DNA of 64,000 bases from Synergistaceae bacterium (GTDB lineage: Bacteria > Synergistota > Synergistia > Synergistales > Aminobacteriaceae), in NCBI GenBank assembly GCA_018436595.1, contig JAHDLC010000002.1, forward strand, positions 1 through 64,000, written 5' to 3'. Made by a program: the position numbers and the translations under genes. The notes beneath the pieces are model-generated. The model was not told the origin of the DNA, did not search any database, and worked only from the letters and a program-made list of their open reading frames with translations. Positions 1-64,000 of the stretch are shown here, one piece after another; positions within the stretch are counted from its first letter, which is position 1; every line of letters begins with the position of its first letter.

Positions 1-1938
1 CCCCACAAGCTCTTCGGCCGCCTTCGCGATGGATTCCGTCACCCGCCCCTGCTCCTCCATGGACCGGTTGATGTTCTCCACCTGCTCGCTGATGTCCGCT
101 CCCGCCCGGGCCACGTGGTCCATCCCCGCCGTCATCTCTTCCGCGCTCGCCGACTGCTCCTGCATGGTCGCCGCTATGGACTGCACGTTCTCAGTGATGG
201 AGCCCACCTTCTGAATCACGTCGTTGATCACGTTCTGGGTCTCCTTGGCCATGGCCACGAGCTCCCGGATGTGATCCACGCTTCCCTTCTGGTCCGCCAG
301 GGCCTTCTCCGTCTTCCCCGAGATTTCCCCGATGACCTTCCCCACTTCGGCCGCCGCGCGGTTCGACTCCTCGGCCAGCTTCCGCACTTCCTCCGCCACC
401 ACCGCGAAGCCCCGTCCCGCCTCTCCGGCACGGGCAGCCTCGATGGCCGCGTTCAGCGCAAGAAGGTTCGTCTGGTCGGCGATCTGGGTGATGGTGTTCA
501 CGAATCCAGTGATCCCCGACACCGACTTCGCAAGCTCGGTTACGGCGGCGTTCACCTGGGCTCCGGATTTCGACACGCTGCCGATGAGGTGCACCATCTG
601 CTCCAGCGCCTTGCCTCCCTGTTCCGCCGCCATGGAGATTCCTTGGGCCTGCTCGCCCGATTCGGCGGCCGCCTTGGCCCCCGCCTGGGACGCGCTCGCC
701 ACTTCCTCCACTCCGGCGTTGGCTTCCTCGATGGCGCTGGAGGTGTCATGGGTGTTCTTCGTGACCTTTCCCACGAGACCGATCACTTCCTGCACCGAGG
801 CGCTGCTCTGTTCGGACGCGGCGCTCAGGTCCTCAGCCCGGGCGAGCAGGGAGGAAGACGCCGTGATGACCCCACCGGCGAAGCCTGCCACCGAGTCGAT
901 CATTCCGTTGAAGGATTCCGTCAGGTTCCGTATTTCAGCCAGGCTGGATCCGGAAGAGAACCGGGAGCTGAAATCTCCCCGGGCAAGGCTGTCCATTTTC
1001 TCCACCACGGCGGCGAGGGGTCTGGAAACGCTTCCGGCAATCACTATGGAGACGCCGATCATGAGGAGCACCGCCGCCCCGAGGGCAAGAAAGATGATCC
1101 TCCGCATGTCCCGGACAGGGGCGAGGAATTCATCCACCGGCGAGACCATGAGGACCGTCCACCCCGTGGAAGGTATTCGTGCGTAGGACGCCACGCGCTC
1201 AACCCCCTCGAAAGAATAGCGTACGACCCCCGACTCCCCGCCGAGGGCCCGCTTCACCGCCGAGGTGAAGCTGTCGGGGAGTTCCTTGCCCGGAACGGAG
1301 GCGTTCAGCGTTCCCACCAGGTCCTTTTCGGGGTGGGCCACGATCAGCCCGGCGGAGTCGGTCACCACCGAATAGCCCGTCTGCCCCCACTTCTGGGCCG
1401 AGGCGAGGTCGAGAAGCGCGTTGGCTGTGATCCGGCCGCAGAGAACGGAGGTGACATTCCCCTGCCCGTCGAGAATGGGGGAGGCGATGATGACCACCAT
1501 CTCCCCCGTTGCCCTGGAAAGGACGGGCTGCCCGACAGCCGTGGCCTTCGAATCCCGTGCACGCTTGTAATATTCCCTGTCGCCCAGCTTGTTGACCTTT
1601 CCGTCGAGATAATGGCCGTTACCTTCCATGTCGATGATGAAATAGGCCTGTATCTGGAGCTTCGAGGCGTCAAGGGTGGAGAGGAAAGCCTTCTGCCGCT
1701 CCAGGTCGCCGCTCCTCATTTCTCCGTGCTTTGCCGCCGCCTCCATAAAGGCGGACCTGGCCGTGAGGTACTGGTCGAATCCTTCCGTGAGCGTCCGGGT
1801 AAGGGCCGCTCCCTCCTGTTCAGCAAGTTCCAGAAGTCCCCGTTCGGACTGGCGGAGCGCCACGAAGCTCACCCCTCCGAGAAGCAGCAGCCCAAGTGCA
1901 AGAAACGAAGCCAAAATCCGCCCTCTGACCGTGTTCAT
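1..1938 (-). CDS. Methyl-accepting chemotaxis protein, 3' end cut by window edge
   Basis: Membrane chemoreceptor that passes ligand signals to CheA/CheW. The start is ATG at 1936-1938, 646 codons are visible without a stop, and a clear GGAGGT ribosome site lies just upstream. An N-terminal hydrophobic segment (about residues 8-26) is followed by a long extracytoplasmic region that looks like a Cache-type sensor. A second membrane segment, a HAMP-like linker and the conserved MCP signalling hairpin follow; the hairpin tip (encoded near 370-480) has the usual [19 protein letters not shown] core. The C-terminus lies beyond position 1. The PilZ gene is 61 bp upstream on the same strand and is probably co-transcribed. 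The family call is certain; the ligand is unknown. Confidence 0.93.
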
Positions 1939-1999
1939 TATTACGACCTCCTTCGCGAAGTTGAACAACAGTGCAATCTATTGAACGGTTCCGTTCCTT

Positions 2000-2416
2000 T
2001 CACAGGATGCCGGCGCTTCTCCTCCGAAACATCCCGTAAAGCTCCACAAGCCTGAACTGCTCCTCCGGCGAGGGATCCGAAAATTCCACGCCTGCGGTGA
2101 AGCGGCCCGCCTCTCTCAGGTAGACCCGGAGAAAGCAGCCTTCAATCTGGAAAAAACTCCCGTTCAGGGGGAAACGAAAAATGCTGTCCGCCCATTCGAA
2201 CCGTTCGGGGGAAAGGGTTTTCCCCCTGAAGAAGGGATCGAACCGGACTTTCATTCCCGCCACGCTGAGATCCAGCACTTCGGCGGGCACCCAGGATCCG
2301 TGGTCCCGAAGCCGGAATTCCGTCCGGAGGACACACTCCACCCGAAAAAAGCGCCTCTTCTCCTCGCCCGGAAGGGGGACGGACCCCGGATTCTCTTTTC
2401 TGCCCTTCAAAAACAC
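2000..2416 (-). CDS. PilZ-domain protein (probable c-di-GMP receptor)
   Basis: Small cytosolic protein of about 138 residues made essentially of one PilZ domain. Both c-di-GMP contact motifs are visible: RRFFR (RxxxR, about residues 21-25) and DLSVAG (D/NxSxxG) some 35 residues later. PilZ proteins usually link cyclic-di-GMP to motility, adhesion or chemotaxis. This one lies directly upstream of a chemoreceptor on the same strand, so a role in chemotaxis or motility is reasonable inference. The start is uncertain. I chose GTG at 2416, preceded by GGGGTG at good spacing; the frame stays open to a TTG at 2443 with a poorer ribosome site. Confidence 0.8.
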   Translation of the reverse strand: MFLKGRKENPGSVPLPGEEKRRFFRVECVLRTEFRLRDHGSWVPAEVLDLSVAGMKVRFDPFFRGKTLSPERFEWADSIFRFPLNGSFFQIEGCFLRVYLREAGRFTAGVEFSDPSPEEQFRLVELYGMFRRRSAGIL

Positions 2417-2569
2417 AGACAAACACCCCGCAGATCCGGACAACGCCCTGTGACGTCATCAAATTGTAGTGGCGCCTTTTCTGTCTTTACGATACCATTG
2501 AAGCAGTTTTTCCGCTATAGGGAAGGGTAAGACTCATTCCTTCCCTTTATAAAGGGGAGTTGACCGCTT

Positions 2570-4234
2570 ATGAAAGACCTTTTCGAAAAGACCAATTTTT
2601 TACTGGACGGCGGCGTTCTTGTGCTTCTTTCGGAATATCTCGCCGACCGGATCTCCCGTGGATTGATAGCCAGTCCTGATGGGAATGACCTGGCGGTGCT
2701 CGATGCCTTCGGCACACCCATGAACAGCCTGTTCCTCGAAGGAGCCGCCGGGGTGGTTGATTCGGCCTTTCCGTCCCCTCCCCTCCGGACATCCTTCGAT
2801 GTGCTCACCGCGCCTCTTTCGGGAGAATGGCCGTGGGCGGTACGGCTCAGGGGGATGGGGTGGCGCTTCTACATCCTCCTTGGGGAGGAGCCGACTGCGG
2901 AGATTCTTGAGGAGATGACCTCCTTCGCCGGGCTCATCAACCTGTGGCAGCTCCACCAGAAAACCGCCGGCGTGGAGGAGCGGCTCTCGCGGCTGGCCTA
3001 CATGGTCCTGGCCACGAAAAATACCCTCGCCTCCATCTTCGAGCCCATGGGGGTGAACTACTTCGGCGCCTTCCTCCACGACGTGGTGCAGGAAAGCCTC
3101 TTCCCCTCCCGTTTTTCCCTGCTGCTCGACAACGGCGAAACCCTGTCGCTCCTCGAAGGGGAGGAGATGCTCCTGCCACCGAGGAAGGGAATTTTCGCCC
3201 GGGACATTCTTTCGCCGGTCCCTGTGCGGATGGAAGAATCACAAAGGGCGCTCCTTGGGGACAGCGTTTTCGACTCCCTTGCCGATGACTGGTCCGCCCT
3301 TCTCCCCATCCCCGGAGGGACGTTCCGCCTTTTCTGCTTCCTAAAATGGGACAGCATGCCCGGCGAAGAAGCCTTCAACTTCATGGAACTTCTCGGGAAC
3401 GTGGCGTCCAAGGCCCTTTCCCTGGGAAACCTCAGGGAAGAGCGGGAGCGCAACATCTCGGAGCTCACCCGCAGGGCTTTTCTGCTCAATGCTCTGCACG
3501 AGGCCGCGCTGAATTTTATGGAGCAGACCTCCAAGGAGGACCTCCTGCTCCAGATACTGGACATCTTCACCGAAATGGCCCAGGCTCCCCGGTCTCTCCT
3601 CGTGGTCTGGCAGCCCGCCGCCGGAGGATATGTCCACTTCGCCTCCAGGAAGGAGGGACTCCTGGAGAAGAAAGGCACCTTCGCCGGCTTTCCCGTGGGA
3701 CTCCTCGAAGGAGAACGGCAGGGATCATTCTCCCTGGAAGAGTCGAAGCGGCTCTTTGCCTTCATGGAGGTGCCCGCCCTCTCGTCGGTGGAAGGTCTTG
3801 ACGAAATGGACCGGATCTTCCCCCTCTGGGACGGCGACAGGATGACCGCCTTCGTGGCGGTGTCGGCACCCCTCGCCGGAACGGCCACCATGGACCTGCC
3901 GACCCTGGAAATCCTGGCCCGCACGGCCTCGGTGGCCCTGCGGAAGAGCGAATGGGATTCCGGCCACCTCGCGGCGGGCAAATACCTGAATCTTGCCGCC
4001 CTCGCCGACTGGGAGACCGCCAGGGCACGGGACGAGATCAGGGCCGAAGGGGGAGTTCCCGTGGTCCTGAACGGCCCCGCGGGAATTGACGTCTCATCTG
4101 AACAGGAGCGGCTGTGCCGGCTGGTGATCCGCTCGGAATGCGTTACCCGCTGCATATCGGAATCCGGAGCCCCGGACCTTGAAGTCCTGTTTCCCCCGGC
4201 GGAGGGATGGACCATGGAAAAGGAGGGAATATGA
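2570..4234 (+). CDS. Unrecognised cytosolic protein with GAF-like regions
   Basis: 554 residues with no signal peptide or membrane segment. I do not recognise a named family. The alternating strand/helix pattern around residues 150-290 and 310-470 resembles GAF sensor folds. A charged, probably coiled-coil helix (about 285-320) joins them, as in signalling scaffolds. No kinase, cyclase or other output motif is visible. The ATG is preceded by AAGGGGAG at good spacing. The gene overlaps the next one by 4 bp (ATGA), so the two are translationally coupled. It is divergent from the PilZ gene. A sensor or regulatory role is inference only. Confidence 0.6.
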   Translation: MKDLFEKTNFLLDGGVLVLLSEYLADRISRGLIASPDGNDLAVLDAFGTPMNSLFLEGAAGVVDSAFPSPPLRTSFDVLTAPLSGEWPWAVRLRGMGWRFYILLGEEPTAEILEEMTSFAGLINLWQLHQKTAGVEERLSRLAYMVLATKNTLASIFEPMGVNYFGAFLHDVVQESLFPSRFSLLLDNGETLSLLEGEEMLLPPRKGIFARDILSPVPVRMEESQRALLGDSVFDSLADDWSALLPIPGGTFRLFCFLKWDSMPGEEAFNFMELLGNVASKALSLGNLREERERNISELTRRAFLLNALHEAALNFMEQTSKEDLLLQILDIFTEMAQAPRSLLVVWQPAAGGYVHFASRKEGLLEKKGTFAGFPVGLLEGERQGSFSLEESKRLFAFMEVPALSSVEGLDEMDRIFPLWDGDRMTAFVAVSAPLAGTATMDLPTLEILARTASVALRKSEWDSGHLAAGKYLNLAALADWETARARDEIRAEGGVPVVLNGPAGIDVSSEQERLCRLVIRSECVTRCISESGAPDLEVLFPPAEGWTMEKEGI

Positions 4235-4875
4235 TGAAGAAAGCACCGGCAGTCCTGATCGCACTGGTTCTGATGTTCTGCTGCCTCCCTGCGGGAGCGG
4301 ATGCCGCCCTTCCGGCCGGCCCCGCCCCTGATGCGGAACGGGTGGAGACCCCGGAAGGAATCACCTTCATCACCACCTACAGCGCAAGAGGCTCCCGGTC
4401 CGAGGCCCGGCACCACTATCTCGAAATCGGCGGATTCCCCGTGCCTGACGTGTTTTCCCGGCTGAAATACAGGGACTGTTCTTTTGTATTTTCCTCGAGA
4501 CAACATCTCTGGGGGGATGACGGATACGTCCAAACAGGGGATCTCGCCGTTCCCGAATCCCCGTCCGCAGTGGAGGAAAAGCAGCTTGAGAAGGGGTGGT
4601 ACGAAGGTGCGGAGCGCCTTTCAGGAACCCCTGAAAACTGGATCTGGGGCGCCTGGGAAGGGGGCTCACTCTTTGCCGCCCCTGAAAAGCTCGCCGAGGC
4701 GGCGAAGGAACTGAAACTCCCCGTGCTTCCAAGGGAAGGCTCCCCTCTCTACGAAGCTCTCCGCCCGGTGCCGGCGGAGCCCGACGCAGAACCGCCCGAA
4801 AAGAAGACACAGGACACGGTCTCCGGGGACGAAGCCCTGAAGGCACTGGAGGAAGCGCTCAAGGAGAAAAAATAG
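4231..4875 (+). CDS. Exported protein of unknown function
   Basis: About 214 residues. The start ATG overlaps the previous stop (ATGA), with GGAGGG before it; an in-frame ATG at 4207 lies inside the upstream gene and has a worse context. A Sec-type signal peptide is clear: MMKK, a hydrophobic core, then small residues near Ala25. The mature part is polar, and its C-terminal 40 residues are rich in Lys, Glu and Pro. No catalytic motif is recognised. Coupling to the GAF-like gene upstream suggests the two act together, for example a cytosolic regulator with an envelope partner, but this is speculative. Confidence 0.65.
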   Translation: MMKKAPAVLIALVLMFCCLPAGADAALPAGPAPDAERVETPEGITFITTYSARGSRSEARHHYLEIGGFPVPDVFSRLKYRDCSFVFSSRQHLWGDDGYVQTGDLAVPESPSAVEEKQLEKGWYEGAERLSGTPENWIWGAWEGGSLFAAPEKLAEAAKELKLPVLPREGSPLYEALRPVPAEPDAEPPEKKTQDTVSGDEALKALEEALKEKK

Positions 4876-4881
4876 GACCTT

Positions 4882-5538
4882 CTACCGGGCGATGTCCTCC
4901 ACGGTGACGAAGGAAAAGCCTTTTCTCCGGTAGCCGTCGATGATCCCTGGGAGAGCCCCGATGGTGGGACCCACTCCCACGTGAAGCAGCAGGATGTCGC
5001 CCGGGGTGGCCTTCGCCAGCACTTTCCCGGTAAGTTCTGGTGCGCCGAGACTGTCGTTGTAATCACCTGGATTGTTTGTCCAGAGAACGATCCGCAGCCC
5101 CTCGGCGGCTGCCTGGTCAACCACGAAGGCGTTGTACTGTCCTCCCGGCGGCCGGGCAAACCGGGGTTTTTCCCCGAGAATGGATTCGATTGTTTCGCTG
5201 CAGAGCCTCCATTCCCGGTGAACATTCTCCCGGGGCAGGGCGGTGAGGTTGTTGTGGTAAAAGGTATGGTTGGCCACCACGTGGCCGCCGGCAGCCATGG
5301 CCCGGACCAGGTGGGGGTGCTGTGCGGCGTACCGGCCCACCACGAAAAAGGTGGCCTTTACTCCCTTTTCCCTCAGTATGTCCAGTACCGGTTCCACGAA
5401 TCCGGGCCTGGGACCGTCGTCGAAAGTTATGGCAACGGTCCGGCCGTTTCCTTTCTCAAGAGGCGGCCGGGCCGGGGCCGCGCCGGCCCCGATCACCGCG
5501 AGAATCAGCATTGCCCAGCAGACTGCAGATTTCTTCAC
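4882..5538 (-). CDS. Polysaccharide deacetylase (NodB/CE4 family)
   Basis: Exported or membrane-anchored carbohydrate deacetylase of about 218 residues. CE4 enzymes remove N- or O-acetyl groups from peptidoglycan or other glycans using a metal held by Asp-His-His. Motifs in order: TFDDGP (motif 1), NHTFYHN (HxxxH metal motif 2), RPPGGQYN (motif 3), a WTNNPGDYND stretch (motif 4 region) and DILLLHVG (motif 5). The start is GTG at 5538, preceded by GGGGAG and followed by a hydrophobic signal or anchor segment. The frame extends upstream to 5655, but that part does not look like protein. The 3' end converges on the preceding exported protein with a 6 bp gap and no obvious terminator. Confidence 0.9.
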   Translation of the reverse strand: MKKSAVCWAMLILAVIGAGAAPARPPLEKGNGRTVAITFDDGPRPGFVEPVLDILREKGVKATFFVVGRYAAQHPHLVRAMAAGGHVVANHTFYHNNLTALPRENVHREWRLCSETIESILGEKPRFARPPGGQYNAFVVDQAAAEGLRIVLWTNNPGDYNDSLGAPELTGKVLAKATPGDILLLHVGVGPTIGALPGIIDGYRRKGFSFVTVEDIAR

Positions 5539-5635
5539 TTTCTTCTCCCCGCTCCCGCTTCCATCTGCACAACGGGGCAGATGATAGCAAATTCCCCCCG
5601 CTTCCGCCATGGTCCGCGAAATTGGCGGACATATC

Positions 5636-5664
5636 TTGACAAATGAACGGGACACTTCTAAGAT
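5636..5664 (+). promoter_or_regulatory. Sigma-70-type promoter for the GntR regulator
   Basis: TTGACA at 5636-5641 and TAAGAT at 5659-5664 are separated by 17 bp. They lie about 85 bp upstream of the regulator start, between divergent genes. The untranslated leader contains a GC-rich imperfect dyad (CGCGC..GCGCG, about 5686-5708) that could be an operator. Confidence 0.65.
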
Positions 5665-5747
5665 ACTAACATATCAGTCGCCTCTTCGCGCTTGCGTCAA
5701 TTGCGCGCATTTTCCGGCGGAAACCTTCCACGAAAGGGACGTTGCCA

Positions 5748-6494
5748 ATGCTCTCCTTTTTCGACATGAGCGAACTCAAGGACGGAGTCACCCGGCAGGT
5801 GTACCTGACCCTGAGAAGGGACATCCTCAACTGGCGCCTCCTTCCCGGGAGACGGCTCAGCGAGAAGGACATCGCCGGGCGGATGAACATCAGCAAGACC
5901 CCGGTCCGGGAAGCCTTCATCAAGCTCCAGGGGGAAGGGCTCCTTGAGATCCGCCCCCAGAGAGGCACCTACGTATCCCTCATGGACATGGAACAGATCG
6001 AGGAAGTCCGGTTTACCAGGTATTGCGTTGAAAGCACCGTTCTCTCCCTTTTTATTTCCTCCCCGCCCGACGAAAAAACACTGACCGCCATGGAGGCGCT
6101 CCTGGAAACCCAGGAGCAGGCCATCGCCGGACGGGACGTTGACGGCTTCGTGGACTCCGACGACGCTTTCCACAGGGAACTGTTCCTCGCCTGCGGCAAG
6201 GCCCGCGCCTGGAGCTTCATCGACCACTTCAGCGCCCAGTACAAGCGCCTCAGGTATCTCAGCCTCCAGAACTACCTCGATTTCGGCAACGTGCTCGACG
6301 AACACAGGGCCATCCTCTCGGCGTGCAGGCGCCGGGACAGCGACAACGCCCTCAGGTGGCTCTCACGGCACCTCAACAAGATCCTCGGCGAATCGGAGCA
6401 CCTCCGGGAAAAATTCAGCGTCTACATAAAGAAATATGGGGAAATCCAGGATTCCGGGGCGGCCCACACCCCCATACCCACTCACGGAGCGTGA
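5748..6494 (+). CDS. GntR-family transcriptional regulator, FCD (FadR) subfamily
   Basis: DNA-binding regulator of 248 residues. The N-terminal winged helix (about 10-75) carries the standard GntR pattern, including ISKTPVREAFIKLQGEGL and the RGTYV wing. The C-terminal all-helical FCD domain (about 90-225) keeps the likely metal/ligand residues in DDAFHREL, LDEHRAIL and WLSRHLNK. FCD regulators usually sense organic or sugar acids. The next genes encode a mannonate-dehydratase-like enzyme and a solute symporter, so it probably controls their uronate unit. ATG 5748 is chosen over TTG 5742 because AAAGGGA sits 8 bp upstream. Confidence 0.9.
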   Translation: MLSFFDMSELKDGVTRQVYLTLRRDILNWRLLPGRRLSEKDIAGRMNISKTPVREAFIKLQGEGLLEIRPQRGTYVSLMDMEQIEEVRFTRYCVESTVLSLFISSPPDEKTLTAMEALLETQEQAIAGRDVDGFVDSDDAFHRELFLACGKARAWSFIDHFSAQYKRLRYLSLQNYLDFGNVLDEHRAILSACRRRDSDNALRWLSRHLNKILGESEHLREKFSVYIKKYGEIQDSGAAHTPIPTHGA

Positions 6495-6579
6495 CGGAAT
6501 TCGGAAACGGCGATCCTGGACGGCGGACGAATCTGGTATGATTGCTTTCATCTGACATGGAGACAAGGAGATCGGACCG

Positions 6580-7665
6580 ATGAAACTGGCAATGGTGTTC
6601 TACAGGCATCATCTCACCAGGGAAAACTTCCTGTACGCCAGGCAGCTCGGCTGCACCCACCTGGTGATCCACCTGGTGGACTATTTCCACCGCGAAAAGG
6701 ATCCCGTGACGGGAAACAACCAGCCCGTGGGCGACGCCGACGGCTGGGGGGTGACCCGGAACAGGGACGTGTGGAGCTACGAGGAGCTTCGGGATATCCG
6801 GAAGTCCATCGAGGACGAAGGACTGGTCCTCGAGGCCATAGAGAACTTCGACCCCGGATTCTGGTACGACGTCCTTCTTGACGGGCCGAAAAAGGCCGAA
6901 CAGATGGAGGGACTCAAGCAGCTTATCCGGAACATCGGCAGGGCGGGCATCCCCATCATGGGGTACAACTTCAGCCTCGCCGGCGTGGCCTCCCGGATCA
7001 GCGGCCCCTTCGCCCGGGGGGGCGCAGAATCGGTGGGCGTCGACGGCTGCGACAGCCTTCCCCTTCCCCGCGGGATGGTCTGGAACATGTTCTACGACCC
7101 CGAAGCGCCGAAGGAAGTGAACTCTGACACCCAGATCACATCCGAGGAGCTCTGGAAGCGGTTCGCCTGGTTCCTCGAGGAGCTGCTTCCCGTGGCGGAG
7201 GAGTCCAGCGTCAAAATGGCGGCCCACCCGGACGATCCCCCCTTCGCAACCCTCCGTGGAACGCCCAGGCTCGTGTGGCGGCCCGAGCTCTACCAGAGGC
7301 TCCTGGACCTGAAAAAGAGCCACAGCAACACCCTGGAACTCTGCGTGGGCACCCTGGCGGAGATGAACGGCTGCAACTTCTACGACGCCATCGAAAGCTA
7401 CGCGAAGCAGAACGCCATCGGCTACATCCACCTGCGAAACGTGGAGGGACAGGTGCCCCGGTACCGGGAGACCTTTATCGACGAGGGTGACATCGACATT
7501 TACCGGGTGCTGAAGATCCTCCGGCGGAACGACTTCCGGGGCGCGGTCATCCCCGACCACTCGCCCCTGGTGTCGAGTCCGGCCCCGTGGCACGTGGGCA
7601 TGGCCTACGCCCTCGGGTACATAAAGGCCATGATGCAGAGAGTGGAGAAGGACTGCAGGGACTAA
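6580..7665 (+). CDS. uxuA: Mannonate dehydratase-like protein (UxuA family)
   Basis: 361 residues, close to the usual size of the shorter UxuA enzymes. UxuA dehydrates D-mannonate to 2-keto-3-deoxygluconate in glucuronate breakdown, using a divalent metal in a TIM barrel. Family hallmarks visible are the HPDDPP motif (about residue 213), an ELCVGTLAEM stretch matching the usual substrate/metal strand, IHLRNVEG, and a C-terminal VIPDHSP segment corresponding to the family RPDHG motif. It sits 85 bp after a GntR/FCD regulator and before a sodium/solute symporter, a typical uronate arrangement. Exact substrate is inferred; a related sugar acid is possible. A TATGAT -10-like element lies at 6536-6541. 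Confidence 0.82.
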   Translation: MKLAMVFYRHHLTRENFLYARQLGCTHLVIHLVDYFHREKDPVTGNNQPVGDADGWGVTRNRDVWSYEELRDIRKSIEDEGLVLEAIENFDPGFWYDVLLDGPKKAEQMEGLKQLIRNIGRAGIPIMGYNFSLAGVASRISGPFARGGAESVGVDGCDSLPLPRGMVWNMFYDPEAPKEVNSDTQITSEELWKRFAWFLEELLPVAEESSVKMAAHPDDPPFATLRGTPRLVWRPELYQRLLDLKKSHSNTLELCVGTLAEMNGCNFYDAIESYAKQNAIGYIHLRNVEGQVPRYRETFIDEGDIDIYRVLKILRRNDFRGAVIPDHSPLVSSPAPWHVGMAYALGYIKAMMQRVEKDCRD

Positions 7666-7684
7666 GGCAGAAGAAAATGATACG

Positions 7685-7747
7685 AAGAGCCGGATTTCTT
7701 TTCAGCCCGCAGACAGCGGAATTGAAAGAGATCCGGCTCTTTTTTTC
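7685..7747 (+). terminator. Intrinsic terminator after the uxuA-like gene
   Basis: An 11 bp arm AAGAGCCGGAT (7685-7695) pairs with ATCCGGCTCTT (7731-7741), with partial pairing further inside the loop, and runs into a T tract. It separates the dehydratase from the symporter, so the symporter probably has its own promoter; TATACT at 7761-7766 is a candidate -10. Confidence 0.75.
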
Positions 7748-7797
7748 TCCTGAGAAGATGTTATACTACTGGGAAAATTCTTTTTGGGGGGATATCA

Positions 7798-9204
7798 ATG
7801 CAGCTGTTCATCCTGGTGACGTACATCCTGATCCTCTACGGCATCTCCTGGTACGCTTCGAAGCTCATCCAAAAGGGCAAGGGAGGCGCCGTCCAGTACC
7901 TCCTCGCCGGGCGGAATCTCCCCACGGTGGTGGTGGCCGCCATGCTCGCGGGCCTTGCCATCGGAGGAGCCTCCACGGTGGGCGTGGCCGAACACGCCTA
8001 CAAGGTAGGCCTCTCCGCCGGGTGGTACAACGCCGCCTGGGGAACGGCGGGCATCATCGTGGGCCTCTTCGTGGCGGACTACTTCCGCCGCATGGAAGTG
8101 AACACCATCCCCGAGATGATGGAACGGATGTACGGAAAGCAGGCCCGGATGATCAGCGTCCTCGCCCAGCTCCTCATCATGATGGTCATCACTTCCCTCC
8201 AGTACGTGGCGGGAGGGGCGGTCCTCACGGCCCTCATGCCCTCGGTGTTCACCTTCCAGACGGGAATGCTGGTGACCGCCGTTCTCTTCGTGGGGATTAC
8301 CTTCATCGGCGGCTACTGGGGAGCGGGGCTCACCAACGTGGTGAACGTCGTAGTTATTTACGGCGGCATCCTGGCAGCCCTCCGGAGCTCCTCCGAGGTC
8401 TTCGGCGGCATGGAGTCCATCGCGGCGAGCCTGCCCGCCGGAGGCCCCTGGTTCGATTTCTTCTCCGGAACGGGGCTTGCCATGATCACGTCATGGATGG
8501 TGGTCATGATCACCCAGGGCTTCTCGGTCCAGGCCATCTCCCAGATCGCCTTCGCGGCGAAAGACGGCCGGGCGGCCCGTCACGGCTACATTCTCGGCGG
8601 CCTGGTGATCCTTCCCGCAGGCTTCCTCTGCGCCCTTTTCGGCATCATGGCGGCGGCGAAGTTCCCCAATCTCGAGAAGGCCGCCCTCGCCCTGCCCACC
8701 ATCATGACCAACATTTCGCCGGTGGTGGGGGGCATCTTCCTCGCGGCTCTCTGGGCGGCGGGCATTTCCACGGCGGTGGGGCTGCTCCTGGGAAGCTCCA
8801 CCCTGGTGATGCAGGACGTGTGGAAGCGCTTCTTTCCGAACACGGTCACCGAGAAGAACGAGGTCTTCCTCTCCAGGCTTACCGTGCTCGGCTTCAGCGC
8901 GTTCACCTACTTCCTGGCCCTTACCTCCGTAGGCATCCTGAAGACCATCACCACGGCCCTGGCCATCACCGCGTCCTTCACCCTGCTCATCGTGGCCAAC
9001 ATCTTCCTGCCCAAGTACTGCAAGAAGGAGGCCGGCTTCTGGACGGTCCTGGCGTCGGTGCTCGTCTGGCTTGCCTGGACCCTCTTCCCCCAGGTGCGGC
9101 TCGTCCCCCACGTGGTCTACCTCGAATGGCCCGTCTGCCTGGCGGTCTTCGTCCTGGCGTACCGCTTCGGCACCGAACCGGCGGACAGCATCATCCGGAG
9201 ATAA
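7798..9204 (+). CDS. Sodium:solute symporter (SSF family)
   Basis: Inner-membrane secondary transporter of 468 residues with about 12-13 hydrophobic segments. Family signatures include the LLAGRNLP stretch after the first membrane segment, GLAIGGASTVGVAEHAYK in the early unwound helix, and the TIPEMMERMYG loop. SSF proteins couple sodium entry to uptake of sugars, organic acids, amino acids or vitamins. Substrate cannot be read from sequence. Adjacency to a GntR/FCD regulator and a uronate enzyme suggests a uronate or related acid. The stop overlaps the convergent RNA methyltransferase gene by 14 bp. Confidence 0.9.
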   Translation: MQLFILVTYILILYGISWYASKLIQKGKGGAVQYLLAGRNLPTVVVAAMLAGLAIGGASTVGVAEHAYKVGLSAGWYNAAWGTAGIIVGLFVADYFRRMEVNTIPEMMERMYGKQARMISVLAQLLIMMVITSLQYVAGGAVLTALMPSVFTFQTGMLVTAVLFVGITFIGGYWGAGLTNVVNVVVIYGGILAALRSSSEVFGGMESIAASLPAGGPWFDFFSGTGLAMITSWMVVMITQGFSVQAISQIAFAAKDGRAARHGYILGGLVILPAGFLCALFGIMAAAKFPNLEKAALALPTIMTNISPVVGGIFLAALWAAGISTAVGLLLGSSTLVMQDVWKRFFPNTVTEKNEVFLSRLTVLGFSAFTYFLALTSVGILKTITTALAITASFTLLIVANIFLPKYCKKEAGFWTVLASVLVWLAWTLFPQVRLVPHVVYLEWPVCLAVFVLAYRFGTEPADSIIRR

Positions 9205-10399
9205 CGTCACTCCTCTTTCCCGGACCCTCCAGGAGGACGAGGACCTCCACGCCGGCGGTCCGGGGGAAAAAGTCGAAGAGAAGAAGGCGCCGTACCCGAA
9301 AACCGCCTTCTTCGAGGAGCGAGAGGTCCCGGGAGAGGGTTCCCGGACTGCAGGACAGATAGGCGAGCCTCGCGGGGCGGCTCCGCCCCGCGAGGGATTC
9401 CGCCACGGCGGGCTCGAGTCCTGTCCGGGGCGGGTTGGCATACACGAGCCGATCTTCCGGCCGGAACCGGCACAAAAACGCCTCCGCCTGGGGAAGGCGG
9501 TCCGCGCAGGTCCCCCTCAAAACCTCCGCTCCCGGAACGTTCAGCCGGGCACACGCCACCGATTCCCCTCCCGCCTCCACCCCAAGGACCGCAGCTCCTG
9601 AAGGCCGCCACAAAGCCATGCTCGCCCCGGTGCCGCAGTACAGGTCGAGGACTGCCTTTTCCGGGCTGGGACGGAGAAACTCCCGGGCTTCGGCGAGGGA
9701 GCGGTCATGGAGGCCCCCCAGAAGCTGGGAGAAGGACCCGGGTCCGTAGAGCAGCCCCCTGGAATCCCGCGAGCGGGGGATACCCCAGGCAAGCCTCCAT
9801 CCTCCCTTTGCGAAGAGGCGCACCCCCGCAGCCGGGTGCAGATGAATCCACAGGCCCTCGAGGCCGGCCCTTTCCAGCATGGAAGCAAGGGGAACCCCTC
9901 CGGCGGAGGAGGCGAGCCATCCGTCGCCGGGGTCCGCCTTCGACTTGAAGACGAGGGTGCACTGGGCGCCGGAGACGGCCACAAAAGCCAGGGGGAAGGC
10001 CCCCGGAGGATCGTCGGGGGGAAGCCCGGACGCAAGGGCCTTGAGAATCTCCCTGACCCTCGGTGTGTGGACAGGACAGTCCAGCAGGGAGACGAAGGGG
10101 CGGGGCCGCTGGAAGCGCAGCGGGTAGGGCACTCCCTGCCGCACGCCCTCCATGCCGAAGAGCCATCCTTCCCGACCGTCCCACCGGGCAGAAAGGGCGG
10201 TCCTGTCCCGGTAGCCCAGGCGGTTATCCGCAGAAACGGAAAGGACGTCTTCAATACGGCCCTTCCAGGGTGCCAGGGCCCTCTCTGCCCGGGCCCTCTT
10301 CCGTGCCAGCGACTCACTGAGGGAATAGGGCCCTTCGGGGCAGGCGCCGCAGGCAGGGGCGCACCCCGGAGGCAGGGTGACATGGTCTTCCCGGTTCAT
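9191..10399 (-). CDS. RNA m5U methyltransferase, TrmA/RlmD (RumA) family
   Basis: SAM-dependent methyltransferase of 402 residues, predicted to make 5-methyluridine in rRNA or tRNA. The C-terminal Rossmann domain has LDLYCGTGA (SAM loop), YANPPRTGL (motif IV) and YLSCSPGTLSRDL with the catalytic Cys at about 350. Cys13, Cys17 and Cys20 plus Cys108 could bind a 4Fe-4S cluster as in RlmD, although the first spacing is x3 rather than x5. No N-terminal TRAM domain is present. The start at 10399 follows AGGAAGGA; a longer frame to 10432 has weaker support. Convergent with the symporter. Confidence 0.87.
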   Translation of the reverse strand: MNREDHVTLPPGCAPACGACPEGPYSLSESLARKRARAERALAPWKGRIEDVLSVSADNRLGYRDRTALSARWDGREGWLFGMEGVRQGVPYPLRFQRPRPFVSLLDCPVHTPRVREILKALASGLPPDDPPGAFPLAFVAVSGAQCTLVFKSKADPGDGWLASSAGGVPLASMLERAGLEGLWIHLHPAAGVRLFAKGGWRLAWGIPRSRDSRGLLYGPGSFSQLLGGLHDRSLAEAREFLRPSPEKAVLDLYCGTGASMALWRPSGAAVLGVEAGGESVACARLNVPGAEVLRGTCADRLPQAEAFLCRFRPEDRLVYANPPRTGLEPAVAESLAGRSRPARLAYLSCSPGTLSRDLSLLEEGGFRVRRLLLFDFFPRTAGVEVLVLLEGPGKRSDVISG

Positions 10400-10471
10400 G
10401 GAGCATCCTTCCTTTCCCGGACCGTTTCCCAAAAGAGTACCTCAGAAAAGGCCCTGCGGCAAAGGGGGCCC

Positions 10472-10500
10472 TTGCCCCCGCATTGCATTAAAGCTATAAT
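10472..10500 (+). promoter_or_regulatory. Promoter for the flavodiiron protein
   Basis: TTGCCC at 10472-10477 and a perfect TATAAT at 10495-10500, 17 bp apart, lie 84 bp upstream of the start codon in the divergent intergenic region. Confidence 0.65.
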
Positions 10501-10584
10501 TTCTTCTGGAATATTCGATACCGGCCCCGCGTATTCTTTTCGGCGGGATGCCGCTGTATCAGCCTGAAAGGAGCGATGGCAGCT

Positions 10585-11754
10585 ATGAAGAAAAGACTCA
10601 TCCGCGACGGTGTGTTCCTCATGGGAGCCGTAGACTGGAACCGCCGCCTTTTCGACTCTCTCATCCCTCTCCCCGAGGGAACGAGCTACAACGCCTACCT
10701 TGTGGAAGGATCGGAGAAGACAGCCCTCATCGACACCGCCGATCCTGAACTGGAGCACGTTCTGCTGGCCCAGCTGGAGGACGTGAAGAAGATCGACTAC
10801 ATTATCTCCCTCCACACCGAGCAGGACCACTCGGGAGCGATTCCCACCCTTCTGGACATGTACCCTGAGGCACGGGTGGTCTGCTCCCCGAAGGCCAAGG
10901 AGCTGCTCCAGGACCACCTCCATATCGACGAAGGCGTCATCGACGCCATGGGGGACGGCCAGAGCCTCTCTCTGGGGGACCGGACCTTCACGTTTATCCA
11001 TACCCCCTGGGTCCACTGGCCGGAGACCATGTGCGCTTACCTCCGGGAGGAAAAGATCCTGTTCTCCTGCGACTTCTTCGGCTCCCACCTGGCCACCTCG
11101 GACACCTTCGCCGGGGAGAGTCCGGCCATCTACGAGGGTGCCAAGCGCTACTTCGCCGAGATCATGATGCCCTTCCGGTCCATCATACGGAACAACATGA
11201 AGAAGCTCGAGGGCTACGAGTTCGACATGATCGCCCCGAGCCACGGGCCCGTCTACGACAAGCCCGAATTCATCCTGGACGCTTACCGTGACTGGATCTC
11301 CGACAGGGTATCCAATTTCGTGGCCATCCCCTACATCTCCATGCACGGAAGCACGGAGATCATGGTGAATCACCTGCTTGACGCCCTGGTGGAGCGGGGA
11401 GTGAAAGTCAAAAAGTACGAGCTTACCGTGACTGACATCGGCAATCTGGCCATCGACCTGGTGGATGCCGCCACCATCGTCATCGGCACCCCCACGGTCC
11501 ACTTCGGCCCCCATCCGGCGGTCTACTCGGCGGCGCACCTGGCGAACGCCCTCCGGCCGAAGCTGAAGTACGCCGCCATCATCGGCTCCTACGGATGGGG
11601 CACCAAGGCCGTGGAGCAGATCTCCGGCCTGATCCCCAACCTGAAGGCGGAAGTGCTGGGAACGGTCATGTGCAAGGGCAAGCCCCGGGCGGAGGATCTC
11701 GCTGCCCTGGATGCGCTGGCAGACGCCATAGCCGAGAAGCACAGGGCACTTTAG
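10585..11754 (+). CDS. FprA-type flavodiiron protein (A-type flavoprotein)
   Basis: Cytosolic O2- or NO-reducing flavoprotein of anaerobes, 389 residues. The N-terminal metallo-beta-lactamase domain carries the di-iron set: HTEQDH (H77, E79, D81, H82), then WVHWPETM, CDFFGSH and APSHGP. The C-terminal flavodoxin domain (from about residue 247) binds FMN; its phosphate loop is SMHGSTE and later loops are GTPTVHFG and SYGWGTKA. No rubredoxin or reductase domain is fused, so this is class A. I chose ATG 10585 because the GGAG element is only about 2 bp from ATG 10576. It has its own promoter and a strong terminator and is likely monocistronic. Confidence 0.93.
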   Translation: MKKRLIRDGVFLMGAVDWNRRLFDSLIPLPEGTSYNAYLVEGSEKTALIDTADPELEHVLLAQLEDVKKIDYIISLHTEQDHSGAIPTLLDMYPEARVVCSPKAKELLQDHLHIDEGVIDAMGDGQSLSLGDRTFTFIHTPWVHWPETMCAYLREEKILFSCDFFGSHLATSDTFAGESPAIYEGAKRYFAEIMMPFRSIIRNNMKKLEGYEFDMIAPSHGPVYDKPEFILDAYRDWISDRVSNFVAIPYISMHGSTEIMVNHLLDALVERGVKVKKYELTVTDIGNLAIDLVDAATIVIGTPTVHFGPHPAVYSAAHLANALRPKLKYAAIIGSYGWGTKAVEQISGLIPNLKAEVLGTVMCKGKPRAEDLAALDALADAIAEKHRAL

Positions 11755-11763
11755 GGCACTGAG

Positions 11764-11801
11764 GAGGGGGGAGGACGTCCGGTCCTTCCCCCTCTTTTTT
11801 T
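11764..11801 (+). terminator. Strong intrinsic terminator between fprA and the nitrilase gene
   Basis: A 13 bp stem, 11764-11776 with 11782-11794 (one G-U pair), has a 5-base loop and is followed by seven T. It ends only 18 bp before the nitrilase start. Confidence 0.85.
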
Positions 11802-11819
11802 CGAGGGGAGGCGGAAAAG

Positions 11820-12797
11820 GTGGGACTGGGAAGAGGCGTCGTACGGGCGGCCGTGGTGCAGGCCGCACCGGCGATCATGGACAGGCGGGGAACTCTGGAA
11901 CGGATCCGGAAGCTCACGGAGGACGCGGCCGGGCGGGGGGCGAGGATCATTCTCTTCCCCGAGGCGTTTATCCCCTGCTACCCGAGAGGGCTCTCCTTCG
12001 GCTCGGTGGTGGGAAACCGCTCCATGGGCGGACGGAAGGACTGGGCCCGGTATTACGATAACTCCATCGACGTACCCGGCCCTGAGACCGAAGAGCTCGG
12101 GAAACTGGCGGCGGAGCACGGGGCCTATCTTTCCATCGGCGTGATGGAGCGTGAGGGTGGGACCATCTTCTGCACCCTGCTGTATTTCGGCCCCGATGGC
12201 TCCCTCCTGGCGAAGCACCGGAAACTGAAACCCACGGGGAGCGAGCGGCTCATCTGGGGAGAGGGCGACGGCAGCACCCTCGCCGCGGTGAACACCCCCT
12301 ACGGGGTCATGAGCGGCCTCATCTGCTGGGAAAATTACATGCCCCTCGCCCGGGCAGCCATTTACGGCCGGAACCCATCCATATACCTCGCCCCGACTGC
12401 CGACCAGCGGGAGGGGTGGCAGTGCTCCATGCGCCACATCGCCCTCGAGGGGCGGTGCTTTGTGCTGTCCTGCAACCAGTTCGTCACGAAGGACATGTAT
12501 CCCCGGGATCTCCAGTGCTTCCAGGATCTTGAATCCCAGCCGGATATCCTGTGCCGGGGGGGCAGCGCCATCATCGACCCCCTCGGGAACTACCTCGCAG
12601 GGCCGTCATGGGACCGGGAGGAGATCCTCTGCGCCGACCTCGACCTCGCCGCGGTGGTGGAAGCCCGCTACGATTTCGACGTCATGGGGCACTATGCCCG
12701 CCCCGACGTGTTCACTCTCCTGGTAAACGGAGAGCCCCTGCGGGGAATCGACTATTCCGGGGATCCCTTTCTGCCGGGGGAGGCTGTGCCCGAATGA
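11820..12797 (+). CDS. Nitrilase-family carbon-nitrogen hydrolase
   Basis: 325-residue hydrolase with the full catalytic triad: Glu48 in LFPEAF, Lys135 in KHRKLKPT and Cys169 in LICWENYMP. The KHRKLKPT and CWENYMP forms are typical of true nitrilases (nitrile to carboxylate plus ammonia) rather than amidases, but substrate remains inferred. The start is GTG, preceded by GGGGAGG. The stop overlaps the following PLP-enzyme start (ATGA), so the two are co-translated and probably metabolically linked. The strong terminator just upstream leaves almost no room for a promoter of its own. Expression may depend on read-through or on a promoter inside fprA. Confidence 0.9.
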   Translation: MGLGRGVVRAAVVQAAPAIMDRRGTLERIRKLTEDAAGRGARIILFPEAFIPCYPRGLSFGSVVGNRSMGGRKDWARYYDNSIDVPGPETEELGKLAAEHGAYLSIGVMEREGGTIFCTLLYFGPDGSLLAKHRKLKPTGSERLIWGEGDGSTLAAVNTPYGVMSGLICWENYMPLARAAIYGRNPSIYLAPTADQREGWQCSMRHIALEGRCFVLSCNQFVTKDMYPRDLQCFQDLESQPDILCRGGSAIIDPLGNYLAGPSWDREEILCADLDLAAVVEARYDFDVMGHYARPDVFTLLVNGEPLRGIDYSGDPFLPGEAVPE

Positions 12798-14257
12798 GCG
12801 GGACGTCTTCCTCCGGAAAGAACACGCCCCGGAAAGGCCTGCCGGGGATGCCTTTCTGCGAAAGTTCGCTGCTGCGGGAAACGGCGGAAAGGGCCGTCCG
12901 CTGGCTTGAAGACCTTCCGTCCAGGAGGGTCGGGGCATGGGCTTCCGCGGAGGACATCAGGAAGGCCCTCGGAGGAACGCTGAACGAAGAGGGAATGGAC
13001 CCTTCGGACGTGGTGGCCGCCTTTTCGGAAGGCGCCGCCCCCGGCCTCACCGGTTCGCCGGGGCCGCGGTATTTCGGCTTCGTCACCGGGGGAGCCCTCC
13101 CGGCGAGCCTCGCCGCCGACTGGCTTGCCTCCGCCTGGGACCAGAACGCCGTCCTTGCCGTCTCCTCTCCCGCTGCAGGTGCGGCTGAGGAGATCGTCTC
13201 GGAATGGATCCTCGACCTCCTCGGCCTGCCTCCGGAATCCTCGGCGGGCTTCGTCACGGGATGCCAGATGGCCAACTTCACCTGCCTGGCCGCCGCGCGG
13301 CACGAGATCCTCAGGCGCTCCGGCCACGACGTGGAGAAGGACGGCCTCCAGGGAGCTCCCCGGGTCACCGTCATCGCCGGCGAAGAGGCCCATGCGACCC
13401 TCCTGGTGGCCCTGAGAATGCTCGGATTCGGCACGGGAAACGTGATCTCCGTCCCCGCCGACGGGCAGGGCAGGATGATCCCGGAAAAGGCGGAAGACGC
13501 CCTGAGGGCAGCCTCCGGCCCGGTGATTCTCTGCCTTCAGTCCGGCAACGTGAACACCGGCGCCTTCGATCCCTGCGACAGGATCATCCCGGCCGCCCGG
13601 GAGAAGGGGGCATGGGTTCATGTGGACGGGGCCTTCGGCCTCTGGGGAAGGATGCTGCCGTCCCTGCGCAATCATACGGCCGGAATGGAACTCGCCGATT
13701 CCTGGGCCACGGACGCCCACAAGTGGCTGAACGTGCCCTACGACTCGGGGATCGCGGTGGTGAGACACAGTGCCGCCCACAGGGCTTCCATGGCGCTGAA
13801 CGCCCCGTACTATATCGCCGGGGAGGGAGAGGTGCGGGATCCCTCCCAGTGGGTCCCCGAATCCTCCCGGAGGGCCCGGGGCTTCCCCCTGTACTGCGGC
13901 CTGAAGAGCCTGGGCAGGAAGGGCGTCCTGGAGATGGTTGAGCGGAACTGCCGGCAGGCACGGCTCATGGCATTGCTCCTGTCGGAGGACCCCATGGTCA
14001 GCATTCTCAACGACGTGGTGCTGAACCAGGTCCTCGTCAGGTTTTCCTGCCCCGGATCCGACAGTGATGCCTTCACCCGCACGGTCACGGCGCAGGTCCA
14101 GGAAGAGGGCACCTGCTGGGCCGGGGGAAGCGTCTGGAAGGGCATGGCCGCCATGCGCATCTCTGTGTCGAACTGGTCCACGTCCGACGACGACATTTTC
14201 CGGTCCGCCGAGGCCATACGGTCCGTCCTCGGAAAGGCCGCCCGAAGCGGGAGATAA
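12794..14257 (+). CDS. PLP-dependent decarboxylase-fold enzyme (group II)
   Basis: 487-residue pyridoxal-phosphate enzyme of the aromatic-L-amino-acid / glutamate decarboxylase superfamily. The cofactor lysine is K310 in DAHKWLN, preceded by the HVDGAFG strand whose Asp contacts the pyridine ring; TGCQMANFT (phosphate loop) and the early PRYFGFVTGG segment are also typical. Some members act as aldolases or transaminases, so the reaction is not fixed by sequence. The start overlaps the nitrilase stop. Decarboxylation of an aromatic amino acid next to a nitrilase, and just before trp genes, would suit aromatic or indole-type metabolism, but that is inference. Confidence 0.87.
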   Translation: MSGTSSSGKNTPRKGLPGMPFCESSLLRETAERAVRWLEDLPSRRVGAWASAEDIRKALGGTLNEEGMDPSDVVAAFSEGAAPGLTGSPGPRYFGFVTGGALPASLAADWLASAWDQNAVLAVSSPAAGAAEEIVSEWILDLLGLPPESSAGFVTGCQMANFTCLAAARHEILRRSGHDVEKDGLQGAPRVTVIAGEEAHATLLVALRMLGFGTGNVISVPADGQGRMIPEKAEDALRAASGPVILCLQSGNVNTGAFDPCDRIIPAAREKGAWVHVDGAFGLWGRMLPSLRNHTAGMELADSWATDAHKWLNVPYDSGIAVVRHSAAHRASMALNAPYYIAGEGEVRDPSQWVPESSRRARGFPLYCGLKSLGRKGVLEMVERNCRQARLMALLLSEDPMVSILNDVVLNQVLVRFSCPGSDSDAFTRTVTAQVQEEGTCWAGGSVWKGMAAMRISVSNWSTSDDDIFRSAEAIRSVLGKAARSGR

Positions 14258-14267
14258 AAATTTCCTG

Positions 14268-14297
14268 TTGACAGACCGGCCGGGACCGTGGTATCTT
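14268..14297 (+). promoter_or_regulatory. trp operon promoter
   Basis: A perfect TTGACA (14268-14273) and TATCTT (14292-14297) are separated by 18 bp. Transcription would start about 25 bp before the leader-peptide ATG. No separate repressor dyad is obvious. Confidence 0.8.
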
Positions 14298-14328
14298 CTC
14301 CCCAATTCGTTTCCGGGAGGCAGTTGTC

Positions 14329-14376
14329 ATGATACGGAACACACTCAGCCAAAACTGGTGGTGGCGGGCCAAATAG
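14329..14376 (+). CDS. trpL: trp leader peptide (15 aa, three tandem Trp codons)
   Basis: A short reading frame, MIRNTLSQNWWWRAK and stop, is preceded by CGGGAGG. Three consecutive TGG codons (14356-14364) lie 12 codons before... the hairpin-forming segment begins within them, so a ribosome short of Trp-tRNA would stall there. Known trp leader peptides have 14-20 codons with tandem Trp, so length and content fit. It lies between the promoter and trpD, and its stop codon lies in the loop/arm of the first hairpin. Confidence 0.9.
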   Translation: MIRNTLSQNWWWRAK

Positions 14377-14477
14377 CCTGCCGCCGGTGACCATAAAGCT
14401 CGCGAACCAATAAAAAGCGCGCACTTTACGGCCGTGGAGGCAGGTCCCACAAGGGATCTTCTTTCACGGCCCTTTTT
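14360..14477 (+). promoter_or_regulatory. trp attenuator: pause hairpin, antiterminator and first terminator
   Basis: Mutually exclusive pairings can be drawn by eye. Arm 1 (14360-14369, covering the Trp codons) pairs with arm 2 (14376-14385) over 10 bp with a 6-base loop. Arm 2 also pairs with arm 3 (14436-14445), nine pairs around one mismatch, extended by an inner helix between about 14391-14407 and 14418-14431. Arm 3 overlaps the left side of a terminator, GGCCGTG (14430-14436) with CACGGCC (14465-14471), which is followed by CTTTTT. Ribosome stalling at Trp codons would free arm 2 and block the terminator. No folding energies were computed. Confidence 0.75.
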
Positions 14478-14485
14478 GTACCCCA

Positions 14486-14531
14486 GGCGGGGGAGAGGAG
14501 CCGGACAGGTTTCTCTCCCCCGCCTTTTTTT
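14486..14531 (+). terminator. Second, very strong terminator hairpin in the trp leader
   Basis: A perfect 12 bp stem, GGCGGGGGAGAG (14486-14497) with CTCTCCCCCGCC (14513-14524), is followed by TTTTTTT and lies 20 bp before the trpD start. It is stronger than the first hairpin. How it is overcome is not clear from the arms described. Confidence 0.8.
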
Positions 14532-14550
14532 ATTCGAAGGAGGGAGCGTC

Positions 14551-15573
14551 ATGTTCGCACAGTATCTTTCACGGGTTATGGAAAAACACCGCCTCGGGAA
14601 CGCTGAAATGGAAGAGGCCATGGAGCTGGTCATGGAGGGAGCCGTTCCCCCCGTCCAGGTGGCGGCTTTCCTGGCCGCCCTCCGGGCCCGGGGCGAGACC
14701 CCGGCCGAGATCGGGGGAGCGGCCCGGGTGCTCCTGCGGAAGGCCAGGACCGTTCCGGTCCGGCCCGGGCTGCTGATGGACAACTGCGGCACCGGGGGAG
14801 ACTGCGCGGGGTCCTTCAACATCTCCACCGCGGCTGCCTTCGTGGCGGCAGGAGGGGGAATTCCCATGGCGAAACACGGCAACCGTTCCGTCTCCAGCAG
14901 GTGCGGCAGCGCCGACGTGGCCGAGGCCCTGAGAGCGGCCCTTCCCTCCTCCCCGGAGCGGGCGGCGGCGTGCCTCGACGCGGCGGGGCTGGTCCTCCTC
15001 TTCGCCCCCCACTTCCACCCCGTGATGGGGAACGTGGCGGAGATCCGGAAAAGCCTCGGCGTGCGGACCCTGTTCAACATCCTCGGCCCCCTGGTCAACC
15101 CCGCACCCCTCACCCACCAGGTCATGGGGGTCTTCGACACAGCCCTCCTTTCCCTGGTCGCCGAGGTTCTCCGGTCCCTGGGGCGGCAGGGCATGGTGAT
15201 CTCCGGCCACGGGGGCTTCGACGAGCTGTCCCTCGGCGGGCCGAACCGGGTGGTCTTCTTCTCCGCCGAAGGCATTCGGGAGGAGTCGGTCTCCCCCGCC
15301 GACGGGGGACTGCCCCTGCGGGGGAACGAAGAACTCGCCGGAGGGTCCGCCCCGGAAAACGCCGCCCTCATCGAGGACGTGCTGGCCGGAAAACGGGGCG
15401 CCCCCAGGGACGCCGTGATCTTCAACGCAGCGGCGGTCTTCCTTGCCGCCGGGCGGGCGAAGAACTGGAAAGAAGGAACCGCCCTCGCGGCGGAGAGCAT
15501 CGATTCGGGCAGGGCGGCATCGGTGCTGGAAAAGGTCAGGGCCTTTGCGGAACCGGTCCGCCGGTCCGCCTGA
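14551..15573 (+). CDS. trpD: Anthranilate phosphoribosyltransferase
   Basis: Transfers phosphoribose from PRPP to anthranilate, the second step of tryptophan synthesis. 340 residues, normal for the family. The PRPP/metal motifs DNCGTGGD (77-84), NIST (90-93) and KHGNRSVSS (108-116) are intact. The start ATG at 14551 follows GAAGGAGGGAG. No glutamine amidotransferase domain is fused. It is the first structural gene after the leader, with trpE and trpG missing upstream. Confidence 0.96.
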   Translation: MFAQYLSRVMEKHRLGNAEMEEAMELVMEGAVPPVQVAAFLAALRARGETPAEIGGAARVLLRKARTVPVRPGLLMDNCGTGGDCAGSFNISTAAAFVAAGGGIPMAKHGNRSVSSRCGSADVAEALRAALPSSPERAAACLDAAGLVLLFAPHFHPVMGNVAEIRKSLGVRTLFNILGPLVNPAPLTHQVMGVFDTALLSLVAEVLRSLGRQGMVISGHGGFDELSLGGPNRVVFFSAEGIREESVSPADGGLPLRGNEELAGGSAPENAALIEDVLAGKRGAPRDAVIFNAAAVFLAAGRAKNWKEGTALAAESIDSGRAASVLEKVRAFAEPVRRSA

Positions 15574-15588
15574 AAGGAGGAGGACCCC

Positions 15589-16350
15589 ATGATTCTGGAC
15601 CGCATACTGAAGCAGAAGCTCGAGGAAACGGCGGAGATGACGAGGCCGTCAAGCCGGATGTCCGACGCCCTCCGGCGCGGCGGACTCTCGGTCATCGGCG
15701 AGATCAAGCGGGCCTCCCCCAGCAGAGGGGTCATCAACGGATCGGTGGATCCCCTGAAGCAGCTCCGGCTCTACGAACAGGGGGGGGCCGACGCCGTCTC
15801 CATCCTCACCGACCACTCCTTCTTCGGGGGCAGCGCCGACGATTTCCGGTCCCTCCGGCCCCGGACGGCCCTTCCTCTCCTCAGGAAGGACTTCATCCTC
15901 ACTGAGGTGCAGGTCTACGAAAGCCTCTTCCTCGGCGCCGACGCCCTGCTGCTCATCGCCGCCGCCCTGGAGAGGAAGCGCTTCAGGGAACTCCTGGCCC
16001 TGGCGTATTCCCTGGGAATGGAGGTCATCGCGGAAGTCCACACCGGCGAAGAACTCCGGTTCGTCCTGGACACGGAAGCGGATATCATTGGCATCAACAA
16101 CAGGAATCTCGACGACTTCACCGTGGACATCCGCACCACGGAGCGCCTCATGGAAATCTGCCGACAGCGGGAGCCGGCCGGGAGCCGGATCATCGTCTCC
16201 GAAAGCGGCGTGCGCACCGAAGCGGACGCCGACTTCCTGGCCGACACCGGGGTGGACGCCGTCCTGGTGGGGGAGGCCCTCATGAGATCGGGTGACCCGT
16301 CCGGGCTCATCCGGGCCTTCCGGAAGAAAAGGAGCGTCCGGGCGGCATGA
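15589..16350 (+). CDS. trpC: Indole-3-glycerol phosphate synthase
   Basis: Ring-closing decarboxylase that makes indole-3-glycerol phosphate. 253-residue TIM barrel with [11 protein letters not shown] (phosphate and catalytic Lys), LLRKDFIL (catalytic Lys), IGINNRNL and SESGV motifs. GAAAGGAGGAGG precedes the ATG, 15 bp after the trpD stop. The 3' end overlaps trpF by 4 bp. Unlike E. coli, it is not fused to trpF. Confidence 0.96.
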
Positions 16351-16982
16351 CCTACGTGAAGATCTGCGGCATGACACGGAGAGAGGACGTGGAGAGGGCC
16401 GTCGAACTCGGCGTCTCGGCCCTGGGCTTCATCCTCGTTCCGGGGAGCCCCCGGCGGCTCTCCCTCGAGACGGCCGCGGAGCTGGCGTCGGCGGTGCCTC
16501 CGCCGGTCTTCCGGGTGGCCGTCATGATGGACCCCGGGCCCGGCGAGCTGCTCGAGGTGGAGCGCTGCGGCGCCTTCGACACCATCCAGTTCCACGGCTC
16601 CGAAGACCCTTCGCTGCTCTCGGGGAGATCCCTTGGGACCATCAAGGCCTTTTCCGTGGAGACCGGAAAAGACCTGGAGAAAACCGGCAGGTACTGCCAT
16701 GCAGGCCTCTTCCTGCTGGACAGCAGGAAGAAAAACCTCGCCGCCGGAAAGCCCTTCGACCACTCCCTCCTGGCGGGGAAAATTCTTGCCAGGCCCTTTC
16801 TCCTCGCAGGAGGCCTCGGCCCGGAGAACCTCGCCCCCGCCCTCTCGACCGTCCGGCCCTTCGGCGTGGACCTGAACAGCGGGGTGGAGTCCGCCCCGGG
16901 AGTGAAAGACCGGGAAAAAATGGCCGCCGCACTGGCCGCCGTGAAGCAGTTCGACCGTTCCGAAAGGAGAGATCACCAGTGA
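16347..16982 (+). CDS. trpF: Phosphoribosylanthranilate isomerase
   Basis: 211-residue TIM barrel carrying out the Amadori rearrangement of phosphoribosylanthranilate. It begins with [11 protein letters not shown] (catalytic Cys) and has [17 protein letters not shown] and [17 protein letters not shown]. The segment following [10 protein letters not shown] supplies the phosphate site. It overlaps trpC (ATGA) and the next trpB (GTGA). Confidence 0.95.
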
Positions 16983-18166
16983 AAACATCCATGTACTTCG
17001 GCCCCTTCGGGGGGCAGTACGTTCCCGAAACCCTCGTCCCCGCCCTGGACGAACTGGAGAAAGCCTATCTCGCCAGCCTGGAGGACCCGTCCTTCTCCGC
17101 CGAGATGGCCCCCCTGCTGCGGGATTACGTGGGCAGACCGTCGCCCCTGTATTTCGCCCCCCGCATCACCGAATCCCTCGGAGGAGCGAAAGTGTACCTC
17201 AAGCGGGAGGACCTGAACCACACCGGGGCCCACAAGATCAACAACGCCCTGGGCCAGGTGCTTCTCGCCCGGCGGATGGGCAAGAGGCGCATCATCGCCG
17301 AGACGGGTGCGGGAATGCACGGCGTGGCAACCGCCACCGCGGCGGCCCTCTTCGGCCTCGAGTGCGTGGTCTACATGGGCGAGGAGGACGTGCACCGCCA
17401 GGCCGCCAACGTGGCCCGGATGGACCTGCTCGGCGCAAAGGTCGTGTCCGTCATGTCAGGAACCAGGACCCTTAAGGACGCGGTGAACGAAGCCATCCGG
17501 GACTGGGTCACCACCGTGGAAGACTCCTTCTACGTCATCGGCTCCGTCATGGGCCCCCATCCCTACCCCCTCATGGTGAGGGACTTCCAGAAAATCATCG
17601 GCGAAGAGGCGAAGGCCCAGATCCTCGAAAAGGAGGGGCGCCTTCCCGACCAGGTGGTGGCCTGCGTGGGGGGCGGAAGCAACGCCATGGGCATCTTCCA
17701 TGCCTTCGTGGAACACCCGGAAGTGGCTCTAGTTGGGGTGGAGGCCGCCGGACGGGGAGTGGAGACGGGCCTCCACGCCGCCACCATCTCGGCGGGAAAG
17801 CCCGGCGTGCTCCACGGCTCCTACTCTTATGTGCTCTACGACGGGGACGGACAGATCCAGCCGGCCCACTCCATCTCCGCCGGGCTCGACTATCCCGGCG
17901 TTGGCCCCGAGCACAGCCACCTCGCCGAAACGGGCCGGGCATCCTATGTCTCCGCCACCGACGACGAGGCTGTGGAAGCCTTCCGGCGCACCTGCCGCCT
18001 GGAGGGGATCATCCCGGCCCTGGAGAGCTCCCACGCCCTCGCCCACGTCTACCGGTCGGCGGGAAGCCTGCCGAAGGACACCATCGTGCTGGTGAATCTG
18101 TCCGGCCGGGGAGACAAGGACATGGACACCATCCTGTCCCTGCAGTCAAAGGAGGAACAGTCATGA
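16979..18166 (+). CDS. trpB: Tryptophan synthase beta chain (first copy)
   Basis: 395-residue PLP enzyme that condenses indole with serine. The catalytic lysine is K86 in [29 protein letters not shown], the GGGSNAMG phosphate loop and the C-terminal SGRGDKDM are intact. It is a TrpB1-type protein by its short N-terminus and [12 protein letters not shown] form. The start is GTG overlapping the trpF stop, with AAAGGAGA upstream. It is followed by trpA with a 4 bp overlap, as in a normal heterotetramer pair. Confidence 0.96.
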
Positions 18167-18957
18167 AAAGCCTCAGCTCGGCCTTCGAAGGCAAAAAAGC
18201 GCTCGTCACCTACATTGCCGCCGGCGATCCGGATCTGGACACCACGGCGTACCTGCTGAAACTCCTCGACACGGAGGGTGTTGACGTGCTGGAAGTGGGC
18301 ATCCCCTTCTCCGACCCCCTGGCGGACGGCCCCGTGATCCAGCAGGCGTCCCAGCGGGCCCTCGCGGGAGGAGCCACCCTGAAGAAGATCCTCGGCATGC
18401 TGAAGGACCTCCGGAACGAAATCTCCGCCCCCCGGGTGCTCATGGGGTACATGAACTCAGTCATAGCCTACGGGCAGGAGAAGTTCGCCGCCGACGCCGC
18501 CGGGGCGGGAGTGTCGGGGGTCATCATCCCCGACCTGCCCTTCCACCAGGGAGAGAAGCTCGCTTCCCTCCTTCGGGAGCAGGGGGTGGACTTCATCCTC
18601 ATGGTCACCCCCAACACCCCTGCCGAACGGCTGCGGGGCATCTGCGAACGGGCGTCCGGGTTCCTCTACTGCGTCTCCCGCCTGGGCGTCACCGGGGAAA
18701 GCGGAACGGCGGGAGCGTCCCCGAAGGAGTACATCGACCGAATCCGTTCCCACACCTCCCTGCCCCTGGCCCTGGGCTTCGGCGTGGGCACCCCCGAAAA
18801 GGCCGCCCTGGCCGCCGAGGCGGCGGACGGCGTGGTGGTGGGCAGCGCCCTCATCTCCCTCCTTGAGCCCTGCGGCACCGACAGGGAGCTCCTTCGGTCG
18901 AAGGCCGTCCCCTTCCTCCGTTCCCTCCGGGAGGCGGTGGGGCGGACACGGAGGTAA
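18163..18957 (+). CDS. trpA: Tryptophan synthase alpha chain
   Basis: 264-residue TIM barrel that cleaves indole-3-glycerol phosphate and channels indole to TrpB. Catalytic Glu and Asp lie in [17 protein letters not shown]. Loop 6 is present as [10 protein letters not shown], and phosphate binding as [11 protein letters not shown] and [12 protein letters not shown]. It overlaps the upstream trpB (ATGA). It is the only intact trpA in the window; a fragment of a second copy follows the second trpB. Confidence 0.96.
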
Positions 18958-19036
18958 ACAGTCCCTCCGGAACGGCCTTGAAGCCCTTCCGGCAGGAGAA
19001 GTTCAAATTTCCGCATACAAAAAGGAGAGATCTGCC

Positions 19037-20218
19037 ATGAAAAAGTTATCCATGACCTTCGGCCCCTTCGGGGGACAGCATGTTCCGGAAGTCCTTCTTC
19101 CCGCCCTTGGCGAACTGGAGGAAGCCTTTCTCGCGAGCCGGGAGGACCTGTCCTTCGCTGAAGAAATGACCCATCTGCTGCGGGACTACGTGGGCCGGCC
19201 CTCCCCCCTGTATTTCGCTTCCCGCATCACCGAATCTCTCGGAGGAGCGAAGGTGTACCTCAAGCGGGAGGACCTGAACCACACCGGGGCCCACAAAATC
19301 AACAACGTCCTGGGGCAGGCCCTTCTGGCGAAGCGCATGGGGAAGAAGCGGGTCATCGCCGAGACCGGGGCGGGGATGCACGGTGTGGCCACCGCCACCG
19401 CCGCAGCCCTCTTCGGCCTCGAGTGCACAGTCTACATGGGCGAGGAGGATGTGCGCCGCCAAGCCCCCAATGTGGCCCGGATGAAACTCCTGGGGGCGGA
19501 GGTGATCCCCGTCACCTCGGGCACCCGCACCCTGGCCGACGCCGTGGACGAGGCCATCGCCGCCTGGGTGGGGGAGGCGGGAAAGTCCTTCTATCTCCTC
19601 GGTTCCGTGGTGGGCCCCCACCCGTATCCCCTCATGGTGCGGGAATTCCAGAAGATCATCGGCGAGGAAGCCAAGGCCCAGATCCTCGAAAAGGAGAGGC
19701 GCCTTCCCGACCGGGTGGTGGCCTGCGTGGGCGGCGGAAGCAACGCCATGGGGCTCTTCCATGCCTTCGTGGAACACCCGGAAGTGGCCCTGGTTGGGGT
19801 GGAGGCCGCAGGGAAGGGCGTGGACTCCGAATTCCACGCCGCGACCCTCACGAAGGGGAAGCCCGGCGTGCTCCACGGCTCCTACTCCTACGTCCTCTAC
19901 GATGAAAACGGCGAGGTCCAGCCGGCCTACTCCATCTCCGCAGGGCTCGACTACCCTGGCGTGGGCCCCGAGCACAGCCACCTCGCCGAAACGGGCAGGG
20001 CGTCCTACGTCTCCGCCACCGACGACGAGGCCGTGGACGCCTTTCTGCGGACATGCAGGCTGGAGGGGATCATCCCGGCCCTGGAAAGCTCCCACGCCCT
20101 CGCCCACGTCTACCGCACGGCGGGCAGCCTGCCGAAGGACAGCATCGTTCTGGCGAACCTGTCGGGCCGGGGAGACAAGGACATGGACACCATCCTGTCC
20201 CTGCTGCAGGGGAAGTGA
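19037..20218 (+). CDS. trpB: Tryptophan synthase beta chain (second, tandem copy)
   Basis: 393 residues, very similar to the first copy along its whole length. The active-site lysine (K87 in [10 protein letters not shown]), phosphate loop (GGGSNAMG) and C-terminal SGRGDKDM are intact, so it should be active. The ribosome site AAAGGAGAGATC is the same as that before the first copy, which marks the start of a duplicated unit. It lies 79 bp after trpA without a terminator, so it probably belongs to the trp transcript. Its own trpA partner survives only as a scar downstream. Confidence 0.94.
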
Positions 20219-20228
20219 GGGGTCCCTT

Positions 20229-20435
20229 CGCTGCGGCCTTCGAAGGGAAAGAAGGAGCCCATACCCTGTATTTCCGCCGGGGATCCTGATCTCGAACCTG
20301 CTGAAGACCCCCGGAACGGAGGGAGCGGACGGGGTGGCAGGCAGCGCCCTCATCTCCCTCTTCGAGCCCTGCGGCACCGACAGGGAGCTGCTCCGGTCGA
20401 AGGCCGTCCCCTCCTCAGAAAGGCTCCGGAATCCC
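20229..20435 (+). pseudogene. Decayed trpA remnant after the second trpB
   Basis: Two fragments of trpA are joined. 20232-20322 matches the start of the intact gene (AAFEGK.., then the GDPDL and LLK..TEG region, with a frameshift and in-frame stops). 20330-20435 matches its end, including [24 protein letters not shown], nearly identical to the intact copy. About 540 bp of the middle of trpA is missing. The fragment shows that a trpB-trpA pair was duplicated and the second trpA was then lost. Confidence 0.85.
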
Positions 20436-20480
20436 CAGTGCAGGAAACGGCACGGTGTGAGCCGGGCCGGAAAACAGGAG

Positions 20481-20486
20481 TATAAT
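20481..20486 (+). promoter_or_regulatory. -10-like TATAAT before the exported 268-aa protein
   Basis: A perfect TATAAT lies 73 bp upstream of the start. The -35 region is poor. Confidence 0.4.
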
Positions 20487-20558
20487 TCGATCGTCGGGAG
20501 AAGCCTCTGCAGAACTCTTCCGGTTTTTCAGAACTCATTCTCCTGGGAGGAATACACT

Positions 20559-21365
20559 TTGAAACGCTTATGCTGTCCGCTTTTCCTCGCGATGTTTCTT
20601 CTTTTCACCTCTGCAGCCGCAGCCGCAGACTTTACGGGAATATGGGCCTTTTCCGGGAAAGACGGGACGGAGTACTCCTTTGACCTGCTCCAGAACGGTT
20701 CAGTGCTCGAAGGTACTTTTTCCGCCTACGATTCCGGGCTGAATAAATACCGGGAAGCCGGCATTGAAGGATCAGCGGGGGGGAGAATCGCTACTGTCGC
20801 AGTGAACGGCGGGAGGGGAATTCTGACGATGGATGAAGAAGGCCTTTCGGTCGAATGGACGCTCACGAGCGTGGGAAAAGAAAAAATTCTGCCCCCGTCC
20901 GGCACCGTATTGCCCAGGGACTTCGCCGCCATCGGCTTCAGGCTCCTTTCCGGGGAGAAACTCTTCGTTCTGGAAGATGCAGAGACGGAAAAGGAAATTT
21001 TGAAGCTCCTCGGCAAACCTGAGAAAAAAACGAAAGCCGAAGAGTGGGGCGCCGACGGCCTTATTCATCAGCAATGGTTGTACGGGAAAATGGGGATCGC
21101 CGTCGATTTCGTCAGGGAAGGAACGTCAGGTACCGGCAAGGCCGATTCGGTGACCCTTTCAGCGCCGTCCCGAAAAAAGACTAGCCGCGGCATAGGGATC
21201 GGGAGTCTGCAGAAAGAGGTACTGGAAGCCTACGGTGCGGAGTTCAACCGGGAAGAGAGCCTGCTGCCGGATACGATCATCGCCGGCTCAGTCTTCGGGG
21301 GACTCGTCTTCACCATGAAGGACGGCCGCGTTGCATCAATTTTTATCGGAGCGGCGGCGGAGTAG
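20559..21365 (+). CDS. Exported protein of unknown function
   Basis: 268 residues. The start is TTG at 20559, supported by GGGAGGAA upstream and by the signal peptide that begins there: MKRL, hydrophobic core, AAAAAD cleavage region. The mature part looks beta-rich and starts with DFTGIWAFSG, a lipocalin-like or extracellular-domain pattern. A charged segment (EKEILKLLGKPEKKTKAEEWG) follows, then a second beta-rich part. No catalytic motif is recognised. It follows the trpA remnant with its own -10-like element and is probably unrelated to tryptophan synthesis. Confidence 0.75.
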   Translation: MKRLCCPLFLAMFLLFTSAAAAADFTGIWAFSGKDGTEYSFDLLQNGSVLEGTFSAYDSGLNKYREAGIEGSAGGRIATVAVNGGRGILTMDEEGLSVEWTLTSVGKEKILPPSGTVLPRDFAAIGFRLLSGEKLFVLEDAETEKEILKLLGKPEKKTKAEEWGADGLIHQQWLYGKMGIAVDFVREGTSGTGKADSVTLSAPSRKKTSRGIGIGSLQKEVLEAYGAEFNREESLLPDTIIAGSVFGGLVFTMKDGRVASIFIGAAAE

Positions 21366-21432
21366 GGGTTGAGTTTCCTGACAGGAAATTTCGGACTGCG
21401 AAAGAACCGATGGCGGAAATACCGAAATAGGG

Positions 21433-21470
21433 TATAATACCTCCGGCTTTTCTTCCGGAGGACCCTTTTT
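21433..21470 (+). promoter_or_regulatory. TATAAT promoter element with an adjoining perfect dyad
   Basis: TATAAT at 21433-21438 is followed by CCTCCGG (21440-21446) and its exact inverse CCGGAGG (21455-21461), then ACCCTTTTT. The dyad covers the expected transcription start, so it could be an operator or, if transcription starts earlier, a short terminator. Confidence 0.45.
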
Positions 21471-21511
21471 CGGAACAAGGGCCGATTTTCGAACGGAAGG
21501 AGGAATTACTC

Positions 21512-21739
21512 ATGGATTGGGGAAGAGTGCCTGCCGACACCATGGTGGTGGAGAGCAAGAACATCACCCTCAGGGACGTGGTCAATGCCGCGGCCAACGG
21601 CGTCGATACAGCCGAGGATCTCATGGAGCACCTCGGACTCGAAGAAGGCGAAGCGGGAACGGAACAGCTGCAGCCCATTCTTGACGTGTTTCTTCCGGCC
21701 ATCGAACGCCTCCGGAGCGGAAGCTGCGGCGGCGGGTGA
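21512..21739 (+). CDS. Small protein resembling a BFD-like domain without cysteine ligands
   Basis: 75 residues. The segment ITLRDVVNAAANGVDTAEDLMEHLGL resembles the helix-turn-helix of BFD-like [2Fe-2S] domains (normally VTEEEI..AI..GA.TLEEL), and the C-terminal helix is in the right place. The four cluster cysteines are missing; the only Cys is in the tail SGSCGGG. ATG follows GGAAGGAGG. Flanked by its own promoter element and terminator, so it is probably monocistronic. Function unknown. Confidence 0.65.
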   Translation: MDWGRVPADTMVVESKNITLRDVVNAAANGVDTAEDLMEHLGLEEGEAGTEQLQPILDVFLPAIERLRSGSCGGG

Positions 21740-21785
21740 GCCGGCTGCTCCGGCAGCTGTTAGCTGCTGACCAAAGACAAAAAAG

Positions 21786-21825
21786 CCCGGAAGCATCCTG
21801 CATGGGGATCTTCCGGGTTTTTTTT
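21786..21825 (+). terminator. Intrinsic terminator
   Basis: CCCGGAAG-ATCC pairs with GGGGAT-CTTCCGGG (right arm ends at 21817) and is followed by eight T. Confidence 0.85.
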
Positions 21826-21856
21826 CATTCCCTTCAATGGAAGGAGCGGGGTGACG

Positions 21857-22162
21857 ATGGAACCCAAGGGAAAGCCGGGCAGACTCTCCGGCGAAGAAAG
21901 AACCGCCGTGAGCCTGCTGATGCATTTCTGTTCGGCCGTCGGAAGCGCCAACGACGCCGAGGACCACGGCTACCAGGATGAAGCGGGACGGATCCGGGAA
22001 GAAGCCTGTACTTCCATCCGGAACCTGGCGGAGCAGCACCCCTTCCTGGCGGAAGTGTTTCCCGGACTGCTGAGGGAACTGGACACCGGGCATATCCTGG
22101 GTTTCGGATGGCTCGGACTGTACAGGGACGCGGAAGCGATGATGGCAGAGAAAGACCGATGA
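21857..22162 (+). CDS. Small cytosolic protein of unknown function
   Basis: About 101 residues, helical and acidic, with no membrane segment or recognised motif. AAGGAG lies upstream; the frame could also begin at GTG 21851. The stop overlaps the next small gene (ATGA), so the two are coupled. The pair lies between a terminator and kduI. Confidence 0.6.
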   Translation: MEPKGKPGRLSGEERTAVSLLMHFCSAVGSANDAEDHGYQDEAGRIREEACTSIRNLAEQHPFLAEVFPGLLRELDTGHILGFGWLGLYRDAEAMMAEKDR

Positions 22163-22473
22163 CCACCGGAGAAAATTCCTCCCGAGCCTGCGAAGTCTGT
22201 TCAGGCCTGTCGGACAGCGAGTACGCCTACAGTAAATTCGGCTGGCCGGAACACGATACCTTTCTGCCGGAGGCAGCCGAAAAACTTGTCATAGTGAAGG
22301 ATTTTCAGCCCCTGGGCAGCCGGAAGCTCCAGCTCCGGCAATGCCCTTCCTGCGGTGCATGGTTCCTCTACAGGACCGATTATGAATACCTGACCAACGG
22401 AACTGAAGACGAAGAATTCCTCACCCGGCTGACTGAGGAAGAAGCAGCAGAATACCGAAATACGCCGGAGTGA
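22159..22473 (+). CDS. Small zinc-ribbon-like protein of unknown function
   Basis: 104 residues with two CxxC knuckles, C11-C14 and C62-C65 (QCPSCGAWFLYRTDYEYL), a spacing compatible with a zinc ribbon. The C-terminus is strongly acidic. It is translationally coupled to the preceding small gene. No named family recognised. Confidence 0.6.
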   Translation: MTTGENSSRACEVCSGLSDSEYAYSKFGWPEHDTFLPEAAEKLVIVKDFQPLGSRKLQLRQCPSCGAWFLYRTDYEYLTNGTEDEEFLTRLTEEEAAEYRNTPE

Positions 22474-22551
22474 CCGCAGGGAAAAGGGCGCAGGAGGGCA
22501 GGGAAAGGGAGGCCCCGGCGGCCTCCGAAACACAAGAAGGGGGGATTCGTT

Positions 22552-23385
22552 ATGAAACTGGACGTCCGGTACGGAGCAAACCCGAACGACTTCAGGCATT
22601 ACGACACGGAGCGGCTGCGGAATGACTTCCTCATCACCCGCCTTTTCGTTCCCGGAGAGATCAGGGTGACCTACAGCCACATCGACCGCATCATCACCGG
22701 CGGCGCCTGCCCGACTATCCCCCTGTCTCTTGAGTGCGGCAGGGAGATCGGGACGGAGTTCTTTCTCCAGCGCCGGGAGATGGGGATCATCAACGTTGGG
22801 GCACCGGGAACGGTCATCGCCGACGGAGAGCGGTTCCTCCTCAAGAAGCTGGACGGCCTCTACCTGGGGGCAGGAAACAGAAGCATCATCTTCGAGAGCG
22901 AAAACCACGACGACCATGCCCATTTTTACTTCAGCAGCGCCCCTGCCCACACCTCCCACCCCAACTGCTACATCGACATCGAGAAGGCGAAAAAGGTAAA
23001 AACGGGGGACCCGGAAAAAGCCAACGTCCGAACCATCAACCAGTACATCCATCCCGAGGTGTGCGCCACGTGCCAGCTCATGATGGGACTCACCCAGCTC
23101 GAAGCCGGCAGCGTCTGGAACACCATGCCGTGCCACACCCATGACCGGAGGATGGAAGTCTATTTCTACTTCGACATCCCCAGGGACGGCGTGACGTTCC
23201 ACATCTTCGGCCAGCCGGAGGAAACCCGCCACATCGTCGTCCGGAACGAGGAGGCTGTCATCAACCCAAGCTGGTCCATCCACAGCGCAGCGGGGATCTC
23301 CAGCTACAGCTTCATCTGGAGCATGGCGGGGGAGAACCAGGAATTCACCGACATGGACCACGTTCCCATGTCAGCCATGAAGTAG
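22552..23385 (+). CDS. kduI: 5-keto-4-deoxyuronate isomerase
   Basis: 277-residue cupin-fold isomerase (4-deoxy-L-threo-5-hexosulose uronate to 3-deoxy-D-glycero-2,5-hexodiulosonate) in pectin or glycosaminoglycan uronate catabolism. The zinc ligands known for the E. coli enzyme are all present one residue earlier: H195 and H197 (PCHTHDRR), E202 and H244 (WSIHSA). Length equals the family norm. AGAAGGGGGG precedes the ATG. kduD and other pathway genes are not adjacent, but the UxuA-like enzyme at 6.6 kb also makes or feeds a ketodeoxy sugar acid. Confidence 0.93.
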   Translation: MKLDVRYGANPNDFRHYDTERLRNDFLITRLFVPGEIRVTYSHIDRIITGGACPTIPLSLECGREIGTEFFLQRREMGIINVGAPGTVIADGERFLLKKLDGLYLGAGNRSIIFESENHDDHAHFYFSSAPAHTSHPNCYIDIEKAKKVKTGDPEKANVRTINQYIHPEVCATCQLMMGLTQLEAGSVWNTMPCHTHDRRMEVYFYFDIPRDGVTFHIFGQPEETRHIVVRNEEAVINPSWSIHSAAGISSYSFIWSMAGENQEFTDMDHVPMSAMK

Positions 23386-23394
23386 CCGGAACAA

Positions 23395-23440
23395 GAAGCC
23401 CGGAAATCCCACGCCTGGGGACTTCCGGGCTTCTTCGTTT
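23395..23440. terminator. Bidirectional terminator between kduI and copA
   Basis: GAAGCCCGGAAATCCC (23395-23410) pairs with GGGGA-CTTCCGGGCTTC (23417-23433), with T-rich sequence on the kduI side. It separates two convergent genes. Confidence 0.75.
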
Positions 23441-23455
23441 TCGGAGTTTTCCGGT

Positions 23456-25612
23456 TCACTTCACCCGCATGGAGTTCAGGATCACCGAAATGGAGCTGAA
23501 GGCCATGGCTCCCTCCGCGATGACGGGATGGAGCAGGGCCGCCATGGCCAGGGGAATGGCCACCACGTTGTAGGCGAAGGCCCAGAAGAGGTTCTGCCGG
23601 ATCACGGTGAAGGTCTTCCGCGAAATGGCCACGGCGTCGGCCAGCCGGGAGATGCCTCCCCTGACGATGACGATGTCGGCGCTGTCGATGGCGAGATCGG
23701 TGCCCGACCCGACGGCCACGCCGATGTCGGCGCCCTTGAGGGCCGCGGCGTCGTTCATGCCGTCGCCGGTCATGAGGACCTTGCCCCCCCGGGCCTGGAG
23801 CTGCCGTACCAGGTCCAGCTTGCCGTCGGGCCGGACCCCGGCGTGGACCTCGACGATCCCAACCCGGGCCGCCACAGCCCGGGCGGTCTTTTCGTTGTCC
23901 CCCGTGGCCATGACGCAGGTGATGCCCATGCCGGACAGGCGCTTCACGCCCTCAACCGCGTCCTCCCGGAGGGGATCCTCCACGGCGAGAAAGCCCGCGA
24001 GCACTCCTGCCCGCCGGACTTCCACCACGGTGCGCCCCATGGAGAGATGTTCGTCGTACCGTGCCGGGTCTCCGGGCTTCCCGACGAAGTATTCCACCCC
24101 GTCCACCGTTCCCCGGACACCCTCGCCGGTAATCTCCTCAACGCCCCCAACGGGGCGACGCTCATCGGAAGCCGATGCGATGGCCTTGGCCAGGGGATGG
24201 TTGGAGAAGGCCTCCACGGATGCCGCAGCGGCCAGGTCGTCCGCCGAAAGGTCGGTCTCCACGACGGAGGGGCTTCCCTCGGTGATGGTGCCGGTCTTGT
24301 CCAGAACCACCACGGACACGTCCCGGGCCGTCTGGATGGCCTCGGCGTTGCGGATGATGAGCCCCTTGCGGGAGGCCGCCCCGGTGCCGGTGATAAGGGC
24401 CATGGGGGTGGCGAGTCCAAGGGCGCAGGGACACGCGATGACGATGGTGGTGATGAAGGCGAAGACAGCCAGGGAAAGGGGGTCCCGCACGGAGGTCACC
24501 CAGGGGATCCACTGCCCGGCGCCGTCGAGGAAGGAGCCGAACCGTTCCGCACCCCGGTACCAGAAGAAAGCGCTCACCAGGGCCAGGGCCGCCACGCCGG
24601 GGACAAAGTAGTTGGTCACCCGGTCTGCGAAGGCCTGGATGGGCACCTTGGCCCCCTGGGCCTCCTGGATGAGGGAAACCATCTTTGCCAGGAAGCTGTC
24701 CTCTCCCACACGGGTGGTTTTCATCCGGAACGGGCCGGTGAGGTTCAGCGACCCTCCGGTGACATCATCTCCGCTTCCCTTGGCCACGGGAAGGGATTCT
24801 CCCGTGATCATGGACTCGTCCACCGACGTGGCTCCCTCCGTCAGGGCGCCGTCGGCGGGAATGCGCTCCCCGGGCTTCACAAGGAGCACCATTTCCTCCT
24901 TCACGGCCTCGATGGGGATCATAAGTTCCCGGCCGTCGGCCTCAAGCACCCGGGCCTCCCGGGCCTGGATGGACAGGAGAGAGCGTATCTCCTTGGAGGC
25001 CTTGTCCCGGAGATGGGACTCGATGTACCGCCCCGTGAGATGAAGGGCCATGATCATGGCTCCCACCGCCCCGAAGGAGGCCACGGGAAGGCCGAAATAG
25101 GCGAGGGCGCTCGTGGCCCACGCCGCCGTGGAGCCCGCCACCACGAGAACGTCCATGTTGGCGTGGAAATGGGTGAGGGCGATCCAGGCCCCTTTCAGGG
25201 AATCCCTGCCGGCCCAGAAGATCACCAGCGCGCCGCCAAGGAACTCCAGGGGGTGGTAGAAGGGAACATGGCGGCCCAGCATGTGGAGCACCATGAGGCC
25301 CATGAGAGGGGCCGTCACAAGCCACGAGACGGCCACGTTCTTTTTTATCCTTCTGTACCGGGTTTTCTCCAGGTCCTCCGGGCGCTCGTCCGACACGGCA
25401 TACCCGGCGTTCTTCACCGCCGTCTCAAAGGTTTCTCTGGGGATATCCCGGTCTGATACCACAAAGGCCGTCTCGGTGGCCAGGTTCACCGCCGCGAACA
25501 CCACGCCGTCCACCTTCTTCAGGGACCGCTCCACCATGCGGGAGCAGGTGGCACAGGTCATCCCCGTGACGGTGAGGCTCGTTTTGAACTGCTGCTCTTT
25601 CGTTTCGTTCAT
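23456..25612 (-). CDS. copA: Copper-exporting P1B-type ATPase
   Basis: 718-residue membrane pump. One N-terminal heavy-metal domain has GMTCATC (C20, C23). The membrane CPC motif is at 394-396, the phosphorylated Asp is D438 in DKTGT, the HP motif is SNHPLA, and the hinge is GDGMNDAAA. AYN in helix 7 and MAFSS in helix 8 match the Cu(I)-type set. Eight membrane helices fit the P1B plan. It follows a CopZ-like gene on the same strand, with a hairpin between them that may reduce copA expression. No CsoR or CopY gene is adjacent. Confidence 0.95.
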   Translation of the reverse strand: MNETKEQQFKTSLTVTGMTCATCSRMVERSLKKVDGVVFAAVNLATETAFVVSDRDIPRETFETAVKNAGYAVSDERPEDLEKTRYRRIKKNVAVSWLVTAPLMGLMVLHMLGRHVPFYHPLEFLGGALVIFWAGRDSLKGAWIALTHFHANMDVLVVAGSTAAWATSALAYFGLPVASFGAVGAMIMALHLTGRYIESHLRDKASKEIRSLLSIQAREARVLEADGRELMIPIEAVKEEMVLLVKPGERIPADGALTEGATSVDESMITGESLPVAKGSGDDVTGGSLNLTGPFRMKTTRVGEDSFLAKMVSLIQEAQGAKVPIQAFADRVTNYFVPGVAALALVSAFFWYRGAERFGSFLDGAGQWIPWVTSVRDPLSLAVFAFITTIVIACPCALGLATPMALITGTGAASRKGLIIRNAEAIQTARDVSVVVLDKTGTITEGSPSVVETDLSADDLAAAASVEAFSNHPLAKAIASASDERRPVGGVEEITGEGVRGTVDGVEYFVGKPGDPARYDEHLSMGRTVVEVRRAGVLAGFLAVEDPLREDAVEGVKRLSGMGITCVMATGDNEKTARAVAARVGIVEVHAGVRPDGKLDLVRQLQARGGKVLMTGDGMNDAAALKGADIGVAVGSGTDLAIDSADIVIVRGGISRLADAVAISRKTFTVIRQNLFWAFAYNVVAIPLAMAALLHPVIAEGAMAFSSISVILNSMRVK

Positions 25613-25623
25613 GGCAACCTCCG

Positions 25624-25658
25624 GAAAAGAAAAGCCCCTTTCCGCAAAGAAAGGGGGC
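25624..25658 (-). terminator. Hairpin with T tract between copZ and copA
   Basis: Read on the minus strand, GCCCCCTTTC (25658-25649) pairs with GAAAGGGGC (25642-25634) with one bulge, then TTTTCTTTT. It may partly terminate after copZ and give more chaperone than pump. Confidence 0.6.
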
Positions 25659-25684
25659 GTCTGTGAACTGTCGGGCCGGACCGC

Positions 25685-25885
25685 CTACTGCTTCAGGACG
25701 GCGTCATACCCTGCTTCGCCGATGGCGGCCAGAACGGCCTCGCTGTCGGCAGCCTCGACGGTCACTGTCTTCGTCTCCAGGGCAATGTCAAAACCGGAAA
25801 ACCCCGCTTCCTCGAGAGCCTTGGTGATTCTCATTTTGCAGTGGCCGCATGACATATCGGGAACGGAAAAAACAAACTGTGCCAT
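25685..25885 (-). CDS. CopZ-like heavy-metal-associated chaperone
   Basis: 66-residue single HMA domain with the metal loop DMSCGHC (C13, C16) and the usual beta-alpha-beta pattern. It likely carries Cu(I) to the adjacent CopA. The start is ATG at 25885, preceded by GAGGAGG; the frame runs to 25936 but that part lacks support. Upstream minus-strand sequence (25890-25990) is AT-rich and probably holds the promoter. Confidence 0.88.
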   Translation of the reverse strand: MAQFVFSVPDMSCGHCKMRITKALEEAGFSGFDIALETKTVTVEAADSEAVLAAIGEAGYDAVLKQ

Positions 25886-26032
25886 GGTTTTGCCTCCTCG
25901 AAAAGAAATGTTCGATCTTATAAACTTCCACGGCAAGATAATATACTATGATGGGTATTTTTTCCACTCCCGGGGATCCAATTCATACAAATTCAGTAAT
26001 ATATGCAGAAAAACCGGTACAGGGCAGGAAAA

Positions 26033-28105
26033 TCAGGTTGTGAGGCGGCCGCCGCCCAGGCTCCAGGAAACGGGAAAAAGCCGTCCGGTGAACTCGGGAT
26101 CGTGGCTGACCGCCACGATGGCCTCCCGGCGGGAGAGCATCCATTCCTCGAACCGGGCCTGCCATTCGGGGTCGAAATCCCTGGTGGGCTCGTCCAGCAG
26201 CAGGAGATCCCCCTCCCGGACGGAAAGGGAGGCCACCGCCACCATCCTCCGCTCTGCGGAGTTCAGGTCGAGGGGGTGCTTCTCCTCCTTCCTGGACAGC
26301 CCCGTCGCGGAGAGGGCCTGCCGCATGCGCTCCATGCGCTCGTCAGGTGACAGGGCAGATTTCCTGAGTGAGAAGAGCACTTCCCCGGCCACTGTGGAGT
26401 GGAAGATCTGCCGTTCGGCGTCCTGGAAGAGAAAGCCTATCCGGGCGGCCCGTTCTCCGGGAGCCATGGAGCCCACGGGCACGCCTCCCAGCAGCACCGC
26501 TCCGCATTCAGGCTCGAGAAGCCCCGCACACAGGCGCATAAGGGTTGATTTCCCGGCGCCGTTCGGTCCCGTGAGGGCGGCCCGCTCTCCCGGGCGGAGG
26601 ACGGCGTTCAGCGACCGGAGGAGGGGAGAGGTTTCCCCCTTCCACCGGAAGGAAAGATCGTCGATAACCAGCACCGGACGATCATCCTTCTTTTCCGGGA
26701 AAAGTGAAGAACCTGCCGCCGGCCGCCTGGAGCAAACGGGGGAGGGGCCGGGGAGAAGACGGCCGTCCCGGAAATGCCATGCCGGTGGAAACCACGGTGA
26801 AGAGGCGTTCCCCGGCTTCTCGAGGACTACAAGAGCTGTCCCCTCCTCCCGGGCCTGCCGGCGGAGAACGGAGGCGAGGGAGTGCCGGTCGGCGGGATGA
26901 ATCCGGGAAAAGGCCTCGTCGAGTACCAGCAGCCGGGGGGTCATGGCCAGGGCGGAAGCGAGGGCCAGCTTCTGGGCTTCCCCTCCGGAGAGGCATGCCG
27001 GGTTCCGGTCCCCGAGATGGGTGATGCCTGCGAGATCGAGGGCCCGTTCCACCCGGGTCCGGATTTCCGCGGGAGGGAGCGCCAGGTTTTCAGGGCCGAA
27101 GGCCACCTCCTCCCGGACTGTGAAGGTACATCCGGAGAGGGACAGGACAGGATTCTGCTGCACGGCCTGCACGTCCGGCGACCAGGCGAGACATGTCCTC
27201 GCTGTCACGTCCTCCCCGAGCACCCGGACGTTACCGGAGATGGAGCCACCCCTGTGCTCCGGCACGGCCCCGGAGAGCATGGAGGCCAGGGTGGATTTTC
27301 CGCTCCCGTTGCCCCCTTCAAGGAATGCGGTGTCTCCAGGCGCAACGGAAAACTCCGGAATCTCCAGGACGGGTTTTGTTTCTCCCGGGGCAAGAAAAGC
27401 GGCCTCCCTCAATTCAGCCACCTTTCCATTGAAGGTCTGAGGGGCCGGTTCGAGGGCGGGCAGGGCTCCGGTTTCCCCTTCCCGCGCAAGGGACGACCTG
27501 CGGGGGAAGAGTCCGAAGCCCTTCATGTCGAGGGCCGCGCTCCTTGCGGGCAGTTCGTTCAGCATGCCCAGCACCAGGGGAAAGACCAGCGCCGTCAGGG
27601 AGGACGCCCTCTCCAAGAAAGTGCCGTGGACCGGGACCCCCCGGGAGAGCTGGGCCTCCCGAACCTGGGCGGCCCGGGTCCGTATCTGCTCCGCCAGCAG
27701 CAGCGGGCTTGCGAGAAGGAAGGCCCAGGAGGCGGGGAGCCTGCCGGCGAAGAGGGAACGGATCAGGACCGGGGGAGGAACATATTCAAGCCAGAGCTGG
27801 CTCGCGGAGATCACGGAGAGTATGCGGAGCCACAGTCCCAAAGCCCACACGGCCCGGGAGGGCTGAACGGACCCTCCAAAGAAAAGCTGGAGGGCGCCGC
27901 CGTGGATCAGCCAGAAACCGAGGGCCAGGGGGAGCATGAAGAGGGCGACGGCCTTGGCACGGCGCCTCGCCCTCGGCCAGAGGAGAACCGCTCCCGCTGA
28001 GAGTCCCGCCATGACGGCGGCAAAGGGAAAGGCCGGGAGCCCCATAGAGCCCCCGACCCACACTGCCCAGAGGAGAAAGGACCTGAAGGGGCCGATCTTC
28101 CTCAC
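26033..28105 (-). CDS. ECF transporter module: EcfT-EcfA-EcfA' single-chain fusion
   Basis: 690 residues combining three subunits that are usually separate. Residues 1-205 are an EcfT-like membrane part with 5-6 hydrophobic segments and the two coupling motifs near EAQLSRGVP (150-158) and ARSAALDMKGF (187-197). Residues 240-455 are ABC domain 1: Walker A GGNGSGKST (264-272), signature CLSGGEAQK (371-379), Walker B RLLVLDEAF. Residues 475-690 are ABC domain 2: Walker A GPNGAGKST (513-521), a degenerate signature DLNSAERR (613-620), Walker B LLLLDEP and His switch VSHD. Domain 1 lacks the switch His (VVLEKP). This gives one consensus and one degenerate ATP site. It lies 6 bp after the S component. 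Confidence 0.9.
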   Translation of the reverse strand: MRKIGPFRSFLLWAVWVGGSMGLPAFPFAAVMAGLSAGAVLLWPRARRRAKAVALFMLPLALGFWLIHGGALQLFFGGSVQPSRAVWALGLWLRILSVISASQLWLEYVPPPVLIRSLFAGRLPASWAFLLASPLLLAEQIRTRAAQVREAQLSRGVPVHGTFLERASSLTALVFPLVLGMLNELPARSAALDMKGFGLFPRRSSLAREGETGALPALEPAPQTFNGKVAELREAAFLAPGETKPVLEIPEFSVAPGDTAFLEGGNGSGKSTLASMLSGAVPEHRGGSISGNVRVLGEDVTARTCLAWSPDVQAVQQNPVLSLSGCTFTVREEVAFGPENLALPPAEIRTRVERALDLAGITHLGDRNPACLSGGEAQKLALASALAMTPRLLVLDEAFSRIHPADRHSLASVLRRQAREEGTALVVLEKPGNASSPWFPPAWHFRDGRLLPGPSPVCSRRPAAGSSLFPEKKDDRPVLVIDDLSFRWKGETSPLLRSLNAVLRPGERAALTGPNGAGKSTLMRLCAGLLEPECGAVLLGGVPVGSMAPGERAARIGFLFQDAERQIFHSTVAGEVLFSLRKSALSPDERMERMRQALSATGLSRKEEKHPLDLNSAERRMVAVASLSVREGDLLLLDEPTRDFDPEWQARFEEWMLSRREAIVAVSHDPEFTGRLFPVSWSLGGGRLTT

Positions 28106-28111
28106 GTCCGC

Positions 28112-28678
28112 TCAGGCCACGTTTTCCGCACCGGGGAAGAGGCTCCGGATCCGCCCGGGAAGCTGCCGCACCACGGCCTGGGCCACGAGGCAGGCCACGA
28201 TCTTGTCCACAAGGTTGGTCCAGATCACCGTCAGGGCGACGGACTGGAGGAGTTTCTGCCCCACGGCGGTCAGGTAGGCCACGAAGAAGTCCGCCCCCGA
28301 CCCTGTCACGCCGCCGAACAGGTAGGTCCGGATGGGCGTGGCCACGAGGGTCACGAAAAGGGTGATCACCACGCCGGCGATCACGGCGCCTCCAAGGGTG
28401 CGGAACAGCCCCTTCCGGGCCGCGAATCCCGCCACGAGGCCGATGACCATGGCCACGGGAGCGAAGGCCGCCGCCACGGGCCCGGAAATGACGCCCCACA
28501 GCAGGTTGGTGACGAGTCCCGTGGCCATTCCGACCCACGGGCCCATGAGAAGGGCCGCCAGAACAGTGCCGATGGAATCGAGGAAGATGGGCAGCTTCAG
28601 GGTCGAGGCCGCCTGTCCGAGACCGATGTTCAGCGCGATGCACAAGGCGATAAGTACCAGGGTTCTGTTTTTCATCAT
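28112..28678 (-). CDS. ECF transporter substrate-binding (S) component
   Basis: 188-residue protein with six hydrophobic segments, the size and pattern of ECF S components, which bind a vitamin or other small molecule in the membrane and dock on EcfT. Small-residue motifs in the first helix, ALCIALNIGLGQA, suit the helix-1 contact with EcfT. The substrate cannot be assigned. The start overlaps the PPC gene stop (TGATG context) and the EcfTAA gene follows at once. Confidence 0.88.
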   Translation of the reverse strand: MMKNRTLVLIALCIALNIGLGQAASTLKLPIFLDSIGTVLAALLMGPWVGMATGLVTNLLWGVISGPVAAAFAPVAMVIGLVAGFAARKGLFRTLGGAVIAGVVITLFVTLVATPIRTYLFGGVTGSGADFFVAYLTAVGQKLLQSVALTVIWTNLVDKIVACLVAQAVVRQLPGRIRSLFPGAENVA

Positions 28679-29124
28679 TTATTCTCCTTTTTCGTCAGTG
28701 TTCGGGGCATGACCTCAAGTTCGTCGTAGGTCGAAAGAGGGCAGTATCCGCGGCGGAATTCCAGGCCGGGAAGATCCCCCAGCACCAGTTCCATGGTCGT
28801 GCGGACGATACATCCTTCCAGCACGTGTCCCCCCGTAACGGCGCCCCCGGGGTCCGAAACGGCCATGTGCAGATGTTCACCCGCTGCGTCGAGGGTCCCC
28901 ACAAGGGAGACGACCTCAAAGCAGCCGTCGGCCTCCGTTCCTTCAGGTTTGCCCGCGAATCGCAGGCAGACCCGCGACAGGCTGCCCACCACTCCTGCGA
29001 TATACCCCGCCCGAATTCCGCAGTTCCGGACAATGCGCCGCAGCGCACCAAGAAGCTCCTCGCCCGGAACCAGCCGGAAAGCCAAAAAGCGCCCTTGGGA
29101 TACTCCGATTTTCGTTTCGTTCAT
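28675..29124 (-). CDS. PPC/DUF296-domain protein
   Basis: 149 residues with the PPC (plants and prokaryotes conserved, DUF296) fold: FLAFRLVPGEELLGALRRIV, GYIAGVVGSL, LVGTLDAAGEHLHMAVSD and GGHVLEGCIV. The conserved His residues in GEHLHMAV and GGHVL may bind a metal, as in bacterial homologues of known structure. Bacterial function is unknown; plant members have an added AT-hook. The start at 29124 has AGGAGGAAGGG upstream; 4 bp overlaps on both sides place it inside a transport operon, suggesting a role with the imported ligand. Confidence 0.86.
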   Translation of the reverse strand: MNETKIGVSQGRFLAFRLVPGEELLGALRRIVRNCGIRAGYIAGVVGSLSRVCLRFAGKPEGTEADGCFEVVSLVGTLDAAGEHLHMAVSDPGGAVTGGHVLEGCIVRTTMELVLGDLPGLEFRRGYCPLSTYDELEVMPRTLTKKENK

Positions 29125-29969
29125 CCCTTCCTCCTGTACACCACCGGCGGAAGGAGAGGGTTCCCCAGGCCGGCTCCCTTCCCGAACCACTGGTCTATCG
29201 TTCCGTAGACCAGGCGGACAACCTCCTCCTGGACAATGCCCGCGGTACAGAAGAGCCTGCCCCCCCGCACCGCTTCCATCGCCTCCGGGATGGCGTCGAT
29301 ACCGCCCACGGGAGGGATGCATCCTCCCCGTTCTTCCACGGCCTGCAGCGCACCGAGGGCCATGAGATCATTGGCGCAGAAGATAACCCGCATATCCGGC
29401 AGAGCCGCAAGAAGACCGTGAACAAAACCATGGGCTTTTTTCCGGCAAAAATCCGCATATCCTGTAAGGATCCTGTCCTGGGGAAAAACCTTCGCAAAGG
29501 CGTGGAATGCTCCCCTGCACCGGGCCTCCGAGTGCATCGCATCACGGAATCCTCCCAGTATCAGAGCCCATCCGGCCGGATTTTTCCCAAAGCCTGAGAC
29601 CAGCTCGTCCGCAACGACCCGCCCCTGCTCACGGAAATCGGCGACCGGAACGGGATGGTATCCGGGTGCCCCGGCAACAGCGGCCGCGTCACACTTCGGC
29701 CCCACGTCGAACAGGGGCGTTCCTCCGGCATGGAGGACCACAGGGACAAGGTTTGTTGAGGAGAGGGGATTGATCACGATGGCGTCATATCCCTCTCCCA
29801 TCATCTCCTCCAGCACCTTCCGCTGCTCCTCGGGGTCGTTCCCGGCACGGGGGGCCCGGAACTCGGGAATAACGTCCCACAGTGGGGCGAGACGCTGATA
29901 CTGCTCCCTTTTTTCCCGCCAGAACGGATTGTCCGTGTCACAGAGCAGAATGCCGATACGCCGCGTCAT
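29121..29969 (-). CDS. Cytosolic periplasmic-binding-protein-like sensor (Peripla_BP_4 type)
   Basis: 282 residues of the ribose-binding/LacI ligand-binding fold but with no signal peptide and no helix-turn-helix; it begins directly at the first strand, RIGILLCDTDNPFW. It is clearly homologous to the exported protein encoded next upstream: NP(F/Y)W, GYDAI(V/I)(I/V)(N/T)P, a C-terminal half with (I/F)(Y/F)CANDLMAL. It should bind the same or a similar ligand in the cytosol. Possible roles are storage, sensing or handing ligand to a partner. It lies 9 bp after the exported copy and overlaps the PPC gene by 4 bp. Confidence 0.83.
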   Translation of the reverse strand: MTRRIGILLCDTDNPFWREKREQYQRLAPLWDVIPEFRAPRAGNDPEEQRKVLEEMMGEGYDAIVINPLSSTNLVPVVLHAGGTPLFDVGPKCDAAAVAGAPGYHPVPVADFREQGRVVADELVSGFGKNPAGWALILGGFRDAMHSEARCRGAFHAFAKVFPQDRILTGYADFCRKKAHGFVHGLLAALPDMRVIFCANDLMALGALQAVEERGGCIPPVGGIDAIPEAMEAVRGGRLFCTAGIVQEEVVRLVYGTIDQWFGKGAGLGNPLLPPVVYRRKG

Positions 29970-29978
29970 CGGAACAAA

Positions 29979-31007
29979 TTACTTCCAGCCCTCAAAATTG
30001 CCGATATTCCCGGCAGTCGCCAGCATGATGGGAATGGCCAGGCGCTCGGGAAGGTCGGTCGCCCTGCCGGCCAGCTTGACTGCGAAAACGATGGCCCCCC
30101 TCGTCCATGCCGCCTGGGAGAATGTCGTCGAACCCTGGAGTTTCCCCTCTTTGATGGCCGCCCTGGCCTCGGGTATGAAGTCCGTTCCGTAAATCAGCAC
30201 TCCCTCCCGCTTTCCCGATGTTTCCAGCGCATCGGCGGCGGCCAGCGCCATGACGTCGTTCGCGCAGTAGATGCCGCGAAGGTCCGGAACGACCTTGACG
30301 AGGTTCGTCGTGATATCGAAGGCGAGATTCCGGTCCCACTTGCCGGGCTGGACGGAGACGACCTCGACATTTCCTGCCGATGCAAAGACGTCGCCCGCCC
30401 CCTTCTTGCGGGCCTCGCTCTGCCCCGCTCCCGGTATCCCCTCGATGATCGCGACTTTTCCGCCTTCCGCGCCCATTTTCTTCACCATATCTTCCGCCGC
30501 GAGCCGTCCCTGGTCGAGGAAGGTCGCGCTGATCCACCCGTCGAGCCTGCCGCCCGCGTCCTTCAGCGCCTTGGCATCGATGGCGGGGCCGGAGCAGATG
30601 ACGGGAATCCCTTTTTCGTTCGCCTTCAGCACCCCCGGAATCAGGTTGAAGGGATCCATGGGCGTCACGATGATGGCGTCATATCCCTTGACGACCATCG
30701 TCTCGAGCGTTTCGAGCTGCGATTTGAGGTCGCCCTCGGCCGGAGCGGCCAGGATCTCCACGGAAACGTTCATTTCGGAAGCCCATTCCTCGTAGCGTTT
30801 CTTCATCTCCGTCCAGTAGGGATTGGAGAGGGTGATGACCAAAACCCCTATTTTCTTTCCGCCGCCGTCGGAGGGGATCTGCCCCAACTGAGACTCGATC
30901 GTCGCGATCGACTCCGCCACCATGGGGTTCATTGCGCCGAAGGCCGAACCCCATACGCTCAAAAGAAACACCAGCGCCAGAAAGACTCCTTCCACAGACC
31001 GCTTCAT
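29979..31007 (-). CDS. Sugar-type ABC transporter substrate-binding protein (CUT2)
   Basis: About 342 residues. A signal peptide (MKRS, hydrophobic core, GSAFGA cleavage region) is followed by the ribose-binding-protein fold: KIGVLVITLSNPYW, GYDAIIVTPMDPFNL, a mid-domain GWISATFLDQG, and YCANDVMALAAADAL. The ligand-stacking aromatic in NPYW is typical of sugar binders. Start 31007 follows GGGGAG; ATG 31028, overlapping the permease stop, is the alternative. The long first segment before strand 1 (about 35 residues) is unusual. Ligand unknown; ribose, inositol or another polyol are candidates. Confidence 0.88.
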   Translation of the reverse strand: MKRSVEGVFLALVFLLSVWGSAFGAMNPMVAESIATIESQLGQIPSDGGGKKIGVLVITLSNPYWTEMKKRYEEWASEMNVSVEILAAPAEGDLKSQLETLETMVVKGYDAIIVTPMDPFNLIPGVLKANEKGIPVICSGPAIDAKALKDAGGRLDGWISATFLDQGRLAAEDMVKKMGAEGGKVAIIEGIPGAGQSEARKKGAGDVFASAGNVEVVSVQPGKWDRNLAFDITTNLVKVVPDLRGIYCANDVMALAAADALETSGKREGVLIYGTDFIPEARAAIKEGKLQGSTTFSQAAWTRGAIVFAVKLAGRATDLPERLAIPIMLATAGNIGNFEGWK

Positions 31008-31024
31008 CTTCCCAAACTCCCCTT

Positions 31025-31960
31025 TCATTTTTTGCTCCCGTTCTTTTTCGAGCGCTCCGAAATAACCATCGCCGCCAGAATGATGAAACCTGTGACAAAT
31101 TGCTGGTAGTAGGACGAAATCCCCGCCAGGACAAGCCCGTTTTTTACCACCCCCATCAGGATTCCGGCGAAGAGCGTTCCGACAATGCGCGGTGCGCCGC
31201 CCCGGATTTTCGTTCCTCCCAAAACCACGGTGGCAATGGCGTTCATCTCCACCATGGTCCCGGCCAGCGGTTCCGCGCTGTTCAGCTTCGAGGTCAGGAT
31301 CACCGATGCGAGCGCGGCGCACATCCCGCACACAACGTACAGAACCGTCTTATACAGACGGGTGGCGGCTCCGTTCCGGCGCAGGGCTTCCTCGTTGCCT
31401 CCCAGCGCAGCGGCGTATATTCCCAATCGGGTGCAGCGGGCCAGGAAGCCCCCAGTTGCGACAACAGCGGTGCAGATCAGGGCAGAGACCGGGAGGCCGC
31501 CGACCTTCCCTCTGCCGATCCAGGAAAAATCCGCCGAGAAGCCGTAGATCGGAATTCCCTGGGTGACAATCAGCGCCCCGCCTCCGACGAGACTCATCAT
31601 GGCGAGAGTGGCCATGAACGGGTTGACCTCCAGTTTCACTACAAGGAGGGCGTTCAGAAGTCCCAGCAGAGCTCCTGTCAGCAGCGCCGCAGCTATGGTG
31701 GGGAGAACGCCGAAACCTGCCTTTATCAGGGAAGCCATAACGATCCCGCAGACAGCCACGTTCGCCCCCACGGACAGATCGATTCCCGCCGAGGCGATCA
31801 CCAGCGTCATCCCGACGGCAACGACAATGTTGATGCTGCTCTGGTCCAGGATGGTCACGATATTTTCCCCTGTAAGGAAGTGCGGCGAGATTCGGGAGAA
31901 GAACAGGGAGAGCGCGATGGCCGAGGCTCCTACCCAGAACGGCTGGGGAAGCCTATTCAT
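31025..31960 (-). CDS. Sugar-type ABC transporter permease (RbsC/BPD_transp_2)
   Basis: 311-residue inner-membrane permease with 8-10 hydrophobic segments. The family patterns GIDLSVGANVAVCGIV, the NALLVVKLEVNPFMATLAMMSLVGG stretch and GGTKIRGGAPRIVGTLFAGILMGVV are present. The start ATG at 31960 has GGAGGT at good spacing and overlaps the ATPase stop by 8 bp; an upstream ATG at 31978 has a weaker context. Confidence 0.9.
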   Translation of the reverse strand: MNRLPQPFWVGASAIALSLFFSRISPHFLTGENIVTILDQSSINIVVAVGMTLVIASAGIDLSVGANVAVCGIVMASLIKAGFGVLPTIAAALLTGALLGLLNALLVVKLEVNPFMATLAMMSLVGGGALIVTQGIPIYGFSADFSWIGRGKVGGLPVSALICTAVVATGGFLARCTRLGIYAAALGGNEEALRRNGAATRLYKTVLYVVCGMCAALASVILTSKLNSAEPLAGTMVEMNAIATVVLGGTKIRGGAPRIVGTLFAGILMGVVKNGLVLAGISSYYQQFVTGFIILAAMVISERSKKNGSKK

Positions 31961-32762
31961 CGCCTGCCACCTCCGCACTTTCCGCAGTGAGCGGCGGTGC
32001 TCCGGACATCATGGCAATCACGTCCTGCAGCGAAATATCACGGGTTTTTCCGCACCAGAGCTTCATTCCGGAACGCAGAACACATATCCTGTCGGCGATC
32101 CGGAACACCTGGGGAAGGTTGTGGGAGACGAAGAGGACAGCCATTTTTTTCTCCCTCAATCCACGAATGATACCGAGGACCAGTTCGCTTTCGCGTACAC
32201 CCATGGCTGCAGTGGGTTCGTCGAGGATGACGATGCCGGCATCCTTCCCGGCAGATGCCTGCATCACCGCACGGGCGATGGCGACCGCCTGGCGCTGCCC
32301 TCCGGAAAGGTCGGCTATCCGCGCCCTGGTCGAAGGAAGGTCTATTCCCAGTTCTTTGAGTCTGCGGGCAGCCTCCGAATGCATGCGGCCGCGGTCCACA
32401 AGAAACCCCGCCTTCAGCGGTTCGGCACCGAGGAAGAGGTTCGTCGCCACATCAAGGTCTTCCACCAGGGCAAGGTCCTGGTAGACCGCCGAAACGCCCT
32501 CCTCCATGGATTTCCGGGGAGAGAGGGAGAGAAACTCCTTGCCCCGCAGGCTTATAATGCCTCCGTCGGGGGTGATCGTCCCCGTGACGCATTTGATCAG
32601 CGTCGATTTTCCGGCGCCGTTGTCTCCAACGATGGCCAGTATTTCTCCCGAAGAAAGAGAAAGGGAAATACCTTTCAGAACCTCTACCCTGCCAAAGTTC
32701 TTTGAGAGTGCCTGTATTTCGAGGACCTGTTCCATTGGGTCATGTAAAGTCAAAGCCGACAT
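31953..32762 (-). CDS. Sugar-type ABC transporter ATP-binding protein (single domain)
   Basis: 269 residues with Walker A GDNGAGKST, signature LSGGQRQAVAIA, Walker B IVILDEPTAAM and switch VSHN. Most ribose-type ATPases carry two fused ATPase halves (about 500 residues); this one has only one, as in FrcA-like importers, so it should homodimerise. The start at 32762 follows GGAGGATTG. It is the first gene of the seven-gene unit running to 26033. Confidence 0.9.
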   Translation of the reverse strand: MSALTLHDPMEQVLEIQALSKNFGRVEVLKGISLSLSSGEILAIVGDNGAGKSTLIKCVTGTITPDGGIISLRGKEFLSLSPRKSMEEGVSAVYQDLALVEDLDVATNLFLGAEPLKAGFLVDRGRMHSEAARRLKELGIDLPSTRARIADLSGGQRQAVAIARAVMQASAGKDAGIVILDEPTAAMGVRESELVLGIIRGLREKKMAVLFVSHNLPQVFRIADRICVLRSGMKLWCGKTRDISLQDVIAMMSGAPPLTAESAEVAGDE

Positions 32763-32823
32763 CAATCCTCCATGCCGTCCAGCCTGAATCCTGGAACGGT
32801 CTGCCTTACAATTGCGAATGAAA

Positions 32824-32829
32824 ATTATA
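32824..32829 (-). promoter_or_regulatory. -10-like element for the seven-gene importer unit
   Basis: TATAAT on the minus strand, 62 bp upstream of the ATPase start, in an AT-rich stretch. The -35 (TTTTCC, 17 bp upstream) is weak, which would suit an activated or regulated promoter. Confidence 0.4.
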
Positions 32830-33057
32830 ACAAGAAAAGATGAAATGGAAAAGGAGGCCGGCATCGTTCCTTCCTCTTCCACAACCGCCCCTTGCGTTTT
32901 CTTTTTCTCGGGTGAAATCACCGGACTGTTCTGTGGTATCTTTTCCCTGACATGTCCGGATCTTTTATCCATCCCCTTCGGAAGGGGAGAGGGATACGCC
33001 TGTTTCGGATATCGTGGAGCGGCAGGGTGATTGGGACTCAAAGGGGGAGGTGACGGA

Positions 33058-34257
33058 ATGAACCGTCTTTTCCGGGCAATGAAGATTCTGCTTCTTTCCG
33101 CGGTGGTTTTCCCGGGAGTGCCTCTGTATTCCGATCTGTTGTCCGCAGATGAACCGGTGGTTCTCACCCGGGACCTGAAGAAGGGACTCGTGATCCTGGT
33201 GAAGTTCCCCGGCCTCGATCCGGGGATCACAAGGGAAGAGATCGCGAGGCGGTTCCGGAGGCTCGACCGCTACGTGAAGGAGATGTCCTACGGAAAAGCC
33301 GCTGTGGAGACGGACCTCACGGAATGGTACGGGATGCCCCTGCCCGTGGGGAAATATGCCATTTCCCCCTCGAACCTGAAGGTGGACAAGTCGAGGGTGA
33401 GCAGGCTCATCCAGGATGCCATAGACGCCGCCGGCAGGGATCATGATTTTTCCCGCTACACTTTCGTCGTCCTGTTCCTGGGGGCCAGATTCCGGGAGTA
33501 CGGCATGATCGGCCTCTGCGGATATCCGGGAATGCTCGGGTGGAGCCGGTCCGCCATGCTGAAGACGAACGGCGGCCAGGCTGTCCCCGGCGGCGTGGCC
33601 ATCTTCACCTCCCAGGCCCACCTCGGAACCCTTTTCCACGACTGCGCCCACGTCTGGGGCGGCGTTCGGGACGGGAAGCGGGTTCTTCCCTGCCTGTACG
33701 ACCACGACCTCCAGGAGAAATACCCCACCCGGGACAGGGGGTGGGAGAAGGCCCTCATCAACATGGGGTACTGGGATCCCATGTCGTGCCACATGATCTC
33801 CTTCGATGCGCCCCCTCCGGGAATTTCGTCCTGGACGAGAATCAGGCTCGGATGGCTTGCCCCGGAGAAGATCGCCGTGGTGAACCCCGACGACAGCCGT
33901 GAGATCGTGCTGGACCCCCTGGGTGAGACATCCTCCGGGGTGCTCGCCCTGAAGATCCCCCTGACGGAACACACCTATTACCTCGTGGAGAACAGGCGGA
34001 AAACCGGCACCTTCGACAGCGTCCTCCCCGGAGAAGGGATCCTGGTGATGTACTGCGACGACAGGATAGCCGAGTGCAGGAACGGAAAGGCCCCGGTGAA
34101 GCTCAGGAACGCCGATCCCCGGATGCCGGGTCTCAGGGGGGCCGCCTTCCGGCTGCCGGACCGGCCCACATTCACCGACAGGGAGAACGGAATAGAGATT
34201 ACCCTGGTGGAGGAAACCGGCCGTTACTGCAAGGTGAGAGTCGGCAGAATCAGGTAA
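33058..34257 (+). CDS. Exported M6-like metalloprotease-related protein with HDxxH
   Basis: 399 residues with an N-terminal hydrophobic export segment. Its layout resembles M6 (immune-inhibitor A-like) peptidases: KGLVILVKFP start, a RRLDRYVKEMSYGKAAVETDL segment, AIFTSQAHLGTLFHDCAHVWGG, then MGYWDPMSCHM, matching the family MGYWDxM motif after the zinc site. The zinc motif is H194-D195-C196-A197-H198, with Asp where the catalytic Glu of HExxH is expected. Either activity is altered or it is a non-catalytic relative. The C-terminal part is beta-rich. The start follows GGGGGAGG. Divergent from the importer operon. Confidence 0.75.
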   Translation: MNRLFRAMKILLLSAVVFPGVPLYSDLLSADEPVVLTRDLKKGLVILVKFPGLDPGITREEIARRFRRLDRYVKEMSYGKAAVETDLTEWYGMPLPVGKYAISPSNLKVDKSRVSRLIQDAIDAAGRDHDFSRYTFVVLFLGARFREYGMIGLCGYPGMLGWSRSAMLKTNGGQAVPGGVAIFTSQAHLGTLFHDCAHVWGGVRDGKRVLPCLYDHDLQEKYPTRDRGWEKALINMGYWDPMSCHMISFDAPPPGISSWTRIRLGWLAPEKIAVVNPDDSREIVLDPLGETSSGVLALKIPLTEHTYYLVENRRKTGTFDSVLPGEGILVMYCDDRIAECRNGKAPVKLRNADPRMPGLRGAAFRLPDRPTFTDRENGIEITLVEETGRYCKVRVGRIR

Positions 34258-34364
34258 ACCGGCGGCGGATTCACCCCGAAACACGACGCGGATTTCTCCC
34301 CTGCCCCGGTTCGTTTTTTCCTTCCTCACCGCAGCCCTGTTCCCTGTTTTCTGAAATCACAGGG

Positions 34365-34392
34365 TTGCAAATCGGTCAGGGAGGTTTATAGT
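34365..34392 (+). promoter_or_regulatory. Promoter for the CGGC protein
   Basis: TTGCAA (34365-34370) and TATAGT (34387-34392) are 16 bp apart. The leader contains the palindrome CCGATC-GTCT-GATCGG (34415-34430), a possible operator or small hairpin. Confidence 0.5.
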
Positions 34393-34455
34393 AATGAGAA
34401 TAAATATCAACAAGCCGATCGTCTGATCGGTATTCCGACCCAAGGAGGCCTTCTC

Positions 34456-34905
34456 ATGAGCAACGAGATCGTCCGGATAGGGATTTTCATCTGTAACCGG
34501 TACCACACCTGCGCCGGAGGCAAGTGCCTCAGATCACTGCGGAACAGGGAAGGGGCCTTCAGCCTCTACAAGGGAAGAGAAGTGGAGCTCGTGGGCTACA
34601 CTACCTGCGACGGCTGCCCGGGGGGAAACATCGAGTACGCCCCGGCGGAGATGAAGAAAAACGGGGCCACGGTGATCCATTTTGCTACCGGAATGCTGGT
34701 GGGATATCCTCCCTGCCCGAGGATCGACTATTTCCGCCGGTACATCGATTCCGCCTTCGGTCTTCCCGTGGTGGTGGGAACCCATCCTATCCCCGAGAAA
34801 TACTGGACCATCCACAGCGCCTTGAAGACATGGGATTCCCCCATGTGGCAGGAGCTCATATCCCACGTCTCCTGCGACCCGGAAACCAGGCTGGCCTACA
34901 ACTGA
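34456..34905 (+). CDS. CGGC-domain protein
   Basis: 149-residue cytosolic protein of the CGGC family, common in anaerobes. The cysteines suggest metal or redox function: C13, the CAGGKC segment, and CDGCPGGN (the CGGC-type motif), then a PPCPR segment. The exact role is unknown in the literature I can recall. AAGGAGG precedes the ATG, and a strong terminator follows, so the gene is monocistronic. Confidence 0.85.
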   Translation: MSNEIVRIGIFICNRYHTCAGGKCLRSLRNREGAFSLYKGREVELVGYTTCDGCPGGNIEYAPAEMKKNGATVIHFATGMLVGYPPCPRIDYFRRYIDSAFGLPVVVGTHPIPEKYWTIHSALKTWDSPMWQELISHVSCDPETRLAYN

Positions 34906-34918
34906 GGGAATGAAAAAA

Positions 34919-34953
34919 GCCGGAGAGCGGTTGAACCGCTCTCCGGCTTTTTT
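34919..34953. terminator. Bidirectional terminator (GGAGAGCGG family)
   Basis: GCCGGAGAGCGG (34919-34930), loop TTGAA, CCGCTCTCCGGC (34936-34947), with A tract before and T tract after. It serves both the CGGC gene and the convergent chemoreceptor. Nearly the same hairpin recurs at 37061. Confidence 0.9.
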
Positions 34954-34969
34954 CGTGTTCAGATGGAGC

Positions 34970-36754
34970 CTACTTTTTTCCCTTCGATGCCGTTGCCGAG
35001 CCCCGAACTGCAGGTACCAGTCCCTTATTCTCCGTTCCGTTGTCGAACCGGAAGTATCCTACCAGCTTGCGCAGCTCCATCGACAGGCCTGCCAGTTCTT
35101 CGGATCCCTGGGCCACCCTTTCCGCCGACGTGGCAACCTCCGCCATCTGGCCCCGCACCATGTCCGACGATGCAGCGGACGCGCTTACTCTGGATGCGAT
35201 ATTCTGCACAGCCCCCGCGATCTCCTCGCTTGATGCCGCCTGCTCTTCCGAAACCGCCGCAAGGTCCTGGGTCGCCGACGAAATTTTCGACAGCGCCTCC
35301 ATCATTTTCCCAATGGTCTCCCGGGTACCTTCCGCAAGTCCCGCTGAGGCGTGGGAATTCTTCGCACTCTTCTCCGCAGCGGAGACCACCTGGTCCAGAT
35401 CCTTCGTAATCATCCCCGCAAGGTCAGCGATATTCTTTGCCGCCTCGTTGCTTTCCTCGGCGAGCTTCCGCACTTCTTCCGCCACCACGGCGAAGCCCCG
35501 TCCGGCCTCTCCGGCCCGGGCGGCCTCAATGGCGGCGTTGAGGGCCAGCAGGTTGGTCTGGTCGGCGATGCCGCCGATCTGGGAGACGAAGCTCTGGATC
35601 TCCCGGGCACGGTCGCCGAGGCTCTTCACTTCCTTCGCCGCCTGCTCCGATTCGGACGCCACTCCCGCCACGCTGGACACCACCTGGTTGACGGCCTTCA
35701 TGCCCTCTTCCCCTGCCATGCGGGCATGCTCCACTTCGGTGGCCATCTCGGTGCTCTTCTGGGCGGAGGACTGGGCGCCGCCGGCCACTTCCTCCACGGA
35801 GGCGTTGATTTCCTGCGAGGCGGCGGCGAGGTTTTCCATCTGGGAGGAGACGTCGTCGATGCCGGCCCGGGATTCTTCCACACCGGCGTTGGATTCCTCG
35901 GCGAGGGCCGAGAATTCCTCGGAATTGCTCCCGAGGCGCTCCGCTGCCGCGGCGATGGCCTTCATGGAGTTCCGGAGCTTTTTGCCCATCTCTTCGAGAG
36001 AGGCTCCCATGCGGCCGATTTCGTCCTTCGTTTTCGCCTCGAAATGCACCGTAAGGTCGCCGCCGGCGAACTTTTCTACCCCTGCCCTGAGACGGTTGAG
36101 GGGCCCCGCGATGCGGGAGGCGATGAACAGCCCCAGGAGCACGGCAAGGATAATGGCGCCGAGGGAGATGCCCAGGATAATGCGAATGGTGGTCCGGGAA
36201 TCCATATTGTTCTTTTGATACGTCTTCAGAGCCAGTTCCCTGTTGAATTCCCCCAGGGCCCGCATCTCCGCCTGGTACTTGTCAAAGAGGGGAAGAGCCT
36301 GGGTTTTGAAGAGCTGGTAGGCCTCGGCGTTTTTGTTTTCCCTGGCCAGTTCCTGCGTTTTTGCGACAAATGGGCGGTACTGCATCAGGAACTCCTTTGC
36401 CTTCGGAAGGTGTTCTTTTTCAAAGTCCGTGAGGTTGGTTTTTTCATAGGCTGCGATGTTGCTGTCCACCGTGTCCCTGCGCCGCTGGATATCTGCCAGA
36501 AGTTCCTGGTTCTCCTTTTCGTCGGTGGTGAGCATCAGGGAGTAGAGGTTCGCCTCAATGGCTCTGCCCTGGACGAGACTGTCAAAGATCAGTTCGACAG
36601 GGACGAGGGAATTCGCATACATGCCGTCCATAGCTTCATCGGCTTTTGTGGCCGAATCATACCCCAGGAAGCCCACACCCGACAGCAGAACTGCCATGAT
36701 CAAAACCAGGGCAAGTATTTTTCCCTTGGTGCTCATGTTCATAAAGAAATTCAT
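34970..36754 (-). CDS. Methyl-accepting chemotaxis protein (four-helix-bundle sensor)
   Basis: 594 residues. Membrane segments at about 11-31 and 192-214 flank a mostly helical periplasmic region of the 4HB_MCP type. HAMP follows ([21 protein letters not shown]), then a long coiled-coil signalling domain with the core [38 protein letters not shown] near 410-450. No NWETF-like CheR-binding tail is seen; the C-terminus ends in GKK. TTAGGAGG precedes the ATG. A candidate promoter, TTGCCA-16-TATTTA, lies on the minus strand at 36776-36803. Confidence 0.95.
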
Positions 36755-36832
36755 TCCCCATCCTCCTAAGGTAGATAAATATATCAGTTTATTTTAGTGG
36801 CAAAAATAAATATACATTGGTAAATAAATTAA

Positions 36833-36860
36833 TTGACATTAAATGAGAAAAATATATTAT
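36833..36860 (+). promoter_or_regulatory. Plus-strand consensus promoter in an AT-rich island
   Basis: A perfect TTGACA (36833-36838), 16 bp spacer and TATTAT (36855-36860). It points away from the chemoreceptor toward a region with no plus-strand gene. The region 36780-36880 is strikingly AT-rich against the surrounding GC-rich sequence. Confidence 0.55.
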
Positions 36861-36866
36861 ATATAA

Positions 36867-37097
36867 ACCTTTTTTACTTAAAGCATTCTACCACTAATTC
36901 GAAAGAAAGGAATAAGGTGGTTTTTTCTTTTTGAGAAAATAGAAAAAACAGGGAAAAAACCGTGGGCCTTTCCCCTGCCCGTCTGTGTTTCTTCCGTTCC
37001 CTTGTCCCCGAGGATCGCCTTCAGGTCCTGCTCCATCGTGGTGACGGGCAGGAATAAAAACGCCGGAGAGCGGTTGATCCGCTCTCCGGCGTTTTTT
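36867..37097 (+). ncRNA. Candidate small RNA from promoter at 36833 to terminator at 37061
   Basis: Inference from signals only: a consensus plus-strand promoter, about 230 bp without a credible coding frame, and a strong intrinsic terminator with six T in the same direction. The first part is A/T-rich and purine-rich, the second C/T-rich. No known RNA family recognised. It lies between the convergent end of hcp and the chemoreceptor start. Confidence 0.35.
37061..37097. terminator. Bidirectional terminator downstream of hcp (GGAGAGCGG family)
   Basis: CGCCGGAGAGCGG (37061-37073), loop TTGAT, CCGCTCTCCGGCG (37079-37091), then TTTTTT; a run of A on the other side makes it work for hcp as well. 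Same core as the hairpin at 34919. Confidence 0.85.
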
Positions 37098-37188
37098 AGT
37101 GATGCAGCAGTTCCTGTGCGGCCTTCCGGCAAGCCGCGGACGCCCGGCTTTCTCCGGAATGGGCCCAGGCTGAAGCATGTACCCCGGT

Positions 37189-38829
37189 CTATTTGCCCGC
37201 CATCATTGCGGCGACATCTTCCTCCACGGTGCTGATGGGCTTGATGTCGAAGTTCTTCACCAGCACATCGGCCACATTGGGGGAAAGGAACCCGGGAAGG
37301 GTCGGCCCGAGGCGGATTCCCTTGACTCCGAGGGAGAGCAGGGCAAGAAGGACCGCCACGGCTTTCTGCTCATACCAGGCGATGTCGTAGGAGATGGGAA
37401 GCTTGTTGACATCGTCGAGGCCGAAGGCCTCCTTGAGCTTGAGGGCGATCACGGCAAGGGAATAGGAGTCGTTGCACTGCCCGGCGTCAAGCACCCGGGG
37501 AATGCCGCCGATATCGCCGAGGTCCAGCTTGTTGTACCGGTACTTGGCACAGCCGGCGGTAAGGATCACGGTGTCCTTCGGCAGGTTTTTGGCGACGTCG
37601 GTGTAGTAGTCGCGGGACTTGAAGCGGCCGTCGCATCCCGCCATGACGACGAAACGCTTGATCGCGCCGGACTTCACCGCCGCAACAACCTTGTCGGCAA
37701 GGGCCATGACCTGGTTGTGGGCGAAACCGCCGACGAGCTTGCCAGTCTCGATCTCCCTGGGAGCGGCGCACTTCTTCGCCATCTCGATCATGGCGGAGAA
37801 GTCCTTCATGCCGCCCTTCGGCCTGTCGGGAATATGCTTCGCGCCTGGGTAGCTGACGACGCCGGTGGTGAACAGCCTGTCGAGATAGGTGTTTTCCTTC
37901 TTCACGGGGACCAGGCAGTTGGTGGTGAGGAAAATGGGCCCGTTGAAGGACTCGAACTCCTCGTTCTGGTGCCACCAGGAGCCGCCGTAGTTCCCCACGA
38001 AATGGCCGTACTTCTTGAAGGCAGGGTAGTAGTTCGCGGGCAGCATTTCGCCGTGGGTGTACACATCCACGCCGGTGCCCTCGGTCTGCTTGAGGAGCTC
38101 TTCCATATCCTTCAGGTCGTGGCCGGAGATCAGGATGCCGGGATTGTTCCGAACGCCGAGATTCACTTCGGTGATTTCGGGGTTGCCGTAGGTCGTGGTG
38201 TTGGCCTCGTCAAGGAGCGCCATGGTGGTAACGGCATTGGCTCCCGTCTTCATGACCATGCCGACCATGTCGTCGACGGAGAGGTCTTTCGTGGTCGAGG
38301 CAAGGGCTTCCATGATGGACGAGTAAATCTCGTCCTTCTCGAAGCCGAGGACCTCGGCGTGCTCCGCGTAGGCGGCGACACCTTTGCTGCCGATGATGAC
38401 GAGCTCTCTCAGGGAGCGGACGTCCTCGTTCTGCGCTGCGGTGATGCGGACTTCGTCGGACATGGCCTTTGCCATGATCTGTTCCTTGCTGTCCGCCGTC
38501 CACGTCGCACAGTCGGGGAGCGCACCGGATGTTCCTGCTTTCTGCGCAATCGCGTCCTTGACCTTCAGGCCCGTGCGGATCCACTCGATGATGGAATCGT
38601 CATCCCAGGCAGCGTTGGTGATGGTGACAAAGAGCGCCTTGCAGATGAAGCGTCCTGCTTCCCTGTCCACCGTCCCCTGCTTCGCCAGCTTTTCACCGTA
38701 CACCGAGATGCCTTTGCAGACATAAATAAGAAGATCCTGAAGATTGGCGGTTCCCTCCGGTTTTCCGCAGACGCCCTTTACCGTGCATCCCTGGTTCCTC
38801 GCTGTTTCCTGGCACTGAAAACAATACAT
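37189..38829 (-). CDS. hcp: Hydroxylamine reductase / hybrid-cluster protein
   Basis: 546-residue cytosolic iron-sulphur protein of anaerobes, linked to NO and hydroxylamine detoxification. The N-terminal cluster cysteines C3, C6, C15 and C21 are in MYCFQC..GC..GVC spacing typical of the anaerobe class. Hybrid-cluster ligands fall in GHDL, the HGEMLPA stretch, TTNCLVP, AGCDGR, AGCAKYR and AGQCNDSY. The start at 38829 follows GAAGGAGGG; a frame to 38886 adds an unsupported extension. Third gene of an Rrf2-ferredoxin-hcp operon. Confidence 0.96.
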
Positions 38830-38914
38830 TGCTTTCCCTCCTTCATGATTTTGAAGCTGACGGAAATGAACGGGCCTTCCGCTCACTTCCCCTATCCTGA
38901 AACTGCTTCTCCTG

Positions 38915-39676
38915 CTATTTTCGGGAGAACCTTATGGTCTCCTTGTCCGTAATCTCTCCGCCAACGCCGATGGTGACTATTTTGAGCGAGACGTTATGTT
39001 CGGCCGCACCGCAGGCAGCCTCAAGAATCCTGGTCATGCCGCCGCAGCAGGGGACTTCCATGCGGACCACGGTGACGGAGGTGATTTCGTTGTAGGCAAT
39101 CAGCCTGGTGAGCTTCTCCACGTAGGCCTGGGCGTCGTCGAGCTTGGGGCAGCCCACGAGGCAGACCTTGTTCTGGCCGGCGAGGAATGTGCGGTGGAAA
39201 TCGGCGAAGGCAAAGGGGGTACAGTCTGCGGCGATCACCAGTTCCGCCTTCCGGAGATAGGGGGCGGTCTCGGGGACCAGCCGGATCTGGACAGGCCAGT
39301 TGGCGAGAGAGGATTTCATTGCCGCCGGAGCTGCCGACGGTACCGGCACCGCACAGGGCTCAGGTTCTTTCCTGAGATCCCGGGCCATGGATCCGGGGCA
39401 GCCGCAGGGAAGCGGCCCGGCCGCGGCCTTCGCCGCCATGTGCTTCTTCACCGCTTCCTCGTCGTAGGGGTCAGCCTCTCTTTCCTCGAAGGTGATGGCT
39501 CCCCGGGGGCATTCGCCGATGCAGTCGCCGAGACCGTCGCAGTAGGTCTCGCTGACAAGCTTCGCCTTTCCGCCGATGATCTGTATGGCTCCCTCGTGGC
39601 AGGCGTCGGCACAGATGCCGCAGCCGTCGCACTTGTCCTCGTCGATGGTGATGATTTTCCGCAGTACCTTGGTCAT
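38915..39676 (-). CDS. Ferredoxin-domain protein partnering Hcp
   Basis: 253 residues. An N-terminal 2x[4Fe-4S]-type region has C16, C19, C22, C26 (normal) and a second motif C46, L49, C52, C56, where the second Cys is Leu. A linker has PCGCPGSM. The C-terminal half (about 130-250) is an alpha/beta domain with [21 protein letters not shown] and VPCCGGM, typical of ferredoxins found beside hcp. It probably delivers electrons to Hcp. It overlaps the regulator by 4 bp; hcp follows after 85 bp. Confidence 0.9.
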
Positions 39677-40083
39677 AGGGTTTCTCCTCTCTGTAAATCC
39701 GCAAGGGTGGTATTTTTCAGATACTCAACAAACTCGTCCGTCATCTTTTCCAGAAGGGAGCCGAAAATGCAGCTGCCGAAGGGGCATCTTTCGCTGTGGA
39801 GCAGGCAGTAGTCATCCCGTGGAACGCCTTCGATAACGGTGTAGATGTCAAAAAGGGCAATCTCCGCGGGGTCCCGGGCAAGCTGAAACCCGCCTCCGGG
39901 TCCCCGGACGGAAGTCACCAGCCCGTCCTTTGCCAATTTCTGGAAAACCTTGGCCAGGTGGGCCTCGGAGACATTCACCGCTTCCGCCATTTCCTTCGCG
40001 CTCATCCGACTTCCGGAAACGAGAAGACCCATTCCGTGAAAGGCCAGGGATACCGCTTCCGACACAGCAACCACTCCGCTCAT
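39673..40083 (-). CDS. Rrf2-family regulator with three cysteines (NsrR/IscR-like)
   Basis: 136-residue winged-helix regulator. The DNA-binding part has MSAKEMAEAVNVSEAHLAKVFQKLAKDGLVTSVRGPGGGFQLAR, the standard Rrf2 pattern. C93, C100 and C105 could bind an Fe-S cluster, as in IscR and NsrR. NsrR proteins sense NO and control hcp in several bacteria, and here the gene heads the ferredoxin-hcp operon, so NO or redox sensing is a strong inference. The promoter carries a dyad likely bound by this protein. Confidence 0.92.
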   Translation of the reverse strand: MSGVVAVSEAVSLAFHGMGLLVSGSRMSAKEMAEAVNVSEAHLAKVFQKLAKDGLVTSVRGPGGGFQLARDPAEIALFDIYTVIEGVPRDDYCLLHSERCPFGSCIFGSLLEKMTDEFVEYLKNTTLADLQRGETL

Positions 40084-40107
40084 AATTAAGGCCCCTTTCT
40101 CAATTCA

Positions 40108-40141
40108 GGAATTATGGTACTGTAATTCCGAAATATGTCAA
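40108..40141 (-). promoter_or_regulatory. Promoter and palindromic operator of the Rrf2-ferredoxin-hcp operon
   Basis: On the minus strand, TTGACA (40141-40136) and CATAAT (40116-40111) are 19 bp apart. The inverted repeat GGAATTA-N8-TAATTCC (40108-40114 with 40123-40129) overlaps the -10 and the spacer, where bound repressor would block RNA polymerase. The 19 bp spacer is longer than ideal. Binding by the encoded Rrf2 protein is inferred. Confidence 0.7.
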
Positions 40142-40162
40142 GGGGGCGGAACCAAAAAAGAA

Positions 40163-40196
40163 TAAAAAAGGAGAGCGGGCTGAAAGCCGCTCTCCT
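40163..40196 (-). terminator. Terminator after the cupin gene (GGAGAGCGG family)
   Basis: AGGAGAGCGG and CCGCTCTCCT (40169-40178 with 40187-40196) form a 10 bp stem followed on the minus strand by six T. Shares its core with the hairpins at 34919 and 37061. Confidence 0.8.
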
Positions 40197-40203
40197 GCAA
40201 CGC

Positions 40204-40530
40204 TCACTCTCTTTTGTAGTCCTGCCGGATGGGGTGGAACACGTCGATCACGAAGCTGTCCATCACGGCGTGAACCGAGTGGGGCTCACCCGGCGCCAGG
40301 ACGAGAACGCACCCTTCGTCCAGTACCGTCTTCTCTCCTCTGACCAGGACCTCCACCCTTCCCGAAACCACGTTCACCACCTGCTCGTGGGTGTGGTCGT
40401 GGAGGGGAAAATCCGCTCCCGCATCCATGTTCCAGTAGGCTACCGTCATGTTCTCGGAGTGGACGAACCTGGCCCGAAGGCCGGGAAGAATCTGATCCTT
40501 TTCCAGCCGGTTCATGTCGACGAGTTTCAT
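40204..40530 (-). CDS. Small cupin-domain protein
   Basis: 108-residue single-cupin protein. Motif 1 is PLHDHTHEQVVNVVSG and motif 2 is LAPGEPHSVHA, giving the usual metal-binding His/Glu set. Small cupins may bind sugars or other ligands or act as isomerases; no specific role can be assigned. ATG 40530 is chosen because the GGGGGG element touches the earlier ATG at 40536. Monocistronic between hcp-operon promoter and trkH. Confidence 0.85.
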   Translation of the reverse strand: MKLVDMNRLEKDQILPGLRARFVHSENMTVAYWNMDAGADFPLHDHTHEQVVNVVSGRVEVLVRGEKTVLDEGCVLVLAPGEPHSVHAVMDSFVIDVFHPIRQDYKRE

Positions 40531-40598
40531 GACCATCCCCCCTTCATACTGAATTTTCGGAATTTATTATAGCATAGAGGGGAAAGAAGAGAAAAGAA

Positions 40599-42050
40599 CT
40601 ACCGTCTCCAGGTTTCCGGGACAAAGAGCACCACCACGGTGTAGAGCTCAAGCCTTCCCATGAGCATGAGAAGAGAGAGCACCCACTTTCCGGTCTGGGG
40701 AATGTCGGCATAGTTTCTCATGGGACCCACGCCGCCGAGACCGGGGCCGATGTTGCCCAGGGTGGCGGCGACGCTGGACAGGGAGGTGAGGATATCAAGA
40801 CCGAGGGCGGCCATGAACAGAGTCCCGGCGGTGAAGAGAGCCATGTAGAGGATGAAGAAGGAGGTCACCGAGGCGATGATGTCCTTTCCGGCCACTTTGC
40901 CCCCTACCTTCACCTGCACTATCGCCCTGGGGTGGAGGATGGAGGAGAGTTCGGCCTTTACATGCCGCGCAAGGACCATCAGCCGGAGGTTTTTTATCCC
41001 TCCGCCGGTGGAACCGGCACATGCCCCGACGAACATCAGGAGGAGAAGGAGAAACTGGGTGTAGGAAGGCCAGAGTTCATAGTCCGCCGTCACATACCCC
41101 GTGGTGGTGATGATGCTGACCACCTGGAAGGCGCCGAACCGGAGGGCGTCGGCCACGGTGTCGTAGGTTCCGTGGAGCAGGAGCACTCCCGCCACCGTCA
41201 CGGTGCAGAAAAGGACGACCCCCGTGTAGAACCGGAATTCCTCGTCCCTGTGGAAAGCGGAGAACCGCCCCATGATAAACCGGTAGTGGAGGGCGAAATT
41301 AGCCCCGGCGAGAAACATGAAGAGGGTGATCACCCAGTCAAAGTAGGCGGAATTGTATTGTCCGACGCTCTTGTTCAGCGGGGAGAAGCCTCCCGTGGCC
41401 ATGGTGCCGAAGGTATGGGTGAGGGCTTCAAAGAGGTTCATGCCTCCGAACATGAGAAGCAGGGTTTCCGCCCCCGACAGAAGCACGTAGACCCCCCAGA
41501 GATAGAGGGCCGTCTGCTGTATCCGGGGAGTCATCTTCTCGGGGATGGGACCGGGGACTTCCGCCTTGTAGAGCTGCATGCCGCCCACGCCGATGAAGGG
41601 GAGGATCGCCAGGCTGAGGACGATGATGCCCATGCCGCCAAGCCAGTGGGTGAGATCCCGCCAGAAAAGGATGCCCCTGGGGTTCGCCTCGATGTCGGAG
41701 ATGACGGAGGCTCCCGTGGTGGTGAATCCAGACATGGCCTCGAAGAAGGCGTCGGCAAAGGTGGGAACCGCCCCGTGGAGATAGTAGGGAAGGGCACCCA
41801 CAACGGAGGCGATGATCCACGAAAGGGAGACCACCACGAAGCCGTCCTTGACGCCCAGATCCTCATAGTCGGCCTTCCTGCCGACGAGGTAGAGCCCTCC
41901 CGACAGGACGCCCCCCATCATTATGGAAAAGAGAAAGGGCTTCACGTCGCCGCTGCCGTCGTACAGCGACCACGCCAGGGGCCAGATCATGGAGAGGGAG
42001 ACTATGCCGGACAGCAGCGAGAGGACCTTCGCGACGAGACGGAAATGCAC
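40599..42050 (-). CDS. trkH: Potassium uptake channel subunit TrkH/KtrB family
   Basis: 483-residue membrane protein with about 10 hydrophobic segments and four pore loops, each with the selectivity-filter Gly: GFTTTGASV, FGTMATGGFSP, ITTTGYVTAD and ATLGNIGPGLG. The start is GTG at 42050, two bases after the trkA stop, so the pair is co-translated. It imports K+ using the membrane potential, gated by TrkA. Confidence 0.94.
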   Translation of the reverse strand: MHFRLVAKVLSLLSGIVSLSMIWPLAWSLYDGSGDVKPFLFSIMMGGVLSGGLYLVGRKADYEDLGVKDGFVVVSLSWIIASVVGALPYYLHGAVPTFADAFFEAMSGFTTTGASVISDIEANPRGILFWRDLTHWLGGMGIIVLSLAILPFIGVGGMQLYKAEVPGPIPEKMTPRIQQTALYLWGVYVLLSGAETLLLMFGGMNLFEALTHTFGTMATGGFSPLNKSVGQYNSAYFDWVITLFMFLAGANFALHYRFIMGRFSAFHRDEEFRFYTGVVLFCTVTVAGVLLLHGTYDTVADALRFGAFQVVSIITTTGYVTADYELWPSYTQFLLLLLMFVGACAGSTGGGIKNLRLMVLARHVKAELSSILHPRAIVQVKVGGKVAGKDIIASVTSFFILYMALFTAGTLFMAALGLDILTSLSSVAATLGNIGPGLGGVGPMRNYADIPQTGKWVLSLLMLMGRLELYTVVVLFVPETWRR

Positions 42051-42052
42051 GG

Positions 42053-43417
42053 CTAGTTCACTCCGAGATACTCGACGGCTTCGGGCATGAGGTCGGAGGT
42101 GGCGAATACGATGACCTTGTCCCCCGCCTGGAGCACTGTGGCTCCAACAGGGACGAAGACTTCTCCCCGCCGGACGATCAGGGCCACCAGGATCCCTTTC
42201 GGCAGGCCCAGGCTCATGATGGTTCGCCCCACTGCGGGACTCCGTTCCGGAATGGCCACCTCGAGCATCTCCGCATCGATCTTCTCGATGATGGAAAGCA
42301 CGCCGGAGCCGGTGGGGTAGCGGGCGTAGCGAAGTATCACCGACGCAAGGGCACTGTTGGGGTTCACGATGGAATCAACGGACATGTAGTTGTCCAGCTT
42401 CATGTAGATCTTTCGCCGCACAACGGCGATGGTTTTCCTGGCCCCGAGGGCCTTGCCGATCACCGAGAAGAGGAGGTTCGTCTCGTCGCTCTCGGTGGCG
42501 CAGACCAGGCCGTCGGCCTCCTCGATGCCCTCCTGCCGCAGCAGGTTTTCATCGGCCCCGTCGCCGCACAGGACCAGGGTCCGCTTCAGCTCCGCGGCGA
42601 TGCGCTCGCATTTTTCCCGGTTGTGGTCTATGAGGCGGATGTCGAGGTTCCGGAACTGGTTCTCCAGCTTCCAGGCCACCTGGAAACCGAGCTTTCCGCC
42701 GCCGATGATGATGACCCTCTTCAGGGGGCGGCTCTTCTTCATCTGGTAGATCTCTTCCATTTTCCAGGCCTGTTCCCTGGAGGTGACGATATAGCAGAGG
42801 TCCCCGGCCTCGATTCTCATGTCCCCGTAGGGAATGTAACCGGTGCCGTTCCGCTCGATATAGACGATGATGGCGATAAAATGGGGATAGAGGGTACGGA
42901 GCTCCTTCAGGGCCACTCCCACAAGGGAAGAATTCTGGGCCACCCGGAAGGCGTAGATGCCGGACCGGCCGTCGAGAAGCTCCGCCGTGTGGACCGCCGA
43001 GTTGACGAACAGCAGCTCCAGGATTTCCCGTGCCACCGACCGCTCGGGAGAATTCATCACGTCGATTCCCAGGTCCTTCGCCCACGTGGGGCTGTCGGTG
43101 AACTCGAGACCCCGGGCCCGGGAGATGACCCGTTTTACCCCGGCACGCTTGGCGATCCAGCAGGCGAGGATATTTACCTCGTCATGATCGGTGCAGGCCA
43201 CGAGGATGTCCACGTCGCACCCTGGAACGATGCCGGCTTCCTCGAGCACCTGGGGCCGGGCACCGCTTCCCCTGACGGTGATCACGTCCAGCTCGCTGTC
43301 AACCCGGGCTGCCCGCTCCTCGTTCTCCTCAACGACGGTGACGTCGTGCCCTTCTTCCGAAAGGGTCTCCGCCACGCTGTAGCCTACTTCTCCTCCGCCA
43401 ACGACGACAATCTTCAC
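42053..43417 (-). CDS. trkA: Trk potassium uptake regulatory subunit
   Basis: 454 residues with the duplicated RCK layout: Rossmann domain 1 (VVVGGGEVGYSVAETL), TrkA-C domain 1, Rossmann domain 2 (IIIGGGKLGFQVAWKLE) and TrkA-C domain 2. It binds NAD(H)/nucleotides in the cytosol and gates TrkH. The start is GTG at 43417, preceded by GGAGGG at 9 bp. The frame is open upstream to 43585 but that part is unlike the family. Confidence 0.93.
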   Translation of the reverse strand: MKIVVVGGGEVGYSVAETLSEEGHDVTVVEENEERAARVDSELDVITVRGSGARPQVLEEAGIVPGCDVDILVACTDHDEVNILACWIAKRAGVKRVISRARGLEFTDSPTWAKDLGIDVMNSPERSVAREILELLFVNSAVHTAELLDGRSGIYAFRVAQNSSLVGVALKELRTLYPHFIAIIVYIERNGTGYIPYGDMRIEAGDLCYIVTSREQAWKMEEIYQMKKSRPLKRVIIIGGGKLGFQVAWKLENQFRNLDIRLIDHNREKCERIAAELKRTLVLCGDGADENLLRQEGIEEADGLVCATESDETNLLFSVIGKALGARKTIAVVRRKIYMKLDNYMSVDSIVNPNSALASVILRYARYPTGSGVLSIIEKIDAEMLEVAIPERSPAVGRTIMSLGLPKGILVALIVRRGEVFVPVGATVLQAGDKVIVFATSDLMPEAVEYLGVN

Positions 43418-43535
43418 TCTTTCATTCCCTCCGCCAGCCCCTTCGTTCCGGGCCCATTGATAGCGCCGATACCATACCCTATCCGGAGAAAAAACACCAT
43501 CCCCATACCGGTATACATTGACGGGATACGCTCCG

Positions 43536-46244
43536 TCAGCCTTCCCCTTCTCCTCCGCGGGACGTGAGCCTTTCCACCGCGGCAAGAAGAGCGTCCCGTG
43601 ACACAGGCTTCGTTATGCAGTCATCCATCCCTGCCGCGAGGCAAAGATCCCTGTCCTCGCCCAGGGCATAGGCGGTCAGGGCGGCCACGGGAAGGCGTTC
43701 TTCCCCTTGCTGTTCCCCTTCCCGGATGCGCTTCACCGCTTCCAGCCCGTCCATGCCCGGCATCTGGACATCCATGAGGACAAGGTCGAAAGGGCCTTTC
43801 CCGAGCAGGATGTCCAGGGCCTCCTGCCCGGAGGATGCCCGCACCACGGCGTGCCCGGCGGAGGTGAGCACTCTTTCCGCGAAGACGGCGTTCACCGGGT
43901 TGTCCTCGGCGAGCAGTATTCTCCGTGCCCGTCCCGCCGGCCGGAAAGGAGGGTCCTTTTCTCCCCCCTGCTTTTCGGCAAACTGGCCCTCGGAAAGCTC
44001 GAGAAGCACGGTGAATTTGAAGGTGCTTCCCTGCCCTTCCCGGCTTTCAACCCAGATGCGTCCGTTCATGGCTGTCACAAGCTCCCTGGAAATGGCGAGC
44101 CCGAGCCCGGTTCCCTCGAACTGCTTCGACCTGGACTGGTCAAGCTGGGAAAAATAGCCGAAAAGCTTTTCTTTCTGGTCCTCCCGGATCCCTACGCCCG
44201 TATCCGTGACTGAAAAGCGGATCAGTCCGGGACGTTTTGGGTCTTCAGAGCGCACGTCCACGGAGATGCCGCCCCGGGAAGTGAATTTCAGGGCGTTGCT
44301 GCAGAGGTTCAGAAGCACCTGGCTCAACCGGATGGCATCGCCGAGAAACCTGTCGCCCAGCTCAGGATCCACGTCCATGGTGAAAAACAAATCCTTCTGC
44401 CGGGCCGAGAGAGCCAGGGGCCTGAGAACCTGGTCCAGGGTTTTCCGGAGCGAAAAGGGCTCTCTCGCGAGGCTCAGTTTTCCCGCCTCGATCCGGGAGA
44501 GGTCCAGGATGTCGTTCAGCAGGGTCATGAGTTTCTTCCCGGAGGCATCCACCATCTCAAGAAGTTCCCTCTGCTCCTGGGAGAGGGCCGTTTCCAGCAC
44601 CAGGGAGGTCATGCCGAGAATGGCGTTCATGGGTGTCCGGATCTCGTGGCTCATGTTCGCCAGGAAGGCGCTCTTCGCCCGGTTGGCCTCCTCGGCTCCG
44701 GCCAGGGCGTCCCTGAGCCTTTCCTCCATGGCCGTCCGCTCCGACAGGTCGGTGAAGAAGGAGAAGGCTCCCATGGCCTTTCCGGAGCCGTCCCGGAGGG
44801 TCGTGGCGCTCACCTGGACCGGAAGGGGAGAGCCGTCCTTCCGCCTGAGCCGGATAGGGTAATTCCTGTGATCAGTCGTGAGGATTTTTCCCCGGGCCTC
44901 CTCCCACAGGGGAAGGTCGTCGGGATAGACAATGGTGCCGGGACTTTTCCCGAGAATGTCCTCCGGTGCAAGGCCAAGCATGGCGCAGAAAGCGTCGTTC
45001 ACCGATTCCGTCACGGAGAGGTCGTGGAGCAGAAAACCCTGGGAGGTGGTGCTGATCACCGCCCTGTACCTCGCCTCGGTCTTCGAGAGGCGGGAAGCCA
45101 GGTCCCTCACGGAGGTGATGTCATAGCTCACGCCGTTCACCCGGAGAGCCCCGCCGTCGTGACCGAGAACAAGGGAGGCCCTGGAGAAAAGCCACCGGAA
45201 CGTTCCGTCGGCCCGGCATACCCTGTATTCTCCCGATGCCCTTCCATCCTTCAGGACGGAATCGAGGAAGGCTTTCACCTCAGCCCGGTCCTCACCGCAG
45301 AGAAAATCTTCAGGCGGTATGCCGTCCCCCGGAAAACCTTCAGGTGAGAAGCCGAGGATTTCCTCGCAGGCTCCTGAAACCTGCACGAGACGGGAGGACC
45401 GGAGGTCCCAGGACCACATGATCAGGGGCAGGATGGCCAGCAGATCCTCGAGGTGCCGCCGGTTCTGTTCCCTGTCGGTCACGTTCCGGGCGCACAGCAG
45501 GCCGGCCGCATGTTTTCCCTCCCCGTCCAGGATGGGAATTGTCTCCACTTCGTAATGAAAGATGCCGCCGCTGTTGGAGGAGACCGCCAGATTCTCCCGT
45601 TTCCTTCCCTCTCCCGGAGAGAAGGAGAGCATGGAGGAGAGCATCCGGGCAACGGGAGGAGAGACAAGGTCGAGAAAGAAGGCCCCCTCCTCGGGGCGGG
45701 TTCCGAAAAGCCCCGCCAGGTCCTCTTCCGCTTCCCGGTTGAAGGCGACGACACGGAGATCCCCGTCGAGAAGGACGAAGCTCTGGAGGGAGTTGTTCAG
45801 CATGGCGAGCAGGTTGGACTGGGTCGTCCTGAGGGCTTCCTCGGTGCGGAGCAGGTCCGTGAGGGGCAGCGCCAGGGCCCGGGCGGCGACGGTTTTTCCC
45901 GAGGGAGCCCGAAGGGGGGTGTAGACGACCTGGAACCATTCGTCCGACGTCCTGGGCTTCTTCCTGGCCACGTACCGTTCGGACCGCCCCTCCGTCACTT
46001 CCCGGACGCCGCATTCAGCGCAGGGTTCCTCTTCATGGAAAAAGGCCCCGTAACAGGACATGCCCTCCATGCACCCGAAAGCCTGCCGGAAAAAGGAGTT
46101 CGACCAGATGACCTCCAGTTCGGGAGAGATGATCGCCGCACCCACGTGGGCGCCCGAGAGAAAGCCGTCAAGGCTTCCCTCGTCGAAAACAGCCATTCCT
46201 TCCCTTGTTTCGAGGCGCCGAAGCGCCTCAAGCCGCTCTTCCAT
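43536..46244 (-). CDS. Hybrid sensor histidine kinase with four PAS domains
   Basis: 902 residues without clear membrane segments. Four PAS-like domains (about 25-130, 140-260, 265-385, 390-505), HisKA with the phosphorylated His in FLANMSHEIRTPMN (about 535), HATPase (N box NLCSNALKFT, G boxes DTGVGI and GTGLGLAIS), and a C-terminal receiver with DLVLMDVQMPGMDG. The first PAS has C64-x10-C75-x2-C78 (PCAECGVRE), a possible metal or redox site. No Hpt or response regulator gene is adjacent. It precedes trkA by 118 bp in reverse order (its stop follows the trkA start), so potassium link is only positional. Confidence 0.93.
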   Translation of the reverse strand: MEERLEALRRLETREGMAVFDEGSLDGFLSGAHVGAAIISPELEVIWSNSFFRQAFGCMEGMSCYGAFFHEEEPCAECGVREVTEGRSERYVARKKPRTSDEWFQVVYTPLRAPSGKTVAARALALPLTDLLRTEEALRTTQSNLLAMLNNSLQSFVLLDGDLRVVAFNREAEEDLAGLFGTRPEEGAFFLDLVSPPVARMLSSMLSFSPGEGRKRENLAVSSNSGGIFHYEVETIPILDGEGKHAAGLLCARNVTDREQNRRHLEDLLAILPLIMWSWDLRSSRLVQVSGACEEILGFSPEGFPGDGIPPEDFLCGEDRAEVKAFLDSVLKDGRASGEYRVCRADGTFRWLFSRASLVLGHDGGALRVNGVSYDITSVRDLASRLSKTEARYRAVISTTSQGFLLHDLSVTESVNDAFCAMLGLAPEDILGKSPGTIVYPDDLPLWEEARGKILTTDHRNYPIRLRRKDGSPLPVQVSATTLRDGSGKAMGAFSFFTDLSERTAMEERLRDALAGAEEANRAKSAFLANMSHEIRTPMNAILGMTSLVLETALSQEQRELLEMVDASGKKLMTLLNDILDLSRIEAGKLSLAREPFSLRKTLDQVLRPLALSARQKDLFFTMDVDPELGDRFLGDAIRLSQVLLNLCSNALKFTSRGGISVDVRSEDPKRPGLIRFSVTDTGVGIREDQKEKLFGYFSQLDQSRSKQFEGTGLGLAISRELVTAMNGRIWVESREGQGSTFKFTVLLELSEGQFAEKQGGEKDPPFRPAGRARRILLAEDNPVNAVFAERVLTSAGHAVVRASSGQEALDILLGKGPFDLVLMDVQMPGMDGLEAVKRIREGEQQGEERLPVAALTAYALGEDRDLCLAAGMDDCITKPVSRDALLAAVERLTSRGGEGEG

Positions 46245-46326
46245 GGCCGGACCTCCCCTGGTATCCTCTTCATGTTCAGTTTATTCTACCCTACGCCTCC
46301 GGGAAGGAAAAAGATCCCGTTCCGGA

Positions 46327-46360
46327 AAAAAAGCGCCTTCCCTTAAGGGAAGGCGCTTTC
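46327..46360 (-). terminator. Terminator of the liv operon
   Basis: A perfect 30 bp palindrome at 46331-46360 (AAAGCGCCTTCCC and its inverse around TTAA), followed on the minus strand by a T tract. It lies just after livJ. Confidence 0.9.
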
Positions 46361-46394
46361 CGTCCTGTTTTGCCCGTTGATACGGATGTCAGCC

Positions 46395-47546
46395 TCAGGG
46401 CTTGATGAGTTCGGGGTCGTTCACAACGCCGAAGTGCCGGAACAGGCCATCCTTCACCACCTGCACCTGGACGGGCTTGACAACTTCGCCGATCTCGTCG
46501 AAGCCGCCGATGATGCCGGTGAGGCCGTTATAGTCCTTCACGGCGGCGATGGCGTCCCGGACCTTGCCGCCTTCGGTGCTTCCGGCGGTCTTCATGCCGT
46601 CCATGATGATCATGAAGGCATCGTAGGCGGAGGCGCCCACCATGTCGGGCTCGAACTTGTGCCGGCCCCGGAACTCCTTCAGGAAGCCCTGCACCACGGG
46701 GCGGGGATCGTCCCGGTCGAAGTTGGTGACGATGTGGAACCCTTCAGCTGCGTCGCCGGCGATCTCCATGAGCTTCGGGGAGTCGGCGCCCTCCTCGCCG
46801 AGGATCTTGGACTGGATGCCCAGTTCTCTGGCCTGGCGAAGGAGCGGCCCGGTCTGGAAGTAATAGCCGCTGGCGAAGATCACGTCGGGGTTGAGTTCCT
46901 TGATCTTCGAGAGATAGGGCTTGTAATCCTTCTCGGAGAAGGGGTAGGCCTGTTCGCTGACGATCTTGAGGTCGGGGGCGTACTTGGAGGCGTACTCCTT
47001 GAACCCGATCACGAGGGTCCGGCCGAAGTCATTGTCGCTGGTCAGGAGGGCCACCGTCTTGCCGCCCAGGAGCTTGTGGGCTGTGTATCCCGCCGCCTTG
47101 CCCTCAACCATGCCCAGGAAGCCGTTCCGGAAGCAGAAGTCTCCCGCCCTGGTCACGTCGGGGTGAATGGCGTAGGCCGCCACGAGGGGAATGCTCTCCT
47201 CCTGGAAGATGGGAGCCACGGCCCGGGTGGGAAGGCTGTAGGAGCCCGCCACGAAGGCCGCTATTTTATCCTGTTCGATGAGCTTGTGGGCGAGGGCCAC
47301 CGCTTCCTTGGCATCTGCCCTGTCGTCGTAGTAGACCAGCTCCACTTTCTTGCCCAGGACGCCTCCGGCGGCGTTCACCTGGTCGAGGGCGATCTGGACC
47401 GAGTAGAGGGCGCTCGTGCCGTCGGCCGCAGCCGGTCCCGTCAGGGGAACGAGAAGGCCGATCTTCACCGTGTCCGCGGCCAGGCCGGCGGACGAGACGA
47501 GAAGCACCGCGCACAGAGCCAGTACTGCCGTTTTCAGAATACGCAT
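46395..47546 (-). CDS. livJ: Branched-chain amino-acid ABC transporter binding protein
   Basis: 383-residue exported binding protein of the Leu/Ile/Val type. Signal peptide, then VKIGLLVPLTGPAAADG, DDRADAKEAVALAHKLIEQD, and later DVIFASGYYFQTGPLLRQARELG. The start at 47546 follows GGAGGTGGG. It is last in the operon, 80 bp after livF. Actual ligand may be branched-chain or other amino acids, or short amides, as this family varies. Confidence 0.93.
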   Translation of the reverse strand: MRILKTAVLALCAVLLVSSAGLAADTVKIGLLVPLTGPAAADGTSALYSVQIALDQVNAAGGVLGKKVELVYYDDRADAKEAVALAHKLIEQDKIAAFVAGSYSLPTRAVAPIFQEESIPLVAAYAIHPDVTRAGDFCFRNGFLGMVEGKAAGYTAHKLLGGKTVALLTSDNDFGRTLVIGFKEYASKYAPDLKIVSEQAYPFSEKDYKPYLSKIKELNPDVIFASGYYFQTGPLLRQARELGIQSKILGEEGADSPKLMEIAGDAAEGFHIVTNFDRDDPRPVVQGFLKEFRGRHKFEPDMVGASAYDAFMIIMDGMKTAGSTEGGKVRDAIAAVKDYNGLTGIIGGFDEIGEVVKPVQVQVVKDGLFRHFGVVNDPELIKP

Positions 47547-47625
47547 TATCCCACCTCCAGAAATTTGAGTGTGCCGTTCTATTCTCCCAGGAACAGGCGA
47601 TCCTGTCCCGTACAGCCGTTTTTTC

Positions 47626-48336
47626 CTACAGCCCCAGGTAGGCCTCACGAACCCTGGGATTCTCAAGCAGCTCTCCCGAGGGACCCTCGAGAACGATCCT
47701 GCCCGTCTCCAGCACGTAGGACCTGGAGGAAATGCCCAGGGAAGCCAGGGCGTTCTGCTCCACCAGCAGGATGGTCAGGCCGTGGTCCCGGTTGAGCATG
47801 GAGAGCACTTCGAAGACCTTGTCCACCAGCATGGGCATGAGCCCCATGGAGACCTCGTCCACCAGCAGCAGCTTCGGGTCGGCGATGAGCGCCCTCGAGA
47901 TGGCCAGCATCTGCTGCTCCCCTCCGGAAAGGGTGGAGGCGAGCTGGGATTTCCGCTCCTCCAGCACCGGGAAGAGGGAGTAGAGCCATTCGAGCTTGCC
48001 GGCGAGGCCGACGGAATTCCGTATGCCGTAGCAGCCGGTGAGCAGGTTCTCGTACACCGAAAGCCTCGGGAAGACCCTGGCCCGTTCGGGCACAATCCGG
48101 ATGCCGCACCTGGCCCGCTCGTGGACCGGCAGAGAGGTGACGTCCTTCCCCTGGAAGGTCACCGAGCCGCCCCTGGCGGGAACGATCCCCATGAGGCAGT
48201 TCAGAAGGGAGCTTTTCCCCGCGCCGTTGGCGCCGATGACGGAGACGAGCTCCCCCTCCGCCACGGACAGGGAGACCCCCTCGAGGGCGTGGATGTCCCC
48301 GTAGGAGACCTGGAGATCCCGCAGTTCAAGAAGCAT
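47626..48336 (-). CDS. livF: Branched-chain amino-acid ABC transporter ATPase LivF
   Basis: 236 residues. Walker A GANGAGKSS, signature LSGGEQQMLAI, Walker B KLLLVDEVSMGL, with the LivF-specific GIRIVPERARVFPRLSVYENL stretch. It overlaps livG by 11 bp. Pairs with LivG as the ATPase heterodimer. Confidence 0.95.
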   Translation of the reverse strand: MLLELRDLQVSYGDIHALEGVSLSVAEGELVSVIGANGAGKSSLLNCLMGIVPARGGSVTFQGKDVTSLPVHERARCGIRIVPERARVFPRLSVYENLLTGCYGIRNSVGLAGKLEWLYSLFPVLEERKSQLASTLSGGEQQMLAISRALIADPKLLLVDEVSMGLMPMLVDKVFEVLSMLNRDHGLTILLVEQNALASLGISSRSYVLETGRIVLEGPSGELLENPRVREAYLGL

Positions 48337-49093
48337 GGGCGGACGCCCCCTTCCCGAGGTAGGCTTCCACGACCCGGGGGTCCGACCGGATCTCCTCCGG
48401 CTTTCCCTCGGCGAGCAGCCTGCCGTGGTCGAGGACCACAAGGCGGTCTGAGAGCCCCATGGCCACTTTCATGTTGTGTTCGATGAGGAGGACCGATATC
48501 CCCCTGGCCCGAACCCCCAGCACCAGCTTCGACAGCAGGGCCGCCTCTTCGTGGCGGAGGCCGGAGAAGGTTTCGTCCAGCAGCAGGAGTTTCGGCTTCA
48601 GGGCCAGGGCCCGGGCAAGCTCGAGACGCCTCTGGTTCCCCAGGGGAAGCTGTCCGGAGGGCGACGCGGCCAGGTGGCCGATGCCCACTTCCTCCAGGAT
48701 CTCCAGGGCCTCTTTTCTTGAGGCCTTCGTGTCCCACGGACCAAGGGAGGAGAGGACACCCCCGTACCGCTTCAGCCCCAGGGCCACCTGGACGTTGTTC
48801 AGCACGGACAGGGTGGAGAAGGGCTTCACCACCTGGAAGGTCCGCCCCACCCCCAGGGCCGCCATGCGGTAGGGAGGGAACCCCGCCGTGGAGACCCCCT
48901 CGAGCACGATGTCACCCTTCGTGGGGGCATAGACGCCGGAGATGAGGTTGAAGCAGGTGGTCTTTCCCGCGCCGTTGGGGCCGATGAGCCCGAGAATCTC
49001 CCCCCTGGTGAGGGAGAAGGAGACGTCGTCCACGGCCTTCAGGCCGCCGAAATGGCGCGAAACCCCTTCGAGGCGGAGCAGAAGATCATTCAT
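48326..49093 (-). CDS. livG: Branched-chain amino-acid ABC transporter ATPase LivG
   Basis: 255 residues. Walker [10 protein letters not shown], the LivG-type [18 protein letters not shown] stretch, Walker [13 protein letters not shown], His switch IEHNM. The signature region is [15 protein letters not shown], with LGN in place of SGG, slightly degenerate. It overlaps livM by 8 bp. Confidence 0.94.
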
Positions 49094-49973
49094 GGGCCGA
49101 ATCCCTCCCCGGTCGTCGGAACAGCCGCCGCAGAAGGCTCCCCTCGCCGAGAAGCCCCGCGGGCTGGAACCGTATCATGAGCAGCAGGATGGCGGCGTTG
49201 AGCAGCATGCGGTAGTCGATCAGGGGGCGAAAGACCTCTGGCAGGACGCCGAGGATCAGGGCGCCGAGGACGGGTCCCCAGAGGGTGCCTATCCCCCCAA
49301 GGACCACCATGGACATCATGGAGACCGAGAGGGTGAAGCCGAAGTCGGTGGCGCTGATGAACCGCATGAGGTGGGCGTAGAGGGCTCCGCCGAGTCCCGC
49401 CATGGCCGTCCCGAGAACGAAGGCCAGCAGTTTGAAGCGGATGGGGGAGACCCCCATGCTGGAGGCCGCCGTCTCCTCCTCCCGGAGGGCGAAGCAGGCA
49501 AGCCCCCCCCAGCTCCTGGTGAACCGCCGGGAGATGAACAGCACTGCGGCCAGGAAGACAAGGCACAGGTACAGGAAATTCGGCCCCCGGAGCCTCGTGC
49601 CGAGGAGGGTGATGCTCGGTATTCCCCCCAGCCCCAGGGCCCCCCCGAAGAAGGGGACGTACAGGAAGACCGATTCCACGATGAAGTTGATGCCGATGGT
49701 GGTCACCGCCAGGAAGTCCTCCCGGAGCCGGAGGCTCGGCATGCCGAGCACCAGCCCGATGGCACCCGTGAGAAGGATCACCAGCGGGAGGGCCGTCCAG
49801 AAGGTGAGCCCGCCCTTCGTGGTGAGGAGGGCGGAGGCGTAGGCCCCTATGCCGAAGAAGGCGGCATGGCCGAGGGATATCTGCCCGGCGTACCCCACGA
49901 TGACGTTGAGGCCGCAGGCCACGATGGCCTGGATGGCGATGAAGGTCAGGATGGTGATGGAATAGTCGTTCAT
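49086..49973 (-). CDS. livM: Branched-chain amino-acid ABC transporter permease LivM
   Basis: 295-residue membrane protein with 8-9 hydrophobic segments. Family motifs [24 protein letters not shown] and the [23 protein letters not shown] stretch are present. It pairs with LivH to form the pore. Follows livH after 13 bp. Confidence 0.94.
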
Positions 49974-49986
49974 GGTCCTTCCCTCC

Positions 49987-50850
49987 CTACCTGTTGCCCA
50001 GGAGTCCCTGGGGCCGCCAGAGGAGCACGGCGATCATGGCGATGAAGGCCAGGGAATCCCTCGGAAGGGGGATGTTGGCGTACCCGATGAGCAGCGTCTC
50101 TCCCACCCCGAGAAGCAGCGAGGCAAGCACTGCGCCGGGCAGGGACCCGAGGCCCCCCACCACGATGAGGGCGAGGCACTTGTAAGCGGGCACGGCCCCC
50201 ATGGTGGGATAGACCTGGTTGAAGTAGATCCCCACGAGGATTCCGGCCACAGCCGCCACCGCCGAGCCGAGGACGAAGGTCATGCTGATGGTGAAGGAGC
50301 TGTTGATGCCCATTGCTCCCGCTATTTCCCGGTCCTGGGACGTGGCCCGCATGGCGAGGCCGAGCTCCGTCTTCGTCACGACGAACCAGAGCAGCAGCAG
50401 CACCGCCGCGCTGACGGCATAGATGGAGATGATGGCCGGGGAGATGACCACTCCCCGGACGGTGATTCCGGGAAAGGGAAACTCGGCGGGAAAGGAGAGG
50501 ATGTAGGGGCCGCCGACCAGACGGAAGATCTCCTCCAGGGCCAGGAAGACGGCGATGCTCCCGATGAGGGGCACGAAGGGCGGGTACTTCAGCAGGGGAG
50601 TGTAGATCAGCCGTTCGATGGCGGTCCCCAGAAGAGCGCAGGCCGCCATTGCGGCAGGTACGGCAAGGAGAAGGCTGCCCGTCATCGTGAAGACATACAG
50701 TCCCACGTAGGCGCCCGCAGTGTACACGGCCGCATGGGCCACGTGGAGGATGCGCATGACGCCGTAGACCAGGGCGAGACCGAGGGTGATGAGGGAATAA
50801 ATTGCCCCCATGGCGACACCGTTGAGCAACTGCTCAAAGAAAAGCTGCAT
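49987..50850 (-). CDS. livH: Branched-chain amino-acid ABC transporter permease LivH
   Basis: 287-residue permease with 8 hydrophobic segments. It begins [32 protein letters not shown], typical of LivH, and later has [22 protein letters not shown]. Start 50850 follows GGGGAGG; a frame to 50979 is not credible protein. First gene of livHMGF-J. Confidence 0.94.
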
Positions 50851-50938
50851 GGCCGGTAAAACCTCCCCGCATTTCAGGAATGGCGGCAAAAAAATAAAAC
50901 CGGTATTGGTCTGTTTCGGCTTCTGATCCGGCGCCGTT

Positions 50939-50968
50939 ATTCTAACACGTTCCCGGCCCGGAGGAAAA
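50939..50968 (-). promoter_or_regulatory. Candidate liv operon promoter
   Basis: On the minus strand, TTTTCC (50968-50963), 18 bp spacer, TAGAAT (50944-50939), about 90 bp upstream of livH. The -35 is weak. Confidence 0.4.
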
Positions 50969-51056
50969 CGGTGGAACACGACCTGAATCCGCAGGCAACG
51001 TGAACACTTCCTCTCCCGGAAACAGCCGACAATTCAGGCTGTGCATTTTTCCATGC

Positions 51057-51698
51057 TCAGTACTCCCTTCCGCCGGAGATCTTTACGTCCTCTCCGGTGG
51101 TCACCATGGCTTCCACGGCGGCCTCGAGGGCAGCGGCAATGGCGGCGGCGGACATGGACGGGACGCTGTCCTTTCCCGCCGCCTGCTCCGGGAGGTAGGG
51201 AACGTGGATAAAGCCGGCCTTCACGGGAAGTCCTTTCTTCGCGACGGCGTTCAGCACGCCGTAGAGGACATGGTTGCACACGAAGGTCCCCGCCGTGTTT
51301 GACACTTTCGCGGGAATGCCCCGGGAGCGGATCCGCTCCGTCATGGCCTTCACCGGAAGGGTGGCGAAATGGGCCGCAGGCCCGTCGGGGTCTATGGGTA
51401 CGTCGATGGGCCGGTTGCCCTCGTTGTCCGGTATCCTGGCGTCGTCCACGTTGATGCCTACACGCTCCACGGTGATCTCGAAGCGCCCCCCGGCCTGGCC
51501 GACCATGAGGATCCGGTCGGCGCACATTTCCTCTGCCCTCTTCACGATCGCCTCAATGGACTTGTGGAACACCGTGGGAATCTCCAGGATGTCTACATGA
51601 GCACCGGCGATTGTCCGGGGCAGACGCTTCACCGCCTCGAAGGCGGGATTGACCGGCTCGCCCCCGAAGGGGTCGAAGCCCGTGACAAGCACTTTCAT
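51057..51698 (-). CDS. pcp: Pyroglutamyl-peptidase I
   Basis: 213-residue cytosolic cysteine peptidase (family C15) that removes N-terminal pyroglutamate. It begins VLVTGFDPFGGEPVNPA; catalytic Glu in the GRFEITVERVGIN region, Cys in SNTAGTFVCNHVLYG and His in GFIHVPYLPEQ. Follows the DHH gene after 56 bp. Fits a peptide- and amino-acid-using lifestyle together with the liv operon downstream. Confidence 0.95.
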   Translation of the reverse strand: MKVLVTGFDPFGGEPVNPAFEAVKRLPRTIAGAHVDILEIPTVFHKSIEAIVKRAEEMCADRILMVGQAGGRFEITVERVGINVDDARIPDNEGNRPIDVPIDPDGPAAHFATLPVKAMTERIRSRGIPAKVSNTAGTFVCNHVLYGVLNAVAKKGLPVKAGFIHVPYLPEQAAGKDSVPSMSAAAIAAALEAAVEAMVTTGEDVKISGGREY

Positions 51699-51754
51699 GA
51701 TGGAATCCTCCTTCCAGGGGGGCGGGCCGTTTCCCGGCCGCCGCTTTTTTCGTT

Positions 51755-52738
51755 CTACCCGCCGGTCTTGAAGAGGTCTCCGAGGGTGACTCCCGTGGGG
51801 CGCTCCTGGTCCCGGATGGTCCGCATGGCCGCCTGGAGGGTGGTCCGGATCTGGTCCGGGCTGTAGGAGGGCGGAAAGTAGAGGGCCGCCGAATCGTCGT
51901 GTCCGCCGCCCCGCACTTTTTTCCCGTCCCGGAGCATGCCGACGACCTTGCCCGCCATCTCGCTACGGCTGCGGAGGGAGACCGCCCATTCGCCGGAGAA
52001 CCGCTTCGCCGCCACGGCCACAAGGAGGGGAGGCTCCGCCATCCGGTCCAGCACGAGGCCGCCGAAATCGGACACGTCGCCGAACTCAAGGACCCCCGGC
52101 TCGACAAAGGCCAGGTCTCCCGAACCCTTCCCCATTTTCTCCACCGCGAGGGCGAACCGTTTTTCCTGCTTCTCCACGAATTCTTCCCCGGCGGCCCGTT
52201 CGGAGGGAGCGAGGGACGGATCAGGATTTTCCGCCAGCCTGGCCAGGAGGCTGTAGGGGCCGCAGAGGGTAATGAGGGCCTGCCAGAGGCGGCTGTCGGG
52301 GTTTTCGTTGATCCAGAGATCCCGGTCGTTGGCAAGCTCCACCAGGGGAGCGAGCCGCTCCATTCCGGGGGCACCCCTGCCGAGGAGCCAGCGGAAATAG
52401 ACCTTCGCCGCGCAGAATGCCGTGTCCACCACCGCCCAGGGCCGGCCTCCGTACCGGGCCGCCGTGGTTTCATGATGGTCGAAGACGAAGGGGTCTCCCC
52501 CCTCGGAATAATGACGGTCGAGAGCATCCACGGTCCGGCTGTCCTGGCAGAAGAGGTCCACCACGAGGAAATCCTGTCCTGCGGCGATGCTTTCAAGGAT
52601 CAGCCCGTCCACCGCCCCGTACCCGGCCAGGGAAACCTTCAGGGGACGCTCTCCCCGCCACCGGTGCCAGGCAACCGCCGCGGCGGCGATGCCGTCGAGG
52701 TCCGTGTGGCTTATAACATGAAGAAGGGAAGAACTCAT
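51755..52738 (-). CDS. DHH-family phosphoesterase
   Basis: 327 residues with the DHH/DHHA1 layout: SHTDLDGIAAAA (metal Asp residues), a VVDLFCQD motif, FDHHE (the DHH motif), ND in the LVELANDRDLW stretch, and C-terminal RGGGHDDSAA (DHHA1). Relatives include NrnA-type oligoribonucleases, c-di-AMP phosphodiesterases without sensor domains, and phosphoesterases of unknown substrate; the divergence here does not allow a choice. GGAGAAAG precedes the ATG. It is divergent from dnaA across the origin. Confidence 0.85.
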   Translation of the reverse strand: MSSSLLHVISHTDLDGIAAAAVAWHRWRGERPLKVSLAGYGAVDGLILESIAAGQDFLVVDLFCQDSRTVDALDRHYSEGGDPFVFDHHETTAARYGGRPWAVVDTAFCAAKVYFRWLLGRGAPGMERLAPLVELANDRDLWINENPDSRLWQALITLCGPYSLLARLAENPDPSLAPSERAAGEEFVEKQEKRFALAVEKMGKGSGDLAFVEPGVLEFGDVSDFGGLVLDRMAEPPLLVAVAAKRFSGEWAVSLRSRSEMAGKVVGMLRDGKKVRGGGHDDSAALYFPPSYSPDQIRTTLQAAMRTIRDQERPTGVTLGDLFKTGG

Positions 52739-52879
52739 GTCTCTTTCTCCTCCGAAATAAACAAAATGAGTTTCTCATCCGAAGACGGAGTTCATTTTCC
52801 ATCATCGGGCCGGAGTTGTCCACATGCCGTTTTTTCCTCCGGAGAGGGGAAATGAAAAATGAACTTGTGCACAACTGTG

Positions 52880-53186
52880 GGCAAGTTGTGGATAACCCGC
52901 AAGACCCGTTCCCGTAAGCGGATCAAAATTTGTGTGACCGACGGAGAATTTTGTAACAACTTTGTTCCGGCCGACGGTATCCGTATTTTTACCTATCCAC
53001 AAAAATAAACCCCCTTTGTGGATATGTGGACAAGTATTGTGGACAACATATTTTCCATTCTTTGCTCATACACAAAGCCTGCAATGGAAAATACGCCTCT
53101 TTTCCGTCGGCTGCCTTCTTTTCGAGTTATCCACATTCCGCCCGTTGTGATAATATGGTGCCATTCTCAGCATGAGGTGAAGCATT
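52880..53186. other. Replication origin region with DnaA boxes (upstream of dnaA)
   Basis: DnaA boxes seen: perfect TGTGGATAA at 52887-52895 and TTATCCACA at 53127-53135; near matches at 52993-53001 (CTATCCACA), 53017-53025 (TGTGGATAT) and 53038-53046 (TGTGGACAA). An AT-rich stretch (about 52920-53060) could be the unwinding element. Half-boxes (GTTGTCCACA, 52816-52825) lie a little further left. A TAATAT -10-like element at 53150-53155 probably belongs to the dnaA promoter, which would place dnaA under its own box-mediated control. Confidence 0.85.
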
Positions 53187-54512
53187 GTGGAAAAAGATCT
53201 CAACCGGCTGTGGGAAGAAATCCTGGCTGAAGCGACCCGGTCCCTTCCCGCCGGAACCGCTGACCTGTGGCTTAAAACCTGCATCCCCACCGACCTTGTG
53301 GAGGGGTCCCTCGTTCTCGACGTTCCCAACGTGTTCGTGAAGGAGCAGATCTCCTCAAGGTTTCTGAAGGACCTTGTCCGCATCTGCAGGGAAACGGGAA
53401 AAAGCGACGACATCGAACTCCGGGTGGGGTCGGAAACGAAAAAGGACGAACAGAAGCGGGCCCAGAAGGCTGTATCCGGGGGCTCCGCTGAATCCCGCGG
53501 AGGACTCAACCCGGGCTATCTTTTCAACTCCTTCGTGGTTGGAAAGTCCAACAGGCTGGCCCACGCGGCAAGTCTCGCCGTGGCGGAGACGCCGGGGGAG
53601 GCCTACAATCCTCTCTTCATCTGGGGAGGCGTCGGGTTGGGGAAAACCCATCTCATGCACGCCATCGGCCATTACGTCCTCGACAGGAACCCGAACCACA
53701 AGGTGACCTACGTGAGTTCGGAGAAGTTCATCAACGAGTTCATCCAGTCCATCAAGAACAACAAGACCCAGGAGTTCAAGTCCAAGTACAGGAGCGTGGA
53801 CATCCTCCTCATCGACGATATCCAGTTCCTTGGAAACAAGGGGAGCAGTCAGGAAGAGTTTTTCCACACCTTCAACCAGCTCCACACGTCGAAAAAACAG
53901 ATCGTCATCTGTTCCGACCGGCCGCCGAAGGATATCCAGAGCATCGAGGACAGGCTCGTGAGCCGTTTCGAATGGGGCCTTGTCACGGACATCCAGTCAC
54001 CGGATCTCGAAACCAGGATCGCCATCCTGCAGAAAAAGGCCCAGCTCCGCCGCTATGACATCCCCGACGACGTGATCAATTTTCTTGCCGTCAACATCCC
54101 GAGCAACATCCGGGAGCTCGAGGGGGCCCTCAACAGGGTAGTGGCCTGCGCCGAGCTTTCCAGCGAGCCCATCACCGAGGAAAATACCGGTGAGTGGCTC
54201 AAGGACGTGATCCGAAAGGATATCCGCGGGCCGGTAAGCGTGGACGCCATCCAGCACGCTGTGGCGGAATTCTTCAGCATGAGCGTGGACGATCTTCTGA
54301 GCGCCAAAAGGACGTCCGACCTGGCCCTCGCCCGGCAGATCGCCATGTTCCTGTGCCGCAAGCTTACCGAGGTCAGCCTGCAGCAGATCGGTCTCTCCTT
54401 CCGGAAGAAGGACCATACCACTGTGCTTCACGCACACAGGAAGATCAGCCAGATGGTGAAGGAGCAGCCAAGAATCCGGCAGATTGTGGATACAATCGAG
54501 GGAAAACTGTGA
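53187..54512 (+). CDS. dnaA: Chromosomal replication initiator DnaA
   Basis: 441-residue AAA+ initiator. Domain I at the N-terminus, a short linker, then Walker A GGVGLGKTHLMHA, Walker B ILLIDDIQFL, sensor 1 SDRPPKDI, box VII and the arginine region SNIRELEGALNRV; domain IV ends with DHTTVLHAHRKI for DnaA-box recognition. The start is GTG at 53187 after GAGGTGA. Flanked by box clusters on both sides. Confidence 0.97.
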   Translation: MEKDLNRLWEEILAEATRSLPAGTADLWLKTCIPTDLVEGSLVLDVPNVFVKEQISSRFLKDLVRICRETGKSDDIELRVGSETKKDEQKRAQKAVSGGSAESRGGLNPGYLFNSFVVGKSNRLAHAASLAVAETPGEAYNPLFIWGGVGLGKTHLMHAIGHYVLDRNPNHKVTYVSSEKFINEFIQSIKNNKTQEFKSKYRSVDILLIDDIQFLGNKGSSQEEFFHTFNQLHTSKKQIVICSDRPPKDIQSIEDRLVSRFEWGLVTDIQSPDLETRIAILQKKAQLRRYDIPDDVINFLAVNIPSNIRELEGALNRVVACAELSSEPITEENTGEWLKDVIRKDIRGPVSVDAIQHAVAEFFSMSVDDLLSAKRTSDLALARQIAMFLCRKLTEVSLQQIGLSFRKKDHTTVLHAHRKISQMVKEQPRIRQIVDTIEGKL

Positions 54513-54527
54513 ACGGATTTCCCCTTT

Positions 54528-54659
54528 TGTGGATAAGCCGGCCTCAATCGGAGATTATTCTTTTTTCCTGTGGATACTGTGAATAACTTTGCCGGTCAGG
54601 GGAAAATCTGTCCACAGGGGAAAACTCCGTCATAGGGCCCGGCCGTCGGGTTATCCACA
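54528..54659. other. Second DnaA-box cluster between dnaA and dnaN
   Basis: Perfect boxes TGTGGATAA at 54528-54536 and TTATCCACA at 54651-54659, plus near matches at 54569-54577, 54578-54586 and 54608-54616. With the upstream cluster this gives a bipartite origin embracing dnaA, as known in Bacillus and Helicobacter. An AT-rich run (about 54670-54716) precedes dnaN. Confidence 0.8.
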
Positions 54660-54737
54660 GTATTCGCACTGCCTATTATCATTACTGTCACTAAAACCAA
54701 AAAATAATAAAAGATGTACTTCGGGGAGGGAAACATT

Positions 54738-55922
54738 GTGAGACTTCAGATCAACAAGGGAGAGTTCATGAAAAACTGGCAGATCGCCGAAAGGAGCACC
54801 AGTTCGAAAAGCACCATCAACTCTCTTACGGGCATACTGCTGAAAGCCTCCGGCCAGGACGATGAAAATACCGTCCGCCTCGAGGCCACCGACCTGAAAA
54901 CATCCGTCAAGTGCATCTCCCGGGGAATCCTCGTGGAAGAAGAGGGAGAAGCGGTCCTGCCGGTCAAGGTCGTGGGAGAACTCTTCAAAAAAGCTCCCAC
55001 CAGCGTTTTCACCGTCTCCGTCACCGACGGAAAAGGGCTGATTATCGCGGGAAGGAACCGGTACAAGTTCACCACCTACCCTTCCCGGGAATTTCCAACC
55101 CTTCCCGTATCGGAAAGCGCTCCCTTTTTCTGCTCCATCAGCGCTTCCGAGCTGCTCCGGACCATCTCCGAGGGAACCGTGGCAAGCACCGTGGGAGAGG
55201 AATTCCCCAAGTACCTCGGCACGGCGTTCTTCCAGATGAAGGACGGAGAGCTCCGGGTCATTTCCACCGACGGGCGGCGGCTTTCCCTGTCCAAATGCTA
55301 CCCGGCGGAAAAAGGAGAGGACAGCGACTTCCTCCTTCCCATCACCGGCCTGAAGGAGCTGCAGCGGCTGCTTTCCTCCGTTGACGGGGAAACCCCTGTC
55401 CAGGTCCTTTCCGATACCACCCTGGTGTTCTTCCAGATGGGGAGTCTTGAATTCTCCGTCCGGAGAGTGGAAGCCGCGTTCCCGAACTACGAAAAGATCC
55501 TGAACCCCCAGAGCACCACCAGCCTTGACGTGGACAGGAATTCCCTCGCGTCAGCCCTGGAACGGGTGGATGTCATCGTCCGGGAATTCAGCCGCATGGT
55601 GCTTTTCCGCCTTTCTCCCCAGGGAGATCTTGTCCTTATGGGAAAGGCTCCCGAAACGGGAGCTGTGGAGGAGATCCTCGACGGAAAGATCGAAGGTGAG
55701 CCCCTGACGGTGGCCTTCAACGTGGGCTTCCTCCTCGACGGCCTGAAGGCCCTCTACGGCGACCGGGCGTTCATCAGCTTCAACGGCCCGGAGGGACAGA
55801 TGACCATGCTCCGTCCTGACCAGAAGGACTTTCTGTACATGGTCATGCCTATCAAGCTCACGGAAAGCGACCTCTCCTTCGAGGAAGATGACGGGGAAGA
55901 GGAGGATTTTCCCACCGAATAA
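54738..55922 (+). CDS. dnaN: DNA polymerase III beta subunit (sliding clamp)
   Basis: 394 residues in three repeated clamp domains. It begins MRLQINKGEFMKNWQIAERSTSSKSTIN and ends with the conserved YMVMPIKL region that forms the protein-binding cleft. The start is GTG at 54738 after GGGGAGGG. The C-terminal tail is unusually acidic (EEDDGEEEDFPTE). recF follows after 3 bp. Confidence 0.96.
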   Translation: MRLQINKGEFMKNWQIAERSTSSKSTINSLTGILLKASGQDDENTVRLEATDLKTSVKCISRGILVEEEGEAVLPVKVVGELFKKAPTSVFTVSVTDGKGLIIAGRNRYKFTTYPSREFPTLPVSESAPFFCSISASELLRTISEGTVASTVGEEFPKYLGTAFFQMKDGELRVISTDGRRLSLSKCYPAEKGEDSDFLLPITGLKELQRLLSSVDGETPVQVLSDTTLVFFQMGSLEFSVRRVEAAFPNYEKILNPQSTTSLDVDRNSLASALERVDVIVREFSRMVLFRLSPQGDLVLMGKAPETGAVEEILDGKIEGEPLTVAFNVGFLLDGLKALYGDRAFISFNGPEGQMTMLRPDQKDFLYMVMPIKLTESDLSFEEDDGEEEDFPTE

Positions 55923-55925
55923 GGC

Positions 55926-56981
55926 ATGTGGTGTTCCGAGTACCTCGTACGAAACTTTCGAAACCTGTCGCCTGTCCGGATTTCCTGGGACCCGGGACTG
56001 AACCTCGTCACGGGAAAAAACGGGGCGGGAAAAACCAACTGTCTTGAAGGACTTCATCTCCTGACGGGATGGGGTCCTTTCGGCGAAAGAAAAGATATCC
56101 CTTCCTGGCGGGGGGAAGGAGACAGGGCGTATATTACCGGTTCCTTCTGCGGCGAGGAGGACCTGTTTCTCGCCATGGCCGTCGGCGGTTCTACCGTGGT
56201 GAAGTGCGACGGAAAGCGGGTTTCCTTTCCCGAGGTGCGGGCGAGGGTGCCCGCTCTCGCGTTTCTTCCGGGGGATATGGCCCTGCTGGATGGATCGCCT
56301 TCTATTCGTCGAAATTTTCTGGATAGATTATGCGCCCTTCTCTTTCCTCTGTACGCCAGGAGAATCAGCGATTTCAGGAGGGCGGTCCGCCACAGGACCG
56401 TTCTTCTCAGGGCGGGCAAGAGGACGGAGCCCCTGTCCCGTGCCATGGCTCCTCTGGCAGCGTGGATATGGTCGTGCAGGGATGAGGCTGTCGGTCTCCT
56501 TTCCCTCGGGCTGGCCCGTTTTCAGGACCTCTCCCCCGCTCCCCTGGAGCTGGCCCATGTCCGGGGAGGCGGTTCGATAGCGGCAGATCCTCTTGATGAC
56601 TGGTGGCAGTCCCTCGAGGCCTGGGGCGAGAGGGAAAGAAGAAGCTGTCTTTCCCTCGTGGGGCCTCACCGGGACGATCTCCTGGTGCGGACGGGAGGAC
56701 GGGATGCGGCTGTTTTTTTCAGCAGGGGCCAGATACGGAGGGCCTCCGTCGCCCTGATGCTCGCGGCGGGCAAGGCCGTGGAGGCCCGGCTGAAACGGAA
56801 GCCCCTGATCCTTCTTGACGAAATTGCCTCTGAGCTCGACGGGGAGGGACGGAGGATAACCGTGGATTCCCTGGAGGGAACGGGGTGGCAGGTTGTTGCT
56901 GCTGCGGCGGAGATGCCTGAGGACCAGTGGCCGGGCAGCATGTGGAAAGTGGAGGAGGGAGCGGTGCTTCCCTGCGTTTGA
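55926..56981 (+). CDS. recF: DNA repair/recombination protein RecF
   Basis: 351-residue SMC-like ATPase that loads RecA at gaps. Walker A GKNGAGKTN, signature FFSRGQIRRASVALMLAAG, Walker B PLILLDEIASELD. Standard position after dnaN. Slightly short compared with the usual 360-370 residues but complete. Confidence 0.94.
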   Translation: MWCSEYLVRNFRNLSPVRISWDPGLNLVTGKNGAGKTNCLEGLHLLTGWGPFGERKDIPSWRGEGDRAYITGSFCGEEDLFLAMAVGGSTVVKCDGKRVSFPEVRARVPALAFLPGDMALLDGSPSIRRNFLDRLCALLFPLYARRISDFRRAVRHRTVLLRAGKRTEPLSRAMAPLAAWIWSCRDEAVGLLSLGLARFQDLSPAPLELAHVRGGGSIAADPLDDWWQSLEAWGERERRSCLSLVGPHRDDLLVRTGGRDAAVFFSRGQIRRASVALMLAAGKAVEARLKRKPLILLDEIASELDGEGRRITVDSLEGTGWQVVAAAAEMPEDQWPGSMWKVEEGAVLPCV

Positions 56982-57016
56982 GAACAGAAACGGGATCCTG
57001 AAAGGAAGAGAATGGA

Positions 57017-58924
57017 ATGGCGGCAGTGTGCGATAAAAAATATGATGTCATTGTTGTGGGAGGAGGTCACGCCGGGTGCGAGGCGGCCCTCGCGGCGGCA
57101 CGGATGGGAGCGGCGGTGCTCCAGCTCAACCTTTACCTGGACAACACGGCCCTCATGCCCTGCAATCCCTCCATAGGGGGGCCGGCAAAGGGGCACCTCG
57201 TCAGGGAAGGAAGCGCCCTCGGAGGAGAGCAGGCAGAGGCCGCCGACAGGTCCGCCATGCTGGTCCGCTGGCTGAACACGTCAAAGGGACCTGCCGTACA
57301 GGCGCTCCGTGCCCAGTGCGACCTCCGGGACTATGCCGCCCATTACACCCTCGCCGTGGAGACCCAGAAAAACCTGGACGTCCACCAGGACGTGGTGACG
57401 GATCTCTGGACGGAAAAGGGCAGGATCAGGGGTGTCCGGACGAAGTACGGTCTTGTCTACGAGGGAAAAACGGTAGTGCTCGCCACGGGAACCTATCTTG
57501 GAGGCAAGGTCTACATCGGGGAGGACAGTTTTGCTTCCGGTCCTCTCGGGCAGGTTCCCTCGGAGGAACTCTCCCGGTCCATCCGGGGAGCGGGCCTTGA
57601 GACGGCGAGGACCCGTACCGATACCACTCCCCGGCTTCATATGGATTCCCTGGACCTTTCTTCCCTTACCGCCCAGGGCAGCGCAGCGGAACCTCTGGCC
57701 TTTTCCCTCTGGGGGAAGGGAAAGATCCACGAGGGGTATTTCTGCCACCTCACGAGGAGCAATCCCCTGACCCACGGCATCATCAGGGAAAACCTCCACA
57801 GGTCTCCCCTCTACATGGGCTGGATGGAGGGATCGGGACCGCGGTACTGCCCTTCCATCGAGGATAAGGTCATCAAGTTTCCGGAGAAGGAAAGCCATCT
57901 CATCTTCCTGGAGCCTGTGTCCCGGGGAAACAGGGAGGTCTACGTGCAGAATTTCTCCACGAGCCTTCCCTACGACGTACAGCTTGCCATGGTCCATTCC
58001 CTTCCCGGGTGCGCCTCTGCCCACATCACCCGTCCCGGGTACGCCATAGAGTACGATTACGTCATCCCTACCCAGCTCCACCCCTATTTGGAGACAAAGA
58101 GGGTGGAAGGGCTTTTCTGCGCCGGGCAGATCAACGGCACGTCGGGGTACGAGGAGGCCGCTGCCCAGGGGCTCCTGGCGGGCATCAACGCCGCCCTGAA
58201 AGCCAGGGGAGAGGAGCCTGTAGTTCTTTCCCGCTCCGAGGCCTATCTCGGGGTGCTGGTGGATGACCTGGTAACCAAGGGAACGAAGGAACCCTACCGG
58301 ATGCTCACCAGCCGATGCGAACACAGGCTGCTTCTGCGCCATGACAACGCCGACCGAAGACTCTCTCCCATCGGGAGGAAGATCGGCCTCATCGGGGATG
58401 AACGGTGGAATGTCCTCCTTGCCAGGTGGAAGCGGATCGATACCGAGGCGGAAAGGCTTGAAAAAGCAAAGATTCCGCCTTCTGAGGGACTGAATGAGGC
58501 TCTGGCGGCCCTGGGATCGTCTCCCCTTTCGGAGACGGTGTCGGCTGCTGACCTGCTGCGCCGGCCGAGGGTACCCTATTCCCTGGTGGAGAGGTTTTCT
58601 CCGTCGCCGGAACCTCCCCGGGGGGAGGAAGTGCAGGCCCTCGAGGTGGAAATCAAATACGAGGGGTATATCGAACGACAGCACCGGCAGGTGGCACGGC
58701 TCTCGAGGATGGAAGAGGTACGTCTTCCATCCGGTCTCGACTATTCCTCCATTTCCGGCCTCCTCGCCGAAAGCAGGCAGAAGCTGGAGGCCCTCCGCCC
58801 CCTCACCCTGGGGCAGGCGGGGCGCATTTCCGGCGTGACTCCTACGGACATTCACCTTCTGTCGGTGTACCTCAATTCTCTGTCGCGGAGGGAAGCGGAC
58901 GATGAGGAATATCAGGCGCAGTAA
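57017..58924 (+). CDS. mnmG: tRNA uridine 5-carboxymethylaminomethyl modification enzyme MnmG
   Basis: 635-residue FAD protein that, with MnmE, modifies wobble U34 of tRNAs. FAD motif VIVVGGGHAGCEAALAAARMG, then NPSIGGPAKGHLVREG, the CPSIEDK segment, GQINGTSGYEEAAAQGL, and C-terminal EVEIKYEGYIERQ. GAAAGGAAGAG precedes the ATG. Standard neighbour of the origin in many bacteria. Overlaps the next gene by 23 bp. Confidence 0.96.
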   Translation: MAAVCDKKYDVIVVGGGHAGCEAALAAARMGAAVLQLNLYLDNTALMPCNPSIGGPAKGHLVREGSALGGEQAEAADRSAMLVRWLNTSKGPAVQALRAQCDLRDYAAHYTLAVETQKNLDVHQDVVTDLWTEKGRIRGVRTKYGLVYEGKTVVLATGTYLGGKVYIGEDSFASGPLGQVPSEELSRSIRGAGLETARTRTDTTPRLHMDSLDLSSLTAQGSAAEPLAFSLWGKGKIHEGYFCHLTRSNPLTHGIIRENLHRSPLYMGWMEGSGPRYCPSIEDKVIKFPEKESHLIFLEPVSRGNREVYVQNFSTSLPYDVQLAMVHSLPGCASAHITRPGYAIEYDYVIPTQLHPYLETKRVEGLFCAGQINGTSGYEEAAAQGLLAGINAALKARGEEPVVLSRSEAYLGVLVDDLVTKGTKEPYRMLTSRCEHRLLLRHDNADRRLSPIGRKIGLIGDERWNVLLARWKRIDTEAERLEKAKIPPSEGLNEALAALGSSPLSETVSAADLLRRPRVPYSLVERFSPSPEPPRGEEVQALEVEIKYEGYIERQHRQVARLSRMEEVRLPSGLDYSSISGLLAESRQKLEALRPLTLGQAGRISGVTPTDIHLLSVYLNSLSRREADDEEYQAQ

Positions 58925-59387
58925 AGGCGTTCCGGGACCTGTGGCCGCTCTCCTGGACCTGGTCATGCCCAGGGGGGCGGAGGAAAAGCTCGCCCTTCCG
59001 GAGCTGAGGGACAAATGGGCCGCCGCGGTGGGCCCCACGCTGGCGAAAAAAACCTGGCCCGACGATATGGAAAAAGGGGTTCTGCTTGTGAAGGCCGACA
59101 GCCCCTCTTCGGCGAAGGCCCTGTCCATGAGGGGGGCCTCCGTGGCCCGGGAGGCCTCGAAGATCACCGGGGTAAAGGTGACCGCCCTGAAGGTGGTGGT
59201 GGGGAAAGCCTCTCCCTCTCCCAGGGCCGGCAAGCCCAGGAAACCGACGCTGGTGAAGCCGAAAAAAGAGGATGTGGACAGGGCTTTCGAGGAAGTGAAA
59301 GAGAAGTTTTCCCCGGAGCGGGAAAACCTCGCCCGGAGGTTTGCCTCCCTCATGACCCTCTACCGCATGCGGTTTCCCGACAAATAG
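58902..59387 (+). CDS. DUF721 (DciA-like) protein
   Basis: 161 residues. The DUF721 core is visible: LRDKWAAAVGPTLAKKTWPDDMEKGVLLVKADSPSSAKALSMR and a following helix. DciA is the replicative-helicase loading factor in bacteria lacking DnaC. The C-terminal half is basic and then helical, possibly disordered in part. Its start lies inside the end of mnmG (23 bp overlap), and it sits within 6 kb of dnaA, consistent with a role in replication. Confidence 0.85.
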   Translation: MRNIRRSKGVPGPVAALLDLVMPRGAEEKLALPELRDKWAAAVGPTLAKKTWPDDMEKGVLLVKADSPSSAKALSMRGASVAREASKITGVKVTALKVVVGKASPSPRAGKPRKPTLVKPKKEDVDRAFEEVKEKFSPERENLARRFASLMTLYRMRFPDK

Positions 59388-59397
59388 GGAGGTTTTT

Positions 59398-62300
59398 TCA
59401 GGTATCCAGCTCTTTTTTCATGGCCTCTTCCGTAAGGGCGAAATGGAACCGGAGCCTGGAAAACAGCTCCTGAAGCTCTTCCGTACGGCCTTTTTCCGCC
59501 TCCGCCTGTATGGCTTTTGCCAGCCGGCTGAGTTCCGGGGCACACCCGTTGGAGGCCGTTCCCTTGATGGTATGGGCTATTTTCGCGCAGGCCCGCAAAT
59601 CACCCTTTTGAATGGCGTCGCCAAGGGCCTCCAGGTCCTCCGGCACAGCCTCCAGAAACAGCTCCAGGAGCATTTTCCCCTCGTCCCGGTCCCCCAGAAG
59701 CCTGGCGAAGAAACTGACCCCGTCGAAGGCGGGGTCTTCTGCCTTCGACGGTTCTTTTCCGGAGAAAAAAGATGAGCCGGAATCCGTGACAGGAGTGACC
59801 GAAGAAGGAATCCATTTGCAGAGCACTCCAAGGAGTTCGTTCGAGGAAAAGGGCTTGGGAAGGTAGTCGTTCATTCCTTTTTTCAGGCATTCATCGGCGA
59901 ATCCTTTGACGGCATGGGCTGTGAGGGCCACCACGGGGACCTGGTGGTCCAGCACCGGAGACCCGGGGTCCCGAATGAAGGCCGTGGCTTCGTAGCCGTC
60001 CATCTCGGGCATCTGGATGTCCATGAGCACGAGGTTGAACCGTTTCTGGGACAGGAGTTCCACCGCTTCGCGGCCATTGGAGGCGGTTTCCGGAAGAAAT
60101 CCTCTCTTTTCCAGAAGCAGCCGCACAAGTTCCCTGTTCACCCTGTTGTCATCCACCACAAGAACTGAGGGGTTTCTTCCCTCCCCTTCCGTACAGAATG
60201 CCGGCACGGAGGAGTTTTTTCCGGGCTGGTGGCTTTCACCCCCTGATTCCCCTGTCTTCAGCGAAAGAATGAAGGTAAAGGCGGATCCCTTTCCCGGAGT
60301 GCTTTCCACCGACAGAACACTGCCCATCATCTCCACGAGTCTCCTGGAGATGGATAGGCCGAGGCCCGTGCCGCCGTATTTTCTGGTCCGGAATGCCTCC
60401 CCCTGCCTGAAGGGGGTAAAAATTTCGCCCATAAATTCCTTCGGGATGCCGATGCCCGTATCGGTGACCGAAAAGGCAATTTTAGCCTCTCCGTCCTCCC
60501 TGCCGAGGAACCTGACGGAGAGGATGACGGATCCCCTTTCCGTGAATTTCAGGGCGTTGCTGAGGAGGTTCGTCAGTATCTGCCGGATCCTGATGGGATC
60601 TCCCAGCAGGACGGCAGGCAGGGCGGGGTCCGCTTCAAGGGAGAGGAACAGACCTTTTTCCGCGGCCTGGGAAAGGAAGGGGGCTAGGGTGTCTTCCAGG
60701 GTCTTTCCGACGGGGAAGGGCAGGACGGAGAGGGAGAAGGTTCCCGACTCGATCTTGGAGAAGTCCAGGAGGTCGTTGAGGACGACGAGGAGGTGCTGGG
60801 CGCTCTCGTGGATCATTCCGGCGAGATTCCGCTGGGATGAGTCGAGAGGTGTTTCCAGAAGAAGTTCCGACATTCCGAGAACACCGTTCATGGGGGTCCT
60901 GATCTCGTGGCTTATGCTGGCCACGAATTCCGATTTTGCGGCGCTCGCCCTTTCAGCTTCATCCCTGGCGGCGCGTATCGTCTCTTCGGCGGTTTTCCTC
61001 TCGGTGATGTCCTCACCCACGGCCTGGAGGAACTGGAGTTTCCCCGAGGGATCGAAGAAACCCCTGTTGATCCACCGCTGCCACCGCAGGGAGCCGTCCG
61101 GGGCGAACACCCGCTCTTCCCTGGAAAAAGACGGCAGTTCCGGTGTAATGGAAGAAAGGGTTTTCTCGATTTCCATCCGGTCGCCGGGATGGAGGAAATC
61201 AAGGAAGGATGTGCCGAGTATCTCCTGCTGCTCCCTCCCGAACCACCGGCAGTAGGCGGCGTTGGCGTAGAGAATGGTTCCATCGGGAAGGCAGGTGGAA
61301 ATGAGAATCGGCATGTCTTCGGCAAGGGAACGGTACCTCTTCTCACTTTCGGTGAGGGACTGGGAAATCTCCTTGAGGGCGGTGACGTCGAAGCTGCACC
61401 CCACGATGCCCGCCACGTTTCCCTTTTCGTCGAAAATTGCACTCTTGGTAATGCTGTACCAAAATTCTCCCCCACTGCCGCGGATCAGCCGCTCCCTGTC
61501 CTGAAGGGTACCGCCCGTGCGGAGAACATACTCGTCCTCCTTTCCGGCGGCCGAGGCGGTGGGTTCTTCCAGGACGTCGGAAGCCGTCCTGCCGATGACA
61601 TCGTCATGCCTCAGGTTCCGGAATTGCGTGAAGGCCCTGTTCACGAAGGTATATTTTCCCTCCCTGTCCTTGAGGTAAAGATGGACCGGAACGGCGTCGA
61701 AGATCTGCTGCCTCAGCTCCAGCTCGGACCGGATCTTTTCCTCCAGCTTCTTCCGTTCGGTGATGTCCTCGAGGAAACCGTCGATGTACAAAGGCTCTCC
61801 GCCGGGAGAAAAAACGCTCCGGTGGAAGAGGTGCACGTGGATGGGAGAACCGTCCCTCCTGAGGAAGACCGTCTCCCGCTCCAGCCACCGGTTCGGATTG
61901 GCAAGAAGGTGAGCCACCACTCCTTCCCGGGCTTCGGGCTCGGCGTAGTGGATCTTTGCCGATGTCCTGTTGACTTCATCCATGAGAGCGGCAGGGGAAG
62001 GGAAACCGAGAATCCGGGCGTGGTGGATGTTGGCCGAGAGGTATTTCCCGTCGAAGGTGACCCGGTACATGCCGATGGGGGCGTTCTCCACCAGTTCGAT
62101 GTACCGGTTTTCCAGCTCGAGGTAACTCTTCTCCTTTTCTTTTTCCAGGATGATGTCCCGTTCACACTCGAAGACAGCGCATACTGTTCCGGAATCGTCT
62201 TTTACCGGTATTCCGCGGGAGAGGAAAACTTTTCCGTTGGTAATGATGACTCTTTCCCTGGTTTCACCGGTGACGAGGGCTTCCCGTACGGGGCAGCCGG

Positions 62301-62523
62301 CGCATGGGGACTCAGAGGAGTGGTGAAGGGAATGGCAGGTCCTGCCGACGAGATTCTCCCTCGGTTTTCCCAGGCGCCCGGCAATTGACGAAGATACCCA
62401 GAGGTACCTCATGTTCGTGTCCAGAAGGGAGAGTTCCTGGCCCAGGGAATCGAGCAGGGGCTGAACGGCCAGGATGCCGGAAAGCACTGTGTCCGGCTGC
62501 AGGGAACGGTTTTCTTCCATCAT
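59398..62523 (-). CDS. Hybrid sensor histidine kinase with four PAS, receiver and Hpt domains
   Basis: 1041 residues, no clear membrane segments. PAS-like domains at about 20-120, 130-255, 265-390 and 395-515; HisKA with EFVASISHEIRTPMNG (about 540); HATPase with NLLSNALKFTE, DTGIGIP and GTGLGLSIS; receiver with VLVVDDNRVNRELV and LVLMDIQMPEMDGYEA; Hpt with AKIAHTIKGTASNGC. A full phosphorelay up to a missing regulator is thus on one chain. PAS 1 has C63-x10-C74-x2-C77, the same spacing as in the kinase at 43.5-46.2 kb. Start 62523 follows GGAAGGGTGGG. Converges on the DUF721 gene with 10 bp between. Confidence 0.93.
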   Translation of the reverse strand: MMEENRSLQPDTVLSGILAVQPLLDSLGQELSLLDTNMRYLWVSSSIAGRLGKPRENLVGRTCHSLHHSSESPCAGCPVREALVTGETRERVIITNGKVFLSRGIPVKDDSGTVCAVFECERDIILEKEKEKSYLELENRYIELVENAPIGMYRVTFDGKYLSANIHHARILGFPSPAALMDEVNRTSAKIHYAEPEAREGVVAHLLANPNRWLERETVFLRRDGSPIHVHLFHRSVFSPGGEPLYIDGFLEDITERKKLEEKIRSELELRQQIFDAVPVHLYLKDREGKYTFVNRAFTQFRNLRHDDVIGRTASDVLEEPTASAAGKEDEYVLRTGGTLQDRERLIRGSGGEFWYSITKSAIFDEKGNVAGIVGCSFDVTALKEISQSLTESEKRYRSLAEDMPILISTCLPDGTILYANAAYCRWFGREQQEILGTSFLDFLHPGDRMEIEKTLSSITPELPSFSREERVFAPDGSLRWQRWINRGFFDPSGKLQFLQAVGEDITERKTAEETIRAARDEAERASAAKSEFVASISHEIRTPMNGVLGMSELLLETPLDSSQRNLAGMIHESAQHLLVVLNDLLDFSKIESGTFSLSVLPFPVGKTLEDTLAPFLSQAAEKGLFLSLEADPALPAVLLGDPIRIRQILTNLLSNALKFTERGSVILSVRFLGREDGEAKIAFSVTDTGIGIPKEFMGEIFTPFRQGEAFRTRKYGGTGLGLSISRRLVEMMGSVLSVESTPGKGSAFTFILSLKTGESGGESHQPGKNSSVPAFCTEGEGRNPSVLVVDDNRVNRELVRLLLEKRGFLPETASNGREAVELLSQKRFNLVLMDIQMPEMDGYEATAFIRDPGSPVLDHQVPVVALTAHAVKGFADECLKKGMNDYLPKPFSSNELLGVLCKWIPSSVTPVTDSGSSFFSGKEPSKAEDPAFDGVSFFARLLGDRDEGKMLLELFLEAVPEDLEALGDAIQKGDLRACAKIAHTIKGTASNGCAPELSRLAKAIQAEAEKGRTEELQELFSRLRFHFALTEEAMKKELDT

Positions 62524-62685
62524 GGTCCCACCCTTCCGGCGGAGAAGTACTGAAATTCTACCTGAAAATACATTCTCCTGCACGAATCCAATAGACCCAA
62601 ATCGTCGGCCAGCGGGGAGCGTCGCCGGTACGGACTTTAGGCGAAAAGGGGAAATCTTTCTATGGGATCCTGATCCAAAAGAGGG

Positions 62686-62691
62686 TATAAT
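62686..62691 (+). promoter_or_regulatory. -10-like TATAAT before the exported 258-aa protein
   Basis: A perfect TATAAT 40 bp upstream of the start in the divergent gap; the -35 region is not clear. Confidence 0.45.
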
Positions 62692-62730
62692 GACTGATCA
62701 TACCTGATGAATTATGAGGAGGCGGCAGCG

Positions 62731-63507
62731 ATGGAAAAGAAAAAGAGAATTCGCTTCTTCTCGTTGATTGCGGTTACGGCTGTTTTCTTTGCCCTTCCCG
62801 GAAGGGCGGCTGCGGAAACAGTGGAAAAGAGGTTTGAGGATCTTGTCCTCCGGTACGGCGCACGGACCGAAGCCAGGGCTGGAGCGGCGGAATACCGTGC
62901 CGCTCTCGAGGCGGGGGCCGACAGGGTTTCCCCCTGGGAACTCTGGCGGTCACTTTTCCGTCCCGGGACGGAGCCCGAGAAAGGAGCGGCGAACGCCCTC
63001 TCCCTTCTCTCCCTCCTTGTGAAGGACGGTGACCCTGCCCGGTGGGACTCGGCCGCCGGCTTCCTCTACCCTTCAGAGACACCGAAACCCCTTGCCGCAG
63101 CCGATGCGGTCTACATGGCAGCCCTGTATCTCCTCAGGATGGAGGAGGATATGGCAGGCCACCTGGCGGCCTCGCTCTTCGAAGGGCTTCTCCAGTCGTC
63201 CCGGGCAAAGCACTTCTTTCTCACCACGGGACCGGCGGAATATGGCGTCCTGGTATCCGAAATGACCGCCCGGGGACTTCTCCCCTCCTTCGGCAAATGG
63301 CCGGAAAGCGCGCAGGCGGGCAGGCTGCCTTTCGCCGCTCCGGTCCGGGGCTGGGTCACCCACGGCAGGGCTCTTTCGGAGGATATGGTTTTTCTCGACG
63401 GGGCCGGCAGGCCTCAGTCGAACGGCACATACGCCTGGGACCGGAAGAGGGGCAGAATTTACACAGTAGTGGAGGAAAGGGATCCGTTCTTCATTCCCTG
63501 GGACTGA
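62731..63507 (+). CDS. Exported protein of unknown function
   Basis: 258 residues. Signal peptide: MEKKKRIR, hydrophobic core, GRAAAE cleavage region. The mature part is mostly helical with a repeated leucine/alanine-rich pattern to about residue 180, then a short C-terminal beta-rich part (WVTHGRALSEDMVFLDG...WDRKRGRIYTVVEE). No catalytic motif. ATG 62731 is chosen because GAGGAGG lies upstream. It is followed by a terminator and a convergent M23 peptidase. Confidence 0.7.
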   Translation: MEKKKRIRFFSLIAVTAVFFALPGRAAAETVEKRFEDLVLRYGARTEARAGAAEYRAALEAGADRVSPWELWRSLFRPGTEPEKGAANALSLLSLLVKDGDPARWDSAAGFLYPSETPKPLAAADAVYMAALYLLRMEEDMAGHLAASLFEGLLQSSRAKHFFLTTGPAEYGVLVSEMTARGLLPSFGKWPESAQAGRLPFAAPVRGWVTHGRALSEDMVFLDGAGRPQSNGTYAWDRKRGRIYTVVEERDPFFIPWD

Positions 63508-63517
63508 AACAGGAAAA

Positions 63518-63542
63518 ACCCCGGAACGATCCGGGGTTTTTT
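63518..63542. terminator. Intrinsic terminator
   Basis: ACCCCGG (63518-63524), loop AACGAT, CCGGGGT (63531-63537), A tract before and T tract after; works in both directions between convergent genes. Confidence 0.85.
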
Positions 63543-63590
63543 GTTGAGGAAAATCGAAGAAAAAATGTCAGGACTCGCCTGCCGCTTCAG

Positions 63591-64000
63591 CTATTTCGGC
63601 AGGAATTTCTCGGGGTTTACAGGCTTTCCCTTGATCAGGACGCTGAAATGGAGGTGATTGCAGGTTGTCCGCCCGGTTTTTCCCACCTTGGCGACAGGCT
63701 GTCCCCGCCGGACCCAGGCTCCCTTTTTCACCAGGTTCGCACAGTTGTGGCTGTACCGGGTGACGAACCCGTTGCCGTGGTCTATGGTGACTGTGTTTCC
63801 GAAACCGCGGATGACACCGGAAAAAATGACCCTTCCCGACCGGACTGCCAGGATGGGAGTTCCTGCCCGTGCGGGTATGTCGATGCCGTCATGGAGTCTT
63901 CCTCCTCTTGGTCCGAAGGGGGAGGAAACCCGCCCCTCGAGGGGCCTGATAAGGGGTTCGATTCCGTCTGCAAGGACCGCTTCCGCTTTTTTGGGAGGAG
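63591..64000 (-). CDS. M23-family metallopeptidase, 5' part beyond window
   Basis: The C-terminal 136 residues of a peptidoglycan endopeptidase (LytM fold); the stop is at 63591-63593 and the start lies beyond 64000. Zinc motifs are intact: LHDGIDIPA (HxxxD), TRYSHN and the HLHF motif (HxH). The region GPRGGRLHDGIDIPARAGTPILAVRSGRVIFSG is the canonical start of the domain. Whether it carries LysM, coiled-coil or a signal peptide cannot be seen. Confidence 0.92.
   Translation of the reverse strand, partial: PPKKAEAVLADGIEPLIRPLEGRVSSPFGPRGGRLHDGIDIPARAGTPILAVRSGRVIFSGVIRGFGNTVTIDHGNGFVTRYSHNCANLVKKGAWVRRGQPVAKVGKTGRTTCNHLHFSVLIKGKPVNPEKFLPK

Follow-up and report, generated by a model that had tools for sequence, protein, structure and literature searches.

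The seven genes analyzed here within the window, by which we mean the whole stretch of 64,000 nucleotides from an anaerobic member of the phylum Synergistota, form an operon that is real, conserved, and composite, and its cytosolic binding-protein paralogue (cSBP) is the part deserving experiments. The locus is built from two modules that also exist apart: the genes for a CUT2-type importer together with that for cSBP, and those for a PCC (PPC/DUF296) protein together with an ECF importer. With moderate confidence, we read it as a composite operon whose two importers take up the same or related compounds, while in the cytosol the ligand is handled or sensed by cSBP and PCC. The internal binding protein is the unusual part; the pairing of two importers is not. 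In the literature, we found no paper describing the seven-gene composition, as the first-pass annotation had surmised, and no functional paper on a cytosolic paralogue of an importer's binding protein.

Organization of the seven-gene locus

All seven open reading frames are located on the minus strand and follow each other, from position 32762 down to 26033, in the order CUT2 ATPase, permease, exported binding protein (SBP), cSBP, PCC, ECF S component, and fused EcfT-EcfA-EcfA' (TAA) (Table 1). The gene content and the tight same-strand packing proposed in the first-pass annotation were both confirmed, the former by family matches and the latter by intergenic spacings of -26 to +9 bp, so that no two neighbors are separated by more than 9 bp and several overlap. 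The overlap of the ATPase and permease genes is 26 bp with one choice of start and 8 bp with the other; overlaps of 4 bp each connect permease with SBP, cSBP with PCC, and PCC with S, and gaps of 9 and 6 bp separate SBP from cSBP and S from TAA, respectively. Judged from this spacing, the single transcript that had been claimed for the seven genes is plausible. The extended -10 element TGTTATAATTTTCAT is present upstream of the window ATPase gene, and TGTTATAATTTTCAT also lies upstream of the seven-gene unit of genome G040. Control by a riboswitch was rejected, since an Rfam search of the window returned no element at gathering score.

Table 1. Features of the seven-gene locus (positions within the window)
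Feature	Position	Strand	Remarks
Promoter-like sequence, 5' of the ATPase gene	32824..32851	-	TTTCCA-16-TATAAT, TG before the -10 (extended -10)
CUT2-type ABC ATPase, single nucleotide-binding domain, 269 aa	31953..32762	-	PF00005; alternative start 32735
CUT2 permease, 317 aa	31025..31978	-	PF02653 (BPD_transp_2); 242 bits to the ribose permease model; possible ATG start at 31960
Exported SBP, 349 aa	29979..31028	-	PF13407 (Peripla_BP_4); N-terminal signal sequence judged by eye
cSBP (signal-less SBP paralogue), 282 aa	29121..29969	-	PF13407 (Peripla_BP_4); 36% identical to SBP
PCC/DUF296 (PPC) protein, 149 aa	28675..29124	-	PF03479; 145 bits to Salmonella 2HX0/2NMU
Recombination boundary, PCC vs S genes	28670..28720		Nucleotide identity to same-genus genomes changes from about 60% to over 90%
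ECF S component, 188 aa	28112..28678	-	PF12822 (ECF_trnsprt); S-component fold by Foldseek
Fused EcfT-EcfA-EcfA', 690 aa	26033..28105	-	ABC_tran domains at 251-399 and about 480-670; EcfT-like N-terminus

The permease and the exported Peripla_BP_4 protein, encoded together, mark the first module as a CUT2 importer resembling AlsBAC, RbsABC, and Frc-type systems, to which its CUT2-like ATPase also conforms; the nearest solved structures of the SBP are D-allose-binding proteins. The module differs from these systems in being always accompanied by a cytosolic SBP paralogue, in a G-P pair at the D-E positions of AlsB, and in its ATPase, which possesses one ABC_tran domain instead of the usual two fused ones and which, among NCBIfam models, scores best to the N-terminal halves of YtfR, XylG, AraG, and RbsA, all below cut-off. 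Single-domain CUT2-like ATPases, e.g., FrcA, are known. The second module is an ECF importer, since one operon supplies its S component, its EcfT, and both of its ECF ATPases; both ABC_tran domains of the fused protein score best to ECF ATPase models.

Downstream of the unit (22552-25936), the window carries a KduI-like gene, a copper ATPase gene, and a CopZ-like gene in an order that is conserved in sister genomes. Its trp cluster contains tandem genes (16991-18166 and 19037-20218), both of which resemble, by eye, the gene for the tryptophan synthase beta subunit.

The PCC-ECF unit in other bacteria

PCC-S-T-A-A is a widespread unit that is common outside Synergistota, and it is hence not new. 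It has already been annotated in Salmonella (STM3071 onward), Paracoccus yeei, and Escherichia coli, and is present in 3293 of 5426 complete E. coli genomes (61%), at a site between epd and a gene of the nucleoside/nucleotide-kinase family. The window shares this gene order, with PCC directly before S, T, A, and A, and its S and PCC proteins are about 60% and about 50% identical, respectively, to their counterparts in these Proteobacteria. It differs from them by the fusion of T with the two A domains and by the CUT2-cSBP module that precedes the unit; no CUT2 partner was found beside the proteobacterial PCC-ECF units in the stretches examined.

A structural search with the window S component gave generic S-component matches only and no hint of a ligand. 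The protein belongs to the same broad family as CD3073, whose gene is accompanied by that for the TudS-related desulfidase CD3072, but its score against the CD3073 family model (NF045596; 155 bits) lies below the curated cut-off of 180. The S proteins of CD3073/CD3072 loci are 35-42% identical to that of the window, and their genes neighbor those for double-cubane reductases, DUF3343, or selenium genes; the desulfidase gene is present beside these homologues, and none was found in the window unit or its close relatives. A thio-compound ligand of the type considered for CD3073/CD3072 loci was rejected, because no desulfidase occurs near the window's S clade. Distant CD3073-like S genes paired with a CD3072 desulfidase were observed at L073 (7726-10479), L122 (3649-7106), and L123 (6634-8763), in varying combinations with a double-cubane reductase, a BadF-type activase, and a DUF3343-like protein, and in Enterococcus raffinosus such a pair ends a selenium operon; these loci give a lead to the import of a thio- or seleno-compound.

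Distribution of the two modules in Synergistota

We assessed both modules in a sample of 188 Synergistota genomes from 63 genera, scoring as true cSBPs those with more than 270 bits to the profile plus one partial copy. The close S/TAA unit is found in 14 genomes and a true cSBP in 15, and nine genomes possess both. Both modules are represented in five genera, the ECF module only in one, cSBP only in two, and neither in the remaining 55 (hypergeometric p=1.7e-5, with unlinked cases counted and genera treated as independent, which is only approximately true). The full seven-gene order is contiguous in three genera (G000, G040, and the much more divergent G016), and its recurrence in the further genera G040 and G016 makes the arrangement more than chance. 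The modules lie apart within the Dethiosulfovibrio-type genomes G071, G079, G128, and G131 and in G153; the ECF half occurs without the CUT2 half in three genomes of the window's genus and in G036 and G010. Pyramidobacter genomes contain the CUT2 half alone, and the CUT2-cSBP half is found either alone or inside other operons. The search for co-occurrence of the seven families that the first-pass annotation had proposed thus gave a mixed outcome: the full order recurs and the modules are associated at the level of genera, but they are often apart.

The ATPase-permease-SBP-cSBP set is a Synergistota module. Within the 188 genomes, all 13 SBPs of the window clade have a cSBP gene immediately downstream of their own. 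A scan of the genome collection with two peptide patterns revealed no cSBP outside Synergistota except on one 3-kb contig binned as Phycisphaerales (L077, 1-3011), whose SBP-cSBP-PCC genes are 74-92% identical to those of Synergistaceae; this contig is probably a mis-binned piece of a Synergistota genome.

A mosaic joint between the PCC and S genes

In three genomes of the window's genus, the same locus reads PCC-S-TAA followed by the CopA gene, with KduI next in two of them, and contains no CUT2 half. The S and TAA proteins of the window are 95-97% and 87-89% identical to those of these genomes, whereas its PCC is only 59-63% identical; its identity to the PCC proteins of G040, G036, and L077 is 77-80%. 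The step in nucleotide identity at the PCC|S joint (Table 1) recurs at fourfold-degenerate sites (28-36% in PCC, 78-86% in S) and points to the genes from ATPase to PCC being a different allele joined to the resident S-TAA genes. We infer the direction of this transfer; a PCC protein tree by itself gave no clear placement of the window copy. An accelerated evolution of PCC in the sister genomes was rejected as the cause, because the fourfold-site identity of PCC is far below that of S. On these grounds, a reading of the locus as one new, indivisible system is not supported: its PCC-ECF half is common elsewhere, its CUT2-cSBP half occurs separately, and the window is a mosaic of both. As to whether the halves are merely local neighbors, their association reaches beyond this locus, while the same-genus genomes carry only PCC-S-TAA there.

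The putative cytosolic binding protein

Binding proteins of ABC importers normally act outside the membrane. The cSBP protein begins at the first core strand and has no signal sequence; its AlphaFold2 model (pLDDT 89.9) superimposes on complete two-lobed sugar SBPs with a TM score of about 0.85. SBP and cSBP have in common the motifs N-P-[YF]-W, a conserved R, aromatic-x-R, C-A-N-D, and G-x-D-x-I-P, and both possess the G-P pair at the AlsB D-E positions and F-x-x-Q-G at AlsB D-N, features that are absent from more distant sugar-type SBPs. All these positions were assigned to the pocket by homology to RbsB/AlsB. The pocket residues are invariant across cSBP copies that are 35 to 75% identical. 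Because the pocket residues shared by SBP and cSBP differ from those of sugar-binding relatives, the two proteins probably bind the same ligand. We infer a cytosolic location and a ligand-handling role for cSBP. It shares its cytosolic periplasmic-binding-protein fold with LacI/RbsR-type sugar sensors but differs from them in lacking a DNA-binding domain, no N-terminal helix-turn-helix being found in cSBP, and in being most similar to the SBP of its own operon.

With this conserved pair and its retained pocket, one can ask directly if a retooled binding protein is used by cells to carry, buffer, or sense the nutrients they import. Because ligand screening is simpler for the soluble SBP and cSBP than for the membrane-embedded S component, the pair also provides a route to the ligand of the PCC-ECF unit that so many E. 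coli genomes possess.

The PCC protein and its changing importer neighbors

The residues R17, H84, H86, H100, and E112 are invariant in PCC, which is likely a metal- or ligand-binding protein. Its genetic neighborhood varies. In G014 (Fretibacterium), a genome without an SBP of the clade, the cSBP and PCC genes follow a TRAP-TAXI importer; in L077, a gene for a C-GCAxxG-C-C protein lies between them; and on contig C12 of G016, a PCC gene has a second CUT2 importer on one side and, on the other, an ABC importer that looks NMT1/SsuA-like by eye. These neighborhoods suggest that cSBP and PCC serve ligand handling irrespective of the type of importer. More tentatively, cSBP might found a new class of intracellular solute receptors that is derived from an ABC importer's own SBP and that, with PCC, captures imported ligand in the cytosol for whichever importer is present (CUT2, ECF, or TRAP-TAXI).

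The N-termini of the PCC proteins at L165 (5089-5613) and L121 (2821-3354) resemble signal sequences, and these PCC domains are possibly exported. At L158, L164, and L176, PCC genes are part of operons for TRAP importers and 2-oxoacid-dehydrogenase subunits, the enzymes having been assigned by eye.

A working model and its alternatives

In the composite operon that we favor, a CUT2 importer consistently associated with cSBP would operate beside a widespread PCC-ECF importer, and both would most likely take up one compound or close relatives. Having a pocket that matches SBP and not its sugar-binding relatives, cSBP may bind the imported ligand inside the cell, where it and PCC could buffer, sense, or pass on the ligand. 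In the window strain, the five genes from ATPase to PCC are a different allele that recombined beside the resident S-TAA genes. This history also leaves room for an accidental adjacency, in which a mobile five-gene CUT2-cSBP-PCC block recombined, by way of the shared PCC gene, into a place beside an unrelated ECF importer with a different ligand. The sharpness of the mosaic boundary, the same-genus loci without a CUT2 half, the independent existence of each module, and the homology for recombination that a shared PCC gene would supply all speak for such an accident. We nevertheless consider it rather unlikely, as the seven-gene order recurs in G040 and in the far more distant G016, the genus-level co-occurrence takes in unlinked cases, and start/stop overlaps have been retained across the PCC|S joint.

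Peripla_BP folds form the sensor domains of LacI-type repressors. Hence cSBP might be a regulator without a DNA-binding domain of its own and not a carrier, for instance a ligand-dependent partner of PCC acting as the transcription factor of the operon. The two genes adjoin, PCC proteins are annotated as DNA-binding, and a thesis on Salmonella STM3071 has, according to its title as cited in PMC11481890, a possible regulator of cobalt transport as its topic. The DNA-binding name, however, derives from the AHL proteins of plants, and the window PCC lacks their AT-hooks; the invariant H/H/H/E/R set fits a metal or ligand site better, and Dethiosulfovibrio and Pyramidobacter possess cSBP without an adjacent PCC. 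We therefore judge a regulatory role to be improbable. That cSBP is a decaying duplicate of SBP without a function of its own is very improbable indeed: it does evolve faster than SBP (75% vs 89% identity between the window and G040), and some cSBPs lack a counterpart of the RbsB glutamine, but each complete copy is intact, has an invariant pocket, stays in frame, and is in most cases coupled to the SBP gene, and G014 has kept cSBP without SBP.

Clues to the ligand

Several neighborhoods, on the side of the S component as well as that of SBP, point to nucleosides or ribosyl compounds. Homologues of the S component adjoin nucleoside hydrolases in Haladaptatus, Halomarina, and Lacticaseibacillus paracasei; relatives of the SBP clade adjoin a PsuG-like protein, or PfkB plus two ADP-ribosylglycohydrolases; and a uridine-kinase-like gene and a purine permease gene lie downstream of the G016 unit. 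PsuG and nucleoside hydrolases were rejected as partners in the window's genome, in which neither family was found; a nucleoside therefore remains a lead, and their absence speaks against one that these enzymes would cleave. Beyond the phylum, SBP relatives look like sugar importers and occur with PfkB kinases and TIM-barrel epimerases, which counts against a nucleoside as well. Overall, a ligand of the nucleoside type is a weak lead and appears rather unlikely.

The CUT2-cSBP module adjoins corrinoid methyltransferases in Dethiosulfovibrio and a double-cubane reductase in G153; the downstream chemistry therefore varies. At the Dethiosulfovibrio-type loci L063 (9643-15054), L066 (5505-10916), and L114 (3289-8667), the module is followed by genes for a corrinoid protein, URO-D-type methyltransferases, and an AcsV-like activator, which suggests a methylated ligand at these loci.
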